NCBI RefSeq assembly: GCF_021379005.1
Contig: NZ_CP075171.1
Coordinates: forward strand, 1,488,001 to 1,552,000
From: Leptodesmis sichuanensis A121
GTDB lineage: Bacteria; Cyanobacteriota; Cyanobacteriia; Leptolyngbyales; Leptolyngbyaceae
Reading direction: 5' to 3'
Length of the DNA: 64,000 nucleotides
The notes under the pieces are model-generated. The model did no database searches. It was given only the letters and a program-made list of their open reading frames with translations, and was not told where the DNA came from. A program made the translations under genes and the position numbers. Positions within the stretch are counted from its first letter, which is position 1. Every line of letters begins with the position of its first letter. Shown piece by piece: positions 1-64,000 of this stretch.

Positions 1-532
1 TAAAGTCCAAGCCCTGGACAAACGGTCATTAACTGTGCAGATAGTGTCAGGCTAAACCTGGTTGACTGACAAATCTCCTGAACACCCGCTGCATCCCCAG
101 GAAATCAATTTCCTGGCTCATCGCCAAGGTCATCTAAAGACAACTGGACAAGAGTTTCAGTCTATTTACATGGACTTGCGCTGTTAGCCCAAAATTTATT
201 TTAGGGCGGTATTTTAGGGCGGGCTGACAACAGAGACCTGAGCCTTTCAGAACTTTTGGTCATGCAAGCACGCGCTGTTTTTGAACAGCACTTTTGCTAT
301 CAAATTCAACTCTGGCATTTACCTACCAAAACTACCTCTGAACAGGTTCAGAATCGGTCAGTTGAACCTGGTTGACCGACACATCTTCAAGTTTTGTCAG
401 TCAACCAGCCGTTTTGCCATTGCCTCAGGAAGCAACTCAACCTCTGCAAGAGCCTAGCCGCCCTGGATCTACCCGATCAGAAGAAGGTTTTTACCAGGGC
501 GGTGGAGCATTACTCATCCCTCAACTGTTCCT
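1..532. other. Intergenic region holding an inverted-repeat element
   Basis: No convincing gene is seen. A 57-codon open stretch (205-376, containing LSELLVMQARAVFEQHF) has no start context and no family I recognise; it could be a remnant. The region is dominated by three copies of CTGGTTGACYGACA, described in the repeat entry. There is also a short tandem of TATTTTAGGGCGG at about 197-222. The 3' end of the P-type ATPase gene enters from the right on the minus strand. Confidence 0.5.
58..408. repeat. Perfect 16-bp inverted repeat pair with a third internal copy
   Basis: Positions 58-73 (CTGGTTGACTGACAAA) and 393-408 (TTTGTCAGTCAACCAG) are exact reverse complements. A third copy, CTGGTTGACCGACA at 368-381, lies in direct orientation to the left arm and forms a 14-bp stem with one mismatch against 395-408, with a 13-nt loop. 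This could be the ends of a small non-autonomous element or a set of repressor/hairpin sites. No target-site duplication was established. Confidence 0.6.
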
Positions 533-3340
533 CTACCTGCTTGCCTGCTGCTTTCTCAAGCCCCAGGTGAATAACTTCTGCAATTCAACTGCCCAAAAGC
601 CGATCGTACTGACTCCCAAACAAATCAACAGTTCTTGTGTGGTCAGGGGTTTGGTTTCAAAGATGTTGTCCAGCCAGGGGGTGAAAATGACCATCATTTG
701 CAGACCAAAGGTGAGGATTACGGCTCCCAGCATGGGCTGATTGGATAATAACCCGCGCCAGATCAGCAAATCTCCTTCAGAGCGCATGGCCAGAGCCAGG
801 AAGATGCGGGAAAAGGCCAGGGTGACGAACACCATCGTCTTCCAGGTTTCCCAGCCCAGCGATCGCAGATAGTAACCCATCCCCAAAAAGGACAAGCCCA
901 TCAGTAACCCGATCCAGATAATGTCACGACCAACTCCCCGACTGAAGACACTTTCATTGGGAGGATAGGGGGGCCGTTTCATGACGTTGCTTTCTGCTGG
1001 TTCCACGCTCAGGGCGAGGGCTAATAATCCATCTGCCAGCAGGTTGATCCAGAGGATCTGGGTGGGTTCCAGGGGCAGGGGCATGGCAAACAGGGGAGCC
1101 AGCAGCATGATCACGACACCACTGGCATTTCCCGTGAGGTTATAGCGAATGAATTTGCGAATGTTGTCGTAGATGATGCGGCCTTCTTCGATCGCAGCCA
1201 CGATCGTCGCAAAGTTATCATTCAGTAGCACCATATCGGCGGCTTCTTTAGCGACATCAGTACCGGTAATTCCCATCGCGACTCCAATATCCGCTTTGCT
1301 GAGGGCGGGGGCATCATTGACTCCATCCCCCGTCATGGAGACAATCTCTCCTCGATTTTTCAGCGCTTCTACGATCGCTAATTTCTGCTGCGGAGACACC
1401 CGCGCATAAACCGACACTGTTGCCGCTTTCTCCTCTAATTCGGTCAGCGATAGCTCGTTCAGATCCTGGCCTGTGAGATACTGACCATCGGTGGCAATCT
1501 TCAGGTCTTCAGCAATGCATTTGGCCATCAGGGGATGGTCGCCTGTAATCATGATGGTGCGAATTCCGGCCTGGGTACAAATCTGAATGGCAGAACGGGC
1601 TTCGGGACGGGCAGGGTCTAACATCCCGACGAGGCCCACAAAGATCAGGTTTTGTTCACTGGATACCTCTGCACCACTGGGAGGCAGGTATTCCAGGTGC
1701 TGAAAAGCGACGCCTAAGACGCGAGTTCCAGAGGCGGCAAGATGATCGTTCTGTTCTTTTATTTTTTCTTCCCAGGTGGTATCCAGGGGTTCAATACGAT
1801 CGCCTACCCAGACATGACTGGAGATTTGCAACAAGCCATCGACCGAACCTTTGGTAAAGGAGATGTAGGGGGTAATGGGCAGGGTATAGGTGATCGGCAA
1901 TAGGCGAGAGGAGTTATTATCCACAATCCATTTCCCGTCTTTCACCCCAAGCTGGTGCAGGGTGGTCATGCGTTTGCGATCGCTGTCAAAGGGAGCTTCG
2001 GCGACGCGAGGAAACAGATCTTCCAACTCTTCTTTGGCCAACCCCAGGCGATCGGCCGCAACGACAAGAGCAATTTCGGTGGGATCACCGATCGCTTTGG
2101 GCACATCAGAATCAGCCCGGTTTGGATCACCGGGAGTGGGTTCATCCGGGATCAGCGCGTTATTGCACAGAGCGCTACCAACCAGGGTAAGAGCCATGGG
2201 GGGAGGCAGGGGTACACCTTCCCCCGGTCGGAAAATGGACTTTTTGCCGTCTAATCGAGAGGTAATTTGGGCGTAGGATTCTCGCAATTCCACCCGTTCC
2301 CCAGCCAGAGATAGGATGGTAACGGTCATGCGGTTTTCGGTCAGGGTGCCTGTTTTATCAGAACAGATAGTGGTGACAGAACCGAGCGTTTCCACTGCGG
2401 GCAATTTCCGAATCAGGGCATGACGTTTTAACATGCGCCGGGAACCCAGGGCCAGGGCAATGGTGACAACGGCAGGTAAGCCTTCAGGAATGATGGCAAC
2501 GGCAAGACTGACCGCCGTCAGGAACAGGTCGTCCAGGTTTTCACCGCGAGCCATGCCAAACAAAAAGATCACAGCAACCAGAGCCAGGGCAGCCAGGGCT
2601 AAGCGACGACCCAATTGATCGAGGCGGCGTTGTAGGGGGGTTTGTTCCTGTTCTACGGATTGTAGAGAGTCAGCAATCTGGCCCAGTTCGGTGTTCATCC
2701 CAGTTTCGGTGACGATCGCCCGCCCCCGCCCATAGGTGATGATCGTCCCCATGAAGACCATATTGGTGCGATCGCCCAGCGCTAACGCCTCGCCTGCGAT
2801 CGGGGCCAGCGTTTTTTCAACCGATTCCGACTCCCCAGTGAAAGCGGCTTCTTGCGTTCGCAGGTTAACGCACTCCAACAAACGCGCATCGGCAGGCACC
2901 TGATCCCCATCTTCCAATTGCACAATATCCCCAGGAACCAACTCCCGGGCCAGCAATTGTAACCATTCCCCATCCCGATACACTCTGGCTCTGGGGACGG
3001 CCATTTTCTTGAGGGCCGCAAATTCTTTTCCAGCCCGGTATTCCTGGGTAAACCCTAAAGCGGCATTGAAAATGACGATCGCCATAATTGCGGCTGCATC
3101 TTTGAAGTCTCCCAGAAAGGCGGAGATAACAGCGGCAACAATCAGGACAACGACAGTGGTGGCTGTGAATTGCTCCCACAGCATCAGCCACGGACTTTTG
3201 GGTGGGTGGGCAGCCAATTCGTTTGGGCCATACTGGGCATAGCGTCGGGCAGCCTCATCAGCACTGAGACCCGTGGTTGGAGAGGTTCCAAGTTGCTGCA
3301 AAACTTCAGAGGCACTGAGTTGATACCAGGGTTGAGCCAT
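533..3340 (-). CDS. pacL: P-type (P2A) cation-transporting ATPase, PacL-like Ca2+ pump
   Basis: ATP-driven cation export across the cytoplasmic membrane, probably Ca2+. The 935 residues show the N-terminal cation-ATPase domain (GPNEL, 38-42), the actuator motif TGES (168-171), PEGLP in M4 (about 285-289), the phosphorylated Asp328 in DKTGTLT, the hinge TGDGVNDAP (about residue 668) and C-terminal membrane helices. Length fits PacL/SERCA-type pumps. By eye, M4 Glu and the M6 Asn and Asp are kept, while the SERCA site-I Glu in M5 is Gly (NASG for NVGE) and Thr799 is Ala, so one ion site is expected. Monocistronic; the next gene (Rieske protein) ends 108 nt upstream. Ion specificity is inferred. 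Confidence 0.9.
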
Positions 3341-3448
3341 AGGGTTGGATCAGAGGATTGGATCAAATGGGATGAACCTGCCTCCTGATTAAACCATGCA
3401 TTTCTCAAGGAAAATTGACACTTAGGAATGAGAATTGATTAACGGTCA

Positions 3449-4768
3449 TCACTTCCTGGCATGAACATAGTCTACAAAGTAAAACTGGGGTTCTAGCCAG
3501 AGTTTTAGCCAGGTATAGAGGCCAAGACCCAGTAAGGCTGAAATGGCCAGGGGAAGGCCAAGCCGCAGCCGCAGGGGGTCGGGGAGCTGGGCCGCGATCG
3601 CTACAGCAATTGCAAAGTATCCCAGCAATCCCCATTGCAGTCGATGAATGATGGCGAGTGCCCGACGGCAACTGTGACAAATGAGGGTGTGTTGCTGGTA
3701 GCGATCGAGCAAGGCTTCCCGGCTGAGGGGAACGGTTGCCTGGGCAGGAGATCCAGGCCAGGGAATGCGGCCCTGACAGTAGCGATCAAACCAGTGACGA
3801 AATTCAATCACCAGGCGATCGGCACTGGTCGGTAGTTTGTAAGCCGCTTTCCAGGTAGAGTTCGACGAGGAATCTTGTAAATAGTGTTCTTGCAAATGGA
3901 GCAACACCATATCCCCATCCAGTACGGCATTGCGGATTTTGATATGCTCCCACCAGCGGGGAATGAGCCGTTGGAATCCGGTGGCAAAATTCCGGGGAAA
4001 TTGCGCCACAATCCGGGATTTTCCAGGAGCGACGGGAATGCAGTAAGTGACCAGTCCCACTTGCCGTCCGCCCCCGAACTGGATCGCGTATTCCAGACGG
4101 CAGGGTGGTTCAAAGGTGATCTGGGCGGGAAAGTTGCCTTCTGTTTCGGCTTCAATCCGCGTTGCGGTGGAGTGTTCGATAGTGATGAGAAGGGGTTTAG
4201 CTCGATCGCGATCGCCCTGCACGCCATGATGAGCAAAGGGAACATGGGCCGGATCGGCTACATTTTCTACTAACGTCTGCCAGTCATAAGCCAACTCCCG
4301 CACCATAGATGACCAGACAAATCCCTGGCTGCGGTCTATCTGAGGAGAGAGCGGCAGAGGTTTAGAGTTAGCCATCTCTGGGGTATTGGCATCTGCCCAA
4401 ACCCAGAGCAACCCATTCATTTGTTGAGTGGGTAGTCTCTTGACACAAAAACCAGCTTCATTTTTGGTAACTACATCTGGGCTTGCGGCCTGGGGAATCC
4501 ATCGACAGGTGCCCTGAGCGTCAAACTGCCAGCCGTGATAACTGCACATTAACTGGCCAGTTTGGGGATCAATCCGCCCTTCACTTAACGGCGCTAACCG
4601 ATGGGGGCAGTAATCTAAAAAGACGCAATATTCCGGTGCAGCCGGTGGCTTCCAGATCACGAGCCGTTGGTTGAGCAGGGTCACTGAAGTTGGCTGCTCA
4701 GGATCGAGATCTTCAACGGGGGAAAGGGGATACCACTGCTGAAAAAAGTTAAATTCTGCGTCTACCAT
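3449..4768 (-). CDS. Rieske 2Fe-2S oxygenase, pheophorbide a oxygenase (PaO/TIC55/PTC52) family
   Basis: Mononuclear-iron oxygenase predicted to act on a chlorophyll-type tetrapyrrole. The Rieske cluster ligands are visible as C54-x-H56 (CPHR) and C75-x2-H78 (CSYHGW). The catalytic iron motif is DPAHVPFAHHG around residue 170. The C-terminus has the family's CxxC (ICHSC) followed by two hydrophobic helices and a charged tail, as expected for a thylakoid/envelope-anchored PaO-type enzyme. Length (439) fits. It lies 61 nt downstream of an alpha/beta hydrolase on the same strand, probably cotranscribed. The substrate is unknown; cyanobacterial members are poorly characterised. Confidence 0.88.
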   Translation of the reverse strand: MVDAEFNFFQQWYPLSPVEDLDPEQPTSVTLLNQRLVIWKPPAAPEYCVFLDYCPHRLAPLSEGRIDPQTGQLMCSYHGWQFDAQGTCRWIPQAASPDVVTKNEAGFCVKRLPTQQMNGLLWVWADANTPEMANSKPLPLSPQIDRSQGFVWSSMVRELAYDWQTLVENVADPAHVPFAHHGVQGDRDRAKPLLITIEHSTATRIEAETEGNFPAQITFEPPCRLEYAIQFGGGRQVGLVTYCIPVAPGKSRIVAQFPRNFATGFQRLIPRWWEHIKIRNAVLDGDMVLLHLQEHYLQDSSSNSTWKAAYKLPTSADRLVIEFRHWFDRYCQGRIPWPGSPAQATVPLSREALLDRYQQHTLICHSCRRALAIIHRLQWGLLGYFAIAVAIAAQLPDPLRLRLGLPLAISALLGLGLYTWLKLWLEPQFYFVDYVHARK

Positions 4769-4829
4769 GTCTGCCGAGATAGGTGTTGCTCATTAATGCG
4801 CTGATTCGTCCCATCAAGGGAGATGATCG

Positions 4830-5726
4830 CTATAAAGTAGCTAACCATTCCAGAATGGCAGGATTCACGGCATTGGGATTTTCATCGTGAGGACAGTGCC
4901 CCGTATTGGGAATTGGAATAAAGGTCAGCGGTGCAGACTCGGCGTGCTGCTTGTAAATGGTGGCTCCGGCGATCGGCGTCCAGGGGTCAGCTTCTCCCCA
5001 GATTACCAACAGCGGCACCTGGACTTTGGGCAGTAACTCGGCTGGAGTTGGGCCAGGAGGAGCGGTCAGCACAGAGGCAAAGACTCGCTGGGCACCTGGA
5101 TCGCAGGAAGGTGTATAGATCAGTTCAATTAACTCATCGGTAATAGCGGTGCGATCGCAGTAGACTTGTTGCAACGTGCGGCGTAAGCGGGACTTTTGCC
5201 GGATTCGGTTAAACAGGAATGGCCCCACCAGATTAGAACTGACGACTTTGGTAAAGGTGCCCATCATCAGACGCAGGGGTAAATTGAGTTCATCCGGTCG
5301 GTGATTCAGGCCACCTGCACAGTTGAGCAGTACCCCTCCAGCAGCCACTTCTGGATGATTTGCCAGCACCATCAAACACAACAACCCTCCGATCGAGTTG
5401 CCAACTAATACGGTGGGTTCTTGAATATGCTCTGTCCAAAAATCTTTAAGCTGTTCCTGCCATAGTTCTACGGTGTAACTCAAGGCAGGCTTGTCAGACC
5501 CTCCAAAGCCTAACAAGTCGATCGCATAGACCTGATAACCAGCTGCAGCCAGGACAGGAATGTTTTTTCGCCAATGGCCGATCGCAGCTCCAAACCCATG
5601 AACCAGCAGCAGGGGACGACCTGCTCCCTGCACCGTGTATCGAATTGCGTGACCCTTCCAGTTCCAGGTCAATTTTTCCAGATCAGCAGTCGGGGTTGAT
5701 TGAATCAGCACGGTTTTATTGAGCAA
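4830..5726 (-). CDS. Alpha/beta-fold hydrolase
   Basis: Serine hydrolase of the alpha/beta superfamily, 298 residues. The oxyanion-hole motif LVHGFG (41-46), the nucleophile elbow GNSIGG with Ser111, an acid in WGEADPW and the catalytic His in NTGHCPHDENP form a complete triad. It resembles plastid/cyanobacterial hydrolases related to pheophytinase-like enzymes, but the substrate cannot be read from sequence. First gene of a probable two-gene unit with the downstream Rieske oxygenase. A promoter would lie in the 170-nt gap to the divergent small membrane protein gene. Confidence 0.87.
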   Translation of the reverse strand: MLNKTVLIQSTPTADLEKLTWNWKGHAIRYTVQGAGRPLLLVHGFGAAIGHWRKNIPVLAAAGYQVYAIDLLGFGGSDKPALSYTVELWQEQLKDFWTEHIQEPTVLVGNSIGGLLCLMVLANHPEVAAGGVLLNCAGGLNHRPDELNLPLRLMMGTFTKVVSSNLVGPFLFNRIRQKSRLRRTLQQVYCDRTAITDELIELIYTPSCDPGAQRVFASVLTAPPGPTPAELLPKVQVPLLVIWGEADPWTPIAGATIYKQHAESAPLTFIPIPNTGHCPHDENPNAVNPAILEWLATL

Positions 5727-5827
5727 CGCTTCTTAAACTATCTTCATAATACAAAAGCTAACCCATTCTCCAGATTTTGGGTAACGCCTGCCGGAGCAGG
5801 TGCGGTTATCCACCCCCTCTAAATAAG

Positions 5828-5857
5828 TTGACTATTTTTGCAAGTATCTGTTACATT
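5828..5857 (+). promoter_or_regulatory. Sigma70-type promoter candidate
   Basis: TTGACT (5828-5833) and TACATT (5852-5857), 18 bp apart, precede the small membrane-protein gene starting at 5896, predicting a leader of about 30 nt. Based on motif match only. Confidence 0.5.
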
Positions 5858-5895
5858 TATTTACAGATTGAAACAAAAGTTTGCGAGGAAGCGTA

Positions 5896-6129
5896 ATGAC
5901 CATCCTGATTGCACTATTCGTTATCGGTTGGGTTGCCGCATCCGTTATTGGCACTATGGCCTACTTCCGGGGCGAACAAACCAAGCCCATCCACGAGCGC
6001 AACTGGCGCTCAGAGTCCTTCGAAAAGCTGGCCGAGTCCATTACAGGCAGCAAGATAGACTTCAATACCCGGGTTCCCGGCTTTGACAACCTGGACTCTT
6101 ACTCCAGCAGCCTGCTCCCTGAGGCTTAA
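5896..6129 (+). CDS. Single-helix thylakoid-type protein, Psb35-like
   Basis: 77-residue protein: an N-terminal hydrophobic helix (TILIALFVIGWVAASVIG, residues 2-19), then the basic/acidic signature YFRGEQTKPIHERNWRS and a soluble tail. The start is the ATG at 5896, preceded by GAGGAA 5 nt upstream; a TTG five codons earlier is less likely. It resembles the small cyanobacterial protein described as Psb35 (Ssl2148 in Synechocystis), which stabilises the CP47 assembly module; I am sure of the architecture and only moderately sure of the name. It has its own promoter candidate and is followed by a strong terminator. Confidence 0.65.
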   Translation: MTILIALFVIGWVAASVIGTMAYFRGEQTKPIHERNWRSESFEKLAESITGSKIDFNTRVPGFDNLDSYSSSLLPEA

Positions 6130-6226
6130 AGCCGTCCCACTGAGCTGAGTCTCCGGGTTTTTAACCCAGCGATCTCTCAGTCAAAGTCTTCAAACGTTTA
6201 GTCACGATATTTCCCACGGTACCTCT

Positions 6227-6266
6227 CCCCTCTGTTTCGGTGGCTTGAAACAGGGGGGCTTTTTTG
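6227..6266 (+). terminator. Rho-independent terminator
   Basis: A 12-bp stem with one G-U pair (CCCCTCTGTTTC 6227-6238 with GAAACAGGGGGG 6247-6258), loop of 8 nt, then CTTTTTTG. It sits about 100 nt after the small membrane-protein gene. Confidence 0.85.
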
Positions 6267-6408
6267 TGACTTGTATCAATACCCAACCCTTTGTTCGCTC
6301 ACCAATTTTTGAGGCAAACGTCAACTTCAACCCCTGGCTGAACTCACTTCAAAAACTGGGCAAATTCCCGATGATGAAAGGGTAAGCATCTATGAGGTTG
6401 CAGATTCT

Positions 6409-6657
6409 ATGAAGCCCCCTACTTATCGACACACGATCCGGTTTCGCGGTAGCAGTCACCCCCACGGGCGGTATCAGTTACAAATCTCTGAAATCATGTC
6501 AGATGGGCAACTCTTTTACCGTGCTCAATGGGACTTTCCCACCCTGCGAACGGTTCTGGCATTCCTGAGAAAGTATTTCCCCACCAGTCAAGCGCTGACC
6601 ATTATGGAAAATCAAGTAGCCGGATTTGATACAGTTCTGTCTTCTGTTGGTTTCTAA
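6409..6657 (+). CDS. Small conserved-type hypothetical protein (82 aa)
   Basis: I do not recognise the family. The protein is soluble, basic at the N-terminus (MKPPTYRHTIRFRG), with a predicted alpha/beta composition (GRYQLQISEIMSDGQLFYRAQW, then a helix VLAFLRKYFPTSQALTIM). Codon use resembles the neighbours. After the TAA the frame stays open for 24 more codons (NERAILPSYYHYV...QLR) up to a second TAA whose last base is the A of the next gene's ATG. The stop may therefore shorten an originally longer protein, or the tail may be chance. Confidence 0.6.
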   Translation: MKPPTYRHTIRFRGSSHPHGRYQLQISEIMSDGQLFYRAQWDFPTLRTVLAFLRKYFPTSQALTIMENQVAGFDTVLSSVGF

Positions 6658-6732
6658 AACGAAAGGGCGATCTTGCCGAGTTACTATCACTATGTACAAC
6701 AGGTTGCTCGCCACTATCAACAATTGCGGTAA

Positions 6733-7659
6733 ATGGCACTTCCCCTGGTTTACCATCCCGATTATGTTGTGCCGTTGCCTCCCGGCCACCGTTTTCCGAT
6801 GGCAAAATTCCAGTTGCTGTACGACATTTTGTTGACGGATCGAGTTGCCCGACCGGAGCAATTTCATTTACCCGGACGACCTCCGCAGGAGTGGATTGAA
6901 CTGGTTCATACCCCTGATTATGTGCAGGCCTATTCTCAGGGTGCCCTGGATGCCAAAGCTCAACGCCGAATTGGCTTGCCCTGGAGTCCGGCTTTGGTGA
7001 ACCGTACTTGTGTGGCGGTGGGAGGAACTATTTTGACGGCGAAGTTAGCGTTGCAACATGGGATTGCCTGTAATACCGCTGGCGGAACTCACCACGCCTT
7101 TCCCAGCTATGGATCTGGATTTTGTATCTTCAATGACCTGGCGATCGCGGCCCGTCTGCTGCAACAGCTAGGGCTGGTCAGAACCGTACTCATTGTGGAT
7201 CTGGATGTGCATCAAGGAGATGGCACAGCAGCCATTTTTCAAAATGATGCTAGTGTGTTTACCTTTTCCATGCACTGTCAGGTCAACTTTCCTGGCACCA
7301 AGCAACAGAGTGATCTGGATGTGCCCCTCCCGGAAGGCATGGAGGACGAGGAGTATTTGCGAACGCTGGCCGATTACTTGCCCGATCTGCTGTCCCAGGT
7401 CAGACCAGATTTGGTGTTCTATGATGCGGGTGTCGATCCGCATCACAGCGATCGTCTGGGCAAACTGGCCCTGACCGATACCGGGCTGTTTCAGCGCGAT
7501 CGCTATGTCCTCTCTAGTTGTCTCTCTCAGGGATATCCCGTAGCTTGTGTGATTGGTGGTGGCTATGCGGATGATCTATTTGCCCTGGCATATCGGCACT
7601 CCCTACTTCATCGCGCCGCCAGTGACGTTTACCACCAGGGTTCTGCTCCATTCTGCTAA
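6733..7659 (+). CDS. Histone-deacetylase superfamily deacetylase
   Basis: Zn-dependent amidohydrolase of the HDAC/acetoin-utilisation (AcuC/class IV-like) family, 308 residues. Visible active-site elements: His120-His121 in GGTHHAF, Zn ligands Asp158 and His160 in DLDVHQGDG, and a third Zn Asp in FYDAGVDPH. In bacteria such enzymes deacetylate lysines or small acetylated polyamines; the substrate here is unknown. The ATG overlaps, by one base, the in-frame TAA that ends the open tail of the preceding small gene, hinting at coupling. Complete domain, no oddities. Confidence 0.9.
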   Translation: MALPLVYHPDYVVPLPPGHRFPMAKFQLLYDILLTDRVARPEQFHLPGRPPQEWIELVHTPDYVQAYSQGALDAKAQRRIGLPWSPALVNRTCVAVGGTILTAKLALQHGIACNTAGGTHHAFPSYGSGFCIFNDLAIAARLLQQLGLVRTVLIVDLDVHQGDGTAAIFQNDASVFTFSMHCQVNFPGTKQQSDLDVPLPEGMEDEEYLRTLADYLPDLLSQVRPDLVFYDAGVDPHHSDRLGKLALTDTGLFQRDRYVLSSCLSQGYPVACVIGGGYADDLFALAYRHSLLHRAASDVYHQGSAPFC

Positions 7660-7915
7660 CAGCTAAAAGAGAATTGCACCCGATCATTGATTCAGCTATC
7701 TTGAATCCCTTTAACGGGATACTTTGATGCTTTCTTGCTGTCTCCAATTAAATCTTTATGCCTCTGAAATGGGAAAGTCCGCAAATTCCGGTATAAAAGT
7801 ATAACGCTTCCATAAAGTAATACAATTTTTTCCAGTTTTTTCCCTGTTGGACACAATAGATTAGGTTTTTGTTTGCTCATTTCCTGAGTCGTCCAGTTCA
7901 TGCCAGGGGCAATTT

Positions 7916-9091
7916 ATGAACATTTTTGTGCTTTCAGAACTCTCTTCCGAAAACAATCATGTCGGCTGGTCTGTAAGCCATAGTTTAGAAGAAACCTTAG
8001 CCAGTGCCTGTCAGGCTCAGTTCATCTACCCATACTGGAACGGGCACACCTCCACCAACCTGTTCCCCGATGCGGTCGATCAGCAGGTTAGTTTTCTCAA
8101 TCGCTGTCGCAATCGCTTGCTGAAGTCCTGGTATACGGTAGAAGTATGGCCAGAACTGGGGCCGGGGCTAAATATCCTGCTGGTCGTTGGCATTCGCCCC
8201 AAGTTTTTGCTCTCTATGTTTGCGCTTGGCCCGGTACTGGATCAGTTTGATCTGCGCATTGGTTATCTGCTGGATGGATTTGATCCCCGCTACATGAACC
8301 AACCGCCGCTCACCAAACTGGATCACTTATTTGTGATTAGCAATCAATTGGCGGATGAGGTGCGATCGCGCTATTCCGTCAATGTGTCCTGGTTGCCTTT
8401 AGGGATTAATACTCTGGCCTGGGGAAATTACTCGACCCATCGCTCGATCGACATCATGGGTTATGGTCGTATGAATGAGGCGGTTCATAGCCAGTTACAG
8501 CCGCATTTCAACCAGGCAGATCGCGATCGCATTTATTTTCATTCCACCTTCACCTGTACAGGGGTTGCCAATCCAAAGGAACATATTGCTTTGCAAATCA
8601 AGCTACTGAAGCGATCGAAGATTAACCTTTGTTTTGAAGCCAGCAATATCCCCCGGTTTTGTGGACACTCTCCGTTGTTATACCGCTGGCTGGAAGGATG
8701 GGCTGCTGGGAGTGCGATCGTCGGTACAAAACCCCGGGATCCAGAAGTAAGAGCACTGATGGACTGGCCGAACAGCACACTGGAGCTTCCTGCCAAGCCG
8801 GAAGAGTGGATTCCCTTCCTGGAAACCCTGCTGGATGATGAGGCGAAATTAGCTGAAATCTCTCACCGTAATTACCGGGAATGCCGATTAAGACATGATT
8901 GGCGGTATCGGTTACGCCATCTGTTCACCATGATGCATCTCCCCATGCCCCAAGCCCTGGAACAGGAACTGGCCGAAATTCGCCAGTGTTTGGGACTGAG
9001 TGAGAAAGTTCAAGACGGCCCCCGTGTGCTGGAAGAAATTCCTCAACCCGTGGAAGTGCATGAATTTCAGGGGCTGCGATCGCGGTATTAA
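7916..9091 (+). CDS. Glycosyltransferase-like GT-B protein
   Basis: 391 residues with an N-terminal GT-B-like half (MNIFVLSEL..., LNILLVVG) and a C-terminal nucleotide-sugar domain with PLGINTLAWG and the acceptor-side signature FCGHSPLLYRWLEGWAAGSAIVGTKPRDPEVR, like Glyco_trans_1 (GT4-type) proteins. No signal peptide. Probably modifies a cell-envelope or exopolysaccharide glycan. Its stop codon overlaps by 4 nt the stop of the convergent glucokinase gene. Specificity is not readable. Confidence 0.72.
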   Translation: MNIFVLSELSSENNHVGWSVSHSLEETLASACQAQFIYPYWNGHTSTNLFPDAVDQQVSFLNRCRNRLLKSWYTVEVWPELGPGLNILLVVGIRPKFLLSMFALGPVLDQFDLRIGYLLDGFDPRYMNQPPLTKLDHLFVISNQLADEVRSRYSVNVSWLPLGINTLAWGNYSTHRSIDIMGYGRMNEAVHSQLQPHFNQADRDRIYFHSTFTCTGVANPKEHIALQIKLLKRSKINLCFEASNIPRFCGHSPLLYRWLEGWAAGSAIVGTKPRDPEVRALMDWPNSTLELPAKPEEWIPFLETLLDDEAKLAEISHRNYRECRLRHDWRYRLRHLFTMMHLPMPQALEQELAEIRQCLGLSEKVQDGPRVLEEIPQPVEVHEFQGLRSRY

Positions 9092-9780
9092 TGCTCCTTC
9101 CAGAGGGCAATTCCACCCAATAAGCCTGAAACATTGGGGACAATTTTCACTCTGGGTGGGAGTTCAAAGCTAATGCGATTGGTATTGCCGCCGCCAATGT
9201 ACAGGGTGTCGTAGTTAAAGAGATTCTCTAAGGTCGCGATCGCTTTTTGCAGGTGTTCGTTCCACTTTTTCTTGCCACTGGCATCCAGGGCGGCCCGTCC
9301 CAGTTGCTGCTCATAGGTTTCGCCTTTGCGGAAGGGATGGTGGCCCATTTCCAGATTCGGTACCAGCTTGCCATCAACAAATAAAGCAGAGCCAAAGCCC
9401 GTTCCCAGAGTAATCACCAGTTCTACTCCCTGACCAGCAATGGCACCCAGCCCCTGCATATCGGCATCGTTAATTACGCGAGTGGGTTTGTTTAAGCGCT
9501 GGGTCAAAGCCTTTCCCAGATCGAACCCAATCCACTCTGGGGTCAAATTGGCGGCGGTTTCTGTAACTCCATTCCGTACCACACCAGGAAATCCAACCGA
9601 TACCCGATCGAAAACTTTGTCCTTAGCCAGCGTTTCGATTAATAGTAGAACTGGCTCTGGATAAGCCGGTTGGGGAGTTTCCAGGCGATCGCGCTCACCC
9701 AACGGCATCCCCTCCTCATCCAGCACCATCACTTTGATGCCACTGCCTCCAATATCAACCGCTAATGTCTGGATTGCCAT
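9088..9780 (-). CDS. ppgK: ROK-family polyphosphate glucokinase
   Basis: Phosphorylates glucose using polyphosphate and/or ATP. The N-terminal phosphate loop LAVDIGGSGIKV, the NDADMQGLGA active-site Asp region and GTGFGSALFVDG match polyphosphate glucokinases of the ROK family. The short length (230 aa) also fits PpgK rather than longer repressor-type ROK proteins. The start is taken at MAIQTLAV (9780); a start three codons earlier (9789) is possible. The gene converges with the glycosyltransferase (4-nt overlap) and lies 161 nt downstream of mcdB. Confidence 0.82.
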   Translation of the reverse strand: MAIQTLAVDIGGSGIKVMVLDEEGMPLGERDRLETPQPAYPEPVLLLIETLAKDKVFDRVSVGFPGVVRNGVTETAANLTPEWIGFDLGKALTQRLNKPTRVINDADMQGLGAIAGQGVELVITLGTGFGSALFVDGKLVPNLEMGHHPFRKGETYEQQLGRAALDASGKKKWNEHLQKAIATLENLFNYDTLYIGGGNTNRISFELPPRVKIVPNVSGLLGGIALWKEH

Positions 9781-9941
9781 ATTGGTCATTCGTCATTGGT
9801 CAACTGATTGGCCCGTGGCTCGTGGTTTGTGACGCATGAGCCAAAGTTCATTTTGAGTTGCTCCGTCATCTCCCTCACCTTTAGCTTCCCCAGCTTTCCT
9901 ACCTCCCCCATCTTCTCGCGTTCCTCGTACTCCGTGCCACT

Positions 9942-10652
9942 TCAATCCACCCATCCCAGATCCTTCTCAGAGAGATGACCCGGAGCAGGCCCAGCGGGAA
10001 AGACGGGGTGAGCCAGAGATTCTTGTTGACGGCGGCGCAACATCTCCTGCTGAGATAGGGCCGATGGTGGGAGTGGAGGCGTTGTTGGTCTGGCTGGTTT
10101 CGTTTCCTCCTGGCGTGGTTTTGCTGGGGGAGGAGATGCAATCGATTGGGTTAGCGATCGCGCTTTCAGGTTTTCCAGGTCTTGCTTCAGTTCAGTATTG
10201 ACTTCTACCAGTTGCAGTACCGTATGTTTGGCTTCGCTCAATTCTGTTTCCAGTTGATGATGATGGGCTGTGGCCTGCTGGAGTTGAGTCTGCAGTTGCT
10301 GGGTTGATTCCGCCTGTTCTTTTAACTCGGCTTCCAGCTTGGCAATTTGCTGCTTCAGTTTTGTTTCCTGGGTTTTGGCTTGCTCTAGAGCTGCTTTCAG
10401 TTCAACTGTGGAATCAACCGCCATTGCCCCAGAGTCAGGCGTTGCCTCTAATTCTGGTGCTTCAGAGGCAGATGGAGCAACTGTTGGAGCTTGGGTTGCC
10501 TGAGCTTTCTGTCTGCTGACATTGCTGGCCGTTCCAGTCGAGCGACTGCCTTTTTTCCTGGTTTGGGCCTCGGCAGCAGGCGGTGTTCCGGCCTCTGCTG
10601 GTTTTTTGACTTCTTCCCGAAGTAAATCGGATAACCGCTTTTTAGGTGCCAT
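9942..10652 (-). CDS. mcdB: McdB-like carboxysome positioning protein (type 2)
   Basis: 236 residues: a basic N-terminus [17 protein letters not shown], a disordered Ala/Thr/Ser-rich segment, a Gln-rich coiled coil (about 85-165), a Pro-rich stretch and a C-terminus ending SEKDLGWVD with a single near-terminal Trp. Known McdB proteins combine a disordered N-terminus, a Gln-rich coiled coil and an invariant C-terminal Trp, and load onto carboxysomes to stimulate McdA. The start is the ATG at 10652, whose A is the last base of mcdA's TAA. GGAGGA lies 4 nt upstream and overlaps the mcdA coding end, so translation is coupled. Confidence 0.83.
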   Translation of the reverse strand: MAPKKRLSDLLREEVKKPAEAGTPPAAEAQTRKKGSRSTGTASNVSRQKAQATQAPTVAPSASEAPELEATPDSGAMAVDSTVELKAALEQAKTQETKLKQQIAKLEAELKEQAESTQQLQTQLQQATAHHHQLETELSEAKHTVLQLVEVNTELKQDLENLKARSLTQSIASPPPAKPRQEETKPARPTTPPLPPSALSQQEMLRRRQQESLAHPVFPAGPAPGHLSEKDLGWVD

Positions 10653-11359
10653 TAGTTCCTCCAATCCCGCTGAATCTCATCGGCTGCACGACGGTAATCG
10701 GCTTCTGCTTCTCGGCCATTTTTGCCTCGCCATTGGGCGATCGTAACGCCTTCCAGAGCCGCCCGTTCATGAGCTTTGTAGGCACGAATAAAGGCGTTAC
10801 AGGCTGGAATTCCCAGTTCCATTAAAGTATTTTGGGCCTCTAGGGCTTCTCCTAAACTGCGGGGATCGACTTTGGTTAGTAATACTCGATGCGCCACTCC
10901 CGCAGGCATGACGGTAGCCCGGACGGTTTCAATCAAGGCAGCCAGATCCATCGGTGCAGGGGGAGTGGGCAGTACCACATAGTCAGCCGCAGGAACCACA
11001 GCGGCCAGAGCTTTGGAACCCAACGCTGGGGGCGTATCTACGACAACCACATCATAATCCTTCTGGGTTCGCAAACGGCTTAAGAAATCAGGGTTAGTTT
11101 CCTGCTTCAGGTCAAAGTCAGTCTCGCGATCGCCCCGTTGCACCCACCAGCTTGCCGATCCTTGCGGATCCGCATCCACTAGCAGGACTCGATGTTTTTC
11201 AGCCAAGGTTGCTGCCAGATTGACTGCCGTAGTTGTTTTACCAACCCCTCCCTTACCGTTCAGCACCACCAGCACTTTGCTGAGTGGAAATGAGGATGCC
11301 GAATGCCCATTTGCAGCCTGATTAGAAGTTTTAGAAGTGGAAGTTTTTCGAGCCGCCAC
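10652..11359 (-). CDS. mcdA: McdA-like ParA-type ATPase (type 2)
   Basis: ParA/MinD-family ATPase that forms nucleoid-bound gradients. The deviant Walker A is [16 protein letters not shown] with signature Lys36 and Lys41, followed by [17 protein letters not shown] and Walker [12 protein letters not shown]. Keeping the signature Lys marks the type 2 McdA class; type 1 lacks it. 235 residues with an N-terminal Ser/Thr-rich tail of about 25. No parB or parS-like site is nearby; the cotranslated partner is McdB-like, so carboxysome distribution is favoured over chromosome segregation. Confidence 0.87.
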
Positions 11360-11482
11360 GATCGCCTATCTCACCGCTTATCTATCGGCTTGACTATAGC
11401 GCGTTCTGCAGAAATAACCGCTGGACTTGAACAAATATTTGTTTTTCTACTGGTCTCATGCCCTGCGCCCCGCGCCATTTCC

Positions 11483-11731
11483 TTAAAGTTGGTTGTAAGA
11501 ATCTGGGGCGACTTCAAGCCCTTCAGCCCTGGGATCCGTCGGGGGTTCGAGCAAGTCTTCAAAGTGGTTAATCACTACGCCAATATGCTCTCCGGCCTGG
11601 TGCAGCGCCTGCTCAAACGCTGTTAAATCCTCTCCATACCCACAGCGTTGAGAGGCAGCGGCAATTCCCTCTTTCCCATTTGCCCTGGCACAGTCAATTA
11701 ATTCTGCTCCGGTTAAAGGTGCGCTGGATGC
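11483..11731 (-). CDS. Small protein resembling the N-terminal domain of cyAbrB regulators
   Basis: 82 residues beginning MASSAPLTGAELIDCARANG and containing RCGYGEDLTAFEQALHQAGEHIGV. This follows the pattern of the N-terminal part of cyanobacterial AbrB-like regulators (PLTG...L...RCGY...F..AL..A.G). Here the protein ends soon after, so the usual C-terminal DNA-binding hairpin appears absent. The ATG at 11731 has GGGAG upstream; a GTG ten codons earlier is possible. Transcribed toward mcdA (124-nt gap). Could be a truncated regulator or a domain used alone. Family call is by eye. Confidence 0.6.
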   Translation of the reverse strand, partial: ASSAPLTGAELIDCARANGKEGIAAASQRCGYGEDLTAFEQALHQAGEHIGVVINHFEDLLEPPTDPRAEGLEVAPDSYNQL

Positions 11732-11781
11732 CATAGCTTTACTCTCCCAAAATTGATTCACCTTGCCCCTATGGTATCAAG

Positions 11782-11811
11782 AGGAATTTTGAATTATGAA
11801 TTTTGAATTAC
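11782..11811. repeat. Short tandem repeat (GAATTTTGAATTAT type)
   Basis: Two near-identical 14-bp units in the divergent promoter gap between the AbrB-N-like gene and thioredoxin. Typical cyanobacterial STRR. Confidence 0.6.
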
Positions 11812-11904
11812 GTATCCTTACCCACTCACCCTCCCATCATCCCATCCACTCACTTCCTTCCTTCCTGACTAACATAGAGATAAAAATTTGGAGGACAAGC
11901 GATC

Positions 11905-12222
11905 GTGGCAACGAAGAAACAATTTACCAGTTTTGATGAAATGATTAACGAATCAGATTTACCTGTGCTGGTGGACTTTTATGCCACCTGGTGCGGACCT
12001 TGCCAGATGATGGCCAAAATCCTGGAACAGGTGAACGTTTTGCTGAAGGATCAGTTGCGAATTGTTAAGATTGATTCCGACAAATACCCGGAACTGGCTA
12101 CTCAGTATGAAATTCATGCATTGCCGACATTGGTGTTGTTCAAACAGGGAAAACCTGTGGAACGGATTGAAGGCGTGTTGCGGGCAGAACAACTGATTCA
12201 ACGCCTGCGATCGTTCCTCTAG
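11905..12222 (+). CDS. trxY: Thioredoxin, y-type
   Basis: 105-residue thioredoxin with the WCGPC active site (Cys30, Cys33) and cis-Pro loop ALPTLVLF. The N-terminal KKQFTSFDEM and VLVDFYATWCGPCQMMAKIL are closer to y-type thioredoxins of cyanobacteria and plastids than to m-type. It would reduce peroxiredoxins and other stromal-type targets. The start is GTG at 11905 with GGAGGA upstream. Single gene, followed by a hairpin with a weak T-run. Confidence 0.9.
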   Translation: MATKKQFTSFDEMINESDLPVLVDFYATWCGPCQMMAKILEQVNVLLKDQLRIVKIDSDKYPELATQYEIHALPTLVLFKQGKPVERIEGVLRAEQLIQRLRSFL

Positions 12223-12272
12223 TGGGCTGCAAACGTAAAGATAAATTACTGCTTTCTGTCAGAATCGCGTTA

Positions 12273-12306
12273 AAGCCAAGAGGAATCCCCTTTTGGCTTG
12301 TAAAGT
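12273..12306 (+). terminator. Probable terminator after thioredoxin
   Basis: AAGCCAAGAGG (12273-12283) pairs with CCTTTTGGCTT (12289-12299) with one wobble and a 5-nt loop; only a short T tract follows, so termination may be partial. Confidence 0.55.
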
Positions 12307-12825
12307 TTTAAAAAGATTTTTTGGTAAATTCGGCTTATAGGAAGCCCGCTATTTAAGGCTAATTTCAGCCTTCTTAGAACAGAAATTTGAGTCGCATCCG
12401 GTCGAACTGAGTTGATGCTAAATTTCAGAAATTTGTTTGTTTGTTTTCTGAAAAGCTAGCTGAGAGCGGATTACGGCTACTTTATCCAGACAACTTTGGT
12501 TTTTGGAGGAACTCAGTTTAGGGTCTGGAGACGCTCTGGCTCAACCGTCTGAGGTGCATGAGGCAGGCTCTTTTGATAGGAGTGGCTTATCACTGCTACA
12601 AACACGATCGCCTAAAAAATGGCCGAAATCCAAATAACTTAAAGGTTTCACCGATCCAGATCGATGATGCAGACTTTAGAATAGGGCATTGAAAATGCGG
12701 GAGCGTGGGGATTTCAGCAATTTTGGTGAAACTTACCTGTGCCTGCATTGTGATCTTGTCAAAACCTGCAAGGGTTTACAGATGATTTGTTGTGAATCCG
12801 TTGTTCTGTAGTAAGAGGAGATCCC
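12307..12825 (+). other. Long 5' region upstream of HU
   Basis: About 520 nt without a supported ORF. A/T-rich repeated runs (AAATTTCAGAAATTTG near 12420) and several possible hairpins precede HU. It probably carries the HU promoter and a leader; I could not place a promoter with confidence. Confidence 0.35.
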
Positions 12826-13128
12826 ATGAACAAAGGCGAATTAGTTGATGCTGTTGCAGACAAGGCAAGCGTAACTAAGAAGCAAGCAGATGCTGTATTG
12901 TCGGCTGCTTTAGAAGCGATCGTGGAAGCGGTCAGTAGTGGAGACAAAGTGACACTGGTTGGCTTTGGTTCCTTTGAACCGAGGGAACGGAAAGCCCGCG
13001 AAGGACGTAATCCAAAAACTGGCGATAAGATGAATATCCCAGCGACAAAAGTTCCTGCATTTTCTGCTGGAAAACTGTTTAAAGAAAAGGTTGCGCCTCC
13101 CGAAGGTGCTGCTGGTAAGAAAAAGTAG
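12826..13128 (+). CDS. hup: DNA-binding protein HU
   Basis: 100 residues starting MNKGELVDAVADKASVTKKQADAVL, with the HU signature GFGSFEPRERKAREGRNPKTGD in the DNA-contacting arm and a short Lys-rich tail (PEGAAGKKK). It bends and compacts DNA in the nucleoid as a dimer. The ATG has a strong AGAGGAGA 6 nt upstream. Complete and of usual length. The downstream cobD-like gene begins 40 nt later. Confidence 0.95.
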   Translation: MNKGELVDAVADKASVTKKQADAVLSAALEAIVEAVSSGDKVTLVGFGSFEPRERKAREGRNPKTGDKMNIPATKVPAFSAGKLFKEKVAPPEGAAGKKK

Positions 13129-13168
13129 TGGACGCTTGGGGTTGCAATGCCCCTCTATCAACTTGCAC

Positions 13169-14257
13169 ATGAATCGACCTGCACATGGGGGAAATTTAAT
13201 TTGGGCCGCTCAACTGGCCAATTGTTCCCCCAGTGCCATTCTTGACTTCTCGGCCAGTATTAATCCTTTAGGGCCACCCACTTCTGCGATCGCGGCCATC
13301 CAGTCCAATCTCCAGTCCCTCACGGCTTACCCTGATCCCTCCTATCATCACCTGCGTTCAGCCCTCAGCCAGTTCCACCACATTCCACCCGATTGGATCC
13401 TGCCCGGAAATGGCTCTGCTGAACTGTTAACCTGGGCCTGCCGCGAGTTAGCCAGCCTGGAAACCACTTACTTGCTCACTCCCGCCTTTGGAGACTACCT
13501 GCGAGCACTGAAAGCCTTCGATGCCCAAATCACCCGCATTCCCTTAGACAATTTTGGATTGGCGATTTTAGATTTACGATTACGAATCCAAAATCCAAAA
13601 TCTAAAATCCAAAATCCAAATGGTTTGCTGCTCAACAACCCCCATAACCCCACAGGCCAACTTTTCTCCAAAGATTCCATTCGGCCTTACCTGGAACAAC
13701 TGGCACTGGTGGTAGTGGATGAGGCATTCATGGATTTTCTACCTCCCAATGACCAACAAAGCGTGATTGATTGGGTGCCAGACTATCCCAATCTGGTTGT
13801 TTTGCGCTCCCTCACCAAGTTCTACAGCCTGCCGGGGTTGAGATTGGGGTATGCGATCGCCCATCCCGATCGCTGGCAACGCTGGCAACAGTGGCGTGAT
13901 CCCTGGGCTGTGAACTCCCTGGCCGCCGCAGTGGGAGAAGTGGTCTTACAGGATAGCGAGTTTCAGCAGCGCACCTGGAACTGGTTAGCCGCAGCCCGTT
14001 CCCAACTTTTGGCAGGACTCAACCAACTTCCTGGACTGCACCCCTTTCCTGGATCTGCCAATTTTTTGTTGGTGCGATCGGCCTATTCCGTCATTGAGTT
14101 GCAAGCTAAGTTACTCAAACAGCACCAAATTCTCATTCGTGACTGCCTCAGCTTTCCTGAATTAGGGGATTCCTACTTCCGAGTTGCCATTCGCAGTCAG
14201 GAGGAGAATGAACAGCTACTAGCAGGACTGCAGGCTGTTTTAGGGAATGATGGGTAA
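13169..14257 (+). CDS. cobD: Threonine-phosphate decarboxylase-like aminotransferase (CobD type)
   Basis: PLP-dependent fold-type I enzyme, expected to make aminopropanol phosphate for the cobamide lower-ligand loop. Visible: N-terminal HGGNLIWAAQ and LDFSASINPLGPP typical of CobD, PLP-contact NNPHNPTGQL, and PLP Lys217 in SLTKFYSLPGLRLGY. The start is the ATG at 13169 (MNRPAHGG), giving 362 residues; an upstream frame overlapping HU is spurious. Odd: residues about 133-152 (LDLRLRIQNPKSKIQNPNG) are encoded by an STRR with an inverted repeat, so the gene carries a repeat-derived in-frame insertion. Could alternatively be a histidinol-phosphate aminotransferase paralogue. Confidence 0.85.
   Translation: MNRPAHGGNLIWAAQLANCSPSAILDFSASINPLGPPTSAIAAIQSNLQSLTAYPDPSYHHLRSALSQFHHIPPDWILPGNGSAELLTWACRELASLETTYLLTPAFGDYLRALKAFDAQITRIPLDNFGLAILDLRLRIQNPKSKIQNPNGLLLNNPHNPTGQLFSKDSIRPYLEQLALVVVDEAFMDFLPPNDQQSVIDWVPDYPNLVVLRSLTKFYSLPGLRLGYAIAHPDRWQRWQQWRDPWAVNSLAAAVGEVVLQDSEFQQRTWNWLAAARSQLLAGLNQLPGLHPFPGSANFLLVRSAYSVIELQAKLLKQHQILIRDCLSFPELGDSYFRVAIRSQEENEQLLAGLQAVLGNDG
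13546..13620. repeat. STRR/inverted repeat inserted inside cobD
   Basis: ATTTTGGATT and GATTTTAGATTT on the left are reverse-complemented by copies of AATCCAAAAT and AAATCTAAAATC on the right, the latter as near-perfect AAAATCC/AAAATCT heptads. The unit is the common cyanobacterial STRR that encodes KSKIQNPKSKIQNP-type peptides. Reading frame is preserved. Confidence 0.85.
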
Positions 14258-14330
14258 GTGGAGGAGCGGGGGAGTGGAGGGGTGAGTGGTGATGGGCTGA
14301 GTTAACATGAGTCGCTCCACTTGGCTGAAA

Positions 14331-14385
14331 CACTCAAAACTTAAAACTCAAAACTTAAAACTCAAAACTTAAAACTCAAAACTTT
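14331..14385. repeat. STRR array (CTCAAAA/CTTAAAA)
   Basis: About four 14-bp units of alternating CTCAAAA and CTTAAAA heptads immediately upstream of the flavoprotein gene. Confidence 0.9.
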
Positions 14386-14411
14386 TAACGCTTAACTTTT
14401 CCTGCTCTCCC

Positions 14412-15863
14412 ATGTCTGTTGACTACGATCTGGTTGTAATTGGTAATAGTCCCGCTGGCATAGAAGCGGCGATCGCGGCGGCTCGTCTTAAAGCGCGGGT
14501 TGCTCTGGTGAGTCACTCGCTATCTCCGGCACACTTTTCGGAAGCGGCGTACCATTCACTATTGCAGGTTGGGCGCAGTCAAGAGCAGTGGCAGCGGCTC
14601 CAACATTCTCCCCTGTGGGCGATTCCTGAGTTCTCCTCTGGCCCGGTGCAGTGGGAGTCAGTCCAACGCTGGATAGAACTGGCTGCAGCCCATCTGGAAA
14701 CACCCCATACCGGAGCGGTACTTGCTTCTCTGGGAATTGATGTGATTTCCGATCAAGGCGAGTTTTGTCGCAAGCCAACTCCTGGCTTGATGGTAGGAGG
14801 GCGATTTTTGTCGTCCCGTTCCTATTTGTTGGCCATGGCAGCCCAGCCGTTCATCCCCAACATTGAAGGGTTGCAAAGGATGGGCTACTTAACAGTAGAA
14901 ACCTTGCCGCAACAACTACCTCACTTGCAGGAAGGTCAGCATCTGGCTGTGATCGGACAGGGAAGCGAGGCGATCGCTCTGGCTCAAGCCCTGAACCGTC
15001 TCAACTTCTCCGTTACGCTGTTGGTAGCAGCACCACGAATTGTGCCGGATGCAGATATAGAAGTGTCCCGCTGGTTACAGGCTCAGTTAGAAGTCGAAGG
15101 GGTTCGCATCCTGACAGATGTAGAAGTTACTCAGGTTCGCCCAATTCAAGGCAAGAAATGGCTTCAGGTGGGCAGTCAGGGAATGGAAGTGGATGAGTTA
15201 ATTCTGGCCGTGGGGCAGGCTCCCAGAGCGGAGTCCTGGAATCTGGAGGCGGTCAGGGTGAAATGGGATGGGCGAGGCATCTGGCACAATGCCAAACTCC
15301 AGACTACCAATCCCAAAATCTACGTTTGTGAAGGACGACTAGGAGATACCTGTTACTCCCAGGTGGCTCGTTATGAGGCCACGATCGCGCTTCAAAATGC
15401 CCTGTTTTTCCCGCGCTTAACAGCCTCCTATCGTCACATTCCGTTAACGGTTTATACCCAACCAGAAGCGGTCTGGATGGGATTGACAGAGGCTCAGGCA
15501 ATCTCCCAATTCGGCAAACAGGTACAGGTTCTCCGGCGATCGTTCAATACCTTACCCAAAGCCCAACTGCAAGATCACCTGACTGGATTTTGCAAACTGA
15601 TTGTGCATCGTAATGGTCGCCTTCTGGGTGCTCATCTGCTCGGTGATCAGGCCAGTGAATGGAGCAGCGCGATCGCCCTGGTGATGCAACAGAATCTGAC
15701 CGTTCCAGCCCTCAGCCGCCTGGTATTGCCATCGCCCACCTGGTCGGAGGTGATTCAGAAGGTGGCGATGGATTGGCATACTCAACAACTGGAACAAAAA
15801 CCCTGGTTACAGAATTTATACGATCACTTTTTTGATTTCCGGCGATCGTGGTCAAAGGAGTGA
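14412..15863 (+). CDS. FAD-dependent pyridine nucleotide-disulfide reductase homologue lacking the redox disulfide
   Basis: 483 residues with the architecture of lipoamide dehydrogenase/mercuric reductase: FAD-binding VVIGNSPAGIEAAIAAARL (8-26), NAD(P)-binding VIGQGSEAIALAQALNRL, second FAD motif and a dimerisation domain (PLTVYTQPEAVWMGLTEAQA...LLGAHLLGDQASE). The usual CxxxxC is absent: the corresponding segment (LVSHSLSPAHFSEAAYHSLL) has no Cys, and the C-terminal HPTxxE motif reads SPTWSE. It probably transfers electrons directly from NAD(P)H to an unknown acceptor, or is a non-catalytic paralogue. Confidence 0.82.
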   Translation: MSVDYDLVVIGNSPAGIEAAIAAARLKARVALVSHSLSPAHFSEAAYHSLLQVGRSQEQWQRLQHSPLWAIPEFSSGPVQWESVQRWIELAAAHLETPHTGAVLASLGIDVISDQGEFCRKPTPGLMVGGRFLSSRSYLLAMAAQPFIPNIEGLQRMGYLTVETLPQQLPHLQEGQHLAVIGQGSEAIALAQALNRLNFSVTLLVAAPRIVPDADIEVSRWLQAQLEVEGVRILTDVEVTQVRPIQGKKWLQVGSQGMEVDELILAVGQAPRAESWNLEAVRVKWDGRGIWHNAKLQTTNPKIYVCEGRLGDTCYSQVARYEATIALQNALFFPRLTASYRHIPLTVYTQPEAVWMGLTEAQAISQFGKQVQVLRRSFNTLPKAQLQDHLTGFCKLIVHRNGRLLGAHLLGDQASEWSSAIALVMQQNLTVPALSRLVLPSPTWSEVIQKVAMDWHTQQLEQKPWLQNLYDHFFDFRRSWSKE

Positions 15864-15953
15864 CTCTTTTGCCACTGAGCATAGTTTAAGGATTTCTTCA
15901 CCTCGTCACTCAACAGACTGAGTAAGCTGTAGGAAACCTGCGCGATTAGACTG

Positions 15954-17444
15954 ATGAGCATAGCCCAAGAAATTAATCTACCAGTTCTGGATGAATTGAT
16001 TGATGGTTTGCCCAATATTTCGGGCTGGGAAGATGCTGTGCAAACCGTGGCCCGCAAAACAGATCCGGTGTTTCTATCCAGAACAAATATTTCGTTAGAG
16101 TCAGTGAGGTCAGCGTTTGCGATCGCCTTGCATATGCACCAACCGACCATTCCGGCAGGATGGGATGGCGCATTGATCAACAACTTGCAGTATATGTTTG
16201 AGCATCCCCATGAAGGAGATAACCACAATGCGGCAGCTTTTGCCTGGTGTTATACGCGCATGGCTGATTTCATTCCCGAACTGGTAGAGCAGGGATATCA
16301 TCCGCGAGTGATGCTGGACTATTCTGGCAATTTGCTGTGGGGGCTGCGACAGATGGGCCGGGGAGATGTGCTGGAGAATCTGAAGCGCATCACCTGTGAC
16401 CCGACGTACCAGCCCTATGTGGAATGGTTGGGAACAATGTGGGGCCATGCGGTCGTCCCTTCTACCCCAATTCCCGATATCAAGTTGCACATCCAGGCAT
16501 GGCAACACCATTTTGCTGCGATCTTCGGTTGGGAGGCTCTGGCGCGGGTGAAGGGCTTCTCGCCACCAGAAATGCATTTACCGAACCATCCTGACACTCT
16601 GTACGAATTGGTCAAAGCCCTCAAGGAGTGTGGCTATCGCTGGATGTTAGTCCAGGAACATACGGTAGAGACTCTTAATGGAGAAGCTATGGGATATAAA
16701 CATCTTCCTCACCGATTGCTGGCTCGCAACTCTCACGGTGAAACAGCCAGCATCACGGTGTTAATTAAAACTCAGGGTTCAGATACTAAATTAGTAGGAC
16801 AGATGCAACCCTATTATGAAGCTAAATCGCAACAGTCTAAACCAGTTTTAGGAAACGTTGCAGTTCCACCCTTAGTCACTCAAATCAGTGATGGAGAAAA
16901 TGGTGGAGTGATGATGAATGAATTTCCTTCAGCCTTCAAAGCTGCCTGGTATGACCAGAAACAACAAGCCGATGTGGTGGGAATGACCGGGACGGAATAC
17001 CTGGAACTGCTTGCAGCGGCAGGTGTGCAGCCAGAAGCTTATCCAGTTTGTTTACCTGTCGGTCAATCTCAAATCTGGCAACAGGTTTCCCCAGAAAATT
17101 GCACCCCGGAGGCCGTGGCAACTGCGATCGCGGCCATTCAACAAACGAACCCCAACTTTCAGATGGAAGGTGCGTCCTGGACCAATCACATGAGTTGGGT
17201 ACAGGGGTATGAAAATGTGCTGACTCCCATGACGCAATTGAGCGCCCGATTTCATGAAAAATGGGATCCCCTGTTACAGGATGCATCCTGCCATTCAGTT
17301 CCGATCACGCGCACGTCTGCTTATCGTCGAGCCTTGCTCTATAACCTGGTGTTGCAAACCAGTTGCTTCCGCTATTGGGGGCAGGGACTGTGGACAGACT
17401 ACGCCCAAAAGATTTTCGAGCAGGGACTCAAAACGCTAGCTTAA
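15954..17444 (+). CDS. Glycoside hydrolase family 57 protein
   Basis: 496-residue GH57 (alpha-amylase/4-alpha-glucanotransferase-type) enzyme likely acting on glycogen-type alpha-glucans. Family regions are visible: ALHMHQP (His60-Pro64), nucleophile Glu206 in FSPPEMHLP, and acid Asp313 in QISDGENGGVMMNEFP. The short 60-residue N-terminal extension before HMHQP is unusual for small GH57 enzymes. No signal peptide, so cytosolic. Stands alone, 90 nt after the flavoprotein. Exact activity cannot be assigned. Confidence 0.88.
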   Translation: MSIAQEINLPVLDELIDGLPNISGWEDAVQTVARKTDPVFLSRTNISLESVRSAFAIALHMHQPTIPAGWDGALINNLQYMFEHPHEGDNHNAAAFAWCYTRMADFIPELVEQGYHPRVMLDYSGNLLWGLRQMGRGDVLENLKRITCDPTYQPYVEWLGTMWGHAVVPSTPIPDIKLHIQAWQHHFAAIFGWEALARVKGFSPPEMHLPNHPDTLYELVKALKECGYRWMLVQEHTVETLNGEAMGYKHLPHRLLARNSHGETASITVLIKTQGSDTKLVGQMQPYYEAKSQQSKPVLGNVAVPPLVTQISDGENGGVMMNEFPSAFKAAWYDQKQQADVVGMTGTEYLELLAAAGVQPEAYPVCLPVGQSQIWQQVSPENCTPEAVATAIAAIQQTNPNFQMEGASWTNHMSWVQGYENVLTPMTQLSARFHEKWDPLLQDASCHSVPITRTSAYRRALLYNLVLQTSCFRYWGQGLWTDYAQKIFEQGLKTLA

Positions 17445-17510
17445 ATTGTGATCTCGACCGATAGCTGCTGCGATGTTAGTTTAACGACGAAACCCACCCC
17501 AACCATCAAC

Positions 17511-17558
17511 AGGAAGCCGGAGCTTCCTAAGCTACATTACCAAGCGGGAGCTTGGTAA
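17511..17558. repeat. Tandem pair of related hairpins
   Basis: AGGAAGC-CGGA-GCTTCCT (17511-17528) and TTACCAAGC-GGGA-GCTTGGTAA (17537-17558) share an AAGC-[C/G]GGA-GCTT core with different but compensated outer pairs. This resembles dispersed cyanobacterial palindromic repeats and may also terminate the convergent GH57 and caspase transcripts. Confidence 0.8.
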
Positions 17559-17566
17559 CGAGTGCA

Positions 17567-17633
17567 AAGAAGAGAGAGAAGAAGAAAAAATTTTGATCCG
17601 CCTGCGGCGGAAGAAGAGAGAGAAGAAGAAAAA
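17567..17633. repeat. 23-bp purine-rich direct repeat
   Basis: An identical 23-bp run of the AAGAAGAGAGAGAAGAAG type occurs at 17567-17589 and 17611-17633, separated by 21 nt containing a GATCCGCCTGCGGCGG palindrome. It lies just 3' of the caspase-FGE stop codon. Confidence 0.8.
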
Positions 17634-17666
17634 GAGAATAGTGCAAAAGCACTAAAGAGTAAAGGG

Positions 17667-19565
17667 CTAAGCCAGAGTCCTCGCAGCCGCACAGACAACA
17701 CGAAAACCGATAAGGACGTTGCGGTTGTCCGGATTGACGTTGTTGCGAGAGGCAGAACGACAGTACCAGGGATCGTCGTCCCACGAACCACCGCGCAACA
17801 GCCGATAACTCGAATCGCCTCCCGCAGTCCAGGCACTGCCATCGCTGGGTGCGCCCTGATAATTTTCATGCCAGTGATCCAGGCACCACTCCCAGACATT
17901 CCCATGCATATCAAACAGCCCAAAGGCATTGGCAACCCCAAAACTGCCAACGGTGGTTGTTTCCTGACGATAAATGCCCTTTGGCCCACGACCATAGGAA
18001 CCAGACCAACCGTACTCCTTCCTATCTTCCCCACAATAATTTGCCAAATCCGTGGTAATGGTTTCCCCAAAATGAAACGGAGTCGTCGTTCCCGCTCGAC
18101 AGGCATACTCCCATTCCGCTTCGGTGGGTAAGCGATACTCATGGCCCATCTTCTGGGATAACCGGGCACAAAATTCCACGGCATCATCCCAAGACACTTG
18201 CTCAACGGGGCGATTAGCTCCTTTGAAGTAGGATGGATCGGAGTTAAGGTCTTGCTTAACTTTCGGCCAGCCTGCGACTATCTTCCATTGGGCTTGCGTC
18301 ACCGCATACTTGCCCATCCAAAAAGGCTTCACGGTCACGGCGTGTTGGGGGCGTTCATCGTCAACTCCTTCCCCATCCGGTGAACCCATCTGAAATGTAC
18401 CCCCCGGAATCGATACCAGTTCCAGCATCACCCCCTGTCCCAAATCTTCCGTCCGATATTCTGCCCATCCAGGACGGCGATTCAGCCGAACTTGAGGTTT
18501 TCCCAGTCCCAACAGACTCTTCTCAATTGCGGCGATCGTCACCACCTCAAACTCAAAGGTCGGTGCAGTCGGCCTTGCTGGAGTGGCAGGGGTAGCCGTC
18601 CGTTGTCCAGGGGGTGGTTCGATCTCAGGTGCTGGGACAGTTGGGGTTGCAGACACTCGCGCCAACCGTTCAATCCCTGCAATCCCATCTGAGTCTGCCG
18701 GAGAAGCGGCTAACACTCGAATCCACAATTGCTTGGCGAGTTTGAAATCCTGCCGCACCTCGGCCTGCAACGCATCATTTTTCAAAGTCACGATGTCTGA
18801 CAGGTTTGCTTTCCGGGGTAACAGGATCAGGTGGTATTTGGTAGGGGGTTCAATGACGCCATAGGGAGTTTGCTGGACTTGCTTGTAGGTCTGCGTCATT
18901 TGCGGAACTGTCTGTCGCAGGCGTTGATAAAGCCGTTCAACCGTAGCACAGTTGCCTTCCCCTTCAATCTGCAAACTCTGCAGCAGCGCATAGGTGAAGG
19001 CTCCCTGTTGGAGTTCCTCAATTTCATAGGAAGATTCCCAGGGGCTACAGGCAAACAGGGTAATCACCCCTTGCTGTTTCTCCTGACCAAATCCGTCACT
19101 GTCTCGTCGTCCCGAACCGCTGCGGCAAGCGTCGATCAACATGATCACGTTATCGGCTCCACTGCGACGCAGGCGATCGGTGATGTAGCTTAACGGGATC
19201 CAGGTGCTTTTCTCAATCTCATCTCCTGGATCAGCATCGATCGGCATCAGGTAGTCCCGGTCTTCATGGCGTTTACCATGTCCAGCAAAGAAGAACCAGA
19301 GATTGTCACCCGGATTCAAAAAGGGTGATTCAAACCGGATGCGGAAAAAGCGGCGCAGGGTTGCGTAGGTAGGATAGGAGTCCAGAGGGGGGCCATAGTC
19401 CTGGGGAATGGTAGGGGATTCGTCTGTAAAGTGATAAACCGTTTGGACGCTCAGTTCCCGCTGCAGAAAGGACTGCATTGCTTCTGCATCCTGCTTGGCG
19501 TAATGGAGCGGTTGCAGATTGCGATAGCCATTAATGCCGATCGTGATTGCCCAGTTGCGTCCCAT
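17667..19565 (-). CDS. Caspase-family protease fused to an FGE-sulfatase (SUMF1-like) domain
   Basis: 632 residues. N-terminal caspase domain (1-250) begins [17 protein letters not shown] and has the dyad His96 (FAGHGKR) and Cys147 (LIDACRSG), so it should be an active orthocaspase/metacaspase-like protease. A helical segment and a Pro/Thr-rich linker (about 305-350) follow. The C-terminal FGE-sulfatase domain (about 400-632) has [37 protein letters not shown] and RGGSW...CRSASR; only one of the two catalytic-type Cys positions of true formylglycine enzymes is present, so it is likely a ligand-binding or structural module. Starts 7 nt after the small upstream gene: one operon. Confidence 0.9.
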
Positions 19566-19572
19566 CTCAACG

Positions 19573-19950
19573 CTACGAATTAGCTCGTTTGAACTTTAGT
19601 TTGATAGCTCCCTTATCACTAAGTGAACCTCCGCTGCCCATAATGCTGACCTGCCCTTGAGCATTAATCTCAACCGAGATCTCGACTTCATCCAGTCGCA
19701 GGCCCGTTTGATCGTTCGCCTGGTCAAAAACATCGCTGACGACTTGCAATAGGCCATTCATCTGGGTTTTGAGCGCAACGGCATCAAGGGGTACTCGCTG
19801 ACGAACGATCGTTTTAACCTGTTCAGTAACTCGTGGCGGCCCAAATCCTCCCCCTCGATCCTCACCGCCTCGCTCTCCGCGAACTACTTCGGTCGTTTCA
19901 GTCGTTTCTACTTCTGTGACAATCCACAGTTGCGCTGCATTCTGTGCCAT
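19573..19950 (-). CDS. Small protein resembling trypsin-co-occurring (trypco) domains
   Basis: 125 residues. A variable acidic/Gly-rich N-terminal part ([21 protein letters not shown]) leads to a compact domain (about 65-125): a helix [19 protein letters not shown], then strands [18 protein letters not shown] and AIKLKFKR. The helix plus EVEISVEI...G.V strand pattern is what I recall for Trypco1-type domains, which sit beside trypsin- or caspase-like effectors in bacterial conflict or signalling cassettes. The caspase gene follows after 7 nt, which supports this. By-eye assignment only. Confidence 0.55.
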
Positions 19951-20208
19951 GCGACGGTCTCCAGCCCTTTTTCTCTATCTTCGCCGAATTCAGGTCGAAT
20001 GGCATCTCCGGAGGCAGATCCCGTTTTAGAGACGTTCCGGCAAAACGCTTCTACAACGGTTTGCATGCCTGAGAATTTTATTAACAGGGCAAAGCAAAAC
20101 GTGCCCATCTGATGAGCCTGAATTTTAGGATGGGCACAGCAAAGCCGTTTGCCCATCCTACGGTTTGTGCTGGAAGCTGGAGACGACTGAATCTCAAATT
20201 TATGTCGA

Positions 20209-21399
20209 TTAAATTTCGTACTGGCTCTCGGTGAACACCTTCATAGCCCGTGCCAATTCAGCCGCCACCTTGGGACGAGAGAATTCTGGGGGAGGCAGTT
20301 CACCCCGACGCAGCATTTCCCGCACCTTCGTACCTGACAGGTGAATTCGCTCCTCCGGCAGACTGGGACTGGTTTTGGTGGTGCCCATCGATTGGGTACG
20401 AGTGCAGTAGAAGGCGTGTTCAAACTTGAGGGGAATGATGCCTAACTCCTCTGGCTTGAACTCATCAAAAATGTACTGTGCGTCATAGGTGCCGTAATAA
20501 TCCCCGACCCCTGCATGGTCACGACCCACGATGAAGTGAGTACAGCCATAGTTCTTCCGCACCAAAGCATGGAAGATGGCTTCACGGGGGCCAGCATAAC
20601 GCATCGCCGCCGGATTAATCGCCAGAATTACCCGGTCTTTGGGAAAGTAGTTTTCCAGCATGATTTCGTAGCAGCGCATCCGCACGTCTGCTGGAATGTC
20701 ATCTTCCTTCGTGGCACCGACCAGGGGATGCAGGAACAGGCCATCGACAATTTCCAGCGCACATTTAATGATGTATTCGTGAGCGCGGTGAATCGGGTTG
20801 CGGGTCTGGAAGCCAACGATCGTCTTCCACCCCTTCTCCCGGAACAACGCCCGTGACTCTGCCGGATCGATCTGGTAAGTGGGAAATTTGGGATGGGCAT
20901 CCCGTTGCATCAGCCAGACTGGCCCTGCCAGATTCACAGGCCCCTGCTGATAAACCACCAGCACCCCTGGATGCTTCTCTTCGTTGGTGCGGTAGACATG
21001 CAGTGCTTCATGTACCTTGTCGTAATGGTACTTCTGGGTGAGTTGCAGCACGCCCACAAACCGCCCTTTGGCATCATCCAGACGCACCAGCCCCCCTTCC
21101 TGCAATGGCTCTGCTACCGCTTCAGAAACGGACAGAGTGACAGGAATAGACCAGGGTAAACCATTGGCCAACCGCATATTGTCCACCACAGAGCGGTAAT
21201 CGGCTGCTTCCATGAAACCTGTGAGGGGGCTGAATCCCCCGATCGCGATCATTTCCAGATCGGATACAGCCCGTTCATCAAGCTGCACGACAGGTAAATG
21301 ATCGGCTTTATCCAGAAATTCCCGGCGTTGCTCTGCCGTCACAATACGATTGACCAGTTGCCCACCATGAGGGGCGATGCTGTCTTGATGGAGACTCAT
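20209..21399 (-). CDS. sat: Sulfate adenylyltransferase (ATP sulfurylase)
   Basis: 396 residues. Activates sulfate with ATP to APS, first step of assimilatory sulfate reduction. Catalytic motifs are intact: [11 protein letters not shown] (HxGH-like, around residue 200), [12 protein letters not shown] and [14 protein letters not shown]. Single-domain form without an APS kinase fusion, as in cyanobacteria. The gene lies 19 nt downstream of a small membrane-protein gene on the same strand; no Shine-Dalgarno is obvious before the ATG at 21399. Confidence 0.95.
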
Positions 21400-21418
21400 A
21401 GGAGGAGATTAACGGAGA

Positions 21419-21577
21419 TTAACGACGACTTTTTTTGCGCTCAGAGCGTTTATCCTGATCCTGACGACGGCGATCGCGCCAGTCCACAACGGTCAAGTAA
21501 ATGACCCCGCCGCTTACAGCCACCAACAGGCCAAAGGCTGCAAACATTAGGACGTTGAGTAGTGAATAAGATTCCAC
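21419..21577 (-). CDS. Small membrane protein (52 aa) between petN and sat
   Basis: Protein MESYSLLNVLMFAAFGLLVA... with one hydrophobic helix (residues 6-31) followed by DW and a highly charged basic tail (RDRRRQDQDKRSERKKSRR). The GTG start at 21577 has a perfect AGGAG 5 nt upstream, which strongly supports expression. I do not recognise the family. Its place 18 nt after petN, its size and its one-helix topology suggest a thylakoid or complex-associated role, but this is inference. Confidence 0.72.
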   Translation of the reverse strand: MESYSLLNVLMFAAFGLLVAVSGGVIYLTVVDWRDRRRQDQDKRSERKKSRR

Positions 21578-21595
21578 AGGGACTCCTGAACCGTC

Positions 21596-21685
21596 TTAGA
21601 AGCCGTTACGTGCCCAAACTACGAGCGAGATGGAGAACGTAAACACAACCAGCAAGCCAACCCAACCGAGTGACAGAATATCCAT
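21596..21685 (-). CDS. petN: Cytochrome b6f complex subunit VIII PetN
   Basis: 29-residue single-helix protein starting [18 protein letters not shown] and ending WARNGF, matching the near-invariant PetN pattern (MDIxSLxW...FTFSxSLVVWxRxGx). It is a structural subunit needed for cytochrome b6f assembly and function in thylakoids. Followed by the 52-residue small membrane protein on the same strand, so probably cotranscribed. Confidence 0.95.
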
Positions 21686-21768
21686 AATTTTTTGTGAAAC
21701 AACCGTTACAAATTCACTGCAAGACTGATCATAGTTCAAAGTGGGAATCGGTTGGCAGGGAAGGGATG

Positions 21769-21848
21769 AAGGGATGAAGGAAAAATTGGGAGCAAATTGG
21801 GGATTGGGGATTAGGGATCAGGGGTCAGGGATCGGGGGTCAGGGTATT
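21769..21848. repeat. G-rich STRR array
   Basis: Heptad-like units GGGGATT, AGGGATC, AGGGGTC, AGGGATC, GGGGGTC between petN and the divergent membrane-protein gene. Confidence 0.85.
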
Positions 21849-21879
21849 TTTAGTTAAGTGAAGGGGTGAAGGGGTAAAG

Positions 21880-22380
21880 ATGGCTCAGGTTACGGATGGT
21901 GCTGGAAGCGGTGTTTCTGACAATTTCACGGCAACCCTGAGTTGGCGGGAGCGGTGGGAATCTTTGAAGGCCGGGATGGTGGGAGCGATCGCGGCGGGAC
22001 TGCTGTTCAGCCTGCTTACTGTCCTGGAAACCCAAGCGCTGGCTCTGGATCTGCCCATCCGACTGTCTGGGTTGCATCGGGCCTGGGGAATTTCTTTCCT
22101 GATCAGTCTGGCGATCGCAATGCTGGCAGGCTTCCTGTTTGCTGTCACCTACCGCTATGTAATCCGCCAGGATCAAAATTTTCATCTGGGATCTGGGGCG
22201 GTGATGGCCTTTGGGTTAGTACGGGGTCTGGCACAGGTGGATGTAGGAGTGCAGGCTCAGTTCGCTCCTGTGACTCTGGTGATCATGGTGCTGGAGAGTG
22301 TGCTGCTATTTGCGGGACTGCGCCTGGTATTGGATGGGGCGATCGCGCAAGGCTGGCTTAAACCCTTTTCCCATTCTTAA
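21880..22380 (+). CDS. Integral membrane protein, unknown function (166 aa)
   Basis: After a polar N-terminal 25 residues there are four predicted transmembrane helices: GMVGAIAAGLLFSLLTV, GISFLISLAIAMLAGFLFAV, a small-residue segment SGAVMAFGLVRGLAQV and VTLVIMVLESVLLFAGLRLVL. No catalytic motif is seen. Small-residue-rich helices resemble conserved cyanobacterial membrane proteins of unknown role. The stop overlaps by 4 nt the convergent SDR gene. Confidence 0.72.
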   Translation: MAQVTDGAGSGVSDNFTATLSWRERWESLKAGMVGAIAAGLLFSLLTVLETQALALDLPIRLSGLHRAWGISFLISLAIAMLAGFLFAVTYRYVIRQDQNFHLGSGAVMAFGLVRGLAQVDVGVQAQFAPVTLVIMVLESVLLFAGLRLVLDGAIAQGWLKPFSHS

Positions 22381-23039
22381 GGAATGAATTCTTGAAATTC
22401 CGGCTGACCATAGATCAGGTTGCGGTCTACAGCAGACAGAATTTTTTGATTGGCGCGATCGGACATTAGGCAGCGACACACCAGTTCTGCGACATCGGCT
22501 CGATGAATTGTTCCCGCCACTAAAGGATTCTCCGTTAAGATCCCCTCATCTGTGGGTGGATCAGAGGTCAGACCACCGGGACGAATAATCGTATAAGTTA
22601 ATCCACTGGCCATCAAATGGTTTTCGGCCTGTTCCTTTTCTGCCAGTACTGCCGCCAGTGCTTCCATTGCTTTGGGAGGTAGCGCAGGAGCACTGTTGCC
22701 ACTGCCAATGGAAGTCACCAGCACAAATTTCTTGGCTCTCGCTTTCACAGCTGCGTCAATGAGATTTTTGTTGCCCAGAAAATCAGATCGTTCTCCATCC
22801 GTGGGCTTGCCACCGATCGTGCTAATTACCGCATCGATCGGCTCCTGAGCCATGGCCTGCTCCACAGCAACAGGATCGAGCGCATCCCCCATCAGCACCT
22901 GCACTCCCATCGCTTCTAACTCAGCATGGGTGGCGTGCGATCGCAGTAAGGCAATCACCTTCAGCTTTTGAGCGAGCAAACAACGGGCCACTTCTCGCCC
23001 TACGCCGCGACTGGCTCCCGCTAAAAATATGGTTGTCAT
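22377..23039 (-). CDS. Atypical short-chain dehydrogenase / NAD(P)-binding protein
   Basis: 220-residue Rossmann protein with N-terminal MTTIFLAGASRGVGREVA (the GxxGxxG-like nucleotide motif), GDALDP, VISTIGG, and LTYTIIRPGGL near the substrate site. It lacks the classical YxxxK tetrad and fits the NAD(P)H-binding atypical SDR group (NmrA-like/SDR_a5), which in cyanobacteria and plastids includes complex-assembly and redox-sensing members. Function cannot be specified. Confidence 0.82.
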   Translation of the reverse strand: MTTIFLAGASRGVGREVARCLLAQKLKVIALLRSHATHAELEAMGVQVLMGDALDPVAVEQAMAQEPIDAVISTIGGKPTDGERSDFLGNKNLIDAAVKARAKKFVLVTSIGSGNSAPALPPKAMEALAAVLAEKEQAENHLMASGLTYTIIRPGGLTSDPPTDEGILTENPLVAGTIHRADVAELVCRCLMSDRANQKILSAVDRNLIYGQPEFQEFIP

Positions 23040-23217
23040 GAAATCTGAGTTTCCTACTCTGGCGCTAACAACTGGATATTCTCACACGTCTTCCGTAATG
23101 ATATTAATGCTCACCGCCAAAATCATGGGGTTGAAGAAGAATGGGACTTCAATCCAATTCCCTTGATAATGGGAGAGTGAATGTATCATCTTTTAAGTTC
23201 AGTTCCTTGCTAAATTC

Positions 23218-23856
23218 ATGCAGACCAGCGATCGCCCACTCGATATTCCCTCAAATTTGACCTTTCCCAAGCGAACAGCCTCCGTCAGCCGTCGCACCGG
23301 AGAAACGGATGTGCAGGTTACTCTCAATCTGGATGGCACCGGGCAATGCACCGCCAAAACGGGGGTACCATTCCTGGATCACATGCTGCACCAGATTGCT
23401 TCTCACGGGCTGATTGATCTGGAAGTGCGGGCCACAGGCGATTACGAGATTGATGACCATCACACCAACGAAGATGTAGGGATTACGTTGGGCATGGCGC
23501 TACATCAGGCGTTAGGCGATCGCAAAGGAATTGTCCGTTTTGGCCATTTTCTGGCTCCCCTGGATGAAGCCCTGATTCAGGTGGCGCTGGATTTCTCTGG
23601 TCGGCCTCATCTCAGCTATGGGTTGCAAATTCCTACGGAGCGAGTTGGCACGTATGATACACAACTGGTACGCGAGTTTTTTGTGGCGATCGTCAACCAT
23701 GCCCAACTCACCTTACATATTCGCCAATTAGATGGCATTAACTCCCACCACATTATCGAAGCGACCTTCAAAGCCTTTGCGCGATCGCTGCGGATGGCTA
23801 CAGAAGTCGATCCTCGCCGTGCCTACAGCATTCCCAGTTCCAAAGGCGTACTTTGA
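23218..23856 (+). CDS. hisB: Imidazoleglycerol-phosphate dehydratase
   Basis: 212 residues; converts imidazole glycerol phosphate to imidazole acetol phosphate in histidine synthesis. Metal-binding signatures are clear: [24 protein letters not shown] and [16 protein letters not shown]. Monofunctional (no phosphatase domain), as in cyanobacteria. Stands apart from other his genes, which is normal in this phylum. The ATG at 23218 is accepted; there is no strong Shine-Dalgarno. Confidence 0.95.
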
Positions 23857-23899
23857 GGGAATTGGGAATTAAAAATTAGAAATTCACAATATTCTCTCT

Positions 23900-24355
23900 A
23901 TGGCGCTTAAAATTGGTGATCCCGCTCCTGATTTCAGTCTGCCGGATGCGAACGGCAAGATCTTCAAACTGGCTGACTTAAAAGGTCAGCGAGTCGTTTT
24001 GTACTTCTACCCGCGTGACAATACACCCGGTTGCACAAAAGAAGCCTGTGCATTTCGGGATAGCTATGCGGAGTTTCAAGATCGAGAAGTGGTTGTCCTG
24101 GGCGTCAGCACAGATGATGCCAAATCTCACGAGAAATTTGCCACGAAATACAATCTTCCCTTTCCCCTCCTGATTGATGCTGGGGGAACGGTAGCAGCGG
24201 CCTATGACAGCTACGGCTTGAAGAAATTTATGGGCAAGGAATACATGGGAATTACCCGCAATACCTTTGTTATTGATCCTGATGGTAGGATTGAGAAGAT
24301 TTACAAGAAGGTTAAACCAGAAACGCACGTAGAGGAAATTTTAGCTAATCTTTGA
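23900..24355 (+). CDS. bcp: Thiol peroxidase, bacterioferritin-comigratory (BCP/PrxQ) type
   Basis: 151 residues; reduces peroxides using thioredoxin. The peroxidatic Cys lies in [14 protein letters not shown], with the PrxQ-type second Cys five residues on. Conserved [13 protein letters not shown] at the N-terminus and [13 protein letters not shown] later. Follows hisB after a 43-nt gap. Confidence 0.94.
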
Positions 24356-24411
24356 ATTGCCGAACGTCCTTGGAATGACCGTTCTCTAGTTGCTAAGCCA
24401 TACAAACTCTT

Positions 24412-24440
24412 GTAGAGACGTTTCGCCGGAACGCCTCTAC
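24412..24440. repeat. Dispersed palindromic repeat (GTAGAGACG type)
   Basis: GTAGAGACG (24412-24420) and CGCCTCTAC (24432-24440) flank TTTCGCCGGAA and pair with one mismatch. Matches the palindromic intergenic repeat common in filamentous cyanobacterial genomes. Confidence 0.75.
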
Positions 24441-24562
24441 GGGATCTGCCGCGATCGCAATTTAAATTGGTATGATTGAGGACTATTTATTGAGGACTAT
24501 TTAAGGGTGTGTTTGCCTGCCGTAAGTTGTAATCTCTACCTATTCGGGCTGTGCTTTTGACT

Positions 24563-25018
24563 ATGCGTCGGTTGTGGCACTTTGCACAAGCTGTGTTAGG
24601 CATTCTGTTCCGTCACCCTGTTACTGGAACCAGTGTAATTCCCATTCTTCCTGATGGCAGAATTGTATTAATTCAGCGCAGTGATACTGGTAAATGGGCT
24701 TTACCAGGCGGCATGGTGAATTGGGGAGAAGACATTGCCACCTCGATCCAGCGGGAATTAGAAGAGGAAACCGGCTTGGAGGTGGCCAGAATTTGCCGTC
24801 TTGTCGGAGTTTATTCCTCCCCGGAACGCGACGGGCGGGTGCATTCGATCTGCGTGGTAGTCGAAGTGCAGGCTACTGGATCTCTGAAAATCAACGATCC
24901 AGTAGAAGTGATAGATGTTCAAGCCTTTACCCCAGCCGATATTCCCATTGGCACGCTGTCCCATGACCACGATCGCCAGTTGAAGGATTACTTTGCAGGC
25001 CATACAACACTGGCCTGA
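24563..25018 (+). CDS. NUDIX hydrolase
   Basis: 151 residues from the ATG at 24563 (a GTG four codons earlier is possible). The NUDIX box is complete: GGMVNWGEDIATSIQREL followed by EEETGL. An N-terminal hydrophobic helix (LWHFAQAVLGILF) precedes the domain. It cleaves a nucleoside-diphosphate-linked substrate; the substrate is not determined by the motif. Confidence 0.88.
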   Translation: MRRLWHFAQAVLGILFRHPVTGTSVIPILPDGRIVLIQRSDTGKWALPGGMVNWGEDIATSIQRELEEETGLEVARICRLVGVYSSPERDGRVHSICVVVEVQATGSLKINDPVEVIDVQAFTPADIPIGTLSHDHDRQLKDYFAGHTTLA

Positions 25019-25087
25019 ACTTCGCCAGGGAGAAAAGGGACAAAGGCCGAGAACCGCAGGCAGAAGGACGGGTTTTCTGAGGATGGC

Positions 25088-26059
25088 TCAGTCTTCTAAA
25101 GAGGCGGGTACACTGGCAACCAGTTGTTCTCCCTGCCATTCCAGCGTATCGCCAATTTTTTCTCCGGTATGGTAAGCCGCTAACAGGACTTCACTGGTTT
25201 TTCCCCAGGCGATCGCTCCAGTGGCATCCAGTCCGATCGCGCCCAAATCTCGCTGGTTCCGATGGGCTTCCTTAAAAGTGCGCTCAAAAGCTTGCTGCAG
25301 AGATAACCCATCCGTCACGCGAATGACAATCCGGGCAGCCAGACACTCATCAATGATGTCTTCCCCAATGCCTGTACAACTAATGGCTGCGTCTGCCGTG
25401 GCATAGTTTCCGGCAGGCATGGCCGAATCACTGACCCGCCCAATTCGCTCAAAGCCCTTGCCTCCCGTGGATGTACCCACCGCCAGTCGCCCCTGATCAT
25501 CCAGTGCCACAACCCCGATCGTGCCCCGGCCTGCAGAATCTTCCACCAGTTCCTTTTCGGCAATCACCCCAGCCATTTCTTTCTCAAAGTTTTCCGATCG
25601 CTCGTGCATCCATTCCTGCAAACGAATATCGGTCATCGGGTTATAGGGGGGCAGTTCCAGTTCTCGCAGTAGCTCCATCGCCCCGTAATCCGACAGCACG
25701 CGATCAGCCGACTCCTGCAAAGCATGGGCCAATCGAATCGGATTTTGCACCCGCGACACATTAATTACCCCACTGAAGCGTTGCGCTGGCCCATTCATCA
25801 GGGAAGCACTCATCCGAATTTGACCATCCGACTGCAGCACCGACCCGGTTCCAGCATTAAAGCGGGGATCATCTTCCAGTAATTGACAGCCCTTGACTAC
25901 CGCTTCCTGAGCCGTCGCTCCCGCCAGTAGCAGCGGATAAATTTCCTCCAGTACCTTGTGCAGCGATCGCCGCACCACCTCCACACCCCCCTTACCTTTT
26001 AAGGAGCTACCTGCCCCGCCATGAATAATCAACTTGGGTTGCACCCGCTGGGATGACAT
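25088..26059 (-). CDS. iaaA: Isoaspartyl peptidase / plant-type L-asparaginase
   Basis: 323-residue Ntn-hydrolase precursor. Autocleavage would occur before the Thr in GRGTIGVVALD, giving the usual alpha and beta subunits; substrate residues GNYATADAAISCTGIGE and GGAGS near the N-terminus are typical. Degrades beta-aspartyl dipeptides and asparagine; in cyanobacteria it acts in cyanophycin breakdown. No cyanophycinase is adjacent. Confidence 0.92.
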   Translation of the reverse strand: MSSQRVQPKLIIHGGAGSSLKGKGGVEVVRRSLHKVLEEIYPLLLAGATAQEAVVKGCQLLEDDPRFNAGTGSVLQSDGQIRMSASLMNGPAQRFSGVINVSRVQNPIRLAHALQESADRVLSDYGAMELLRELELPPYNPMTDIRLQEWMHERSENFEKEMAGVIAEKELVEDSAGRGTIGVVALDDQGRLAVGTSTGGKGFERIGRVSDSAMPAGNYATADAAISCTGIGEDIIDECLAARIVIRVTDGLSLQQAFERTFKEAHRNQRDLGAIGLDATGAIAWGKTSEVLLAAYHTGEKIGDTLEWQGEQLVASVPASLED

Positions 26060-26080
26060 TAAGAGAATCCTCCTGGTTAG

Positions 26081-26222
26081 AAGTTAAGAGTTAAGAGTTG
26101 AGAGTTAAGAGTGAATGGGTAGATGAGTGAATAGGTATGGACAGTCCGTAAAGGTTTCAGGTTTCAGCTTTTTGTTCAACTTAAAACTTAGAACTTAAAA
26201 CTTAGAACTTAGAACTTAAAAC
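26081..26222. repeat. STRR arrays (GAGTTAA and AACTTAGAACTTAAA types)
   Basis: Two clusters, 26081-26112 and 26179-26222, made of GAGTTAA and AACTTA/GAACTTAAA heptads, in the gap between the isoaspartyl peptidase and DUF2256 genes. Confidence 0.85.
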
Positions 26223-26396
26223 TTAAGACTTGTCCAGTCTGCCTTCGTTTGCCTGCGATCGCCGATTCCGGCAGCGATCGGAGCAGTATTTCACCTCATC
26301 CCAGCAATCTTCCCATTTCTTGCGCCAGGTAAAGGGACGCTGACAAACTGGACAGATTTTGGTCGGCAAATTGGACTTGGAAACGCCGCGTGGCAT
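26223..26396 (-). CDS. DUF2256 zinc-ribbon-like protein (57 aa)
   Basis: Short protein beginning [20 protein letters not shown] with [25 protein letters not shown]: paired CxxC and CxxxC motifs and the FxWRKKW..W..V.YCS.RCR signature of DUF2256. Probably binds one Zn ion; function unknown. The last codons abut an STRR whose bases supply the stop. Confidence 0.9.
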
Positions 26397-26498
26397 AGGG
26401 GGTGAAAGGTGAAAGAATGACGAATAACAAAGCTTTTAAGGATTAAAAAAACGGTTTAAATAACCCTTTGTGTAAAGATAAGCAACGATTTCTACAAT

Positions 26499-26612
26499 AC
26501 CGCATCCCTTCCCCATCTTCTCCATCTTCCCCATTCCTCTCCGTTGCAAACTCACTTCATCGCCTCTCCACCCCTCCCCTTCTCCATCCCTCTACCCCTC
26601 CACCCACCCTTC
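26499..26612. repeat. C/T-rich repeat tract upstream of the TrmJ-like gene
   Basis: Runs of CCCATCTTCTCC, CACCCCTCC and similar units. The same unit family recurs inside the following gene at about 27190-27245. It could extend the reading frame upstream of the likely start at 26613, so upstream ATGs are disregarded. Confidence 0.75.
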
Positions 26613-27464
26613 ATGTTCTCCACCTCCTTAGCCCCTATCCGCCTGATCCTCGTCGAACCTGCTGGCCCCCTCAATATTGGGTCTGTGGCACGGGTAATGA
26701 AGAATATGGGGTTGAGCAATCTGGTGTTGGTCAATCCTCACTGTGACCACCTGGGGGCAGAAGCGCGGCAGATGGCGGTTCATGCTGGGGATGTCCTGGA
26801 AGCCGCACGGGTGGTCGCCACCTTACCAGAAGCCTTACAGGGATGCCGCAAAGCGATCGCCACAACAGGTCGTCCCCGCACCTTAGCCGATCGCCTGGAA
26901 ACGCCCCGCACTGCCTTACCCTGGCTCCTGGAAGATTACGTAGAGCCAGATAGCGCTGCTCTGATCTTTGGCCCGGAAGACCGGGGGCTGAATAACCAGG
27001 AACTGAACCAGGCCCATCGCTTTGTTTACATCCCCGCTAACCCTGTCTATCCGTCTCTTAATTTGGCCCAGGCGGTAGGGATTTGTTGTTATGAGCTTTA
27101 TCAGGCCGGGGGGGATGGGGGATGGGGGATCGGGGATCAAAAATTGGGAGTTGGGGGAGATAGGGACGCTGGGGGAGTTGAAAATCAACTCTCTTCTCCC
27201 CCTCCCTCATCTTCCCCTACTCCTCCACCCCTCCACCCCTCCATGCCCCCCGCCCCCCTCGATCAAGTGGAAGGCTTCTACCAACAGCTCGAATCGCTGC
27301 TATTGGAAATTGGTTACTTATATCCCCATACCGCGAATAGCCGGATGCAGAAATTTCGGCGGTTGTTTAACCGGGCCATGCCAGGGGAGGAGGAAATTGC
27401 CTTATTGCGAGGGGTGTTAAGTCAGGTATCCTGGGCGGTGAACCGGGGACGATCGCGCCCATAA
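26613..27464 (+). CDS. trmJ: SPOUT RNA 2'-O-methyltransferase, TrmJ-like
   Basis: SAM-dependent trefoil-knot methyltransferase. Motifs: VEPAGPLNIGSVARVMKNMG near the N-terminus, IFGPEDRGL and YPSLNLAQAVGI in the knot, as in TrmJ/TrmH enzymes acting on tRNA position 32. Start chosen at MFSTSLAPIRLILVEP (26613). Odd: after the knot, about 45 residues (GGDGGWGIGDQKL...TPPPLHPSMPP) are encoded by STRR-like tracts, then the helical C-terminal domain (VEGFYQQLESLLLEIGYL) resumes in frame. The target nucleotide is inferred. Confidence 0.85.
   Translation: MFSTSLAPIRLILVEPAGPLNIGSVARVMKNMGLSNLVLVNPHCDHLGAEARQMAVHAGDVLEAARVVATLPEALQGCRKAIATTGRPRTLADRLETPRTALPWLLEDYVEPDSAALIFGPEDRGLNNQELNQAHRFVYIPANPVYPSLNLAQAVGICCYELYQAGGDGGWGIGDQKLGVGGDRDAGGVENQLSSPPPSSSPTPPPLHPSMPPAPLDQVEGFYQQLESLLLEIGYLYPHTANSRMQKFRRLFNRAMPGEEEIALLRGVLSQVSWAVNRGRSRP
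27103..27245. repeat. In-frame STRR tract inside trmJ
   Basis: GGGGGATG/GGGGATC units on the left and CCCCTCC/CACCCCT units on the right, the classic G-rich and C-rich STRR types, inserted between two conserved domains without breaking the frame. Confidence 0.85.
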
Positions 27465-27573
27465 AACTACTTTATCCAGGAGTACTTTTGCTAAAGTTTT
27501 AAGAATTCCAACGGTTTTTTAACCAACATCGAGATTAACGGTTGAATAGTTGTGCCTTTGTAGAATTCTGTAG

Positions 27574-27646
27574 TAAACCCAGTCCAGCTAGAGAACCGTC
27601 ATTTTCCGATCAGAGGAACTCCGGTTCTGGGCTTGGGCAAGGTTTA
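27574..27646 (+). repeat. 73-nt repeat, copy A
   Basis: Matches copy B (43414-43486) with 9 mismatches and no gaps. Contains AGTCCAGCTAGAGAAC, TTTTCCGATCAGAG and CTCCGGTTCTG. AGAACCG (27592-27598) can pair with CGGTTCT (27622-27628). Lies 77 nt before the beta-lactamase-like start codon; possibly a duplicated promoter/leader element or a remnant. Confidence 0.75.
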
Positions 27647-27723
27647 GGTCTGAGAAGATCCCATTCCTGGACAGATGGGGATGATTTTGGTAACGTTTGC
27701 TTTGAATTTTTGATGGAGTGGGT

Positions 27724-29739
27724 ATGGCAGAGTCAGAAGGGTCGTCCCGGAAACAGCAGCAGGGTGGGTTTGGCTTGTTTAAGCCGTCCAAATCTTCCCG
27801 GCGATCGCGCAGACGATCTGGTTCCAACATTACGTCCCTCTCTTCAAATCCCCAACCTGCTCAATCCTCTCCCTACCCTTCCCGCATCCCGAATTTGCCC
27901 ACTATTCGAGGGGATGGCTCTGCAACTGTCTTGCCGGAGAAGCCCTTAAACACCCGAAAAAAACGCTCCGGTTCACTTGCCTGGTTATTTGGTGGTCGCT
28001 CCGATCGTAGAAGCAGACGTACCCAATCCAAATTAAGCAATTCTGCTCAAGTAGAGCCGTTCCAATCCCCGCTATCCAGCGATCGGGGGGCTGGCAGCCG
28101 CGATCGGTCTACCCCTGCTAGGAGCCGGATGAACCGTACCAGTTCCCCAACATTGCCAGATGTGACCGCTCTAACTGCTTCTCAACGGCGAGACAGAGCA
28201 ACTGAATCTCGATTAAGCCGAGATATGAGACGAGCAAACGGCAACAGGTTACCCCCTCCAGCGTCTCATGGCAATGGGGCGAGAACAACCAGCCAGAGAG
28301 CACCTGCGTTACCCGGTTCGTCTGATCAAGAAAGCCCCAGCAGGACTCTGGTTCCCTTTCCTGCTCCAGCATCTCGGTCTGAATTAATGGCCCGTAGAGG
28401 TCGGCGACGATCGCCCAGAACCCAGTTGCAGGTAGCAGACACAACCCTGATGCCACAATCGACTGCCTTGCAGCAAACCACGATGTTGCAGGGTCAAGAT
28501 ACTATTGGCAATGGTCAAGCTACCGGACGCAGCAGACGAACAGATAAGGATGTTTTGCTGCAACCCCGATCGCGCAGCATGGCGATCGCCTTATATGTAG
28601 CCCGGATGTTGATTTTGAGTATTGGGGTAGGGGTGTTGGCAGGCACCGTACTTTCCGCCTGGAATCCGGGAAGTACTCTGTTTCTGGCTGATGCCTCCCG
28701 GCAAGTTGTCAAACCAGCAGAGTCGCCTCCTGCTGCAGCTCCAGCGGCTCACCCAACAAACGCCCTGGTGGAACTAACAACAGAAATTACTCCCCTGAAA
28801 ACCAAATTGCAGACCCTGATTCAGCAATCCCCTGGATTTGCACCGGGTTTGTTTCTGATTGATCTGGATAACTATAGCTATCTGGACATCACTGGCTCTG
28901 TTGCCTTTCCTGCAGCCAGCATGATTAAAGTCCCCATCCTGATCGCCTTTTTCCAGGATGTGGATGCAGGAAAAATCCGGCTGGATGAAAAGCTGACCAT
29001 GCGGAAGGACATGGTTGCCCAGGGTTCTGGGGAGATGCAGTATCTGCAACCGGGTGCTCAATTTACTGCTCTGGAAACAGCCACTCAAATGATCATTGTG
29101 AGTGACAACACGGCCACCAATATGTTGATTGCTAGATTGGGCGGCATTGCAGCCCTGAATGAGCGATTCAAATCCTGGGGGCTAACCACTACGACCTTAA
29201 AGAATGTACTGCCTGACCTGCAGGGCACAAATGTCGCCAGCCCCAGGGAGTTAGCCAGCTTGATGGTACGGGTGAGTCAGGGCGAACTGGTATCGATGCG
29301 ATCGCGCGATCGGATGTTGAGCATCATGCAGCGCACCGTCAATAACAGTCAGCTACCCCAGGGACTGGGAGAAGGTGCCACGATCGCGCACAAAACGGGG
29401 GATATTGGCACCTTAATTGGTGATGTGGGTCTGGTGGATATGCCCAATGGCAAGCGTTATGCCGCCGCCGTAATGGTGAAGCGGCCATTTAACGACGATC
29501 GGGCCTATGAGTTAGTGCAAAAAATGTCGGGTGTCATTTATCAACATCTGAATGGCACAGCCAAGGGGGCTGCTGTAATCCCGGCCCCAAGCTTCTCTCC
29601 TTCCCCCACTCCCTCAGCGTCTCCCAATGAAGAAGCAGAGCAGGGGGTGGAAACCGATGCGCACCACGTTCCAGACAGTGAGTTGCCTCCAGACTATACC
29701 CCGGCGGTAGCGGATCCGGCCCAGACTGCCCAGCAGTAA
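27724..29739 (+). CDS. Membrane-anchored class A beta-lactamase-fold serine hydrolase with disordered basic N-terminus
   Basis: 671 residues from the ATG at 27724 (GGAG 7 nt upstream). Residues 1-280 are low complexity, rich in Arg, Ser and Pro (SSRRSRRRSGS etc.). A single membrane helix follows (MAIALYVARMLILSIGVGVLAGTVL, about 286-310), then a periplasmic beta-lactamase2-type domain with SMIK (SxxK), SDNTATN (SDN) and HKTGD (KTG). The class A Glu166 ExxLN motif is not evident (LPDLQGTN), so a peptidoglycan or esterase-type activity is as likely as beta-lactam hydrolysis. Ends in a Pro/Ser/acidic tail. Confidence 0.85.
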   Translation: MAESEGSSRKQQQGGFGLFKPSKSSRRSRRRSGSNITSLSSNPQPAQSSPYPSRIPNLPTIRGDGSATVLPEKPLNTRKKRSGSLAWLFGGRSDRRSRRTQSKLSNSAQVEPFQSPLSSDRGAGSRDRSTPARSRMNRTSSPTLPDVTALTASQRRDRATESRLSRDMRRANGNRLPPPASHGNGARTTSQRAPALPGSSDQESPSRTLVPFPAPASRSELMARRGRRRSPRTQLQVADTTLMPQSTALQQTTMLQGQDTIGNGQATGRSRRTDKDVLLQPRSRSMAIALYVARMLILSIGVGVLAGTVLSAWNPGSTLFLADASRQVVKPAESPPAAAPAAHPTNALVELTTEITPLKTKLQTLIQQSPGFAPGLFLIDLDNYSYLDITGSVAFPAASMIKVPILIAFFQDVDAGKIRLDEKLTMRKDMVAQGSGEMQYLQPGAQFTALETATQMIIVSDNTATNMLIARLGGIAALNERFKSWGLTTTTLKNVLPDLQGTNVASPRELASLMVRVSQGELVSMRSRDRMLSIMQRTVNNSQLPQGLGEGATIAHKTGDIGTLIGDVGLVDMPNGKRYAAAVMVKRPFNDDRAYELVQKMSGVIYQHLNGTAKGAAVIPAPSFSPSPTPSASPNEEAEQGVETDAHHVPDSELPPDYTPAVADPAQTAQQ

Positions 29740-29751
29740 GAGGGATTTCCC

Positions 29752-30831
29752 ATGGATGTCGATCGCCAGATGATGCAACGGTGTCTGGAACTGGCCCGGC
29801 AGGGTTTGGGAAAAACTGCTCCTAATCCGCTGGTTGGTTCAGTTGTTGTGCGGGATGGGGAAATCGTCGGGGAAGGCTTTCATCCCAAAGCGGGGGAACC
29901 CCATGCCGAAGTGTTTGCCTTACGACAGGCGGGCGATCGTGCCCAGGGAGCCACCCTTTACGTCAACCTGGAACCCTGCAACCATTACGGACGTACCCCT
30001 CCCTGCTCTGAGGCCATCATTGCTGCCGGAGTTCAGCGCGTTGTGGTGGGTATGATCGATCCGAATCCCCAGGTGGCCGGAACCGGAATTGCTCGCCTCC
30101 GAGAAGCAGGCATTGAGGTGACGGTGGGTGTGGAAGCCGCCGCCTGTCAGGAACTCAATGAAGCCTTTGTGCATCGCATTCTGTATCGGCGGCCTTTTGG
30201 CATTCTCAAATATGCCATGACCCTGGATGGCAAAATTGCTGCCGTTACCCGTCACAGTGCCTGGGTCACCAGTGAGCCTGCCCGTACCGAAGTTCACAAA
30301 CTGCGGGCCGCCTGCGATGCCATTATTGTCGGAGGTAATACATTGCGCCAGGACGATCCCTTACTGACCAGTCGCCAACCCAATCGAACTCCCCTGCGGG
30401 TGATCATGAGCCGATCGCTCGATCTCCCGCAGCAGGCTAATGTCTGGAATACAGTGGTGGCTTCCACGCTGGTCTTCACTCGACCTGGTGTGCGACCTGA
30501 ATTTCAGCAGCAACTTCGCCAGCAAGGGGTAGAAGTGGTGGAACGGGAACCCCTCACGCCTGCAACGGTGATGGCGAATCTGTACGATCGCGGCTTTCTC
30601 ACGGTGCTCTGGGAATGTGGGGGAACACTGGCAGCCAGAGCGATCGCTGATGGTGCCGTGCAAAAAGTTCTCGCTTTCATTGCCCCCAAAATCATCGGCG
30701 GCAGTACGGCTCCCTCTCCTGTCGGCGATTTGGGACTGCAGAAAATGACTGATGCTTTGCCTCTGGAGCGAGTCACCTGGCGTTCCGTTGGCCCAGATTT
30801 ATTAGTAGAAGGCTATCTGAAAACTCAGTAA
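29752..30831 (+). CDS. ribD: Riboflavin biosynthesis deaminase/reductase RibD
   Basis: 359-residue bifunctional enzyme: N-terminal deaminase (HAEVFAL, EPCNHYGRTPPC zinc site) and C-terminal reductase (FGILKYAMTLDGKIA, GGNTLRQDDPLLTSR, ECGGTLA). Converts the GTP-derived pyrimidine to the ribitylamino-uracil phosphate in riboflavin synthesis. Starts 12 nt after the preceding gene, so probably cotranscribed with the beta-lactamase-fold gene. Confidence 0.96.
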   Translation: MDVDRQMMQRCLELARQGLGKTAPNPLVGSVVVRDGEIVGEGFHPKAGEPHAEVFALRQAGDRAQGATLYVNLEPCNHYGRTPPCSEAIIAAGVQRVVVGMIDPNPQVAGTGIARLREAGIEVTVGVEAAACQELNEAFVHRILYRRPFGILKYAMTLDGKIAAVTRHSAWVTSEPARTEVHKLRAACDAIIVGGNTLRQDDPLLTSRQPNRTPLRVIMSRSLDLPQQANVWNTVVASTLVFTRPGVRPEFQQQLRQQGVEVVEREPLTPATVMANLYDRGFLTVLWECGGTLAARAIADGAVQKVLAFIAPKIIGGSTAPSPVGDLGLQKMTDALPLERVTWRSVGPDLLVEGYLKTQ

Positions 30832-30896
30832 TCGTAATTTGGGTACTCATAGTTAGCTCTATAAGCTACTTACGTTGACTTGGCTTTTTTCTTATC

Positions 30897-32585
30897 TCAT
30901 GGCTTACTGATGGCTTCAAACGGTTCGGTGCCCAGCGGACTGGGAACCCAGCCGGAGATGGTTTTGCGTTGCGCCAGCAATGGTTCGGAGTGGACGATCG
31001 GCAGGCGCAGCACTTCATCATGCAGAATCTGATCGACTTGAGCGTAAACTTTGGCGCGTCCGGCCTGGTCTGGAATCGCCCGTCCCTGATTCAGCAACTG
31101 AAACACCTGATCATTTTTCCAGTTGCCAATGTCGTCAGTGGAATTGGGGCCGAAGTGGGGATACAGGAAACTGTCTGGATCGCCAAAATCAGCCGTCCAG
31201 CCCAGCATGAAGGCTTGATATCCGGGGGCTTTGCGACGATCGGCCAGGTAAGCCGCCCAATCCTGAGTTTTTAAGTTTACCCGGATGCCGATCGCGCTCA
31301 GGTCAGCCGCAAAGGCTTCGGCGATCGCTTTGGGAGTGGGAAAGTAAGGCCGGGAGACGGGCATATACCAGAGTTCCAGGTCAAAGCCATTGGGATAGCC
31401 CGCTTCAGTCAGTAATTGTTTGGCTTTTTGTGGATCAAAAGGATAGGCGGTTAAGTTGGGAGCATTGGCCCAGGAGAGAGCATCCGGGAGAAAATGGGGA
31501 GTATGTTGTCCCAGATCGCCCCAGAAGGCTTTCACAATGGCGGGACGGTTAATGGCATAGGCGATCGCTTGCCGCACCCGGCGATCGGACAACGGCTTGT
31601 AAGCGGGATTGAGTGCCAGGTAGCCCACATTCATGGAAGGACGGGAAATAGCCGTCAGATTGGCATCCCCATCCACTTCTTTTTTCTGATCGGGAGCCAG
31701 ATCGACGGTGAAGTCTACCTGTCCGGCCCGTACCTGAGCCAGTCGTGCGGCTGGATCGGTAATGAATCGAATCACCAATTGATTGACTTTCGGCAAACCG
31801 GATTTCCAGTAAGTGGGATTTTTTTCCAGAATGACGCGATCGCCCGTGCGCCATTCCTTAAATACAAAGGCTCCCGTACCGACGGCCAGGGATCCGGGGG
31901 TGCCGTAACTGGCTCCCGCTTTCTGAATTGCGGCGGGGCTGGCGATGCCAAAGAAGCTACTGGCGATCGCCTGGGGAAACGCGGCAAAGGGTTGTTTTAA
32001 GACAAATTGAATCGTATAGGGATCAACCACCACCACATTCTGCAGCAGGGAATTGGGATCGCCCTTGAACCCGCCAAAGATTTGCGACCAGATTTCATAG
32101 ACCTTTCCGGCATTCCGGTAGCCGTGGGGATGGTTGGGATCCCACCAGCGTTCCACATTAAACTTCACCGCTTCGGCATTAAAGGGTGTACCATCCTGAA
32201 ATTTCACATCCTGCCGCAATTTGAACGTCCAGGTTTTCCCATCTGGCGAGGCTGACCATGCGGTTGCCAGAGATGGCTGCAGGTCAGTGCTTCCGGGTTT
32301 AAATTCCATCAATCGGTTGTAAATCTGCTGCTGCACGAAGATGGAATTGCCATCCGTGATATTTCCCGGTTCCAGATTTACAGGTTGTCCCCCGGATCCA
32401 AACACCAGTACTCCTGGAGGCGCGGCAGCCCCGGTAGGAGACGGAACTGAGGTCTGATTGCCAGTCGTGCAATTGGTCAGCCCGATCGCCAGTCCACTCA
32501 CCATCGCCAACAGCAGCAACCGCCACCACCGCCGCGATCGTCCCAGCCAGCCGTAACCCACTCCTACCGATCGAACTCCCATCAC
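30897..32585 (-). CDS. ABC transporter substrate-binding protein, family 5 (peptide/nickel type)
   Basis: 562 residues. Basic N-terminus plus hydrophobic segment WWRLLLLAMVSGLAIGLTNC suggests export with possible lipidation at the Cys (lipobox LTNC is non-canonical). SBP_bac_5 features: LEPGNITDGNSIFVQQQIYNRL, TWTFKLRQDVKFQDGTPFNAEAVKF, DRRVRQAIAYAINR, YPNGFDLELWYMP. Binds oligopeptides or a metal chelate for an ABC importer; no permease or ATPase gene is adjacent, usual for cyanobacteria. The start could be one codon downstream. Confidence 0.9.
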   Translation of the reverse strand: MMGVRSVGVGYGWLGRSRRWWRLLLLAMVSGLAIGLTNCTTGNQTSVPSPTGAAAPPGVLVFGSGGQPVNLEPGNITDGNSIFVQQQIYNRLMEFKPGSTDLQPSLATAWSASPDGKTWTFKLRQDVKFQDGTPFNAEAVKFNVERWWDPNHPHGYRNAGKVYEIWSQIFGGFKGDPNSLLQNVVVVDPYTIQFVLKQPFAAFPQAIASSFFGIASPAAIQKAGASYGTPGSLAVGTGAFVFKEWRTGDRVILEKNPTYWKSGLPKVNQLVIRFITDPAARLAQVRAGQVDFTVDLAPDQKKEVDGDANLTAISRPSMNVGYLALNPAYKPLSDRRVRQAIAYAINRPAIVKAFWGDLGQHTPHFLPDALSWANAPNLTAYPFDPQKAKQLLTEAGYPNGFDLELWYMPVSRPYFPTPKAIAEAFAADLSAIGIRVNLKTQDWAAYLADRRKAPGYQAFMLGWTADFGDPDSFLYPHFGPNSTDDIGNWKNDQVFQLLNQGRAIPDQAGRAKVYAQVDQILHDEVLRLPIVHSEPLLAQRKTISGWVPSPLGTEPFEAISKP

Positions 32586-32633
32586 TTCGCCCTGCCATGC
32601 CTCAACATCTACCGTCGTCCATTATCACCTATC

Positions 32634-32783
32634 CACCTGGGGCTACCGCGTACACACAAGTCATTCAGACGTGGCTGTCACCGAAATTCAACCGTGACAC
32701 CTAAACTCCTGACTTGGTTGGCAGCCCCCCGGATCTAGACTTGGGGTTGTACCAAGATGTGTGTACACAGTAGCCACCCAGGG
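32634..32783. repeat. Possible MITE-like element with about 25-bp imperfect inverted ends
   Basis: CCTGGGGCTACCGCGTACAC plus ACA at the left (32637-32659) is mirrored by TGTGTGTACACAGTAGCCAC plus CCAGG at the right (32758-32782) with a few mismatches and a small gap. The 150-nt span has no ORF. It lies in the gap between the divergent SBP and histidine kinase genes. Confidence 0.5.
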
Positions 32784-32912
32784 AGAGTTTCCACTGAAAC
32801 GTCTTTACCTCCCACCCTCCATCACCTTGCCAATCTGATTGATACCATAGCGAATGTACTCCTTTTGTCTGACTTTCTCGCATGAGTAGGTTGCCAATAT
32901 AGCGAATCTGGT

Positions 32913-35900
32913 ATGTCTCCTTCCCCTCAGCCACCGATCTTCCCGAAAGCAAGGCTACCGCTGCAAACCGTCTTGTGTGTGTTCCTTGTTGTACCGTTAG
33001 TTGGGGCTGTAGCAACCGTCTTGTGTGTGTCCTTCAAAAATGGCCAAAAGACCGTTGAAACGTTTACCCATGAGTTGATGGCTGGCAAGAGCGATCGTCT
33101 GCAACAGCAACTGCAGCAATATTTGGATGGCCCACGGGTCATTAACCAGAACATTGCAGATGCAATTCAGCCAGAACAACTGGATGAGTTAAATGCTGCC
33201 AAGCTGGTCCGCCAATTTTGGAAGCAGCGATATTTATTTGACTCTAAGAAATTTTGTGGCTCGGCCATTTATTTGGGTACTCAGCAGGGGGAATTCGTCA
33301 GCCTGGAACAGCAGGGAAACCAATGGCTCGCGAATCAGGCAGGACGGGCTACAGGTGGCCGTTATGACAGCTACATTGTGAAGCAGGGAGAAGTGAGCCA
33401 ACTCCTACGTCGCACTCAAAAATTATTTGATCCCAGACAACGCCCCTGGTATGAAACTGCAAGGCAATCCAGGCGACCAGTATGGAGCAATATCTATCCA
33501 GACTTTAACCAGCGTTCTGCAGAAATTACCCTTGCCCAACGAGTTGACAATGCCTCTGGTCAAATGCAAGGGGTGTTAGGCGTAGACTGTCCCCTGTCTT
33601 CAATCAGTACGTTCCTGAGACAGGCTGAAGTCGGTCGATCGGGTGAAATTTTTATCATTGAGCGATCGGGCACCTTAGTAGCCAGTTCAGCCGATGACTT
33701 CCCTTTCAATTCTCGATCGGGCAGGCTGGCGGCTCCCCAAAGTCAGGACAGCTTAATCAAAGCGGCTGCCGTACAACTCAATCAACGGTTTCGTCAGCTC
33801 AATCAAATTAAAGGCAGGCAGAATTTTGACTTCGTTCAAAATGGCCAACGGTATTTCGTCCAGGTTACGCCCTTTTCAGACCCATTTGGGTTGAACTGGT
33901 TGATTGTCGTGGTGGCTCCCCAAGCGGACTTTATGGGGCCAGTGCATGATAACATCCGCACAAATGTACTGTTGAGCGCGGCTGTCCTGGCTGGGACGAT
34001 CGCCTGTGGTATTTACCTTGCCCGCCGGATTGCCTCTCCCATTCTGGCTTTAAGCAAGGCCAGCACCGAGATCGCTGGGGGCAATCTCAATCAGCAGGTG
34101 CCCCACTCCCGCATTTGGGAATTGGGAGCGCTCTCTGCGGCCTTTAATCAAATGGTGGCTCAGGTACGAGCCTCCTTTACCAGCCTGGAGCAAATTAAGG
34201 AACGGTTGGAACAGCGAGTTGCTGAACGTACCGCTGCTCTACGGCAATCGGAAGAACGGTTCTCGAAAGCGTTTCAGTCTTCGCCTTCGCCGCTGGTAAT
34301 TCTCAATTTGCAAGACTGGCGAATTCTAGCTGCCAATGATAGTTTCTTACAACTGAGTGGTTATGCGGCTGCGGAAGTGATGGGTCAAAGTGCGGTAGGT
34401 CTGAATCTCTGGGTCAATCGGGCGGATGCCAGACGAGTGGTCAGGTTGCTGCGAACCCAGGGGCACATCCGCAACCTGGAGTTGAAATACCGCAAGAAAT
34501 CAGGGGAATTCGGAACGGTATTGCTGTCGGCGGAACCCATTCAGTTAGATGGACAGCCCTGTGCCATTTTTGTGAATACCGACATCAGCGATCGCAAACA
34601 GGTTGAACAGGCACTGCAACATAGCAAACAGCAACTCAATCGACAAAATACGGCTCTGATTGAATTAACCCGCCATCAAGCGCTGAGCCAGGGAGATTGG
34701 CAGGCGGCTGTGCGGGAAATTACCCAGACGGCTGCCCGGACTTTAGAGGTGGAGCGGGCCAGTGTCTGGTTGTATGACGGCGATCGCCAGCGGATTGACT
34801 GTGTAGATCTATTTGAACGCATGGCTGATCGTCACCAATCTGGAGCTTCCTTGAGTGCGGTGGACTATCCAGCCTACTTTCGCGCCCTGGATCTGGAGCG
34901 ACTGATTACCACTGACGATGCGTTGACAGATCCCAGAACTGCAGAGTTTAGCTCCTCCTATTTACAGCCCAACCAGATTACCGCCCTGCTGGATGCGCCC
35001 ATTCGGTTGGGGGGTGAAACGATCGGGGTGCTGTGCTTGGAACAGGTTGGGAGTCACCGTTCCTGGACATTGGAAGAAGCGGGATTTGCGCGATCGCTGG
35101 CAGATTTAGTCTCTCTGGCGAATGAAGCCAGTCAACGTAAGCAAGCAGAAGCCGAACTGCGGGCCAGCGAAGCTAAATATCGGGATCTGGTACAAACCGC
35201 TAACAGCGTGATTCTGCGCTGGGATGCCACGGGCCATATCCGGTTTATGAACGATTATGGGCAGCAATTTTTTGGATTCAGTGAACAAGAAATTGTGGGC
35301 CGCCATGTCGTCGGGACGATCGTCCCCACAACCGAAAGTCTGGGGGGACGGAACCTCGATCAATTGATGCAGGAAATCTGCCGTCATCCTGACAGCTATT
35401 CCACCAATGTCAACGAAAATATGCGTCGGAATGGCGAACGAGTCTGGCTAAGCTGGGCCAATAAACCAATCTTCGATGAAGACGGGCAATTGATTGAGAT
35501 TCTGTCGGTAGGCACCAACATCACAGCCCTGAAACAAGCGGAAGCCGCCCTGCGCGAAAGTGAGTTGAAGTTTCGCCGGATTGTGGAGAATGCCAACGAC
35601 ATCATTTATATGCTGACTCCAGCAGGAACTTTCTCCTACGTCTCTCCCAACTGGACAGAAATGCTGGGACACGATCCGGCTGATGTGATTGGCAGTCATT
35701 TTGTACCGGGAATTCATCCCGACGATCGCCAGAAATGTCTGGAACAGTTTCAGCAACTGGTCGAACACAACCGTCCCATCACCGGCTTAGAGTACCGGGT
35801 TCACCACCAGGATGGCAGTTGGCGCTGGCATATTTCCAATGCTTCCACCGTGCGAGATACCGATGGTCGGATGCTGTACTGTGTGGGCATTACTCGCGAC

Positions 35901-37412
35901 GTGACCGAACGCAAGCAGGCCGAAGCCGAGTTGCAACAGGCAAAAGAAGCCGCAGAAGTCGCCAACCGGGCCAAGAGCGAGTTTTTAGCCAACATCAGCC
36001 ATGAATTGCGGACTCCCCTGAATGGCATTCTCGGCTATACCCAAATTTTGCAACAAAGCAAAAGGCTTTTTGGACAGGATGCCCAGGGTCTGGATACGAT
36101 TCAGCAATGCGGTGAGCATCTATTAACTCTGATCAACGATGTGCTGGATTTATCGAAAATTGAAGCCCGCCGCATGGAAATTCATCCCAGTGAGTTCCAT
36201 TTGCCCAACTTTCTGCAGGCGATCGCCGATCTCTTTCGCCTGCGGGCACAACAAAAGGGGATTACTTTCCTTTACGAACCACTAACCGATCTGCCGATCG
36301 CCATCCGCAGTGATGAGCAGCGATTAAGACAAGTTTTGCTCAATCTGCTGGGCAATGCCATTAAGTTCACCGATAGTGGTGGTGTCGCCCTCAAAGTCGG
36401 TTGTCTGAATTCCTCTGACAGGCAATCAGAAGATCCCAGCACTTCCCCTTCTCCCTCCTGCCTGCTCCGCTTCCAGGTCGAAGATACCGGAATTGGCATT
36501 GCTCCAGATAACCAGGAAGACATCTTCCAACCATTTCAACAAGTGGGAGATCATCGCCGGATGACGGAAGGAACTGGTCTGGGACTGGCAATCAGCCGCC
36601 GATTGGTGAACCTGATGGGGGGCGAACTCAAGGTAAAGAGCACGGTAGGGCAGGGCAGCACCTTCTGGTTTGAATTGCAGGTTCCGATCGTCGATCGCTG
36701 GCAAGAACCAGCCCCCTTAAAAACGGCAGCGATTACAGGCTACCAGGGGCCACGGCGCAAAGTGCTGATTGTCGATGAACGGGCTGAAAATCGGGCCGTG
36801 CTGGCTCAGTTTCTGACTCCTCTAGGATTTGAGGTCGCTGAAGCGGTGGATGGACAGGATTGCCTCGAAAAAGCCCGCAATTTCTCCCCGGATGTGATTT
36901 TTATGGATCTGGTGATGCCCGTCATGGATGGATTTGAAGCCACCCGGCAATTGCGGCGATCGCCCGAATTCCAAAACACTGTGATCATTGCTGCTTCCGC
37001 CAGTGCTTTTGAACATGATCAGCAAACCAGCCTGAATATTGGTTGCAATGCTTTTCTGTCAAAACCGATTCGCTACAAACATTTGTTAGCTACCCTGCAA
37101 AGCCTCCTGCGCCTGGATTGGATTTATGAAGATGGCAATGCTTTCAATCATCCCGAATTTCCAGGATCCTCTTCAGACATGGCGTTGTCCTCAGAAAGCG
37201 TTACCATTCCCTCACTCAACCAACCTCCCAGCGAGGTTCTCAAGGAACTCATCCAACTGGCACAAATGGGGGCTGTGCTGGAAATTCAAGAACGAGCGAC
37301 TCAGTTAGAGCAAACCCATCCCGCTCTCGTTCCCTTCACAACCCAGGTGCGTCACCTGGCAGAAAATTTCCAGGTGCGGCAACTCCAGGATTTTCTGCAA
37401 CAGTATGAATAG
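32913..37412 (+). CDS. Hybrid sensor histidine kinase (Cache-HAMP-PAS-GAF-PAS-PAS-HisKA-HATPase-REC)
   Basis: 1499 residues. Two membrane helices (about 17-40 and 346-370) bracket a periplasmic Cache-like sensor (RPWYETARQSRRPVWSNIYPD, VLGVDCPLSSIS). Then HAMP, PAS (about 445-560), GAF (about 575-745), two PAS/PAC domains (about 755-1005), HisKA with phospho-acceptor His1030 (ISHELRTPLNG), HATPase (LLGNAIKFT, DTGIGI, GTGLGLAISRRL) and a receiver with Asp1332 (FMDLVMPVMDG). The helical C-terminal tail (LKELIQLAQMGAVLEIQERA) is common in such kinases. The signal is unknown; no partner regulator is adjacent. A short Ser/Pro run between HATPase motifs looks like a minor insertion. Confidence 0.94.
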   Translation: MSPSPQPPIFPKARLPLQTVLCVFLVVPLVGAVATVLCVSFKNGQKTVETFTHELMAGKSDRLQQQLQQYLDGPRVINQNIADAIQPEQLDELNAAKLVRQFWKQRYLFDSKKFCGSAIYLGTQQGEFVSLEQQGNQWLANQAGRATGGRYDSYIVKQGEVSQLLRRTQKLFDPRQRPWYETARQSRRPVWSNIYPDFNQRSAEITLAQRVDNASGQMQGVLGVDCPLSSISTFLRQAEVGRSGEIFIIERSGTLVASSADDFPFNSRSGRLAAPQSQDSLIKAAAVQLNQRFRQLNQIKGRQNFDFVQNGQRYFVQVTPFSDPFGLNWLIVVVAPQADFMGPVHDNIRTNVLLSAAVLAGTIACGIYLARRIASPILALSKASTEIAGGNLNQQVPHSRIWELGALSAAFNQMVAQVRASFTSLEQIKERLEQRVAERTAALRQSEERFSKAFQSSPSPLVILNLQDWRILAANDSFLQLSGYAAAEVMGQSAVGLNLWVNRADARRVVRLLRTQGHIRNLELKYRKKSGEFGTVLLSAEPIQLDGQPCAIFVNTDISDRKQVEQALQHSKQQLNRQNTALIELTRHQALSQGDWQAAVREITQTAARTLEVERASVWLYDGDRQRIDCVDLFERMADRHQSGASLSAVDYPAYFRALDLERLITTDDALTDPRTAEFSSSYLQPNQITALLDAPIRLGGETIGVLCLEQVGSHRSWTLEEAGFARSLADLVSLANEASQRKQAEAELRASEAKYRDLVQTANSVILRWDATGHIRFMNDYGQQFFGFSEQEIVGRHVVGTIVPTTESLGGRNLDQLMQEICRHPDSYSTNVNENMRRNGERVWLSWANKPIFDEDGQLIEILSVGTNITALKQAEAALRESELKFRRIVENANDIIYMLTPAGTFSYVSPNWTEMLGHDPADVIGSHFVPGIHPDDRQKCLEQFQQLVEHNRPITGLEYRVHHQDGSWRWHISNASTVRDTDGRMLYCVGITRDVTERKQAEAELQQAKEAAEVANRAKSEFLANISHELRTPLNGILGYTQILQQSKRLFGQDAQGLDTIQQCGEHLLTLINDVLDLSKIEARRMEIHPSEFHLPNFLQAIADLFRLRAQQKGITFLYEPLTDLPIAIRSDEQRLRQVLLNLLGNAIKFTDSGGVALKVGCLNSSDRQSEDPSTSPSPSCLLRFQVEDTGIGIAPDNQEDIFQPFQQVGDHRRMTEGTGLGLAISRRLVNLMGGELKVKSTVGQGSTFWFELQVPIVDRWQEPAPLKTAAITGYQGPRRKVLIVDERAENRAVLAQFLTPLGFEVAEAVDGQDCLEKARNFSPDVIFMDLVMPVMDGFEATRQLRRSPEFQNTVIIAASASAFEHDQQTSLNIGCNAFLSKPIRYKHLLATLQSLLRLDWIYEDGNAFNHPEFPGSSSDMALSSESVTIPSLNQPPSEVLKELIQLAQMGAVLEIQERATQLEQTHPALVPFTTQVRHLAENFQVRQLQDFLQQYE

Positions 37413-37509
37413 TCATGGAAACGTTATTTGTCATCTGTCCTTCGTCCCTGGCACATGACCGATGACATTTCCACTAATTCAAACTTGCAAATCCAACATC
37501 CAAAATCTC

Positions 37510-38652
37510 TCAGGCTTGTTTTCGTCTCCGACTGACTCCCCAGCCAGCTAAGGCCATCAGGGATCCAGCAATTACAGAAGGCTCTGGAATGGCGATCGCA
37601 TCGGTGGCCACAATCCCGATCGGACGTTGCAATACGCCGTTGGTAAACAAGGAACCAGAGAAACTGGTGGCACTTCCTTGCCCATCCTTAAAGGTGAGAA
37701 GGGAACCGAGATTATTTTGAGTGGTATCAAATCCAGTTACATAAAGGTTATTACGAGTGCTTCCAGTCCCAAACGTCAGGCTACCAATGAAGTTACTGCT
37801 AGGAATTGTGCCGGTATAGTTGGTGGACAACCCATCCAGTAAGTTCCCAGTCAGGTCATAACGGCGGATGCTACCCGCATAATCGCTGAGATATAAACTC
37901 TGGGCATCAGGCGCAAGGGCCAACCCTAACAAACTGATAAATCCTGGATTTTCAGGTAACAAGGCCGGTTGGTCAATAAATAACTCTGGAACAGTCGTAG
38001 GGATTAATCCAGCAACCTGTTCTGGGGTATATCGTAGTACCTGGCTGGCGTAAGGAGTGACAGAACTGCCATCCGCTGTATTGGCTGTACCTTGAGTCGC
38101 GACATACAGGCTACCATCAGGCCCAAATAGCAAGTCATTTGGCCCATTTAGTCCATTCAAGGCTCCTAAGCCATTGTTGTTGTCCGATGCAAAGACTCCC
38201 AAAAAACTTCCGGTCTGTCCATCAAACTTAAGAATTTGGTTTGTCCGAAAACTGCTGACATAAAGACTGCCATCCGGCCCAAAGGCATTGCCGTAAGGAC
38301 GGGCTAGTCCATTACCGGATGCGGCTACCCCAAGAAATTCGCCCGTTGGACTGAAGCGTAGAACAGCAGAATCTTTGGGATAGAAAGGATCTAAGAGATT
38401 GAGATCGCCATCTCCTCCTACACTGACATAAAGATTGCCATCGGGACCGAAGGTAAGATCGTCTGGTGCTCTCAGTCCACCGATTCCGGGAGTGGTGAAA
38501 TCACCTAAAAAGCTACCGCTAATTTCATCAAAGATCAGGATATTGTGGCCTTTACTGTTACCAACTAAAAGAGCCGCTTGAACTTGGCAGGTTGCAGTTC
38601 CAAGCAGACAAAGCGGGCCAAGAAGAACGGCTGCTGTTGAAAAGATTTTCAT
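37510..38652 (-). CDS. Secreted PEP-CTERM protein with NHL/SMP-30-type beta-propeller repeats
   Basis: 380 residues: signal peptide (MKIFSTAAVLLGPLCLLGTATCQVQA), then about six repeats of the form FGPDGNLYVS...G..LRF..TG.FLG (e.g. TFGPDGNLYVSVGGDG, AFGPDGSLYVSSFRTN, LFGPDGSLYVATQGT), which fold as a beta-propeller. The C-terminal sorting signal is AIPEPSVIAGSLMALAGWGVSRRRKQA: PEP motif, helix, Arg cluster. It would be processed by an exosortase and exported to the surface; ligand unknown. Confidence 0.92.
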   Translation of the reverse strand: MKIFSTAAVLLGPLCLLGTATCQVQAALLVGNSKGHNILIFDEISGSFLGDFTTPGIGGLRAPDDLTFGPDGNLYVSVGGDGDLNLLDPFYPKDSAVLRFSPTGEFLGVAASGNGLARPYGNAFGPDGSLYVSSFRTNQILKFDGQTGSFLGVFASDNNNGLGALNGLNGPNDLLFGPDGSLYVATQGTANTADGSSVTPYASQVLRYTPEQVAGLIPTTVPELFIDQPALLPENPGFISLLGLALAPDAQSLYLSDYAGSIRRYDLTGNLLDGLSTNYTGTIPSSNFIGSLTFGTGSTRNNLYVTGFDTTQNNLGSLLTFKDGQGSATSFSGSLFTNGVLQRPIGIVATDAIAIPEPSVIAGSLMALAGWGVSRRRKQA

Positions 38653-38920
38653 AGGGCTGACTAATTTGTACGGTAGGCAATCCGCTGACGGAAGTTTTTT
38701 GTTCCAATGAATGTACTATTTTTTATGAAGCCTTACCAGTCCTATGAAAACTTTGGGAAGTTGGAACACTTGTCTCCTGTCCCAAATGCCGACTTTAGCA
38801 AGACTTGGTAATTTTGTGCTTGTTTTTCATCGGAGCTTTACCTGGTAGCAAACAGTACAGGCTACTCTTAAGAAAGATAGGTTGTGTGATGCTCAATCAA
38901 ATTGAGCAGCCCAATTGAGG
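38653..38920. other. Intergenic region upstream of the PEP-CTERM gene
   Basis: About 270 nt with no supported ORF. It contains a small hairpin GCTCAAT-CAA-ATTGAGC at 38891-38907 and should hold the PEP-CTERM promoter; no clear -35/-10 pair was found. Confidence 0.35.
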
Positions 38921-38970
38921 AAAAAGAGAGACAGCGCTAGGGGGCTTGTTGCTGTCTCTCTCTTTTATTT
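38921..38970 (-). terminator. Terminator of gshB (bidirectional-looking)
   Basis: AGAGAGACAGC (38925-38935) pairs perfectly with GCTGTCTCTCT (38951-38961), loop 15 nt. A-tract on the left and T-rich run on the right give U-tracts in both directions. Only gshB, on the minus strand, reads into it. Confidence 0.75.
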
Positions 38971-39001
38971 GGGCCTAATGAAAAGATCAACGTGGATCAT
39001 T

Positions 39002-39970
39002 TCAATTTCGGGCATTTTCAACAATCCATTCAATTACCTGGCGACCCAGATTCACGCCACTCAAGCGATCGATTTCCCGAATCCCCGTGGGACTGGTGAC
39101 ATTCACTTCCGTTAAATAGCCGCCAATCACATCAATTCCCACAAAGATCAGACCATCCCGACGCAGAAAAGGGGCCAGTTGAGCACAAATTTCCCGTTCT
39201 CGATCGGTGATTTCAGTTGGAGCCACCGCACCCCCGACGGCCATATTGCCTCGAAATTCTTGTCCGGTCGGGATCCGGTTAACGGCTCCAATGGGTTCCC
39301 CATGCAACAAAATAATCCGTTTATCTCCCAACTTGGCATCGGGCAGGTAGGTCTGTACCATGACGGGCATCACCCCCTGATGCGTACTAATTTCCACCAT
39401 TGAGTTGAAGTTGCGATCGCCTGGATCCAGGAACAAAACTCCTTCCCCAGCCTTACCCCCCAGAGGCTTCAGCACGGCTGCCCCCTGCCGTTCGGCGAAT
39501 TCTCGAATCACCTGTTTATCCAGAGTGACGATCGTTTCTGGCATGGCCTCAGCGAATTGCAATGCATACATCTTCTCATTGGCCGTCCGGATACCCTTAG
39601 GTGAATTGACCACCAGCGTTTTTTCCGGGTTGATATAGTCCAGGATGTAAGTGGCGTACAGATAAGGAACCGTTACCGGGGGATCAGTTCGCATAAATAC
39701 GGCATCCATTTCATCTAAAAACCGCTGCACGCGATCGCCCACCTTAAACCAGGGATTGGCCGCCACCCACCGTCCATCCTGTAATTCCACAGGAACCAAT
39801 TGCACAGGTTGTAAGAAGGCAAAGGCTCTGCCTTCCATCACTCCAAGTTGATTGGCCTGAGTAATCCAGATTTCATGCCCTAGCACCTGCGCCGCTTCCA
39901 TGAGCGCCACACTGGTATCGTGTCCTGGATCCAGACGATCGATGGGGTCAATGATGAATGCAAATTTCAC
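39002..39970 (-). CDS. gshB: Glutathione synthetase
   Basis: 322 residues from the GTG at 39970, giving MKFAFIIDPIDRLDPGHDTS, the usual cyanobacterial N-terminus; a TTG two codons upstream is the alternative. ATP-grasp fold: VLKPLGGKAGEGVLFL, TEVNVTSPTGIREID. Joins glycine to gamma-glutamylcysteine. Downstream of grxC on the same strand, the usual grxC-gshB arrangement. Confidence 0.95.
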   Translation of the reverse strand: MKFAFIIDPIDRLDPGHDTSVALMEAAQVLGHEIWITQANQLGVMEGRAFAFLQPVQLVPVELQDGRWVAANPWFKVGDRVQRFLDEMDAVFMRTDPPVTVPYLYATYILDYINPEKTLVVNSPKGIRTANEKMYALQFAEAMPETIVTLDKQVIREFAERQGAAVLKPLGGKAGEGVLFLDPGDRNFNSMVEISTHQGVMPVMVQTYLPDAKLGDKRIILLHGEPIGAVNRIPTGQEFRGNMAVGGAVAPTEITDREREICAQLAPFLRRDGLIFVGIDVIGGYLTEVNVTSPTGIREIDRLSGVNLGRQVIEWIVENARN

Positions 39971-40007
39971 AATCAAATCTCAGGGTGAAATGGACAACAG
40001 ATGGAGT

Positions 40008-40078
40008 TTTGAGTTCTGAGCTTTGAGTTTTAAGTTGAACCCCTAACTGAGAACTTAGCACTGAGAACTTAAAACTTT
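40008..40078. repeat. STRR arrays between grxC and gshB
   Basis: Imperfect heptads of TTTGAGT/TTGAGTT and GAACTTA types in the 167-nt grxC-gshB gap. Confidence 0.75.
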
Positions 40079-40137
40079 CTCGCGCCTCGTACTTCGCGCC
40101 AGTGGTTGACCAAAGACCAGAGACGGATGACCAAGGA

Positions 40138-40395
40138 CTAATTCAATAACGCATCTAACTTACCCTGGGCGTTGAGCGCATACAGTTCATCACATCCCCC
40201 AATTCCCTGATTGTTAATGAAAATCTGCGGCAGCGATCGTCGTCCGTTGGCTCGCTTAGCCATCTCCGCCCGCGCAACTTCATCCCCGTCAATGCAGTAC
40301 TCGGTAAATTGAACCCCTTTTTTGTTCAGCAGTGCTTTAGCTCGAATACAGAAGGGGCAAGTACTCCAGGTATAAATCTCAACGTTGGCAGACAT
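40138..40395 (-). CDS. grxC: Glutaredoxin 3-type
   Basis: 85 residues with the dithiol active site CPFC in STCPFCIRAKALL, the GSH-binding SLPQIFINN and GGCDELYAL. Reduces protein disulfides and mixed disulfides with glutathione. Upstream partner of gshB. Confidence 0.95.
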   Translation of the reverse strand: MSANVEIYTWSTCPFCIRAKALLNKKGVQFTEYCIDGDEVARAEMAKRANGRRSLPQIFINNQGIGGCDELYALNAQGKLDALLN

Positions 40396-40446
40396 AGTTC
40401 TTTACATTCAGCGTTATCCTTTATTCTAAACTGCGAAATGCGTTAG

Positions 40447-41037
40447 TTACTGCCCTGGAACTTTAGTATTGGAAATGGCAGGTGGAGAAGCGGGAAGTGG
40501 AGCCAGGGGATCGGAAATAGGAGAATTTATAGGATCTGGCAGGGTGGGGTCTGGTAGGGGAGATCCGGCAGCGGGAACAACGGCGATCGTGACTGTGCGT
40601 TGAGCCACAGAACATCCTTGCAGTCGGGCTTCTACGGTAATCTTGTCATTCACTAAAGCGTTGGGAGCCGTGTAGGTCGCTTGATTATCCGTCGTGACGC
40701 GGGATGAAAACTGTCCGTAAGTGGCTTTCCAGGTGTAGATAATGGGCTTGTCATCCGGGTTATCTACTGCGATCGAAATAATGCGTTTCTCTCCTGCCGG
40801 AACCACCAGAGGCAACCCTTCCGGGGCCGAAGCTTTCTTAGCGCGTGTTCCGGGTTTGGCGGGTTTTTCGACCATGACACCCGTGACCAATGTCGCACAA
40901 GTCTGAGTAGGAACCTGATCTACCTGCACTAATGGCTTAATCACTAAATCCCAGGTGCCATAAGCACCAATCAACATAACGGCGATCGAGGGAGCGATCT
41001 GGCCCAGCCGTTCAAAGAAAGTGGGTTGATTTGCCAT
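40447..41037 (-). CDS. Membrane-anchored protein with an Ig-like/beta-sandwich domain (unknown function)
   Basis: 196 residues. N-terminal anchor IAPSIAVMLIGAYGTWDLVI (12-31), a basic linker, then a beta-rich domain (about 75-155) with IIYTWKATYGQFSSRVTTDNQATYTAP, resembling cadherin/Ig-like repeats, and a Pro/Asp-rich tail (PLPDPTLPDPINSPISDP). Outside-facing topology likely. I do not recognise a named family. Confidence 0.68.
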   Translation of the reverse strand: MANQPTFFERLGQIAPSIAVMLIGAYGTWDLVIKPLVQVDQVPTQTCATLVTGVMVEKPAKPGTRAKKASAPEGLPLVVPAGEKRIISIAVDNPDDKPIIYTWKATYGQFSSRVTTDNQATYTAPNALVNDKITVEARLQGCSVAQRTVTIAVVPAAGSPLPDPTLPDPINSPISDPLAPLPASPPAISNTKVPGQ

Positions 41038-41504
41038 GTGCTGTACGGAGGAAGATGAGCGTAAAAATGTAGATAGGTAGAATTAAACCCTGTCCAAGTT
41101 CAGAGAAAAACCATCTCATCTAAGGCCTATTTCTACCAACCTACTGACCTTTTATCTATTGTTCATATCTACAAGCCTTTAGTCTTAAATTTCCCTATGA
41201 CTCCATCATTTCTTCATCTATAGCAGCCCTAAATCAGTCGTGAGAGAAGAAGAAGACGTGAGAGGCTTTCCCTGCGGAAAATCGGGTGTATCCCACTTTT
41301 GTAACCCTCACCCTAAATCCCTCTCCCAAAGCGGGAGAGGGACTTCCAATCCGGCTCCCCTTCTCCCAAAAAGGGAGAAGGGGCTGGGGGATGAGGGCAA
41401 ACTTGCATAACTGGGATGCGCCCCGGAAAATCTCTCACAATCCAGATAGGATTGCTATAGTTTGGTGCAGGCAAAAGCTTGGAGGCAGAGGGTAGAAGGT
41501 TGTG
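41038..41504. other. Intergenic region with a clustered hairpin repeat
   Basis: No supported gene. The left part is A/T-rich; the middle holds the hairpin repeat listed at 41305-41397. Both flanking genes are on the minus strand, so the right part lies downstream of gvpK. Confidence 0.5.
41305..41397. repeat. Double-hairpin dispersed repeat
   Basis: CCCTCTCCC-AAAGC-GGGAGAGGG (41319-41341) and CCCCTTCTCCC-AAAAA-GGGAGAAGGGG (41357-41383) are perfect hairpins, enclosed by outer arms CCCTCACCC and GATGAGGG. This is the typical form of a palindromic repeat seen in many cyanobacterial genomes. Confidence 0.85.
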
Positions 41505-41963
41505 CTATATGGGTTTGGAGGTTAAGACTAATTGGAGTTTGGCGTGAATCAGGTCGATATCAGCGAGGCCTAGATCGACCTCACCCTGGAGGACAACCCC
41601 TGTGTTAAGGAGGCGATCGAGCAGTTCTAAAATTGTAGGACTGGCAGAGGTTTCACCAGGATAATATCCACCCGCTTTGGGCAGCAGGGAACCAACTTCA
41701 CCCAAATCAATATTCAAATCTTTGGGATCAATCTCAAATATGTCGCAGAGTTGAATAATTTGTTCTTCCAGTTTGCGGAGGCTTTCAGAGGCCCGTTCCA
41801 GTTCTTCATCACTGAGTTCTTCGGCTTCCATCCGGCGAATCACTTGGGCTTCCATGAGTTGCCGGAGCAGTTCCACTACGGTCAGCAATAGGGGCGCTAA
41901 ACCCGCATCTTTGCTGACTTTAGGAGTATGGGTGAGGGAATGAATTGGAAGTTCTGCAGTCAC
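41505..41963 (-). CDS. gvpK: Gas vesicle protein GvpK
   Basis: 152 residues with the conserved GvpK core: LAPLLLTVVELLRQLMEAQVIRRMEAEELSDEELERA, LCDIFEIDPKDLNIDLGEVGSLLP, GGYYPGE and LELLDRLLNTGVVLQGEVDLGLADIDLIHAKLQLVL. GvpK is needed for gas vesicle assembly. No gvpA, gvpC, gvpN, gvpJ, gvpF/L or gvpG is present in this window, so it is an orphan here or the end of a dispersed set. Confidence 0.92.
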   Translation of the reverse strand: MTAELPIHSLTHTPKVSKDAGLAPLLLTVVELLRQLMEAQVIRRMEAEELSDEELERASESLRKLEEQIIQLCDIFEIDPKDLNIDLGEVGSLLPKAGGYYPGETSASPTILELLDRLLNTGVVLQGEVDLGLADIDLIHAKLQLVLTSKPI

Positions 41964-42041
41964 TCAATTTGTTCAACAGTCCATTGATCAATTTTCCAGG
42001 ATTTTGGGTAATCTGTCTCATCCTTAGCTAACGGTGTCCAC

Positions 42042-42359
42042 CTACTTAAATTCGATCGACTGGTAATGAGGACAACCTTTACAGGGGCCAGAGGGATTGA
42101 TAGCACAGCGCAGGTAAGCAGAGCGGGCGTTGAACTTGCAGGTTAAGTCGCCCACCATGTATCCCAGTCCTTCAACGTAGTGGTAGTCCTGGGTGCTTAG
42201 GTAAGGATGGGTATTCCCCAATCGGTTTGCAGAGACATTAATTGCAGTATGAATGCGATCGCGGGTGCGCGATCGCATCTTTCGCATGGCTGCCAGAGAG
42301 TAAAACCCTGGAATAAAGCCAATGATCATAATAATGGCAATGAAGAGAGGCTCTGGCAT
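42042..42359 (-). CDS. DUF6464-type small membrane protein
   Basis: 105 residues: one N-terminal helix (LFIAIIMIIGFIPGFYSLAAM), a basic RKMRSRTRDRI segment, and a Cys-containing C-terminus LTCKFNARSAYLRCAINPSGPCKGCPHYQ that could bind a metal. I recall this Cys/NPSGPC pattern as DUF6464 of cyanobacteria; function unknown. Confidence 0.75.
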   Translation of the reverse strand: MPEPLFIAIIMIIGFIPGFYSLAAMRKMRSRTRDRIHTAINVSANRLGNTHPYLSTQDYHYVEGLGYMVGDLTCKFNARSAYLRCAINPSGPCKGCPHYQSIEFK

Positions 42360-42608
42360 AATCCTGAAGCGTTGTAATCAGAGGCGGAAATGGGCAGCGG
42401 CTCCTATAGGAATTGTCCCCTAAAATCTCCTGGTCTGCCACCCCTCCGAAGTGATGAACATCACCAAGCATGAACTCAACCATCACAAATCGTGAAGTCG
42501 ATCGTCACGAGTTCCGGCCTCAATAATCACGAGCCAAGCGGCTTGATCATCACCCCAGCAATCGATGTGTAGCTTCATACTGGCTTCATTAAGTTTCCAG
42601 TAATTCTT

Positions 42609-42827
42609 ATGAAAACAATGTCATCACTCATCAAGTACATCGTCCGTGAGGCTCTTCAATCTGGCCAACTCACAGCCCGAGATGAAACCCAGATTCAGCG
42701 GTTATTTCAGCGAGGATGTGATATGGAAGACATCGAAGCCTTGACTGAACTGCAACTGGCTGTCGAGGTTGGAGTTGTCAAACGGGTTTTGGACAATAGG
42801 GGAAATTTTTTGTTTGGGGATAGATGA
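42609..42827 (+). CDS. Small hypothetical cyanobacterial protein (72 aa)
   Basis: MKTMSSLIKYIVREALQSGQ and then LTARDETQIQRLFQRGCDMEDIEALTELQLAVEVGVV: all-helical, soluble, acidic. The pattern resembles small conserved cyanobacterial proteins of unknown function. The second Met (MSSLIKYI) could be the start. Confidence 0.6.
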   Translation: MKTMSSLIKYIVREALQSGQLTARDETQIQRLFQRGCDMEDIEALTELQLAVEVGVVKRVLDNRGNFLFGDR

Positions 42828-42837
42828 TGCTTAGAAA

Positions 42838-43380
42838 AAGTTTGAGCACATCACAGTTCACCCCGATATCTGGATCAGGGACATTCCCTATGCTTCAACC
42901 TCTTGTCATCTGTTCTTGCTGGCGATCAAACTGGTGGAAGACAAGGGATTGATTAGCACCCAGGAATCGGGGTGGGTCTTTCTAAGCCGAGCTATCGCGG
43001 GATTTTGATCTGGTGAAAGAACACAGCGTCACCGTCAGCCCTACCCTGATCTTTAACCCCACATTCCGCACTTTCAACTGGCACATCAGGGATTAACGAC
43101 GCAGCCACGGACTCCCAGAAGCCTTGGCCAGAGATTTATCTCAATAAACAGCATCTATTCTCAACTGCGCTCTAATGGTTCATGCGAACTAATAGCCTCA
43201 TATTCTTTGCTCAGCAAGGCTTTCAGGGTTAAATGTTTGAGTGTGACACTTAAAGGGCGGAAAGTGGGTTTAACGCAGGACGGCAACGATTAAACGGCAA
43301 CATTGGCTATCGGGTGATGGAAGCCAACATTCAGGAACTGCTGCACAATTCTCCGGGTGAACAGTCGTGGTGCTGATTTC
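42838..43380 (+). pseudogene. Decayed gene region (unidentified family)
   Basis: Several gene-like peptides lie in different frames with stops between them: KFEHITVHPDIWIRDIPYAS...KLVEDKGLISTQESGWVFLSRA near 42838-43008; DLVKEHSVTVSPTLIFNPTF plus RTFNWHIRD near 43006-43097; and IGYRVMEANIQELLHNSPGE near 43301-43360. They read like real protein, but frameshifts and stops separate them. I cannot name the family. A remnant of one or two genes is the simplest view. Confidence 0.45.
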
Positions 43381-43413
43381 CCCCTTCATCCCCACTTACC
43401 CTAAACTGCAAAT

Positions 43414-43486
43414 TAAACCAAGTCCAGCTAGAGAACGGTCGTTTTCCGATCAGAGAAGCTCCGGTTCTGAACCTGGACAAGGTTTA
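43414..43486 (+). repeat. 73-nt repeat, copy B
   Basis: Ungapped match to copy A (27574-27646) with 9 mismatches. Ends 42 nt before the DJ-1/PfpI gene. In one frame it reads QLENGRFPIREAPVLNLDKVYF, so it might instead derive from a decayed coding sequence adjoining the pseudogene region. Confidence 0.75.
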
Positions 43487-43528
43487 TTTCCGCATTTTTG
43501 ATCCATTTATTGCCACAGGAGCTTAAAT

Positions 43529-44128
43529 ATGGCTGGAAAAACGATCCTCATGCTGGTAGGAGACTTTGTGGAGGACTACGAGGTCATGGTACCGTTTCAA
43601 GCTTTGCAAATGGTGGGACATACGGTGCATGCCGTTTGCCCAAATAAACAAGCGGGTGAAGCAGTACGAACGGCAGTGCATGACTTTGAGGGCGATCAGA
43701 CCTACAGTGAAAAACCGGGCCATAACTTTACCCTGAACGCCACTTTTGCTGACATTCGGCCAGAAGTGTATGATGCCCTGGTGATTCCAGGAGGACGGGC
43801 ACCGGAATATATTCGGCTAAATCCAGAGGTAATAGCGGCAGTGCAACATTTTGCCCAGGCTAATAAGCCGATCGCGGCGATTTGTCATGGTGCCCAGTTA
43901 TTAGCCGCAGCGAATGTGTTGCAAGGAAAGCGGTGTTCTGCGTATCCGGCTTGTGGCCCTGAGGTTACTCTTGTAGGTGGGCATTATGCCGACATTGCAA
44001 TGCATGAAGCGGTGGTGGACGGCAATCTGGTAACGGCTCCGGCATGGCCAGCCCATCCTCGCTGGTTAGCCGAGTTCCTAGCGTTGCTGGGAACCCGGAT
44101 TGAGCACACGGAATTGGCGATTGTATAA
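43529..44128 (+). CDS. DJ-1/PfpI family protein
   Basis: 199 residues. Nucleophile-elbow Cys in [10 protein letters not shown], acid in [11 protein letters not shown] near the N-terminus and [10 protein letters not shown]: intact PfpI/DJ-1 active site. Family members are glyoxalases/deglycases, amidases or stress chaperones. First gene of a compact operon: its TAA is 3 nt before the caspase-homologue ATG. AGGAGC precedes the start. Activity not assigned. Confidence 0.9.
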
Positions 44129-44131
44129 CTC

Positions 44132-45127
44132 ATGGAGAAGGCCGCACTGCTGGTAGGTGTAAGTTCGTGCCAGATGGATTTACCGCCCCTCCGGAAGGCA
44201 CGAACCAATGGGGAGGTGTTAAAGCGAGCGCTACAAAGCATGAACAATGGATTTCAGGTGCAAACATTGTACGATAAACCCCTCCCCGAAATGGCCGAAG
44301 CGATCGAGCGGTTTTTCAGGCAACGGGGAGACGACGATCAGATCCTGTTTCTGTTCTCTGGCTATGGAATTCAGGATGTAGATGGTCAGCTTTATTTTGT
44401 CTCCCCTTCTACGGCCTTAGATGAGTGGGGCCATTTGCTGCGATCGCGCACGCTGCCAGCCAGTTTCTTGCTTAACATTATGGAGAGCAGCCCAGCCCAA
44501 TTGCAGGTTGTCGTCTTTGATTGTTGTTTTCGCCTTACTCTGGGAATTGCCCCTCATGAGTCAGAGAGCTTTATCGGAGACAGTTTTAATCACATGATTG
44601 GCGAGCGCCGGGTCATCCTAACCGCAACTACCTATACCCAGCACGAGCCAGAACCAAAGAGTTTAGATGCCTGGAGTTACACCCGTTATCTGGCCGAAGG
44701 AGCCAGGACAGGGGCGGCTGACAAGGATTGTGATGGCTCCTTAACCGTTGAAGAATTACACGAGTACGCTCAACGTAAGTTGCAAATTGCTGCACCTGAT
44801 CAGCATCCTCAATTTTACGCTCCAGACGTAACAGCCAACCAAATGGTCTTGCAGGTACCTTCTGGAATTCCCTCTGTCAGGTATCGCCAGTTTTTAGAGA
44901 AAATTGCCCAGAGCAGCGAAAGCGAAATTGATAAAACTGAGTTCCGCATTCTCACCGGACGTAATTTGTTGAACGATTTCCGCCATCATTTGGGGCTGTC
45001 TCTACAAGATGCAACGGAAATTGAAGATCAAGTGTTACGACCCTGGCGAGAGCGTCAACAGCGGCTACAGTTATATCAAGAAAAGGTGTCTAAATTGATG
45101 CATAGGGGACAGGATGAATCCGAATGA
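44132..45127 (+). CDS. Caspase-fold protein with a Tyr/Cys dyad and EF-hand-like loop
   Basis: 331 residues. Caspase (peptidase C14) fold from MEKAALLVGVSSCQM through about 235. The catalytic His position is Tyr78 (FLFSGYGIQDVDGQLYFVSP); the Cys position is kept as Cys132 (VVFDCCFR). The dyad is thus non-canonical, and activity is uncertain. A complete EF-hand-type loop DKDCDGSLTVEE follows the core (about residue 197-208), so Ca2+ control is plausible. The C-terminal 85 residues form a helical module (LGLSLQDATEIEDQ, 287-300) like that in the next protein. Overlaps that gene by 14 nt. Confidence 0.85.
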   Translation: MEKAALLVGVSSCQMDLPPLRKARTNGEVLKRALQSMNNGFQVQTLYDKPLPEMAEAIERFFRQRGDDDQILFLFSGYGIQDVDGQLYFVSPSTALDEWGHLLRSRTLPASFLLNIMESSPAQLQVVVFDCCFRLTLGIAPHESESFIGDSFNHMIGERRVILTATTYTQHEPEPKSLDAWSYTRYLAEGARTGAADKDCDGSLTVEELHEYAQRKLQIAAPDQHPQFYAPDVTANQMVLQVPSGIPSVRYRQFLEKIAQSSESEIDKTEFRILTGRNLLNDFRHHLGLSLQDATEIEDQVLRPWRERQQRLQLYQEKVSKLMHRGQDESE

Positions 45128-46757
45128 ACAAGCTTATGAGGCACTGAGAAGGTGGCAAAAAGCACTGAGCCTGACCGATAGTGATACCCAGTTGGTTCCC
45201 CCCAGCCCCGCTCAGGAAAATCAGTCGCCTGCAAAGCCCAAGGATGTAGAGTTTTACAAGAAGCAGTATCAGGAGGCGATGGAGCGTGGATATCCCCTAT
45301 CCGATCGCGATCGCCGGGAACTGGAATCTTTACGCCAGGTACTGCACCTCCGAGACGAGGACGTACTGACAATCGAACAACAACTTGCCAGAACCGTTCT
45401 GCAAACCAACGAAACTACCGTTGAGCCACCCAGGGTTATAACCGATGCGGCCAGTCCATACAGTCCTGTCTCAGCAGATGCCCATCCCGCATCCCGCTCT
45501 GCCGATGCAGAGGTAGGGGCAAGTGAAGCTACAAATGCCACGCCTCAAACTGCTGCTCCATCCCCAGGTAATTTCAGCTTGGAGCAGGTTCTCAGCCAAC
45601 TTCCCTCCAATATGCAAGCCGTGGTTAAACAAATGCTGAAAAAGGAGGAGACAGGCATTCCAGGGGCTGCCTCTTTGGGGGAAATGGGACAACAACTTGC
45701 TGCTCATCCAGATGAATTTGGAGTTTCAGGGGCTGCATCTTCTGAGCCAATGGGACAACACCCCGTTTCCAATCCGGCTGCCGATACAGAGTTTGCCTCG
45801 TCTGAAGTGCTCCTTCCAGACCAACCAGACTCTCAAGCTGGGATGGCAGCTAACAACCCTGCGGAGCAAAACCCTCCAGAGGGGGCAAGGATACAGGCGC
45901 GAGTGAAGGTCGATCGCCGTCCCTGGCTGATCAGTATAATTCTCCTGGGTATGACTCTAGGCATTCTGGCGGGAGCCTGGTTAGCAGCCAGAACCTATTT
46001 AGTGCCTCCTGTCAAAGATCCAGCCGCTGCCGATCGCTTCTTTCAGTCGGGCACTCAACAAGCTAAACAGGGCCGGAACTCGCAGGCGATCGCAGAGTTG
46101 AATCAAGCAATTCAACTCAATCCCAATGACCCCAATCTCTACCTCAACCGGGGAGTGACTCATTACCAGGATGGAAATCTCACAGCCGCCCTGGAGGACT
46201 ACAACAAGGCATTGAATTTGAATCCCAATTTTGCTGAAGCTCTTAGTAATCGCAGCCAGGTCTATGTGGCCCAGCAGCGTTATGATGAAGCGATTAATGA
46301 TGCCAGTCGCGCGATTCAGCTCAATCCAAACCTGACAGAAGCTTACCTGAACCGGGGAAATGCCTACTTTGGTAAGAATAACCTGGATGGGGCGACTCAG
46401 GATTATCAAAAAGTTCTGCAATTGAAACCAGACCCAGCCAACCAGTCTAAGGCTTACAACAATCTTGGCAATATTAATGCGGCTCGAGACCAGTTGGATA
46501 CCGCTATTACCAATTACGATCAGGCCATCCTCATGGTTCGTGGTTATGCTGATGCCTTTTTCAATCGGGCGCTGGCTCTGGCAAGAAAAAATCAGTGTGA
46601 AGAGGCTATTCAGGGTTTTCGGGATGCGGCCAATCTTTATCAGAATCAAGGCAATTCTGAGATGCAACGACGGGCTGAGAGAAATGTGAGTCGTCTGCAA
46701 AAATGTACCCCTGCTCCTGATAGCTCTCCTCAGCCCAGCCCAGGTTCGTCTGTTTAG
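45114..46757 (+). CDS. Membrane-anchored TPR-repeat protein, partner of the caspase homologue
   Basis: 547 residues. N-terminal helical segment (1-95) contains RQVLHLRDEDVLTIEQQL (74-91), similar by eye to the caspase C-terminus. A long polar linker, a single membrane helix (WLISIILLGMTLGILAGAWLAA, about 269-290) and about six TPRs (305-525; repeats of AIAELNQAIQLNPNDPNLYLN type) follow, ending in a Pro/Ser tail. The start overlaps the caspase gene by 14 nt, implying translational coupling. Probably an adaptor placing the caspase homologue at the membrane; role inferred. Confidence 0.85.
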   Translation: MNPNEQAYEALRRWQKALSLTDSDTQLVPPSPAQENQSPAKPKDVEFYKKQYQEAMERGYPLSDRDRRELESLRQVLHLRDEDVLTIEQQLARTVLQTNETTVEPPRVITDAASPYSPVSADAHPASRSADAEVGASEATNATPQTAAPSPGNFSLEQVLSQLPSNMQAVVKQMLKKEETGIPGAASLGEMGQQLAAHPDEFGVSGAASSEPMGQHPVSNPAADTEFASSEVLLPDQPDSQAGMAANNPAEQNPPEGARIQARVKVDRRPWLISIILLGMTLGILAGAWLAARTYLVPPVKDPAAADRFFQSGTQQAKQGRNSQAIAELNQAIQLNPNDPNLYLNRGVTHYQDGNLTAALEDYNKALNLNPNFAEALSNRSQVYVAQQRYDEAINDASRAIQLNPNLTEAYLNRGNAYFGKNNLDGATQDYQKVLQLKPDPANQSKAYNNLGNINAARDQLDTAITNYDQAILMVRGYADAFFNRALALARKNQCEEAIQGFRDAANLYQNQGNSEMQRRAERNVSRLQKCTPAPDSSPQPSPGSSV

Positions 46758-46784
46758 GGATTTGGGAATTGGAAATTGGAGAGG

Positions 46785-47336
46785 TTAGCTGGCATAGGGC
46801 CAGGTTCTCACGAGAAAAACAACCAGGGTAACTAAAGCCAGGACAAATTGCAGAAGTTTGCCTACAACACTGCCGACAACGATTCCGATCGCCGCTTTCA
46901 CAGCTTGTACCACATCTCGACGGTACAGAAACTCTCCAATCGCTGCTCCTGCCACCGAGCCAAAAATAATTCCCACAATTGGCCCGATCGGTCCGCCGAT
47001 CGGCAGCGTCGGTAACAGCCCCAGCAGTCCCAGAATCAGCCCAACGATCGCGCCAATCTGCCCCCACTGACTGGCTCCAGCATATTTTGCGCCCAAATAA
47101 CCCGCCAGAAAATCAATTCCAATGCTGACCAGCAGCAACACAATCGCTACCACCAGAGGAATTACGGTACTTTGAGTAAACCCAGCAACCAGTGCCCAAA
47201 TCAGAATCGCCAGCGCAACCAGGGCGATGCCAGGAAGGGCTGGAACGATCGCGCCAATCACCCCAATTACCATAACGGCCACCAGCATCCAGTAGATGGT
47301 CAGCAGAGCAGAGGCAGAGAGAACAAGAGGAAGCAT
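46785..47336 (-). CDS. DUF456 family membrane protein
   Basis: 183 residues with about five Gly-rich helices and the family features IGAIVPALPGIALVALAILIWAL, DFLAGYLGAKYAGASQWGQIGAIVG, and PIGPIVGIIFGSVAGAAIGEFL. DUF456 proteins are integral membrane proteins of unknown function. The start at 47336 is kept, although an in-frame Met 16 codons on is possible. Converges with the TPR gene. Confidence 0.87.
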   Translation of the reverse strand: MLPLVLSASALLTIYWMLVAVMVIGVIGAIVPALPGIALVALAILIWALVAGFTQSTVIPLVVAIVLLLVSIGIDFLAGYLGAKYAGASQWGQIGAIVGLILGLLGLLPTLPIGGPIGPIVGIIFGSVAGAAIGEFLYRRDVVQAVKAAIGIVVGSVVGKLLQFVLALVTLVVFLVRTWPYAS

Positions 47337-47337
47337 G

Positions 47338-47438
47338 GGCAGTTTTGAGTTCTAAGTTTTGAGTGTAAGAGTTTTGAGTTAGGAGTTTTGTCCTTTGTCC
47401 TTTGCGAATGACCAATGACCAATGACGAATGACAAACT
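47338..47438. repeat. STRR arrays upstream of DUF456
   Basis: TTTTGAGT-type heptads (47343-47390), then TCCTTTG and AATGACC/AATGACG units (47393-47432). Confidence 0.85.
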
Positions 47439-48096
47439 ATCCCCTTCCCATAGAAATTTCTTGACTTAAAGTATATTCCAGTTTGTCTGCGATCGCGGCG
47501 ATCCATTGCTCATCCTGGCGGGTGTAACTGCGGGGAGCATTGGCTCCTAGAATTAACACTCCTTGCTTACCAACAGGCTGACAAATTACGCCCTGGGTAT
47601 TTTCTGGCAAATAGTTAAACTCAATCTTACCGGGGTAGGTCTTCAGCGCAACCAGATAGACAGGCTTTTGTTTCTCTACGACCCGTTGCACGATCGGGCC
47701 AGGAATGACCTCTTTCTGATTGGGTAAAATGCCTCGCCGGAGTAACACCTCTCCGTCATACCAGAGAACTAACGAACGGGTAACCGTATTCGTCAGTAGC
47801 AAATGAGAAGCCCAGGCCAGTTCTGCTTGCATGAATTCTGGTAATCCCGGTTTTAACTCAAATCCTTCCTTGCCGATTAATTCCACACTGTCAGGTAAGC
47901 GGGGTTGAATCTGCTGCCACAGCAAACCCGTCAGGATCAAGATCGCGCAGGCAATTACGCCCAGAACATCCGAGCGAGCCTGAGAATCGGTTAACTCAGG
48001 GGTAAACAGGCGGTTCACAAATAACAAACTACCTGCAAGGCTGCCTACCACGATCGGCAGCAGCCTTAAAACACGATTTGGATCCGATTGAGCCAT
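47437..48096 (-). CDS. Cofactor assembly of complex C subunit B-type protein (CCB2/CCB4-like)
   Basis: 219 residues: two N-terminal helices (RLLPIVVGSLAGSLLFVN; VLGVIACAILILTGLLW), then a soluble domain with ELAWASHLLLTNTVTRSLVLWYDG and QPVGKQGVLILGANAPRSYTRQDEQWIAAIADKLE, a degenerate GAF-like pattern. This matches cyanobacterial CCB-type proteins that help attach the extra heme c(i) to cytochrome b6. Named by recall of the family; cyanobacterial role inferred from algae. Confidence 0.8.
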   Translation of the reverse strand: MAQSDPNRVLRLLPIVVGSLAGSLLFVNRLFTPELTDSQARSDVLGVIACAILILTGLLWQQIQPRLPDSVELIGKEGFELKPGLPEFMQAELAWASHLLLTNTVTRSLVLWYDGEVLLRRGILPNQKEVIPGPIVQRVVEKQKPVYLVALKTYPGKIEFNYLPENTQGVICQPVGKQGVLILGANAPRSYTRQDEQWIAAIADKLEYTLSQEISMGRG

Positions 48097-48180
48097 GCCA
48101 AACTTCCAGGAGCATCTATACTGAACTCTAGCGAATTTTAGTCCGCCTCATTTTTGTAACTCCTTAAGGATAGGCAAGCT

Positions 48181-49518
48181 GTGCTGGATCTGTTTAATTC
48201 CACACTTACCTCTGTCTGGCTGACGATGGCCGGAGTACCGGATTCTCTCAATTCAGCCGTCACCGTCTTGCAAAACACTCCCTGGTTAGTGACTCCGGGA
48301 GAGGAAGCGGATCCAGACACTGAAGCGATCGCGCAACGCTATCTCAAGGAATTGGCGAACAAAGGACTGTTAACCAATGCCCAGGGAGTGTGGCTTCAGG
48401 CTGGGCCTGCACTATTGGCCAGTAATCAAGGAACGACACCGTTGCCTGCCGCTTCTTTAACGAAAGTGGCCACCTCGCTCGTGTCTTTAGCAACCTGGGG
48501 GCCAAACCATCGCTTTGAAACGTTGGTTAGTGCGTCTGGGCCAATTCAGCAGGGCACGTTGTACGGCGATCTGGTGATTCAGGGCGGGGGCGATCCGCTG
48601 TTTGTGTGGGAAGAGGCGTTTGCCCTGGGGAATACCCTGAACCGGATGGGCATTAAGCGGGTTATGGGCAACCTGGTGATCGTCGGCAATTTTGCCATGA
48701 ATTTTGAAGTGAAGCCAGACAAAGCGGGAGAATTGCTGAGGGAAGCATTGAATTCTGAAAGCTGGTCGGAGGAAGCCAGTTATCAATATCAGCAGTTGCC
48801 TGCCGGAACGGCCAAGCCCAAAGTGGCGATCGCGGGAACGGTTCAGGTTGTGCCAGGAAATGGGGTCGTCGGTAACCTGACTCCCTTGCTGCGGCACTAT
48901 TCCCTGCCGCTCAGTCAGATCCTCAAAAATATGAACATTTACAGCAACAATGTCATATCCCAATCGCTGGCTGATCTGCTGGGTGGTCATCAGGTGGTGG
49001 CTCAAAAAGCGGCAGAGCTATCAGGTGTCCCAGTTTCCGAAATCTTGTTGGCAAATGGTTCTGGGCTGGGAGTGGAAAATCGCATCTCTCCCAGAGCCGC
49101 TGCGATGATGTTTGTCGCTATCCAACGGTATGTCGAGGAGCACAACCTGACGATCGCCGACCTGTTTCCCATCTCCGGTCGAGATCATCACGGTACGATT
49201 GAAGATCGCAAAATTCCCACCGCTTCAGTGGTCAAAACAGGCACACTGAATGATGTCAGTGCGCTGGCCGGAGTATTGCCCACCCGCGATCGGGGACTGA
49301 TCTGGTTTACGATCATTAATCGGGGCACCGACCTGGAGGATTTACGGCAACAACAGGACAGCTTATTACAACGACTGACCACCCGTTGGGGAACTGCTCA
49401 ACCCACTCCTACTGCCATTGCTCCCCGCCAGCCTTTGCAAACAGCCAACTCAGTCAGTTCAGAGAATCGAAACGAGATTCTTTATCAACCAGCGGTAGAA
49501 GTTGGCAATCCCCAGTAA
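48181..49518 (+). CDS. dacB: D-alanyl-D-alanine carboxypeptidase/endopeptidase (PBP4, S13 family)
   Basis: 445 residues. S13-family triad of motifs: SLTK (PAASLTKVATSL), SNN (NIYSNNVISQSL) and KTG (SVVKTGTLND). Also ADLFPISGRDHHGTI, typical of the family. Trims peptidoglycan side chains in the periplasm. The GTG start at 48181 has AAGGA upstream. The N-terminus has a hydrophobic stretch but no textbook signal peptide. Confidence 0.9.
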   Translation: MLDLFNSTLTSVWLTMAGVPDSLNSAVTVLQNTPWLVTPGEEADPDTEAIAQRYLKELANKGLLTNAQGVWLQAGPALLASNQGTTPLPAASLTKVATSLVSLATWGPNHRFETLVSASGPIQQGTLYGDLVIQGGGDPLFVWEEAFALGNTLNRMGIKRVMGNLVIVGNFAMNFEVKPDKAGELLREALNSESWSEEASYQYQQLPAGTAKPKVAIAGTVQVVPGNGVVGNLTPLLRHYSLPLSQILKNMNIYSNNVISQSLADLLGGHQVVAQKAAELSGVPVSEILLANGSGLGVENRISPRAAAMMFVAIQRYVEEHNLTIADLFPISGRDHHGTIEDRKIPTASVVKTGTLNDVSALAGVLPTRDRGLIWFTIINRGTDLEDLRQQQDSLLQRLTTRWGTAQPTPTAIAPRQPLQTANSVSSENRNEILYQPAVEVGNPQ

Positions 49519-49621
49519 GAGAGTGGGAATGAGGGGTTGGGAATTAGGGATGGGGGGAGAGACACGATGCATCGCATCTGTTAGTACCAGTGAATGTATT
49601 GAGCAAACTGGGAATCAAGCC

Positions 49622-50176
49622 ATGAGTTTGCGAATCTATGGAAATCGTCTGCTGAAGACGCTGCCGGGTCAATATACTCGTCCAACGCTGGCCAGAGTCC
49701 GGGAGGCCGTATTCAACATCTGGCAGGGAACGATCGCAGGTTGCCACTGGTTGGATTTATGTGCGGGCAGTGGTTCGATGGGAGCAGAAGCCCTGTGTCG
49801 GGGAGCCGCTCGAGTGGTCGGAATTGAACAATCCAGTCGAGCCTGTGGGGTGATTCAGCAGAACTGGCAGCAGGTCGCAGGCGAGGGACAAACGTTTGAG
49901 GTCATTCGCGGTGATGTGGTCAAGAAGTTACCTACTCTGGCAGGGCAGACCTTCGATCGAATTTATTTCGACCCACCCTATGCCTGCGATTGCTACGAGC
50001 CTGTATTAGTCGCGATCGCCCAGTATCATTTGCTGGCTCCAGATGGGGAACTGGCCGTTGAACACAGTCCCGATCGAGATCCCTTCTCAGTCCCACCGAC
50101 TTTGGAAATCTGCCGCCAGAAGATTTATGGCAATACGGCCCTCACCTTTTTCCAGTGCCATCATCCAATCAGGTGA
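49622..50176 (+). CDS. rsmD: 16S rRNA (guanine966-N2)-methyltransferase RsmD
   Basis: 184 residues from the ATG at 49622 (MSLRIYGNRLLKTLPG); the 40 codons upstream are repeat-rich and ignored. Motifs: RPTLARVREAVFNIW, SAM-binding LDLCAGSGSMGAEALCRGA, and catalytic DPPY (IYFDPPYACD). Methylates G966 of 16S rRNA. Complete. Confidence 0.93.
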   Translation: MSLRIYGNRLLKTLPGQYTRPTLARVREAVFNIWQGTIAGCHWLDLCAGSGSMGAEALCRGAARVVGIEQSSRACGVIQQNWQQVAGEGQTFEVIRGDVVKKLPTLAGQTFDRIYFDPPYACDCYEPVLVAIAQYHLLAPDGELAVEHSPDRDPFSVPPTLEICRQKIYGNTALTFFQCHHPIR

Positions 50177-50449
50177 GCCTCTATTCACCCTCCATCTACG
50201 ATGGTTTGCTCCAATCAGGTGAAGTGTAGCCTCCGTTTTGGGAGGTATCTTGAAACTGTTGAAGGTGCAGCTTAAAGATTTACAAAGCTTCCCTCTTTCA
50301 ACCATCGAGTGTTGGGGGCAACACTCGATGCATCCCTGAGCAATGACGGCCAGTCAAACCCTGTTGAGTTGAGATGCGAGCGAGTTTGGGTACTCTTAAA
50401 AAACAAGTTTAAGTTCAGATCTTGGTTCCGACCTCCTAGAGTGAGATTT
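50177..50449 (+). other. Intergenic region, candidate small RNA before a terminator
   Basis: No ORF is supported. A strong plus-strand terminator at 50450-50482 has no protein gene immediately upstream; rsmD ends about 275 nt earlier. Either rsmD has a long 3' UTR or a short RNA starts within this stretch. No known cyanobacterial sRNA signature was recognised. Confidence 0.4.
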
Positions 50450-50482
50450 CCCTGCAGCGATCATCCGTTGCAGGGATTTTTA
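50450..50482 (+). terminator. Rho-independent terminator
   Basis: CCCTGCA (50450-50456) pairs with TGCAGGG (50469-50475), 12-nt loop, followed by ATTTTTATT. Confidence 0.8.
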
Positions 50483-50504
50483 TTGCCGTTTAATCTCACC
50501 ATCC

Positions 50505-50897
50505 TTAAGAGGCTTTTTGATTAATGGGACGATCGCCCATACGAGGAACATTTTCTAACATCACAATCATGCCAGTTCGCTCAGTTTCTAACTTGGCATC
50601 ACTCAATAAATCAACCACCGATACTCCAACAATTTCTTCGATCAACTCAATAACTTGAGGCCGGATTGCTTCGTTCAAATGAGAATGAATTTCTTCCGCC
50701 AGATCTTCTTTGCCACTGTTAGCTAGAAGCTGTTCCGCGGGAGTGACAGCGTTTTCTAGAATGATCAAAATCTTTTGATCCACAATTCGGCATATTACTC
50801 GATCCAATCGATGTCCTACCTGATTTCGATAAAGTGCTTGAATTCTTTGGGAGAGTGTGCGTTCAAGTTGGCCGGAAGTGGGTAAAGAATTAGTCAT
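50505..50897 (-). CDS. DUF2294/MpsC-like protein
   Basis: 130 residues from the ATG at 50897 (MTNSLPTSGQLERTLSQRIQ). Matches the DUF2294 pattern: QLERTLSQRIQALYRNQVGHRLDRV, LENAVTPAEQLL and VVDLLSDAKLETERTGMIVML. The related MpsC domain occurs in a bicarbonate/Na-type membrane-potential system in staphylococci; the cyanobacterial role is unknown. A start 23 codons further upstream is open but unlikely. Confidence 0.83.
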   Translation of the reverse strand: MTNSLPTSGQLERTLSQRIQALYRNQVGHRLDRVICRIVDQKILIILENAVTPAEQLLANSGKEDLAEEIHSHLNEAIRPQVIELIEEIVGVSVVDLLSDAKLETERTGMIVMLENVPRMGDRPINQKAS

Positions 50898-51231
50898 ACG
50901 GTTAAGATCTTTAAATTTCTGGCTATGACTATTTAATAGCGCTCCCCTGTTCTCCACATCTATCACGGGGCTTAAATTCTTTTCATAACGTTTTTTGATA
51001 TTTCGTAAGCTTTTTTCATGAAACTGAGCAGAATTTTAATTCAGGAATTAAGCTATAGGAATGAGCATAATTCCGACTAACTTGAGAGCACTTTCGGCCA
51101 GTTTAAGTGATTTCTCAACTTAGGGGATTGGGTACGAACAGCAATCAAGTCATGGATATTGGCGCTTGGCAGCTCTTCTGTCCGCTCTTCTTCAGAGATC
51201 GCGATCGTTTGGAAACTGACCTGAATGAAGC
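50898..51231. other. Divergent promoter region
   Basis: A/T-rich 334 nt between the divergent MpsC-like and response regulator genes. It must hold both promoters; no -10/-35 pair is convincing. No ORF is supported. Confidence 0.4.
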
Positions 51232-51681
51232 ATGGACGTTTTATCTCCTATGTCCCCTGGTGACAAAAAAATAATCCTGATTGTGGATGACGATCGGGAC
51301 AACTTAGACCTGATCCGAGAACAAGTTTCTTTACTCATTGACTGCTCTGTGGTCACCGCGCTGGATGGCAACACCGCCCTCTCGCTAGCTAAAAAACTCC
51401 ATCCCAACTTGATTCTGCTAGATATTTGGCTACCCGGTTTAGATGGCTTTCAAGTGGTTCAGCACTTAAAGCAGGATCCCCAGACAGGGGCGATCCCAGT
51501 GATTGCTGTAACAGCAGCAGCACGCTTTCAAGAACAGGCAATAGCCATGCAAGTTGGCTTTGTGGACTATATTTGCAAACCCTATGATCTCGAAACGCTG
51601 GAGGTGGCGATCGCGAAGTGTCTGGCGCATTCCCTCCCTATGGCAACCAACGAGGTGACTGGAGGCTGTCACTGTAATTAG
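51232..51681 (+). CDS. Single-domain response regulator
   Basis: 149 residues, one receiver domain: acidic pocket Asp19-Asp20 in LIVDDDRDN, phospho-acceptor Asp64 in LILLDIWLPGLDG, Thr in VTAAA and Lys in ICKPYD. No output domain, so a CheY/Spo0F-like relay. The C-terminus carries an extra CHC (GGCHCN). The start may be MSPGDKK six codons on. Followed 28 nt later by the HEAT-repeat protein. Confidence 0.92.
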   Translation: MDVLSPMSPGDKKIILIVDDDRDNLDLIREQVSLLIDCSVVTALDGNTALSLAKKLHPNLILLDIWLPGLDGFQVVQHLKQDPQTGAIPVIAVTAAARFQEQAIAMQVGFVDYICKPYDLETLEVAIAKCLAHSLPMATNEVTGGCHCN

Positions 51682-51709
51682 CCTCCCCTCTGTGCTGTAA
51701 AGTTGTCTT

Positions 51710-52468
51710 ATGTACGATGAAGACGACGATTTAACATTCCTTAACGAGGACGATTTAGATAGCCCCCTGGATCACATGGCCCCTGTTGATGCCGAGGCAG
51801 AAGCAGCGAAACCTGATCCAGAGGAAATGCTGGCATTGCTAGAGTCGCCACAGACTAATCAGCGGATGTTGGCTGCTCGTGCCTTTTGTGAACTTCAAGA
51901 CGAACGGGCGATTCCTCACCTGATCCGGCTGCTTCAGGATGGCTGCCCCCTGGTAAGGGTCAGTGCTGCTTATGGGTTGGGACGGAATCCCAGTCAGGAA
52001 GCCGTTGATCCTTTGGTGGTTCAGTACAACCGTGATTGGAATGGGTACGTCCGGAAGGGGGTGGTCTGGGCCTTGGGAAATTGTCGCGATCGCCGTAGCC
52101 TTCCCACATTGATAGAGGCCATTAAAACCGATATTCCGGCGGTACGGCTGTGGGCGGCCAGTTCCCTGGCTCAAATGGCATCTGTTGGCTACGAGGCTGT
52201 GATTGCAGCCATTCCACCCCTATTAGAAGCGCTGAGACGAGATCCGATTCCCGCCGTTCGCAGTAACTGTGCCTGGGCCGTCGGTCAGCTATGCCGGGAA
52301 CTGCCTTCTAATGTGGTATATGCTACCGCGATCGATGGGTTGCTGGAGGCGATCGTAGAAGATGAAGATCTGGGTGTTCGCGAAGATGCCAGAGCGGCCT
52401 TACTGCGGGTAGGAGATCCACGCGGACTGCAACTGATTGAGGATCTGGAACAAGAAGGACTTTTGTAA
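51710..52468 (+). CDS. HEAT-repeat protein
   Basis: 252 residues. Acidic N-terminus (YDEDDDLTFLNEDDLDSPLDH) then about five HEAT/PBS-lyase-type repeats: DERAIPHLIRLLQDGCPLVRVSAAYGLGR, SLPTLIEAIKTDIPAVRLWAASSLAQM, IPAVRSNCAWAVGQL, LGVREDARAALLRVGDPRGLQ. This architecture mediates protein contacts; in cyanobacteria related repeats occur in phycobilisome lyases, but CpcE/F-specific features are not seen. Probably cotranscribed with the response regulator. Confidence 0.87.
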   Translation: MYDEDDDLTFLNEDDLDSPLDHMAPVDAEAEAAKPDPEEMLALLESPQTNQRMLAARAFCELQDERAIPHLIRLLQDGCPLVRVSAAYGLGRNPSQEAVDPLVVQYNRDWNGYVRKGVVWALGNCRDRRSLPTLIEAIKTDIPAVRLWAASSLAQMASVGYEAVIAAIPPLLEALRRDPIPAVRSNCAWAVGQLCRELPSNVVYATAIDGLLEAIVEDEDLGVREDARAALLRVGDPRGLQLIEDLEQEGLL

Positions 52469-52532
52469 GAGTTACAAGTCGGACGTGGCCACCTACACTT
52501 AGAATTTAGAACCCAAAACTTGAAACCTTTGC

Positions 52533-53369
52533 ATGGCTAATTCTGATAGTTCAGCCTCTCATACGGATCTGCTCCACGCCGTTCAACATCTAGTAGACGT
52601 GGTGGCACGATTGCGATCGCCAGAAGGGGGATGTCCTTGGGATCTGGCTCAAACCCCTGAAAGTTTGATCCCCTACGTGATTGAAGAAGCGTATGAAACC
52701 GTAGACGCAATTCGCAGTGGTGCTCCTCAAGCGATCTGTGAGGAACTGGGGGATTTGTTACTGCAGGTGGTGTTGCAGGCGCAAATTGCCAGTGAGTCGG
52801 ATCAGTTTACGTTGCGAGAAGTGGCCCAGGGCATCAGCGATAAACTGATTCGTCGCCATCCTCACGTCTTTGCGGATGTAGAGGTTGAAACCGTGGAGGA
52901 TGTACACCGCAACTGGGAACAGATTAAAGCTGTGGAAAAAGGGCACGATCCCCAGGTTGCTCCACCCCTGAGTCAGAAATTAAGCCGCTATTCACGATCG
53001 CTCCCTCCCTTGATGGCCAGTATGAAAATTTCTCAGAAAGCCGCTGCGGCTGGGTTTGAGTGGGAAACCGTAGAAGGGGTCTGGGATAAATTCAACGAAG
53101 AGTTAGCAGAATTTAAAGAAGCACTGGACAGCACGGATAAGGCCCATCAGGAAGCTGAACTGGGCGATTTATTATTTACAATCATCAACATCGCCCGCTG
53201 GCATGATCTGGATCCCAGCGCGGCTCTGCAGGGCACCAATCAGCGGTTCATTCAACGGCTGCAGTTAATGGAACAAGTGGCCGATCGCCCTTTGGAAGAC
53301 TATACCCTGGCCGAACTGGAAAGCCTCTGGCAACAAGCCAAAGCAACTCTGAAACAGGCATCGTGTTAG
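52533..53369 (+). CDS. mazG: Nucleoside triphosphate pyrophosphohydrolase MazG
   Basis: 278 residues with two MazG repeats: GGCPWDLAQTPESLIPYVIEEAYE...EELGDLLLQVV in the first and FNEELAEFKEAL...AELGDLLFTIINIARW in the second, giving the ExxE(12-28)ExxD metal-binding pattern. Hydrolyses (d)NTPs to NMPs and PPi as house-cleaning. The ATG at 52533 is the start. Confidence 0.94.
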   Translation: MANSDSSASHTDLLHAVQHLVDVVARLRSPEGGCPWDLAQTPESLIPYVIEEAYETVDAIRSGAPQAICEELGDLLLQVVLQAQIASESDQFTLREVAQGISDKLIRRHPHVFADVEVETVEDVHRNWEQIKAVEKGHDPQVAPPLSQKLSRYSRSLPPLMASMKISQKAAAAGFEWETVEGVWDKFNEELAEFKEALDSTDKAHQEAELGDLLFTIINIARWHDLDPSAALQGTNQRFIQRLQLMEQVADRPLEDYTLAELESLWQQAKATLKQASC

Positions 53370-53385
53370 TCATTCGTGATTTGTT

Positions 53386-54108
53386 TTGAGCCACTTGAAC
53401 ACTTCCATCCACCTTATCCTGGTGCCCCAAGGGGCTGAATGCCGTGCCGTCTGCCGGGGATTACGCGGAGTCAGCCACCCTCCATCCGTGTTGCCTGTCC
53501 CTGCTGGGCCTGTCCCTCTGGCGCGACATTTACAAACGCTGTGGGAAGCTGGAGTGATGACGGCGGGGCAAAGGGTTTTGGTGATGGGAGTGTGTGGGGG
53601 GCTGGTTCCGGATCTGGCCGTAGGCGATCGGGTGCTATATCAGAACTGTGCCAGTACAACAGCGGATGGTTCACGGCTGGAGTGCGATCGCGCATTGACC
53701 GAGCAACTCCACCAGCATCTGATGGGCGAGATTAAAGTGGTTCAGGCTGTAACCAGCGATCGCGTAATTGCAACTCCGACAGATAAACAACAGTTAGCCC
53801 AGCAATTTCAAGCTGATGTGGTGGACATGGAAGGCTTCCCGGCATTGTCTCTGCTGCAGTCCTGGGGAGTGGCTGTGGCAATGGTACGGGTCGTCAGTGA
53901 TGATAGTCAGCACACCATTCCCGATCTTTCCTCGGTCTTTGATGAGCAGGGTTCCCTGCGTCCTCTGGTGCTGACTCGTGCTCTGATACGACAGCCGATC
54001 GCAGGTTTTCGCCTGATTCAAGGTTCCTTAAGGGGCTTCCAGGAGTTGCAGACCGTAACCAGACGTTTGTTTATTCCCAAGTCGCCGCATTCCGATCGTT
54101 GCCCATGA
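53386..54108 (+). CDS. Nucleoside phosphorylase-like protein (PNP/MTAN fold)
   Basis: About 240 residues. VLVMGVCGGLVPDLAVGDRVLYQNC, TSDRVIATPTDKQQL and VDMEGFPALSLLQSWGVAVAMVRVVSDD match the PNP/UDP phosphorylase fold (the DMEG...A Glu contacts ribose; D near SDD is the general acid). No ATG lies near the start; TTG at 53386 or 53397 are candidates, so the 5' end is uncertain. Immediately after mazG (16-nt gap), a plausible nucleotide-salvage pair. Substrate unknown. Confidence 0.78.
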   Translation: MSHLNTSIHLILVPQGAECRAVCRGLRGVSHPPSVLPVPAGPVPLARHLQTLWEAGVMTAGQRVLVMGVCGGLVPDLAVGDRVLYQNCASTTADGSRLECDRALTEQLHQHLMGEIKVVQAVTSDRVIATPTDKQQLAQQFQADVVDMEGFPALSLLQSWGVAVAMVRVVSDDSQHTIPDLSSVFDEQGSLRPLVLTRALIRQPIAGFRLIQGSLRGFQELQTVTRRLFIPKSPHSDRCP

Positions 54109-54248
54109 ACAATTCACTGCTTCCTGACCTGTTACGCTGCGAAAAACATGGCATTCTGAACAGAGAAGCAGGTGGACACAATCAATTTCTAGAGCAGGAT
54201 TGTCAAACAAGTGCTGTCTGTTTATCAAGTAAAAGTTTGAGATTGGCC

Positions 54249-55622
54249 ATGACTCTTACCCCCACACCGCCCCTGAACCTGGATGCCCTGATCGCCGATC
54301 TGGAAGGATTGGAACTGATTACCGATCCGGTGCAAGTAACCAAGCTTTCCCAGGACTATTACACCTACAGCCCGGTGTTGCAGGAAGCCCTGCACGATAA
54401 ACGCGGGGATCTGGTAGTGCGGGCCATGAGTGAGGCGGATGTTCTACGGGTAGCCAAGGCGTGTGTACGGCATAAAGTTCCCCTGACGGTGCGGGGAGCA
54501 GGTACGGGGAACTATGGTCAGTGTGTGCCTTTGGCAGGGGGAGTAATTTTAGATTTGTCGGGAATGCAGCAGGTTAAGTGGATTAAACCCGGCATCGCTT
54601 GTGTAGAACCGGGAGCAAAGTTAGCCGCGATCGATAAGCAGACACGGGAAACTGGCTGGGAAATTCGGATGGCTCCCTCGACTTATCGCAAGGCAACGAT
54701 CGGCGGCTTTATTGGTGGCGGCAGTGGCGGTGTCGGATCTGTCACCTATGGGCAGTTACGCGATCGCGGGAATATTTTGGCGCTGCGGGTCGTAACGATG
54801 GAAGATGAACCGCAAGTGATTGAGTTGCGTGGGGATGATGTCTATAAAGTGGCCCATGCCTGGGGGACAAATGGCATTATTACCGAACTGGAAATTCCCC
54901 TGGGGCCTGCCTATGCCTGGGCAGAAGCGATCGTCGCTTTTCCCGACTTTATGACCAGTGCCCGGTTTGGACAGGCCCTCAGTAACAGCGACGGCATCAT
55001 CAAAAAACTGGTTTGCATTTGTGCCGATCCGATTCCAACTTACTTTGCCGCTTTAAAGGGATTTATCCCAGCAGGAAGCCATGTGGCCCTGGTGCTGGTG
55101 GCTGAATGTTGCCTGGAGCCGTTTGGGGAATTAGTCAAGGAATTTAAAGGCCAGCTCTGTTATCAGAAAAGTGCTCAGGAGGCCAGCAAAGGCATTACCT
55201 TGGTGGAATATTCCTGGAACCATACCACGCTCCATGCCCGCAGTGTGGATCCCACCCTCACCTATCTACAAACCTTGTTCCCCGATGATCCAGAACTCAA
55301 GGTGGTGGAGCATCTCTATCACCATTACGGAGATGAGGTGATGATGCATCTAGAGTTTTTGCGAGTTGGGGGTACGGCTCGTCCGGTTGGATTGCAAATC
55401 GTGCGCTACTCCACTCCTGAACGGTTACAGGAGATTATGGATGATCACGAATCAGTGAATGCGTATATCTTCAACCCCCACACTTACATCCTGGAAGCAG
55501 GAGGAAGGAAGACCGTGGATGTGCAGCACTTGCAGTTCAAAGAAAAAGTAGACCCCTACGGTTTACTGAATCCAGGAAAAATGCGTGCCTGGATAGAAAA
55601 GCAGCACTCGAAAGGTTACTAA
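54249..55622 (+). CDS. FAD-binding oxidoreductase (PCMH/GlcD-like)
   Basis: 457 residues from the ATG at 54249 (MTLTPTPPLNLDALIADLEG). FAD_binding_4 domain: VPLTVRGAGTGNYGQCVPLAGGVILDLSGMQQV and GGFIGGGSGGVGSVTYGQLRDRG. The C-terminal cap ends with DPYGLLNPGKM, typical of GlcD/alditol-oxidase-like flavoenzymes. Substrate unknown; a hydroxy acid or sugar is likely. The 150 nt upstream are not credible as coding. Confidence 0.88.
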   Translation: MTLTPTPPLNLDALIADLEGLELITDPVQVTKLSQDYYTYSPVLQEALHDKRGDLVVRAMSEADVLRVAKACVRHKVPLTVRGAGTGNYGQCVPLAGGVILDLSGMQQVKWIKPGIACVEPGAKLAAIDKQTRETGWEIRMAPSTYRKATIGGFIGGGSGGVGSVTYGQLRDRGNILALRVVTMEDEPQVIELRGDDVYKVAHAWGTNGIITELEIPLGPAYAWAEAIVAFPDFMTSARFGQALSNSDGIIKKLVCICADPIPTYFAALKGFIPAGSHVALVLVAECCLEPFGELVKEFKGQLCYQKSAQEASKGITLVEYSWNHTTLHARSVDPTLTYLQTLFPDDPELKVVEHLYHHYGDEVMMHLEFLRVGGTARPVGLQIVRYSTPERLQEIMDDHESVNAYIFNPHTYILEAGGRKTVDVQHLQFKEKVDPYGLLNPGKMRAWIEKQHSKGY

Positions 55623-55769
55623 ATCCTTACGGGATGTGTGCTTAGCCTGTGATTGTGTTATGCTCGACCGCAGTAAGGATTATTTTCGGTTGTTTAATTC
55701 GCTTCATAAAAGTTTGCAGCGGTTCTCCGAATTTAACTCTTCGTTTTTTTTTGACTTCGGAGATTGACC
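55623..55769 (+). promoter_or_regulatory. Promoter/leader of the RRM protein gene
   Basis: An extended -10-like TGTTATGCT (near 55656-55664) and a T-rich leader of about 100 nt precede the RNA-binding protein gene. Long leaders are common for cyanobacterial cold-responsive rbp genes; here this is inference. Confidence 0.35.
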
Positions 55770-56084
55770 ATGTCAGTTTATGTCGGTAATTTGTCCTATC
55801 AGGTCACTCAGGACGACCTCATTGAGACGTTTTCTGAGTACGGGAAGGTTGTTAATGTGCAACTTCCCAAAGACCGGGAAACGGGCAGAATGCGGGGGTT
55901 CGCCTTCGTTGAAATGTCTTCGGAAGATGAGGAGACTGCTGCAATTGAAGCGCTGGATGGGGCCGAGTGGATGGGACGCGACCTGAAAGTAAATAAGGCC
56001 AAACCCCGGGAAGATAGACGCTCTTCAATGGGTGGCGGTAACAGAGGAGGTGGTAGCTTCGGTCGCAGCGATCGCCGCTACTAA
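55770..56084 (+). CDS. rbp: RRM-type RNA-binding protein (Rbp, Gly-rich tail)
   Basis: 104 residues from the ATG at 55770 (GGAG upstream). One RRM: RNP2 VYVGNL (3-8) and RNP1 RGFAFVEM, then a Gly/Arg/Ser-rich tail (MGGGNRGGGSFGRSDRRY). This is the cyanobacterial Rbp family, cold-induced chaperone-like proteins, and the gene is followed by rpsU as often seen in cyanobacteria. Confidence 0.94.
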   Translation: MSVYVGNLSYQVTQDDLIETFSEYGKVVNVQLPKDRETGRMRGFAFVEMSSEDEETAAIEALDGAEWMGRDLKVNKAKPREDRRSSMGGGNRGGGSFGRSDRRY

Positions 56085-56311
56085 TTGCTTGATCAATCAT
56101 TTGTAAGGTTAAGTTAGCAGAGCCTGACCCATGCTGCTTTAGAGGGTGATGTGTGACGTTAGCCACGCATCCTACATCTAAGTTCTGTCTATTTACCTGG
56201 CAGAAGGCTTCCTGTCACTTGTAATGTTTGTTTGCTGTGGCTTGAAGCTTTCTGCTTTGTCTTCTTTGTCTTCGTTAAAAAATCAGCCCAGTCATCCAGG
56301 AGAATTGCAAC

Positions 56312-56488
56312 ATGACTCAGATAGTCGTCGGAGAAAATGAAGGGCTTGAGTCGGCGTTGCGTCGATTTAAGCGTCAGGTTTCCAAAGCGGGGATTTTCCA
56401 AGATATGCGGAAGAATCGCCACTTTGAAACTCCCCTTGAAAAAGAAAAGCGGAAAGCGATCGCTCGTCGGAAAAAGCGGTTCCGCTAA
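56312..56488 (+). CDS. rpsU: 30S ribosomal protein S21
   Basis: 58 residues: [20 protein letters not shown], then [19 protein letters not shown] and a very basic tail ending RRKKRFR, the S21 pattern. AGGAGA lies 8 nt before the ATG. Together with the upstream RRM gene it forms the familiar rbp-rpsU arrangement. Confidence 0.96.
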
Positions 56489-56533
56489 GGTTATTAGAAT
56501 ATTAAGCAGGTTTAGATCTGTGCTGGTCCACGA

Positions 56534-56539
56534 TACAAT
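56534..56539 (+). promoter_or_regulatory. -10 box candidate for ilvN
   Basis: TACAAT 33 nt before the chosen ilvN start; the -35 region (TTTAGA) is weak. Confidence 0.4.
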
Positions 56540-56572
56540 AAAGGACTCTACAGAAGCATGGCAGTAGGATCC

Positions 56573-57106
56573 ATGAAGCACACGTTATCAGTATTGGTTG
56601 AAGATGAAGCCGGGGTTCTGACCCGCATTGCTGGATTGTTTGCCCGCCGCGGTTTTAACATCGAGAGTTTGGCTGTAGGCCCAGCAGAGCAATTGGGGGT
56701 CTCTCGCATCACAATGGTTGTTCCCGGAGATGACCGGATCATTGAGCAGTTGACCAAGCAACTGTACAAGCTGATCAACGTCTTAAAGGTGCAGGATATT
56801 ACAGAAGTGCCCTGTGTTGAGCGGGAATTGATGCTGATGAAGGTCAATGCCAATAGCTCAAACCGTTCTGAAGTGGTGGAACTAGCTCAGATCTTCCGGG
56901 CGCGAGTTGTCGATGTCGCAGAAGATTCATTAACCCTGGAAGTGGTGGGTGATCCCGGTAAGATGGTAGCGATCGTGCAAGTACTGAATAAATTTGGCAT
57001 TCGAGAAATTGCTCGCACAGGTAAAATTGCGCTCACTCGTGAGTCGGGGGTCAATACTGAGTTCCTCAAATCTCTGGAATCGAAAGTTGAGGGAGCGGTT
57101 CGTTAG
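56573..57106 (+). CDS. ilvN: Acetolactate synthase small (regulatory) subunit
   Basis: 177 residues from the ATG at 56573 ([33 protein letters not shown]), the standard ACT-domain N-terminus; a Met five codons earlier is possible. The C-terminal half ([35 protein letters not shown]) is the second ACT-like domain. Confers valine feedback on the catalytic subunit, which is elsewhere. Confidence 0.95.
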
Positions 57107-57239
57107 CCTCCACCCCTATCTCTATTCTCTACTCCCACGTTATCTATTGATTAACATCTCCCTTCTTGCTCCGGAAATTCTGGGTTGCTTGAGACTGAAA
57201 TCCGGAGTTAGATAGATCTGTATATGCTGGAGAAGGGCG

Positions 57240-58424
57240 ATGGCAGGACAGATTTTGGGCGATCGTTATCAAGTCGAACGCCAGATTGGCAAGCAGACTG
57301 GACGTTGGACTTTGCTGGCCCGTGATCTGCAAACTCAGGAACAGGTTGTCCTCAAGCTACTGTTTGTAGACGAAAATCTGGAATGGGACGATCTGAAGCT
57401 ATTTGAGCGGGAAGTTGAAATTCTCCAATCCTTATCTCATCCATCAATTCCTCGATACCTGGGATATTTTGAACATGAGTTGCCTAATGCCAGAGCGCTG
57501 GTTTTGCTCCAGACTTTTGTAGAGGGCAAATCCCTGGAACAGTGTTTGCAACAGGGTCGGTTATTCAGTGAAGCAGAAGCTAAGCAATTGGCAAAAGCAC
57601 TTTTGAGTGTTTTGATCTATTTGCACAACCGATCGACTCCCATCATTCACCGGGACATTAAGCCCAGTAATATTCTTTTGGCAAACCGTCAGCTTTATCT
57701 GGTGGATTTCGGCTCTGTCAAGCGGATCTCTGCGAATGACACCACCGCTTTTACCATTGTTGGCACCTACGGCTATATGCCTCCTGAACAGTTTAGCGGG
57801 CGGGCAACCCCTGCCTCTGACCTGTATGGTTTGGGAGGAACGATTCTGGCATTAGTCACAGGAACTCATCCTTCTAGCCTGCCGCGATCGGGGATCCGCA
57901 TTGATTTTAGCCAGATTACAACCATCACGCCTGAGTTTGCCGATTGGTTGAGCTGGCTGTATGAGCCCACCCTAGACCGTCGAGTCAAAACTGCGCAGGA
58001 AGCCTTACAGGCTCTCACTCAAGGACGACAGGCTATTTCCCCTGATTCTGCCCCTGCGATCGCTCCCGTCCAGAAACCTGCCGACACTAAAGTTACCATC
58101 ACTAAAGAACCCACGTTTCTGGAAGTGATTTTGCCTTCCCGCCTGGGACAAACTCAGTTGCAAATCAATCAACAGCAGATTATGTTGTCCAACAAGCGCT
58201 TAGGGATTGCTACTGGTCGGCCTCAAGTTATCCCCCGGAAGGAGATCACTCGCATAGAACGCCGTCCTGCTTCATCCCATTCTGCATCTTGTGAAGAACC
58301 CTCTCTGACTCTGTGGGCAGGAACTCAGAAATATGAGCTAAAAGGCAATCCACCCCTCACAACTCAGGAAATCAATTGGCTAGTTTATGAACTGTCAACG
58401 TGGCTAAAAGTGCCTGTGGTGTAA
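57240..58424 (+). CDS. Serine/threonine protein kinase (Hanks type)
   Basis: 394 residues. Kinase domain 1-265: a degenerate Gly loop (IGKQTGRWTLLA), ATP Lys39 (VVLKLL), catalytic HRDIKPSN with His137/Asp139, DFGSVK and GTYGYMPPEQF. A Pro/Ala linker and a C-terminal domain (about 285-394, KVTITKEPTFLEVILPSRLGQ...EINWLVYELSTWLKVPV) follow, a soluble beta-rich module I cannot name. No membrane helix. Targets unknown. Confidence 0.91.
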   Translation: MAGQILGDRYQVERQIGKQTGRWTLLARDLQTQEQVVLKLLFVDENLEWDDLKLFEREVEILQSLSHPSIPRYLGYFEHELPNARALVLLQTFVEGKSLEQCLQQGRLFSEAEAKQLAKALLSVLIYLHNRSTPIIHRDIKPSNILLANRQLYLVDFGSVKRISANDTTAFTIVGTYGYMPPEQFSGRATPASDLYGLGGTILALVTGTHPSSLPRSGIRIDFSQITTITPEFADWLSWLYEPTLDRRVKTAQEALQALTQGRQAISPDSAPAIAPVQKPADTKVTITKEPTFLEVILPSRLGQTQLQINQQQIMLSNKRLGIATGRPQVIPRKEITRIERRPASSHSASCEEPSLTLWAGTQKYELKGNPPLTTQEINWLVYELSTWLKVPVV

Positions 58425-58527
58425 GAGAGGGCGAGCAGGAGCAGGTGAAGAGATGATGGAGATGATGGGGCAAGGGGCGTGAACAGGTCTTCTGTCCTAT
58501 CATCTCACCCTCCCATCTCTATCCCTC

Positions 58528-58983
58528 TTATTTCAGAGATTCCACGATCGCTGCCCCAACCATAACGCACAGAATCAGGACAATGAGGGGAACTACGATG
58601 GTAGATATCAGGCTCATCAGAGCCTGAAGTACTTGAGGAGCTTGTAGACTCGCAGAGACGACACAGGCGATCGCGAAGCCAATCAAAAACAAGAACAACC
58701 ACTTCAGCGCTCTGAAACCCAATCGGACAACGGTACTGTAATCGTTGGAGCTTTCATTGCCAATCTGAATTGGACGCTGAATCCTCATACGATCGCGCTC
58801 TTCTAATTGCTGCTGTAACCGCAGTAGTTGAGCCTGCATTTGCTGGTTAGCCTGCTGCATAGTACGCATCTGCTCAATGAGCCTGGCAACTGCTTCGGGG
58901 GATAATTGTGTCGGAGATAACTCCGGTATAGAAGAATTAGGAGATGGAGGGGGGTTTACGGAGGGGGGGCCTGGGGAACGCAT
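58528..58983 (-). CDS. Coiled-coil membrane protein (151 aa), unknown function
   Basis: Pro-rich N-terminus, a Gln-rich coiled coil ([21 protein letters not shown]..., about 28-68) and two C-terminal membrane helices ([42 protein letters not shown]). Convergent with the kinase gene. Similar domain order is common in uncharacterised cyanobacterial membrane proteins; no family is named. Confidence 0.72.
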
Positions 58984-60528
<1,545 letters not shown>

Positions 60529-60535
60529 AGGGGTG

Positions 60536-60582
60536 AAAACTAACTCAAAACTCAAAACTCAAACCTTAAAACTCAAAACTTT
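60536..60582. repeat. STRR array (ACTCAAA type)
   Basis: Repeats of AACTCAAAACTCAAA and AACCTTAAAACT between tgt and psbK. Confidence 0.9.
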
Positions 60583-60665
60583 TCCCTTCTAGCTCCCAAC
60601 TCCTCCGTCCCCTCGTCATGTTACGATATATGGCAATTCTGAAGTCCGTGCGAGAGGTTTAATTC

Positions 60666-60803
60666 ATGGAAGCAGCCCTGCTTTTAGCAAAACTGCCCGA
60701 GGCTTATGCAATCTTCGATCCCCTGGTGGATGTTCTGCCAATCATTCCAGTCTTCTTCTTGTTGCTGGCATTTGTTTGGCAAGCGGCTGTTGGTTTTAGA
60801 TAA
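60666..60803 (+). CDS. psbK: Photosystem II protein PsbK
   Basis: 45-residue precursor: short cleaved leader MEAALLLAK then [36 protein letters not shown], the highly conserved PsbK helix and C-terminus. Binds CP43 at the PSII periphery. GAGAGG precedes the ATG. The tgt-psbK order is common in cyanobacteria. Confidence 0.97.
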
Positions 60804-60827
60804 GTAAAAAGTTAAGAAAGATTTTTT

Positions 60828-60856
60828 AAGGGCAGGTTTTTATCTGCCCTTTTTTG
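60828..60856 (+). terminator. psbK terminator
   Basis: AAGGGCAG (60828-60835) pairs with CTGCCCTT (60844-60851), an 8-nt loop, followed by TTTTG. Confidence 0.85.
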
Positions 60857-61046
60857 TGTCCCTTTTCTGTGTGATGCGAGACGCAAAACATGAAACAGAA
60901 GGGGGTATCTTCCTTCTTGGGGATAGGTGCAGGCCATGCCAAACTGGTCTAACACCTTAGTCCTTACCCACTGTCTTCTACCACCCCTGTTGACGGATCA
61001 GTAGACATCCTTGTGTTCCCACTCCTAAGTACTTCAACTCGCTTCT

Positions 61047-61643
61047 ATGCTTGAACTTTTGGCTGTACTTTCCGTTTCTGCTGCCGCAGGTATGCGGATT
61101 GCACTGCCACTTCTCATTATTGGATTGCTGTATGGAGATGGTCTCTGGGCACAAGTGCCGTTACTGGCTCGCATCCCTCCTCCAGTGGTGCTGGCAGTAC
61201 TGGTGAGTTGGTCACTGTTTGAAGTGTTTGCCTCTAAAAATCGTACCGGTCAACGCCTACTACAGAGTGTTGAATTGCTATTCAGCCCCATTGTGGGAGC
61301 TATCTTGGGAATCGCTGTAGCCAAAGTAACGATTTCCTCAGCCTGGTTGATCGGTCTCTTAGGGGTTGTGGGAGGGTTGCTGGCGCTGGTACTGCAATTA
61401 GTTCAAATAGGGTGGCTCTACCGCCTGCAAAGCATTCCCCTGTGGGTAATTTTTGCTCAGGACTTGCTCTGCGTATTACTGGTCATTTTTGCCTTCGATG
61501 CTCCTCGTCAGGGTGGTCTGATTGCACTACTGCTGCTCTGGTTGGCCATTCGCAGTTCTAAAGAGTGGCACCGCTGGTATACTGAGCAGGCCGCACCGAA
61601 CCAGCGAAGAAACCCTCGCCGCTACAAACAGGATCCAGATTAA
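61047..61643 (+). CDS. DUF4126 family membrane protein
   Basis: 198 residues with four to five helices: LAVLSVSAAAGMRIALPLLIIGLLY, PPVVLAVLVSWSLFEVFASK, LLFSPIVGAILGIAVAKV, GLLALVLQLVQIGWL. The AAAGMRIALPLL start and FEVFASKNRTGQRLLQSVE loop fit DUF4126. Function unknown. Polar, basic C-terminal tail. Confidence 0.85.
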   Translation: MLELLAVLSVSAAAGMRIALPLLIIGLLYGDGLWAQVPLLARIPPPVVLAVLVSWSLFEVFASKNRTGQRLLQSVELLFSPIVGAILGIAVAKVTISSAWLIGLLGVVGGLLALVLQLVQIGWLYRLQSIPLWVIFAQDLLCVLLVIFAFDAPRQGGLIALLLLWLAIRSSKEWHRWYTEQAAPNQRRNPRRYKQDPD

Positions 61644-61687
61644 TCACCCAACCAGACCCAGAGAGAGATGGAGGGTTTCAAGGTTAA

Positions 61688-62851
61688 TTACAGTAAGCCG
61701 ATCGCGTGTAATGGCCCCCGACCTACGAGCAGTTCCAGCAGCACAGCCAGAATTCCCACCATTGCCAAACGACCATTCCAAACTTCTGCGGAAATGGTCA
61801 TTCCCCACTCCCACCGTTCTTGAGGATACAGCTTCACCTTTTCATCCGGCCGAACGACCTCCGTAAAGTGGCAACTGGGAGCATTCAGGGCATCCGTCAC
61901 CATAGCCGCCAGATCCTGAATAAACACTGGGTGAGTATTGAGTGCGGGAACCCGGTGGAAATTTTCGATACCAGCTTCTTCGGCCAGTTCTCGATATTCA
62001 ATATCAATTTCTTGCAACGTTTCAATGTGTTCTGACACAAAGCTAATCGGCACTACTACGAGGTCTTTGACACCCTGTTCAGCCAGTTCCTTAAGTGCAT
62101 CATCGGTATAAGGCCGTAACCATTCCACTGGCCCTACTCGACTCTGATAAGCCAGGGTATAGGCATTAGGCCGATTCAAGGTTTGCATGATCAGGTGGGT
62201 GCAGGCTTCAATTTCTCGTTGATAAGGGTCGCCTGCTTCTTCCACGTAACTTACAGGAACGCCATGGGCACTGAAGAAAATGTGTACTTCGTTGGGATTG
62301 GGAAATTGATCCAGTTCCTGAGCAATCAGGTCAGCCATTGCCTGCAAATAGCCAGGGCGGTCATACCAGGAGGGAATCACAGTATAGTCAATCGGCGTGA
62401 GATTGGGATCGGATTCCCAAATTTGTTGCAGCAGCCGGAAACTAGACCCACTGGTGCTGATGGAAAACTGGGGATAGAGGGGCAGCACCACTAAGCGCTC
62501 AATCCGATCGCGTTTAATTCGAGCCACAGCCTCTTCCGTAAAAGGATGCCAGTAGCGCATACCCACATAAACTGTGGCATCCTGCCCCTGTTGCTGTAGC
62601 TGATCTTGCAAAGCCTGGGCCTGTTCTTCCGTGATCCGCCGCAGGGGAGAGCCGCCACCAATTTGCCTGTAGTTCTCCTGCGATCGCTTGGCCCGTGACG
62701 TGGAAATTAACCAGGCTAAGGGGCGCTGCAGCCAGGGAAACGGCAGCCGAATAATTTCAGGGTCAGAGAATAAGTTAAACAGAAAAGGACGGACATCTTC
62801 CAGTCGATCCGGCCCACCTAAATTGAGTAATAAAACGCCAACTCGACCCAT
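61688..62851 (-). CDS. hemH: Ferrochelatase with C-terminal CAB (Hlip-like) helix
   Basis: 387 residues. Inserts Fe2+ into protoporphyrin IX. Core motifs: [37 protein letters not shown] with the catalytic His, and [18 protein letters not shown] linker leads to the C-terminal chlorophyll a/b-binding helix [20 protein letters not shown], the type II ferrochelatase form of cyanobacteria and plastids that tunes heme synthesis against chlorophyll supply. Confidence 0.97.
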
Positions 62852-63014
62852 AACGGCAGCAGGTTTCCCATTTCTAAGCTTTGTAAATTAGTTTAACAGT
62901 ACTCGCTAAGTCAGGCGCAGAGCCAGTGAATAAATACCTAATGGACTCTGAACAAAATAATTTCTGGCAGAAATTTCTGGCAGATAAATGGAGCAGAAGG
63001 TAGATGGTAGTCTG

Positions 63015-63275
63015 TCACGATTTCTCTAACCGAACTACATACCACTGCAAAAACGTTCCCGGCCCCATATCCAGTTCACAGGAGGTATCCAGCAGATACT
63101 CAGCCTGTTCCGCTAGGGAGGAGAACCGTTGCAGATCGCGGGGCAAATCGTTCTGTTGCTGGCTTAAGACAGTTGCCAATTTTTCTAAAAGTTCCGATCG
63201 GGTAAGAAATTGCTCTGCTTGATCTGGCTCTAACAGGACGAAAGTATCGCTTTCATATAATCTCGGGTCGGGCAT
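63015..63275 (-). CDS. crr7: CRR7-like NDH-1 factor
   Basis: 86 residues: MPDPRLYESDTFVLLEPDQAEQFLT, then LPRDLQRFSSLAEQAEYLLDTSCELD and GPGTFLQWYVVRLEK, the CRR7 (chlororespiratory reduction 7) signature. In plants CRR7 stabilises the chloroplast NDH complex; the cyanobacterial protein is a presumed NDH-1 assembly or stability factor. 163 nt upstream of hemH on the same strand. Confidence 0.92.
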   Translation of the reverse strand: MPDPRLYESDTFVLLEPDQAEQFLTRSELLEKLATVLSQQQNDLPRDLQRFSSLAEQAEYLLDTSCELDMGPGTFLQWYVVRLEKS

Positions 63276-63586
63276 AGACGGACTCTTTCTGACCTATTTT
63301 CCCTTCCTATTTTGGCAGGTTTAGTCCCTAACGAGTGCTCCAGGAAGTAATGATCCTCTGGCAATCATGGCCCTGGATTTCTTGGTAAGTCAAAAAAATA
63401 AGGTGCAGTTTCTCAATGTGCGAATATGATGAATTTAGCCTGTTGATTTATGCAGAGCGAAACACGGGAATTACAGTTTTATTGCTTCTGATTTTTTTGG
63501 AACATTCTGGGCAATTCTTGCGCCATGAGTTCTAGGGATACCAACGAGTACACCCAGTAAGTGAAGAGTGATTGAGGGCTAACCAA
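63276..63586. other. Divergent gap between crr7 and the secreted protein gene
   Basis: About 310 nt, A/T-rich, no supported ORF. Both genes' promoters should lie here; none is convincing. Confidence 0.4.
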
Positions 63587-64000
63587 ATGCGATTCTCCCT
63601 AAACAAACCATCTGCGATCGCGACCATTTCTCTGCTGGCGATCGCCCCATCTGTCCTTCTCGCAGGAAGCCGTGCTACCGCCCAGATGGATCCCTATATG
63701 CAAGCTCCTGCCCCAGTTTCCAGTAGCGGCGATCCTACCTACCAAACGTCCAGTACGCCGTTTCCGGGATCCAGTGAGTCCTATGAAATGCCTGCTAGTT
63801 CTGCTAGCGCAGATCCCTGTGTTTCGCCTACCGCCGCGAATGATCCCCAGGTGCGGGCATATTTGCGAGAAAGAGGAGTATGTCCTTCACCTTCCCCTGG
63901 GGAGCTACCTCCTGCAAGTGTGACACCGCCCGGTGAGGGAGTAGTTGTAGTTGAAACACGCCCGATGGGGTTTGGAGGAGCTTACGTAGGAGCGGGGATT
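63587..64000 (+). CDS. Secreted protein, 5' end only (cut by window edge)
   Basis: The frame is open from the ATG at 63587 (GAGGGC upstream) to the end, 138 codons. Signal peptide: basic MRFSLNKPSA, hydrophobic IATISLLAIAPSVLLAG, probable cleavage near ATAQ. A low-complexity Ser/Pro/Thr linker (SSSGDPTYQTSSTPFPGSS), a Cys pair (DPCVSPT...RGVCPSP) and the start of a Gly-rich segment (MGFGGAYVGAGI) that could open an outer-membrane beta-barrel domain. Family not identified. Confidence 0.75.
   Translation, partial: MRFSLNKPSAIATISLLAIAPSVLLAGSRATAQMDPYMQAPAPVSSSGDPTYQTSSTPFPGSSESYEMPASSASADPCVSPTAANDPQVRAYLRERGVCPSPSPGELPPASVTPPGEGVVVVETRPMGFGGAYVGAGI

Follow-up and report, generated by a model that had tools for sequence, protein, structure and literature searches.

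A cyanobacterial pseudo-caspase and its TPR-protein neighbour are probably halves of one membrane scaffold, split within a tandem helical repeat

Why should a caspase-like protein and the TPR protein encoded next to it share a short helical motif? The question arises at a gene pair of Leptodesmis sichuanensis A121, which we examined within a 64,000-nucleotide stretch (the window) of a 5.35 Mb genome assembled as a single contig. Both genes lie on the forward strand. The first (44132-45127) encodes 331 residues with a caspase p20 domain (Pfam Peptidase_C14, residues 3-231, E 5.7e-12) and no p10, the region after p20 being occupied by a repeat, R1 (residues 247-305; 44870-45046), and then by the first helix of a second repeat, R2 (residues 306-322; 45047-45097), as aligned with relatives that carry the whole array in one chain. 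The second gene (45114-46757) overlaps the first by 14 nt (45114-45127) and encodes 547 residues, opening with helices 2 and 3 of R2 (residues 4-28; 45123-45197; hhalign against R3, P 3.2e-7) and repeat R3 (residues 43-94; 45240-45395), followed by a variable linker (45396-45917), a probable transmembrane helix recognised by reading as the hydrophobic stretch WLISIILLGMTLGILAGAWLAARTYL (about residues 269-293; 45918-45992) and a TPR array (about residues 300-520; 46011-46673; Pfam TPR_11, E 5.1e-36, and other TPR models). PADLOC assigned only generic caspase and TPR models to the pair. A DJ-1/PfpI gene lies directly upstream (43529-44128, forward strand; Pfam E 2.8e-44) and recurs in relatives G012 and G011, but it is absent within the fetched flank of G013, so the association is not general. 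Elsewhere in the window, 41505-41963 on the reverse strand encodes gas vesicle protein K, with a GvpA-like gas vesicle domain either fused to it or following in frame, and 17667-19565 on the reverse strand encodes a second caspase of 632 residues, in which His and Cys are present by reading (FFAGHG, LIDACRSG) and the C-terminus is an FGS/C-type-lectin-like fusion. Domains of this kind are frequently diversified by retroelements.

An earlier note had aligned caspase residues 285-302 (44984-45037) with TPR-protein residues 74-91 (45333-45386) under the pattern xxLxLxxxDxxxIExQ. The peptides lie at the positions given and both carry L-L-D-I-E-Q, but the register does not hold, as residue 285 pairs with 75 and not with 74. 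Because it is one residue off, the pairing as written yields a BLOSUM62 score of -8 with 2 identities, against a score of 18 with 6 identities when corrected. Even the corrected match is no better than chance, since shuffled sequences equalled or exceeded a score of 18 in 94-100% of trials, and BLASTP of the caspase region against the TPR region did not find the claimed match or anything of value. Taken alone, this non-significant pairwise alignment would favour mere chance similarity between two helical segments, a reading that we consider exceedingly improbable in view of profile comparisons with shuffled controls. The profile-profile comparison that the note had proposed, run with hhalign on alignments of both regions across 14 genomes, related R1 to R3 with a probability of 85% (P 6e-6), and none of 200 column-shuffled controls reached the observed score (30.5 versus 19.8 for the best control). 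Independent HMMs, trained exclusively on copies from distant proteins, gave the same picture: a first-copy model matched caspase residues 246-307 (40.3 bits, E 5.9e-11; best decoy 6.6 bits) and a later-copy model matched TPR-protein residues 46-92 (50.0 bits, E 5.4e-14; best decoy 7.2 bits), the decoys being 5000 shuffled proteins. The shared ancestry proposed for the two segments is thus borne out, and small homologous helical units are indeed common to an effector-like protein and its neighbour. What the note missed is the middle copy, R2, which is cut by the gene boundary. On these profiles, the motif is the homology of the first and third repeats in a tandem array.

One unit of this array spans about 55 residues, and first copies (LGLSxxEAxxIExEVLxP; R1 is of this type) can be distinguished from later copies (YPLSExxRxxLxxLQxxLxLRDEDVxxIE; R3 is of this type). 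Of 292 genomes sampled from the phylum, at least 46 contain the repeat (E <= 1e-4), a lower bound because at most 23 candidates per genome were scored. Most carriers hold two adjacent copies and some up to seven; three to seven stand in a row in L065, L059 and G230:C1:196955-198121, in some cases with TPRs directly behind them. Named by reading their sequences, the carriers place the repeat C-terminal to caspases, Ser/Thr kinases and TIR domains, with GUN4, FGS (formylglycine-sulfatase-like), WD40, TPR, DnaJ-C-like or periplasmic-binding-like parts behind it. Neither Pfam nor NCBIfam has a family that covers the unit. Searching the PDB with the repeat profile returned weak, scattered matches that we treated as chance (best N-WASP, E 0.0027; Tic110, E 0.32), as we did a Pfam match to Tic110 by one of 16 repeat copies (E 0.034). 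The analysis thus defines a tandem repeat for which no model existed, and which, across cyanobacteria, connects sensors and scaffolds with caspase, kinase and TIR domains.

Relatives of the gene pair account for the distribution of the three copies. Eleven genomes from the window's own family encode p20 together with R1-R2-R3 in one ORF, about 810-850 residues long where complete (that of L046 runs off its contig), and nearly all of these chains hold three significant copies. R2 of the single-chain protein L041 (residues 305-353) matches the later-copy HMM with E 4.6e-7 and spans the site of the cut. A transmembrane helix and TPRs follow in the single-chain relatives where checked: the hydrophobic maximum falls at the position equivalent to the probable transmembrane helix of the window TPR protein, six of them (L041-L045, L047) contain the TPR part of that protein by BLAST, and two more (L020, L021) show readable TPRs. 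The two-gene form was found in the window and seven relatives (G011, G012, G013, G014, G028, G040 and G041), and in split genomes the boundary falls inside R2, leaving helix 1 on the caspase while the remainder opens the TPR protein. In the fragmented assembly of G011, the caspase gene (L040 355-1507, reverse strand) changes frame near residue 186 and is either a pseudogene or an assembly error. Downstream genes are shared between the G028 split pair and the single-chain genes of G024 and G015, which makes these loci positional orthologues. This conserved downstream neighbourhood, seen at split and single-chain loci (L039 7983-9704, L042 7814-9921, L043 8027-10092), includes a PrmC-like methyltransferase and a Tic22-like protein, both named by reading.

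A maximum-likelihood tree of the caspase part groups the split and the single-chain members as one clade (100/100), next to 13 outgroup caspases whose first and later repeats lie within one chain. As far as sequence can tell, the two genes are the halves of the single protein found in relatives, cut within R2, and from the tree we infer that the change ran from one chain to two genes. A single change explains the split form, but the branch of G028 is weakly placed (44/18), so one single fission is not certain.

Overlapping reading frames and single-chain relatives would also be expected if the two ORFs were one gene, with programmed frameshifting yielding the fusion protein of the relatives. 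We regard this as very unlikely, since the relation of the frames differs among the split genomes, with the TPR gene offset by 1 in the window, G014 and G028 and by 2 in G012, G013, G040 and G041, a variation that disfavours a programmed frameshift and favours coupled initiation. Moreover, each TPR gene of the split genomes has its own start codon, and a G-rich Shine-Dalgarno-like stretch is present in five (the window, G012, G013, G028 and G040); in the window the sequence is AGGGGA (45104-45109), 4 nt ahead of the TPR start codon. The overlap is 4, 11 or 14 nt in every split genome read.

Whether the halves still act together can be judged from mean identity within the split lineage, computed for the window and five relatives. 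Both pieces of R2, helix 1 on the caspase (67%) and helices 2-3 on the TPR protein (68%), are about as conserved as p20 (71%) and R1 (74%), with R3 at 49% and the TPR array at 55%, whereas little is conserved in the linker (21%), at the cut end of the caspase (24%) or in the stretch behind R2 (29%), where the sequence is free to vary. These figures are the main ground for expecting docking, and they point to R2 as its site rather than to contact between R1 and R3. The pattern suggests that the pieces still fold together across two proteins, although the conserved halves could instead reflect other partners, and the R2 half on the window TPR protein is by itself a weak match (7.9 bits versus 7.2 for the best decoy). 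Given the single-chain relatives, the caspase and the TPR protein likely associate physically, and their chief contact is most likely the completion of the split R2 and not R1 against R3. Structure prediction with AlphaFold2, which drew on the window and two near relatives, was of little use for the window caspase (pLDDT 43.7 with three sequences, unusable). For the read-through repeat array it returned a low-confidence model (pLDDT 58), too weak for a fold search, with helical units for R1 and R3 and a helix that runs from R1 into R2 and ends at the cut; at such confidence, a shared fold of R1 and R3 is argued from sequence profiles only. The proteins might alternatively have become functionally independent after fission, with the repeats as spacers and the gene order as a relic, and the faster divergence of R3 and the linker relative to the caspase would fit such independence. 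We give this reading a small chance, as it sits poorly with two R2 pieces as conserved as p20 and with genes that have stayed next to each other, with an overlap, in every split genome read.

The caspase half has probably lost proteolytic activity. Aligned with 13 relatives in which His and Cys are intact, the window protein has Tyr78 at the position of the catalytic His (44363-44365; FSGYG for FSGHG) and keeps Cys132 at the position of the catalytic Cys (44525-44527). The His-Cys dyad is missing from all 19 members of the window clade and intact in 13 of 13 outgroup caspases; besides Tyr-Cys in the window, the clade shows Tyr-Ser, Tyr-Tyr, His-Tyr and more. With the dyad lost across the clade, the window caspase is most likely a pseudo-caspase.

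We therefore propose, as the probable explanation of the locus, that a pseudo-caspase/TPR membrane scaffold underwent fission and that its two halves come back together by completing R2. The ancestor would have been one chain of inactive p20, R1-R2-R3 at about 55 residues each, a variable linker, a transmembrane helix and a TPR array. Cutting the chain in the loop that follows helix 1 of R2 would have left R1 and that helix on the pseudo-caspase, and R2 helices 2-3 with R3 on the TPR protein. Translation of the overlapping genes would be coupled, to judge from overlaps of 4-14 nt and the Shine-Dalgarno-like site, and the halves would then rejoin at R2, holding the pseudo-caspase at the membrane beside the TPR array. 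Loss of the dyad and the architecture point to a complex that is probably a non-proteolytic sensor or scaffold, in which binding would fall to p20 and docking to the TPR array. Such a locus amounts to a natural split-protein experiment, where single-chain relatives predict the surfaces that must bind once the halves separate. That a whole pseudo-caspase clade is kept in membrane-anchored scaffolds also bears on the role of inactive caspases in bacteria.

Two further caspases of the same genome carry the repeat. A paralogue (L002 1471-3540, forward strand; C1:5049515-5050462) retains the His-Cys dyad and bears two tandem repeats within a single chain. A caspase-GUN4 protein (L052 949-2859, reverse strand; G000:C1:2295851-2297758), with His and Cys intact by reading, has one repeat of the R3 type and a GUN4-like domain. 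Among 120 copies, the ten nearest to its repeat are without exception last copies from the pseudo-caspase/TPR family, which suggests domain shuffling, and no such repeat was seen in its nearest relatives fetched from other genomes, some of those loci holding only a partial gene. We looked for same-genome co-divergence of the window R3 with this repeat and rejected it, the nearest copies not being specifically those of the window. The caspase-GUN4 protein could be a trans partner of R3. An extended form, in which R2 is reassembled first and an exposed R3 then recruits the caspase-GUN4 protein by like-like contact, so that an inactive membrane caspase controls an active one, strikes us as a long shot.

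In bacterial conflict systems, effector-associated domains (EADs; Kaur et al. 2020, PMC7159879; 2021, PMC8195603) are among the closest known parallels, and the one suggested by the earlier note; they are defined by a copy on a core component and copies on effectors, with adjacent copies closest in similarity (PMC7159879). The window repeat resembles them as a small non-enzymatic helical unit beside caspase, kinase and TIR domains, with copies in adjacent genes and elsewhere in the same genome, and it may work like an adaptor. It differs in normally forming tandem arrays within one chain, and no MoxR-vWA, GTPase or STAND core was found beside it. The copies sit on adjacent caspase and TPR genes, yet the sequence marks the caspase as inactive, and the TPR protein is no known core component. 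The EAD assignment is not supported: Pfam EAD models matched none of the 16 repeat copies even at E 10, and the ten flanking genes scanned belong to housekeeping or unknown families, with no NTPase core (MoxR-vWA, GTPase-GAP1, STAND) among them. A search of the genome for EAD1 (PF19955), run without a positive control, found none, and a search with AAA_5 was too general to inform on MoxR cores. Nor are adjacent copies the closest, as R1 and R3 are 27% identical and each is nearer to its own position in another genome (L032; R1 73%, R3 38%). On present evidence, the window repeat is not a member of the EADs.

Docking of the EAD type, in which the caspase R1 and the TPR-protein R3 would bind each other as homotypic adaptor domains, nevertheless has points in its favour: small helical units common to adjacent genes, one fused to an effector-like domain, the company that the repeat keeps elsewhere, and the R3-like copy on another caspase of the genome. 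We judge it unlikely, given the missing EAD match, the lack of an NTPase core among the flanking genes scanned, the low identity of the adjacent copies and the relatives, whose R1 and R3 sit in one chain, so that their homology needs no docking role. Instead of like-like modules gained by two proteins, both copies come from one tandem array in a single ancestral protein.

The other close counterparts are found among caspases. The window p20 is similar to EACC1-associated caspases (NCBIfam NF047832; 102 bits), yet falls below the curated cut-off of 140, and its TPR-protein partner is not recognised as EACC1. Among multidomain orthocaspases of cyanobacteria, those with WD40, TPR, FGS or GUN4 parts likewise join a caspase to interaction or sensor domains, a layout shared by the single-chain relatives; the portions of these sources that were searched contain no description of the repeat or the split (PMC3501461, PMC7517822). 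Pseudo-orthocaspases are already known, and the window protein resembles them as a cyanobacterial p20 without the His-Cys dyad, with Tyr replacing His. In the part of that study available to us, cyanobacterial members mostly lack further identified domains and TPRs are described on Phe-Ser pseudo-orthocaspases of Rhizobiales, whereas tandem repeats and a membrane TPR partner accompany the window protein (Klemencic et al. 2019, PMC6426788).
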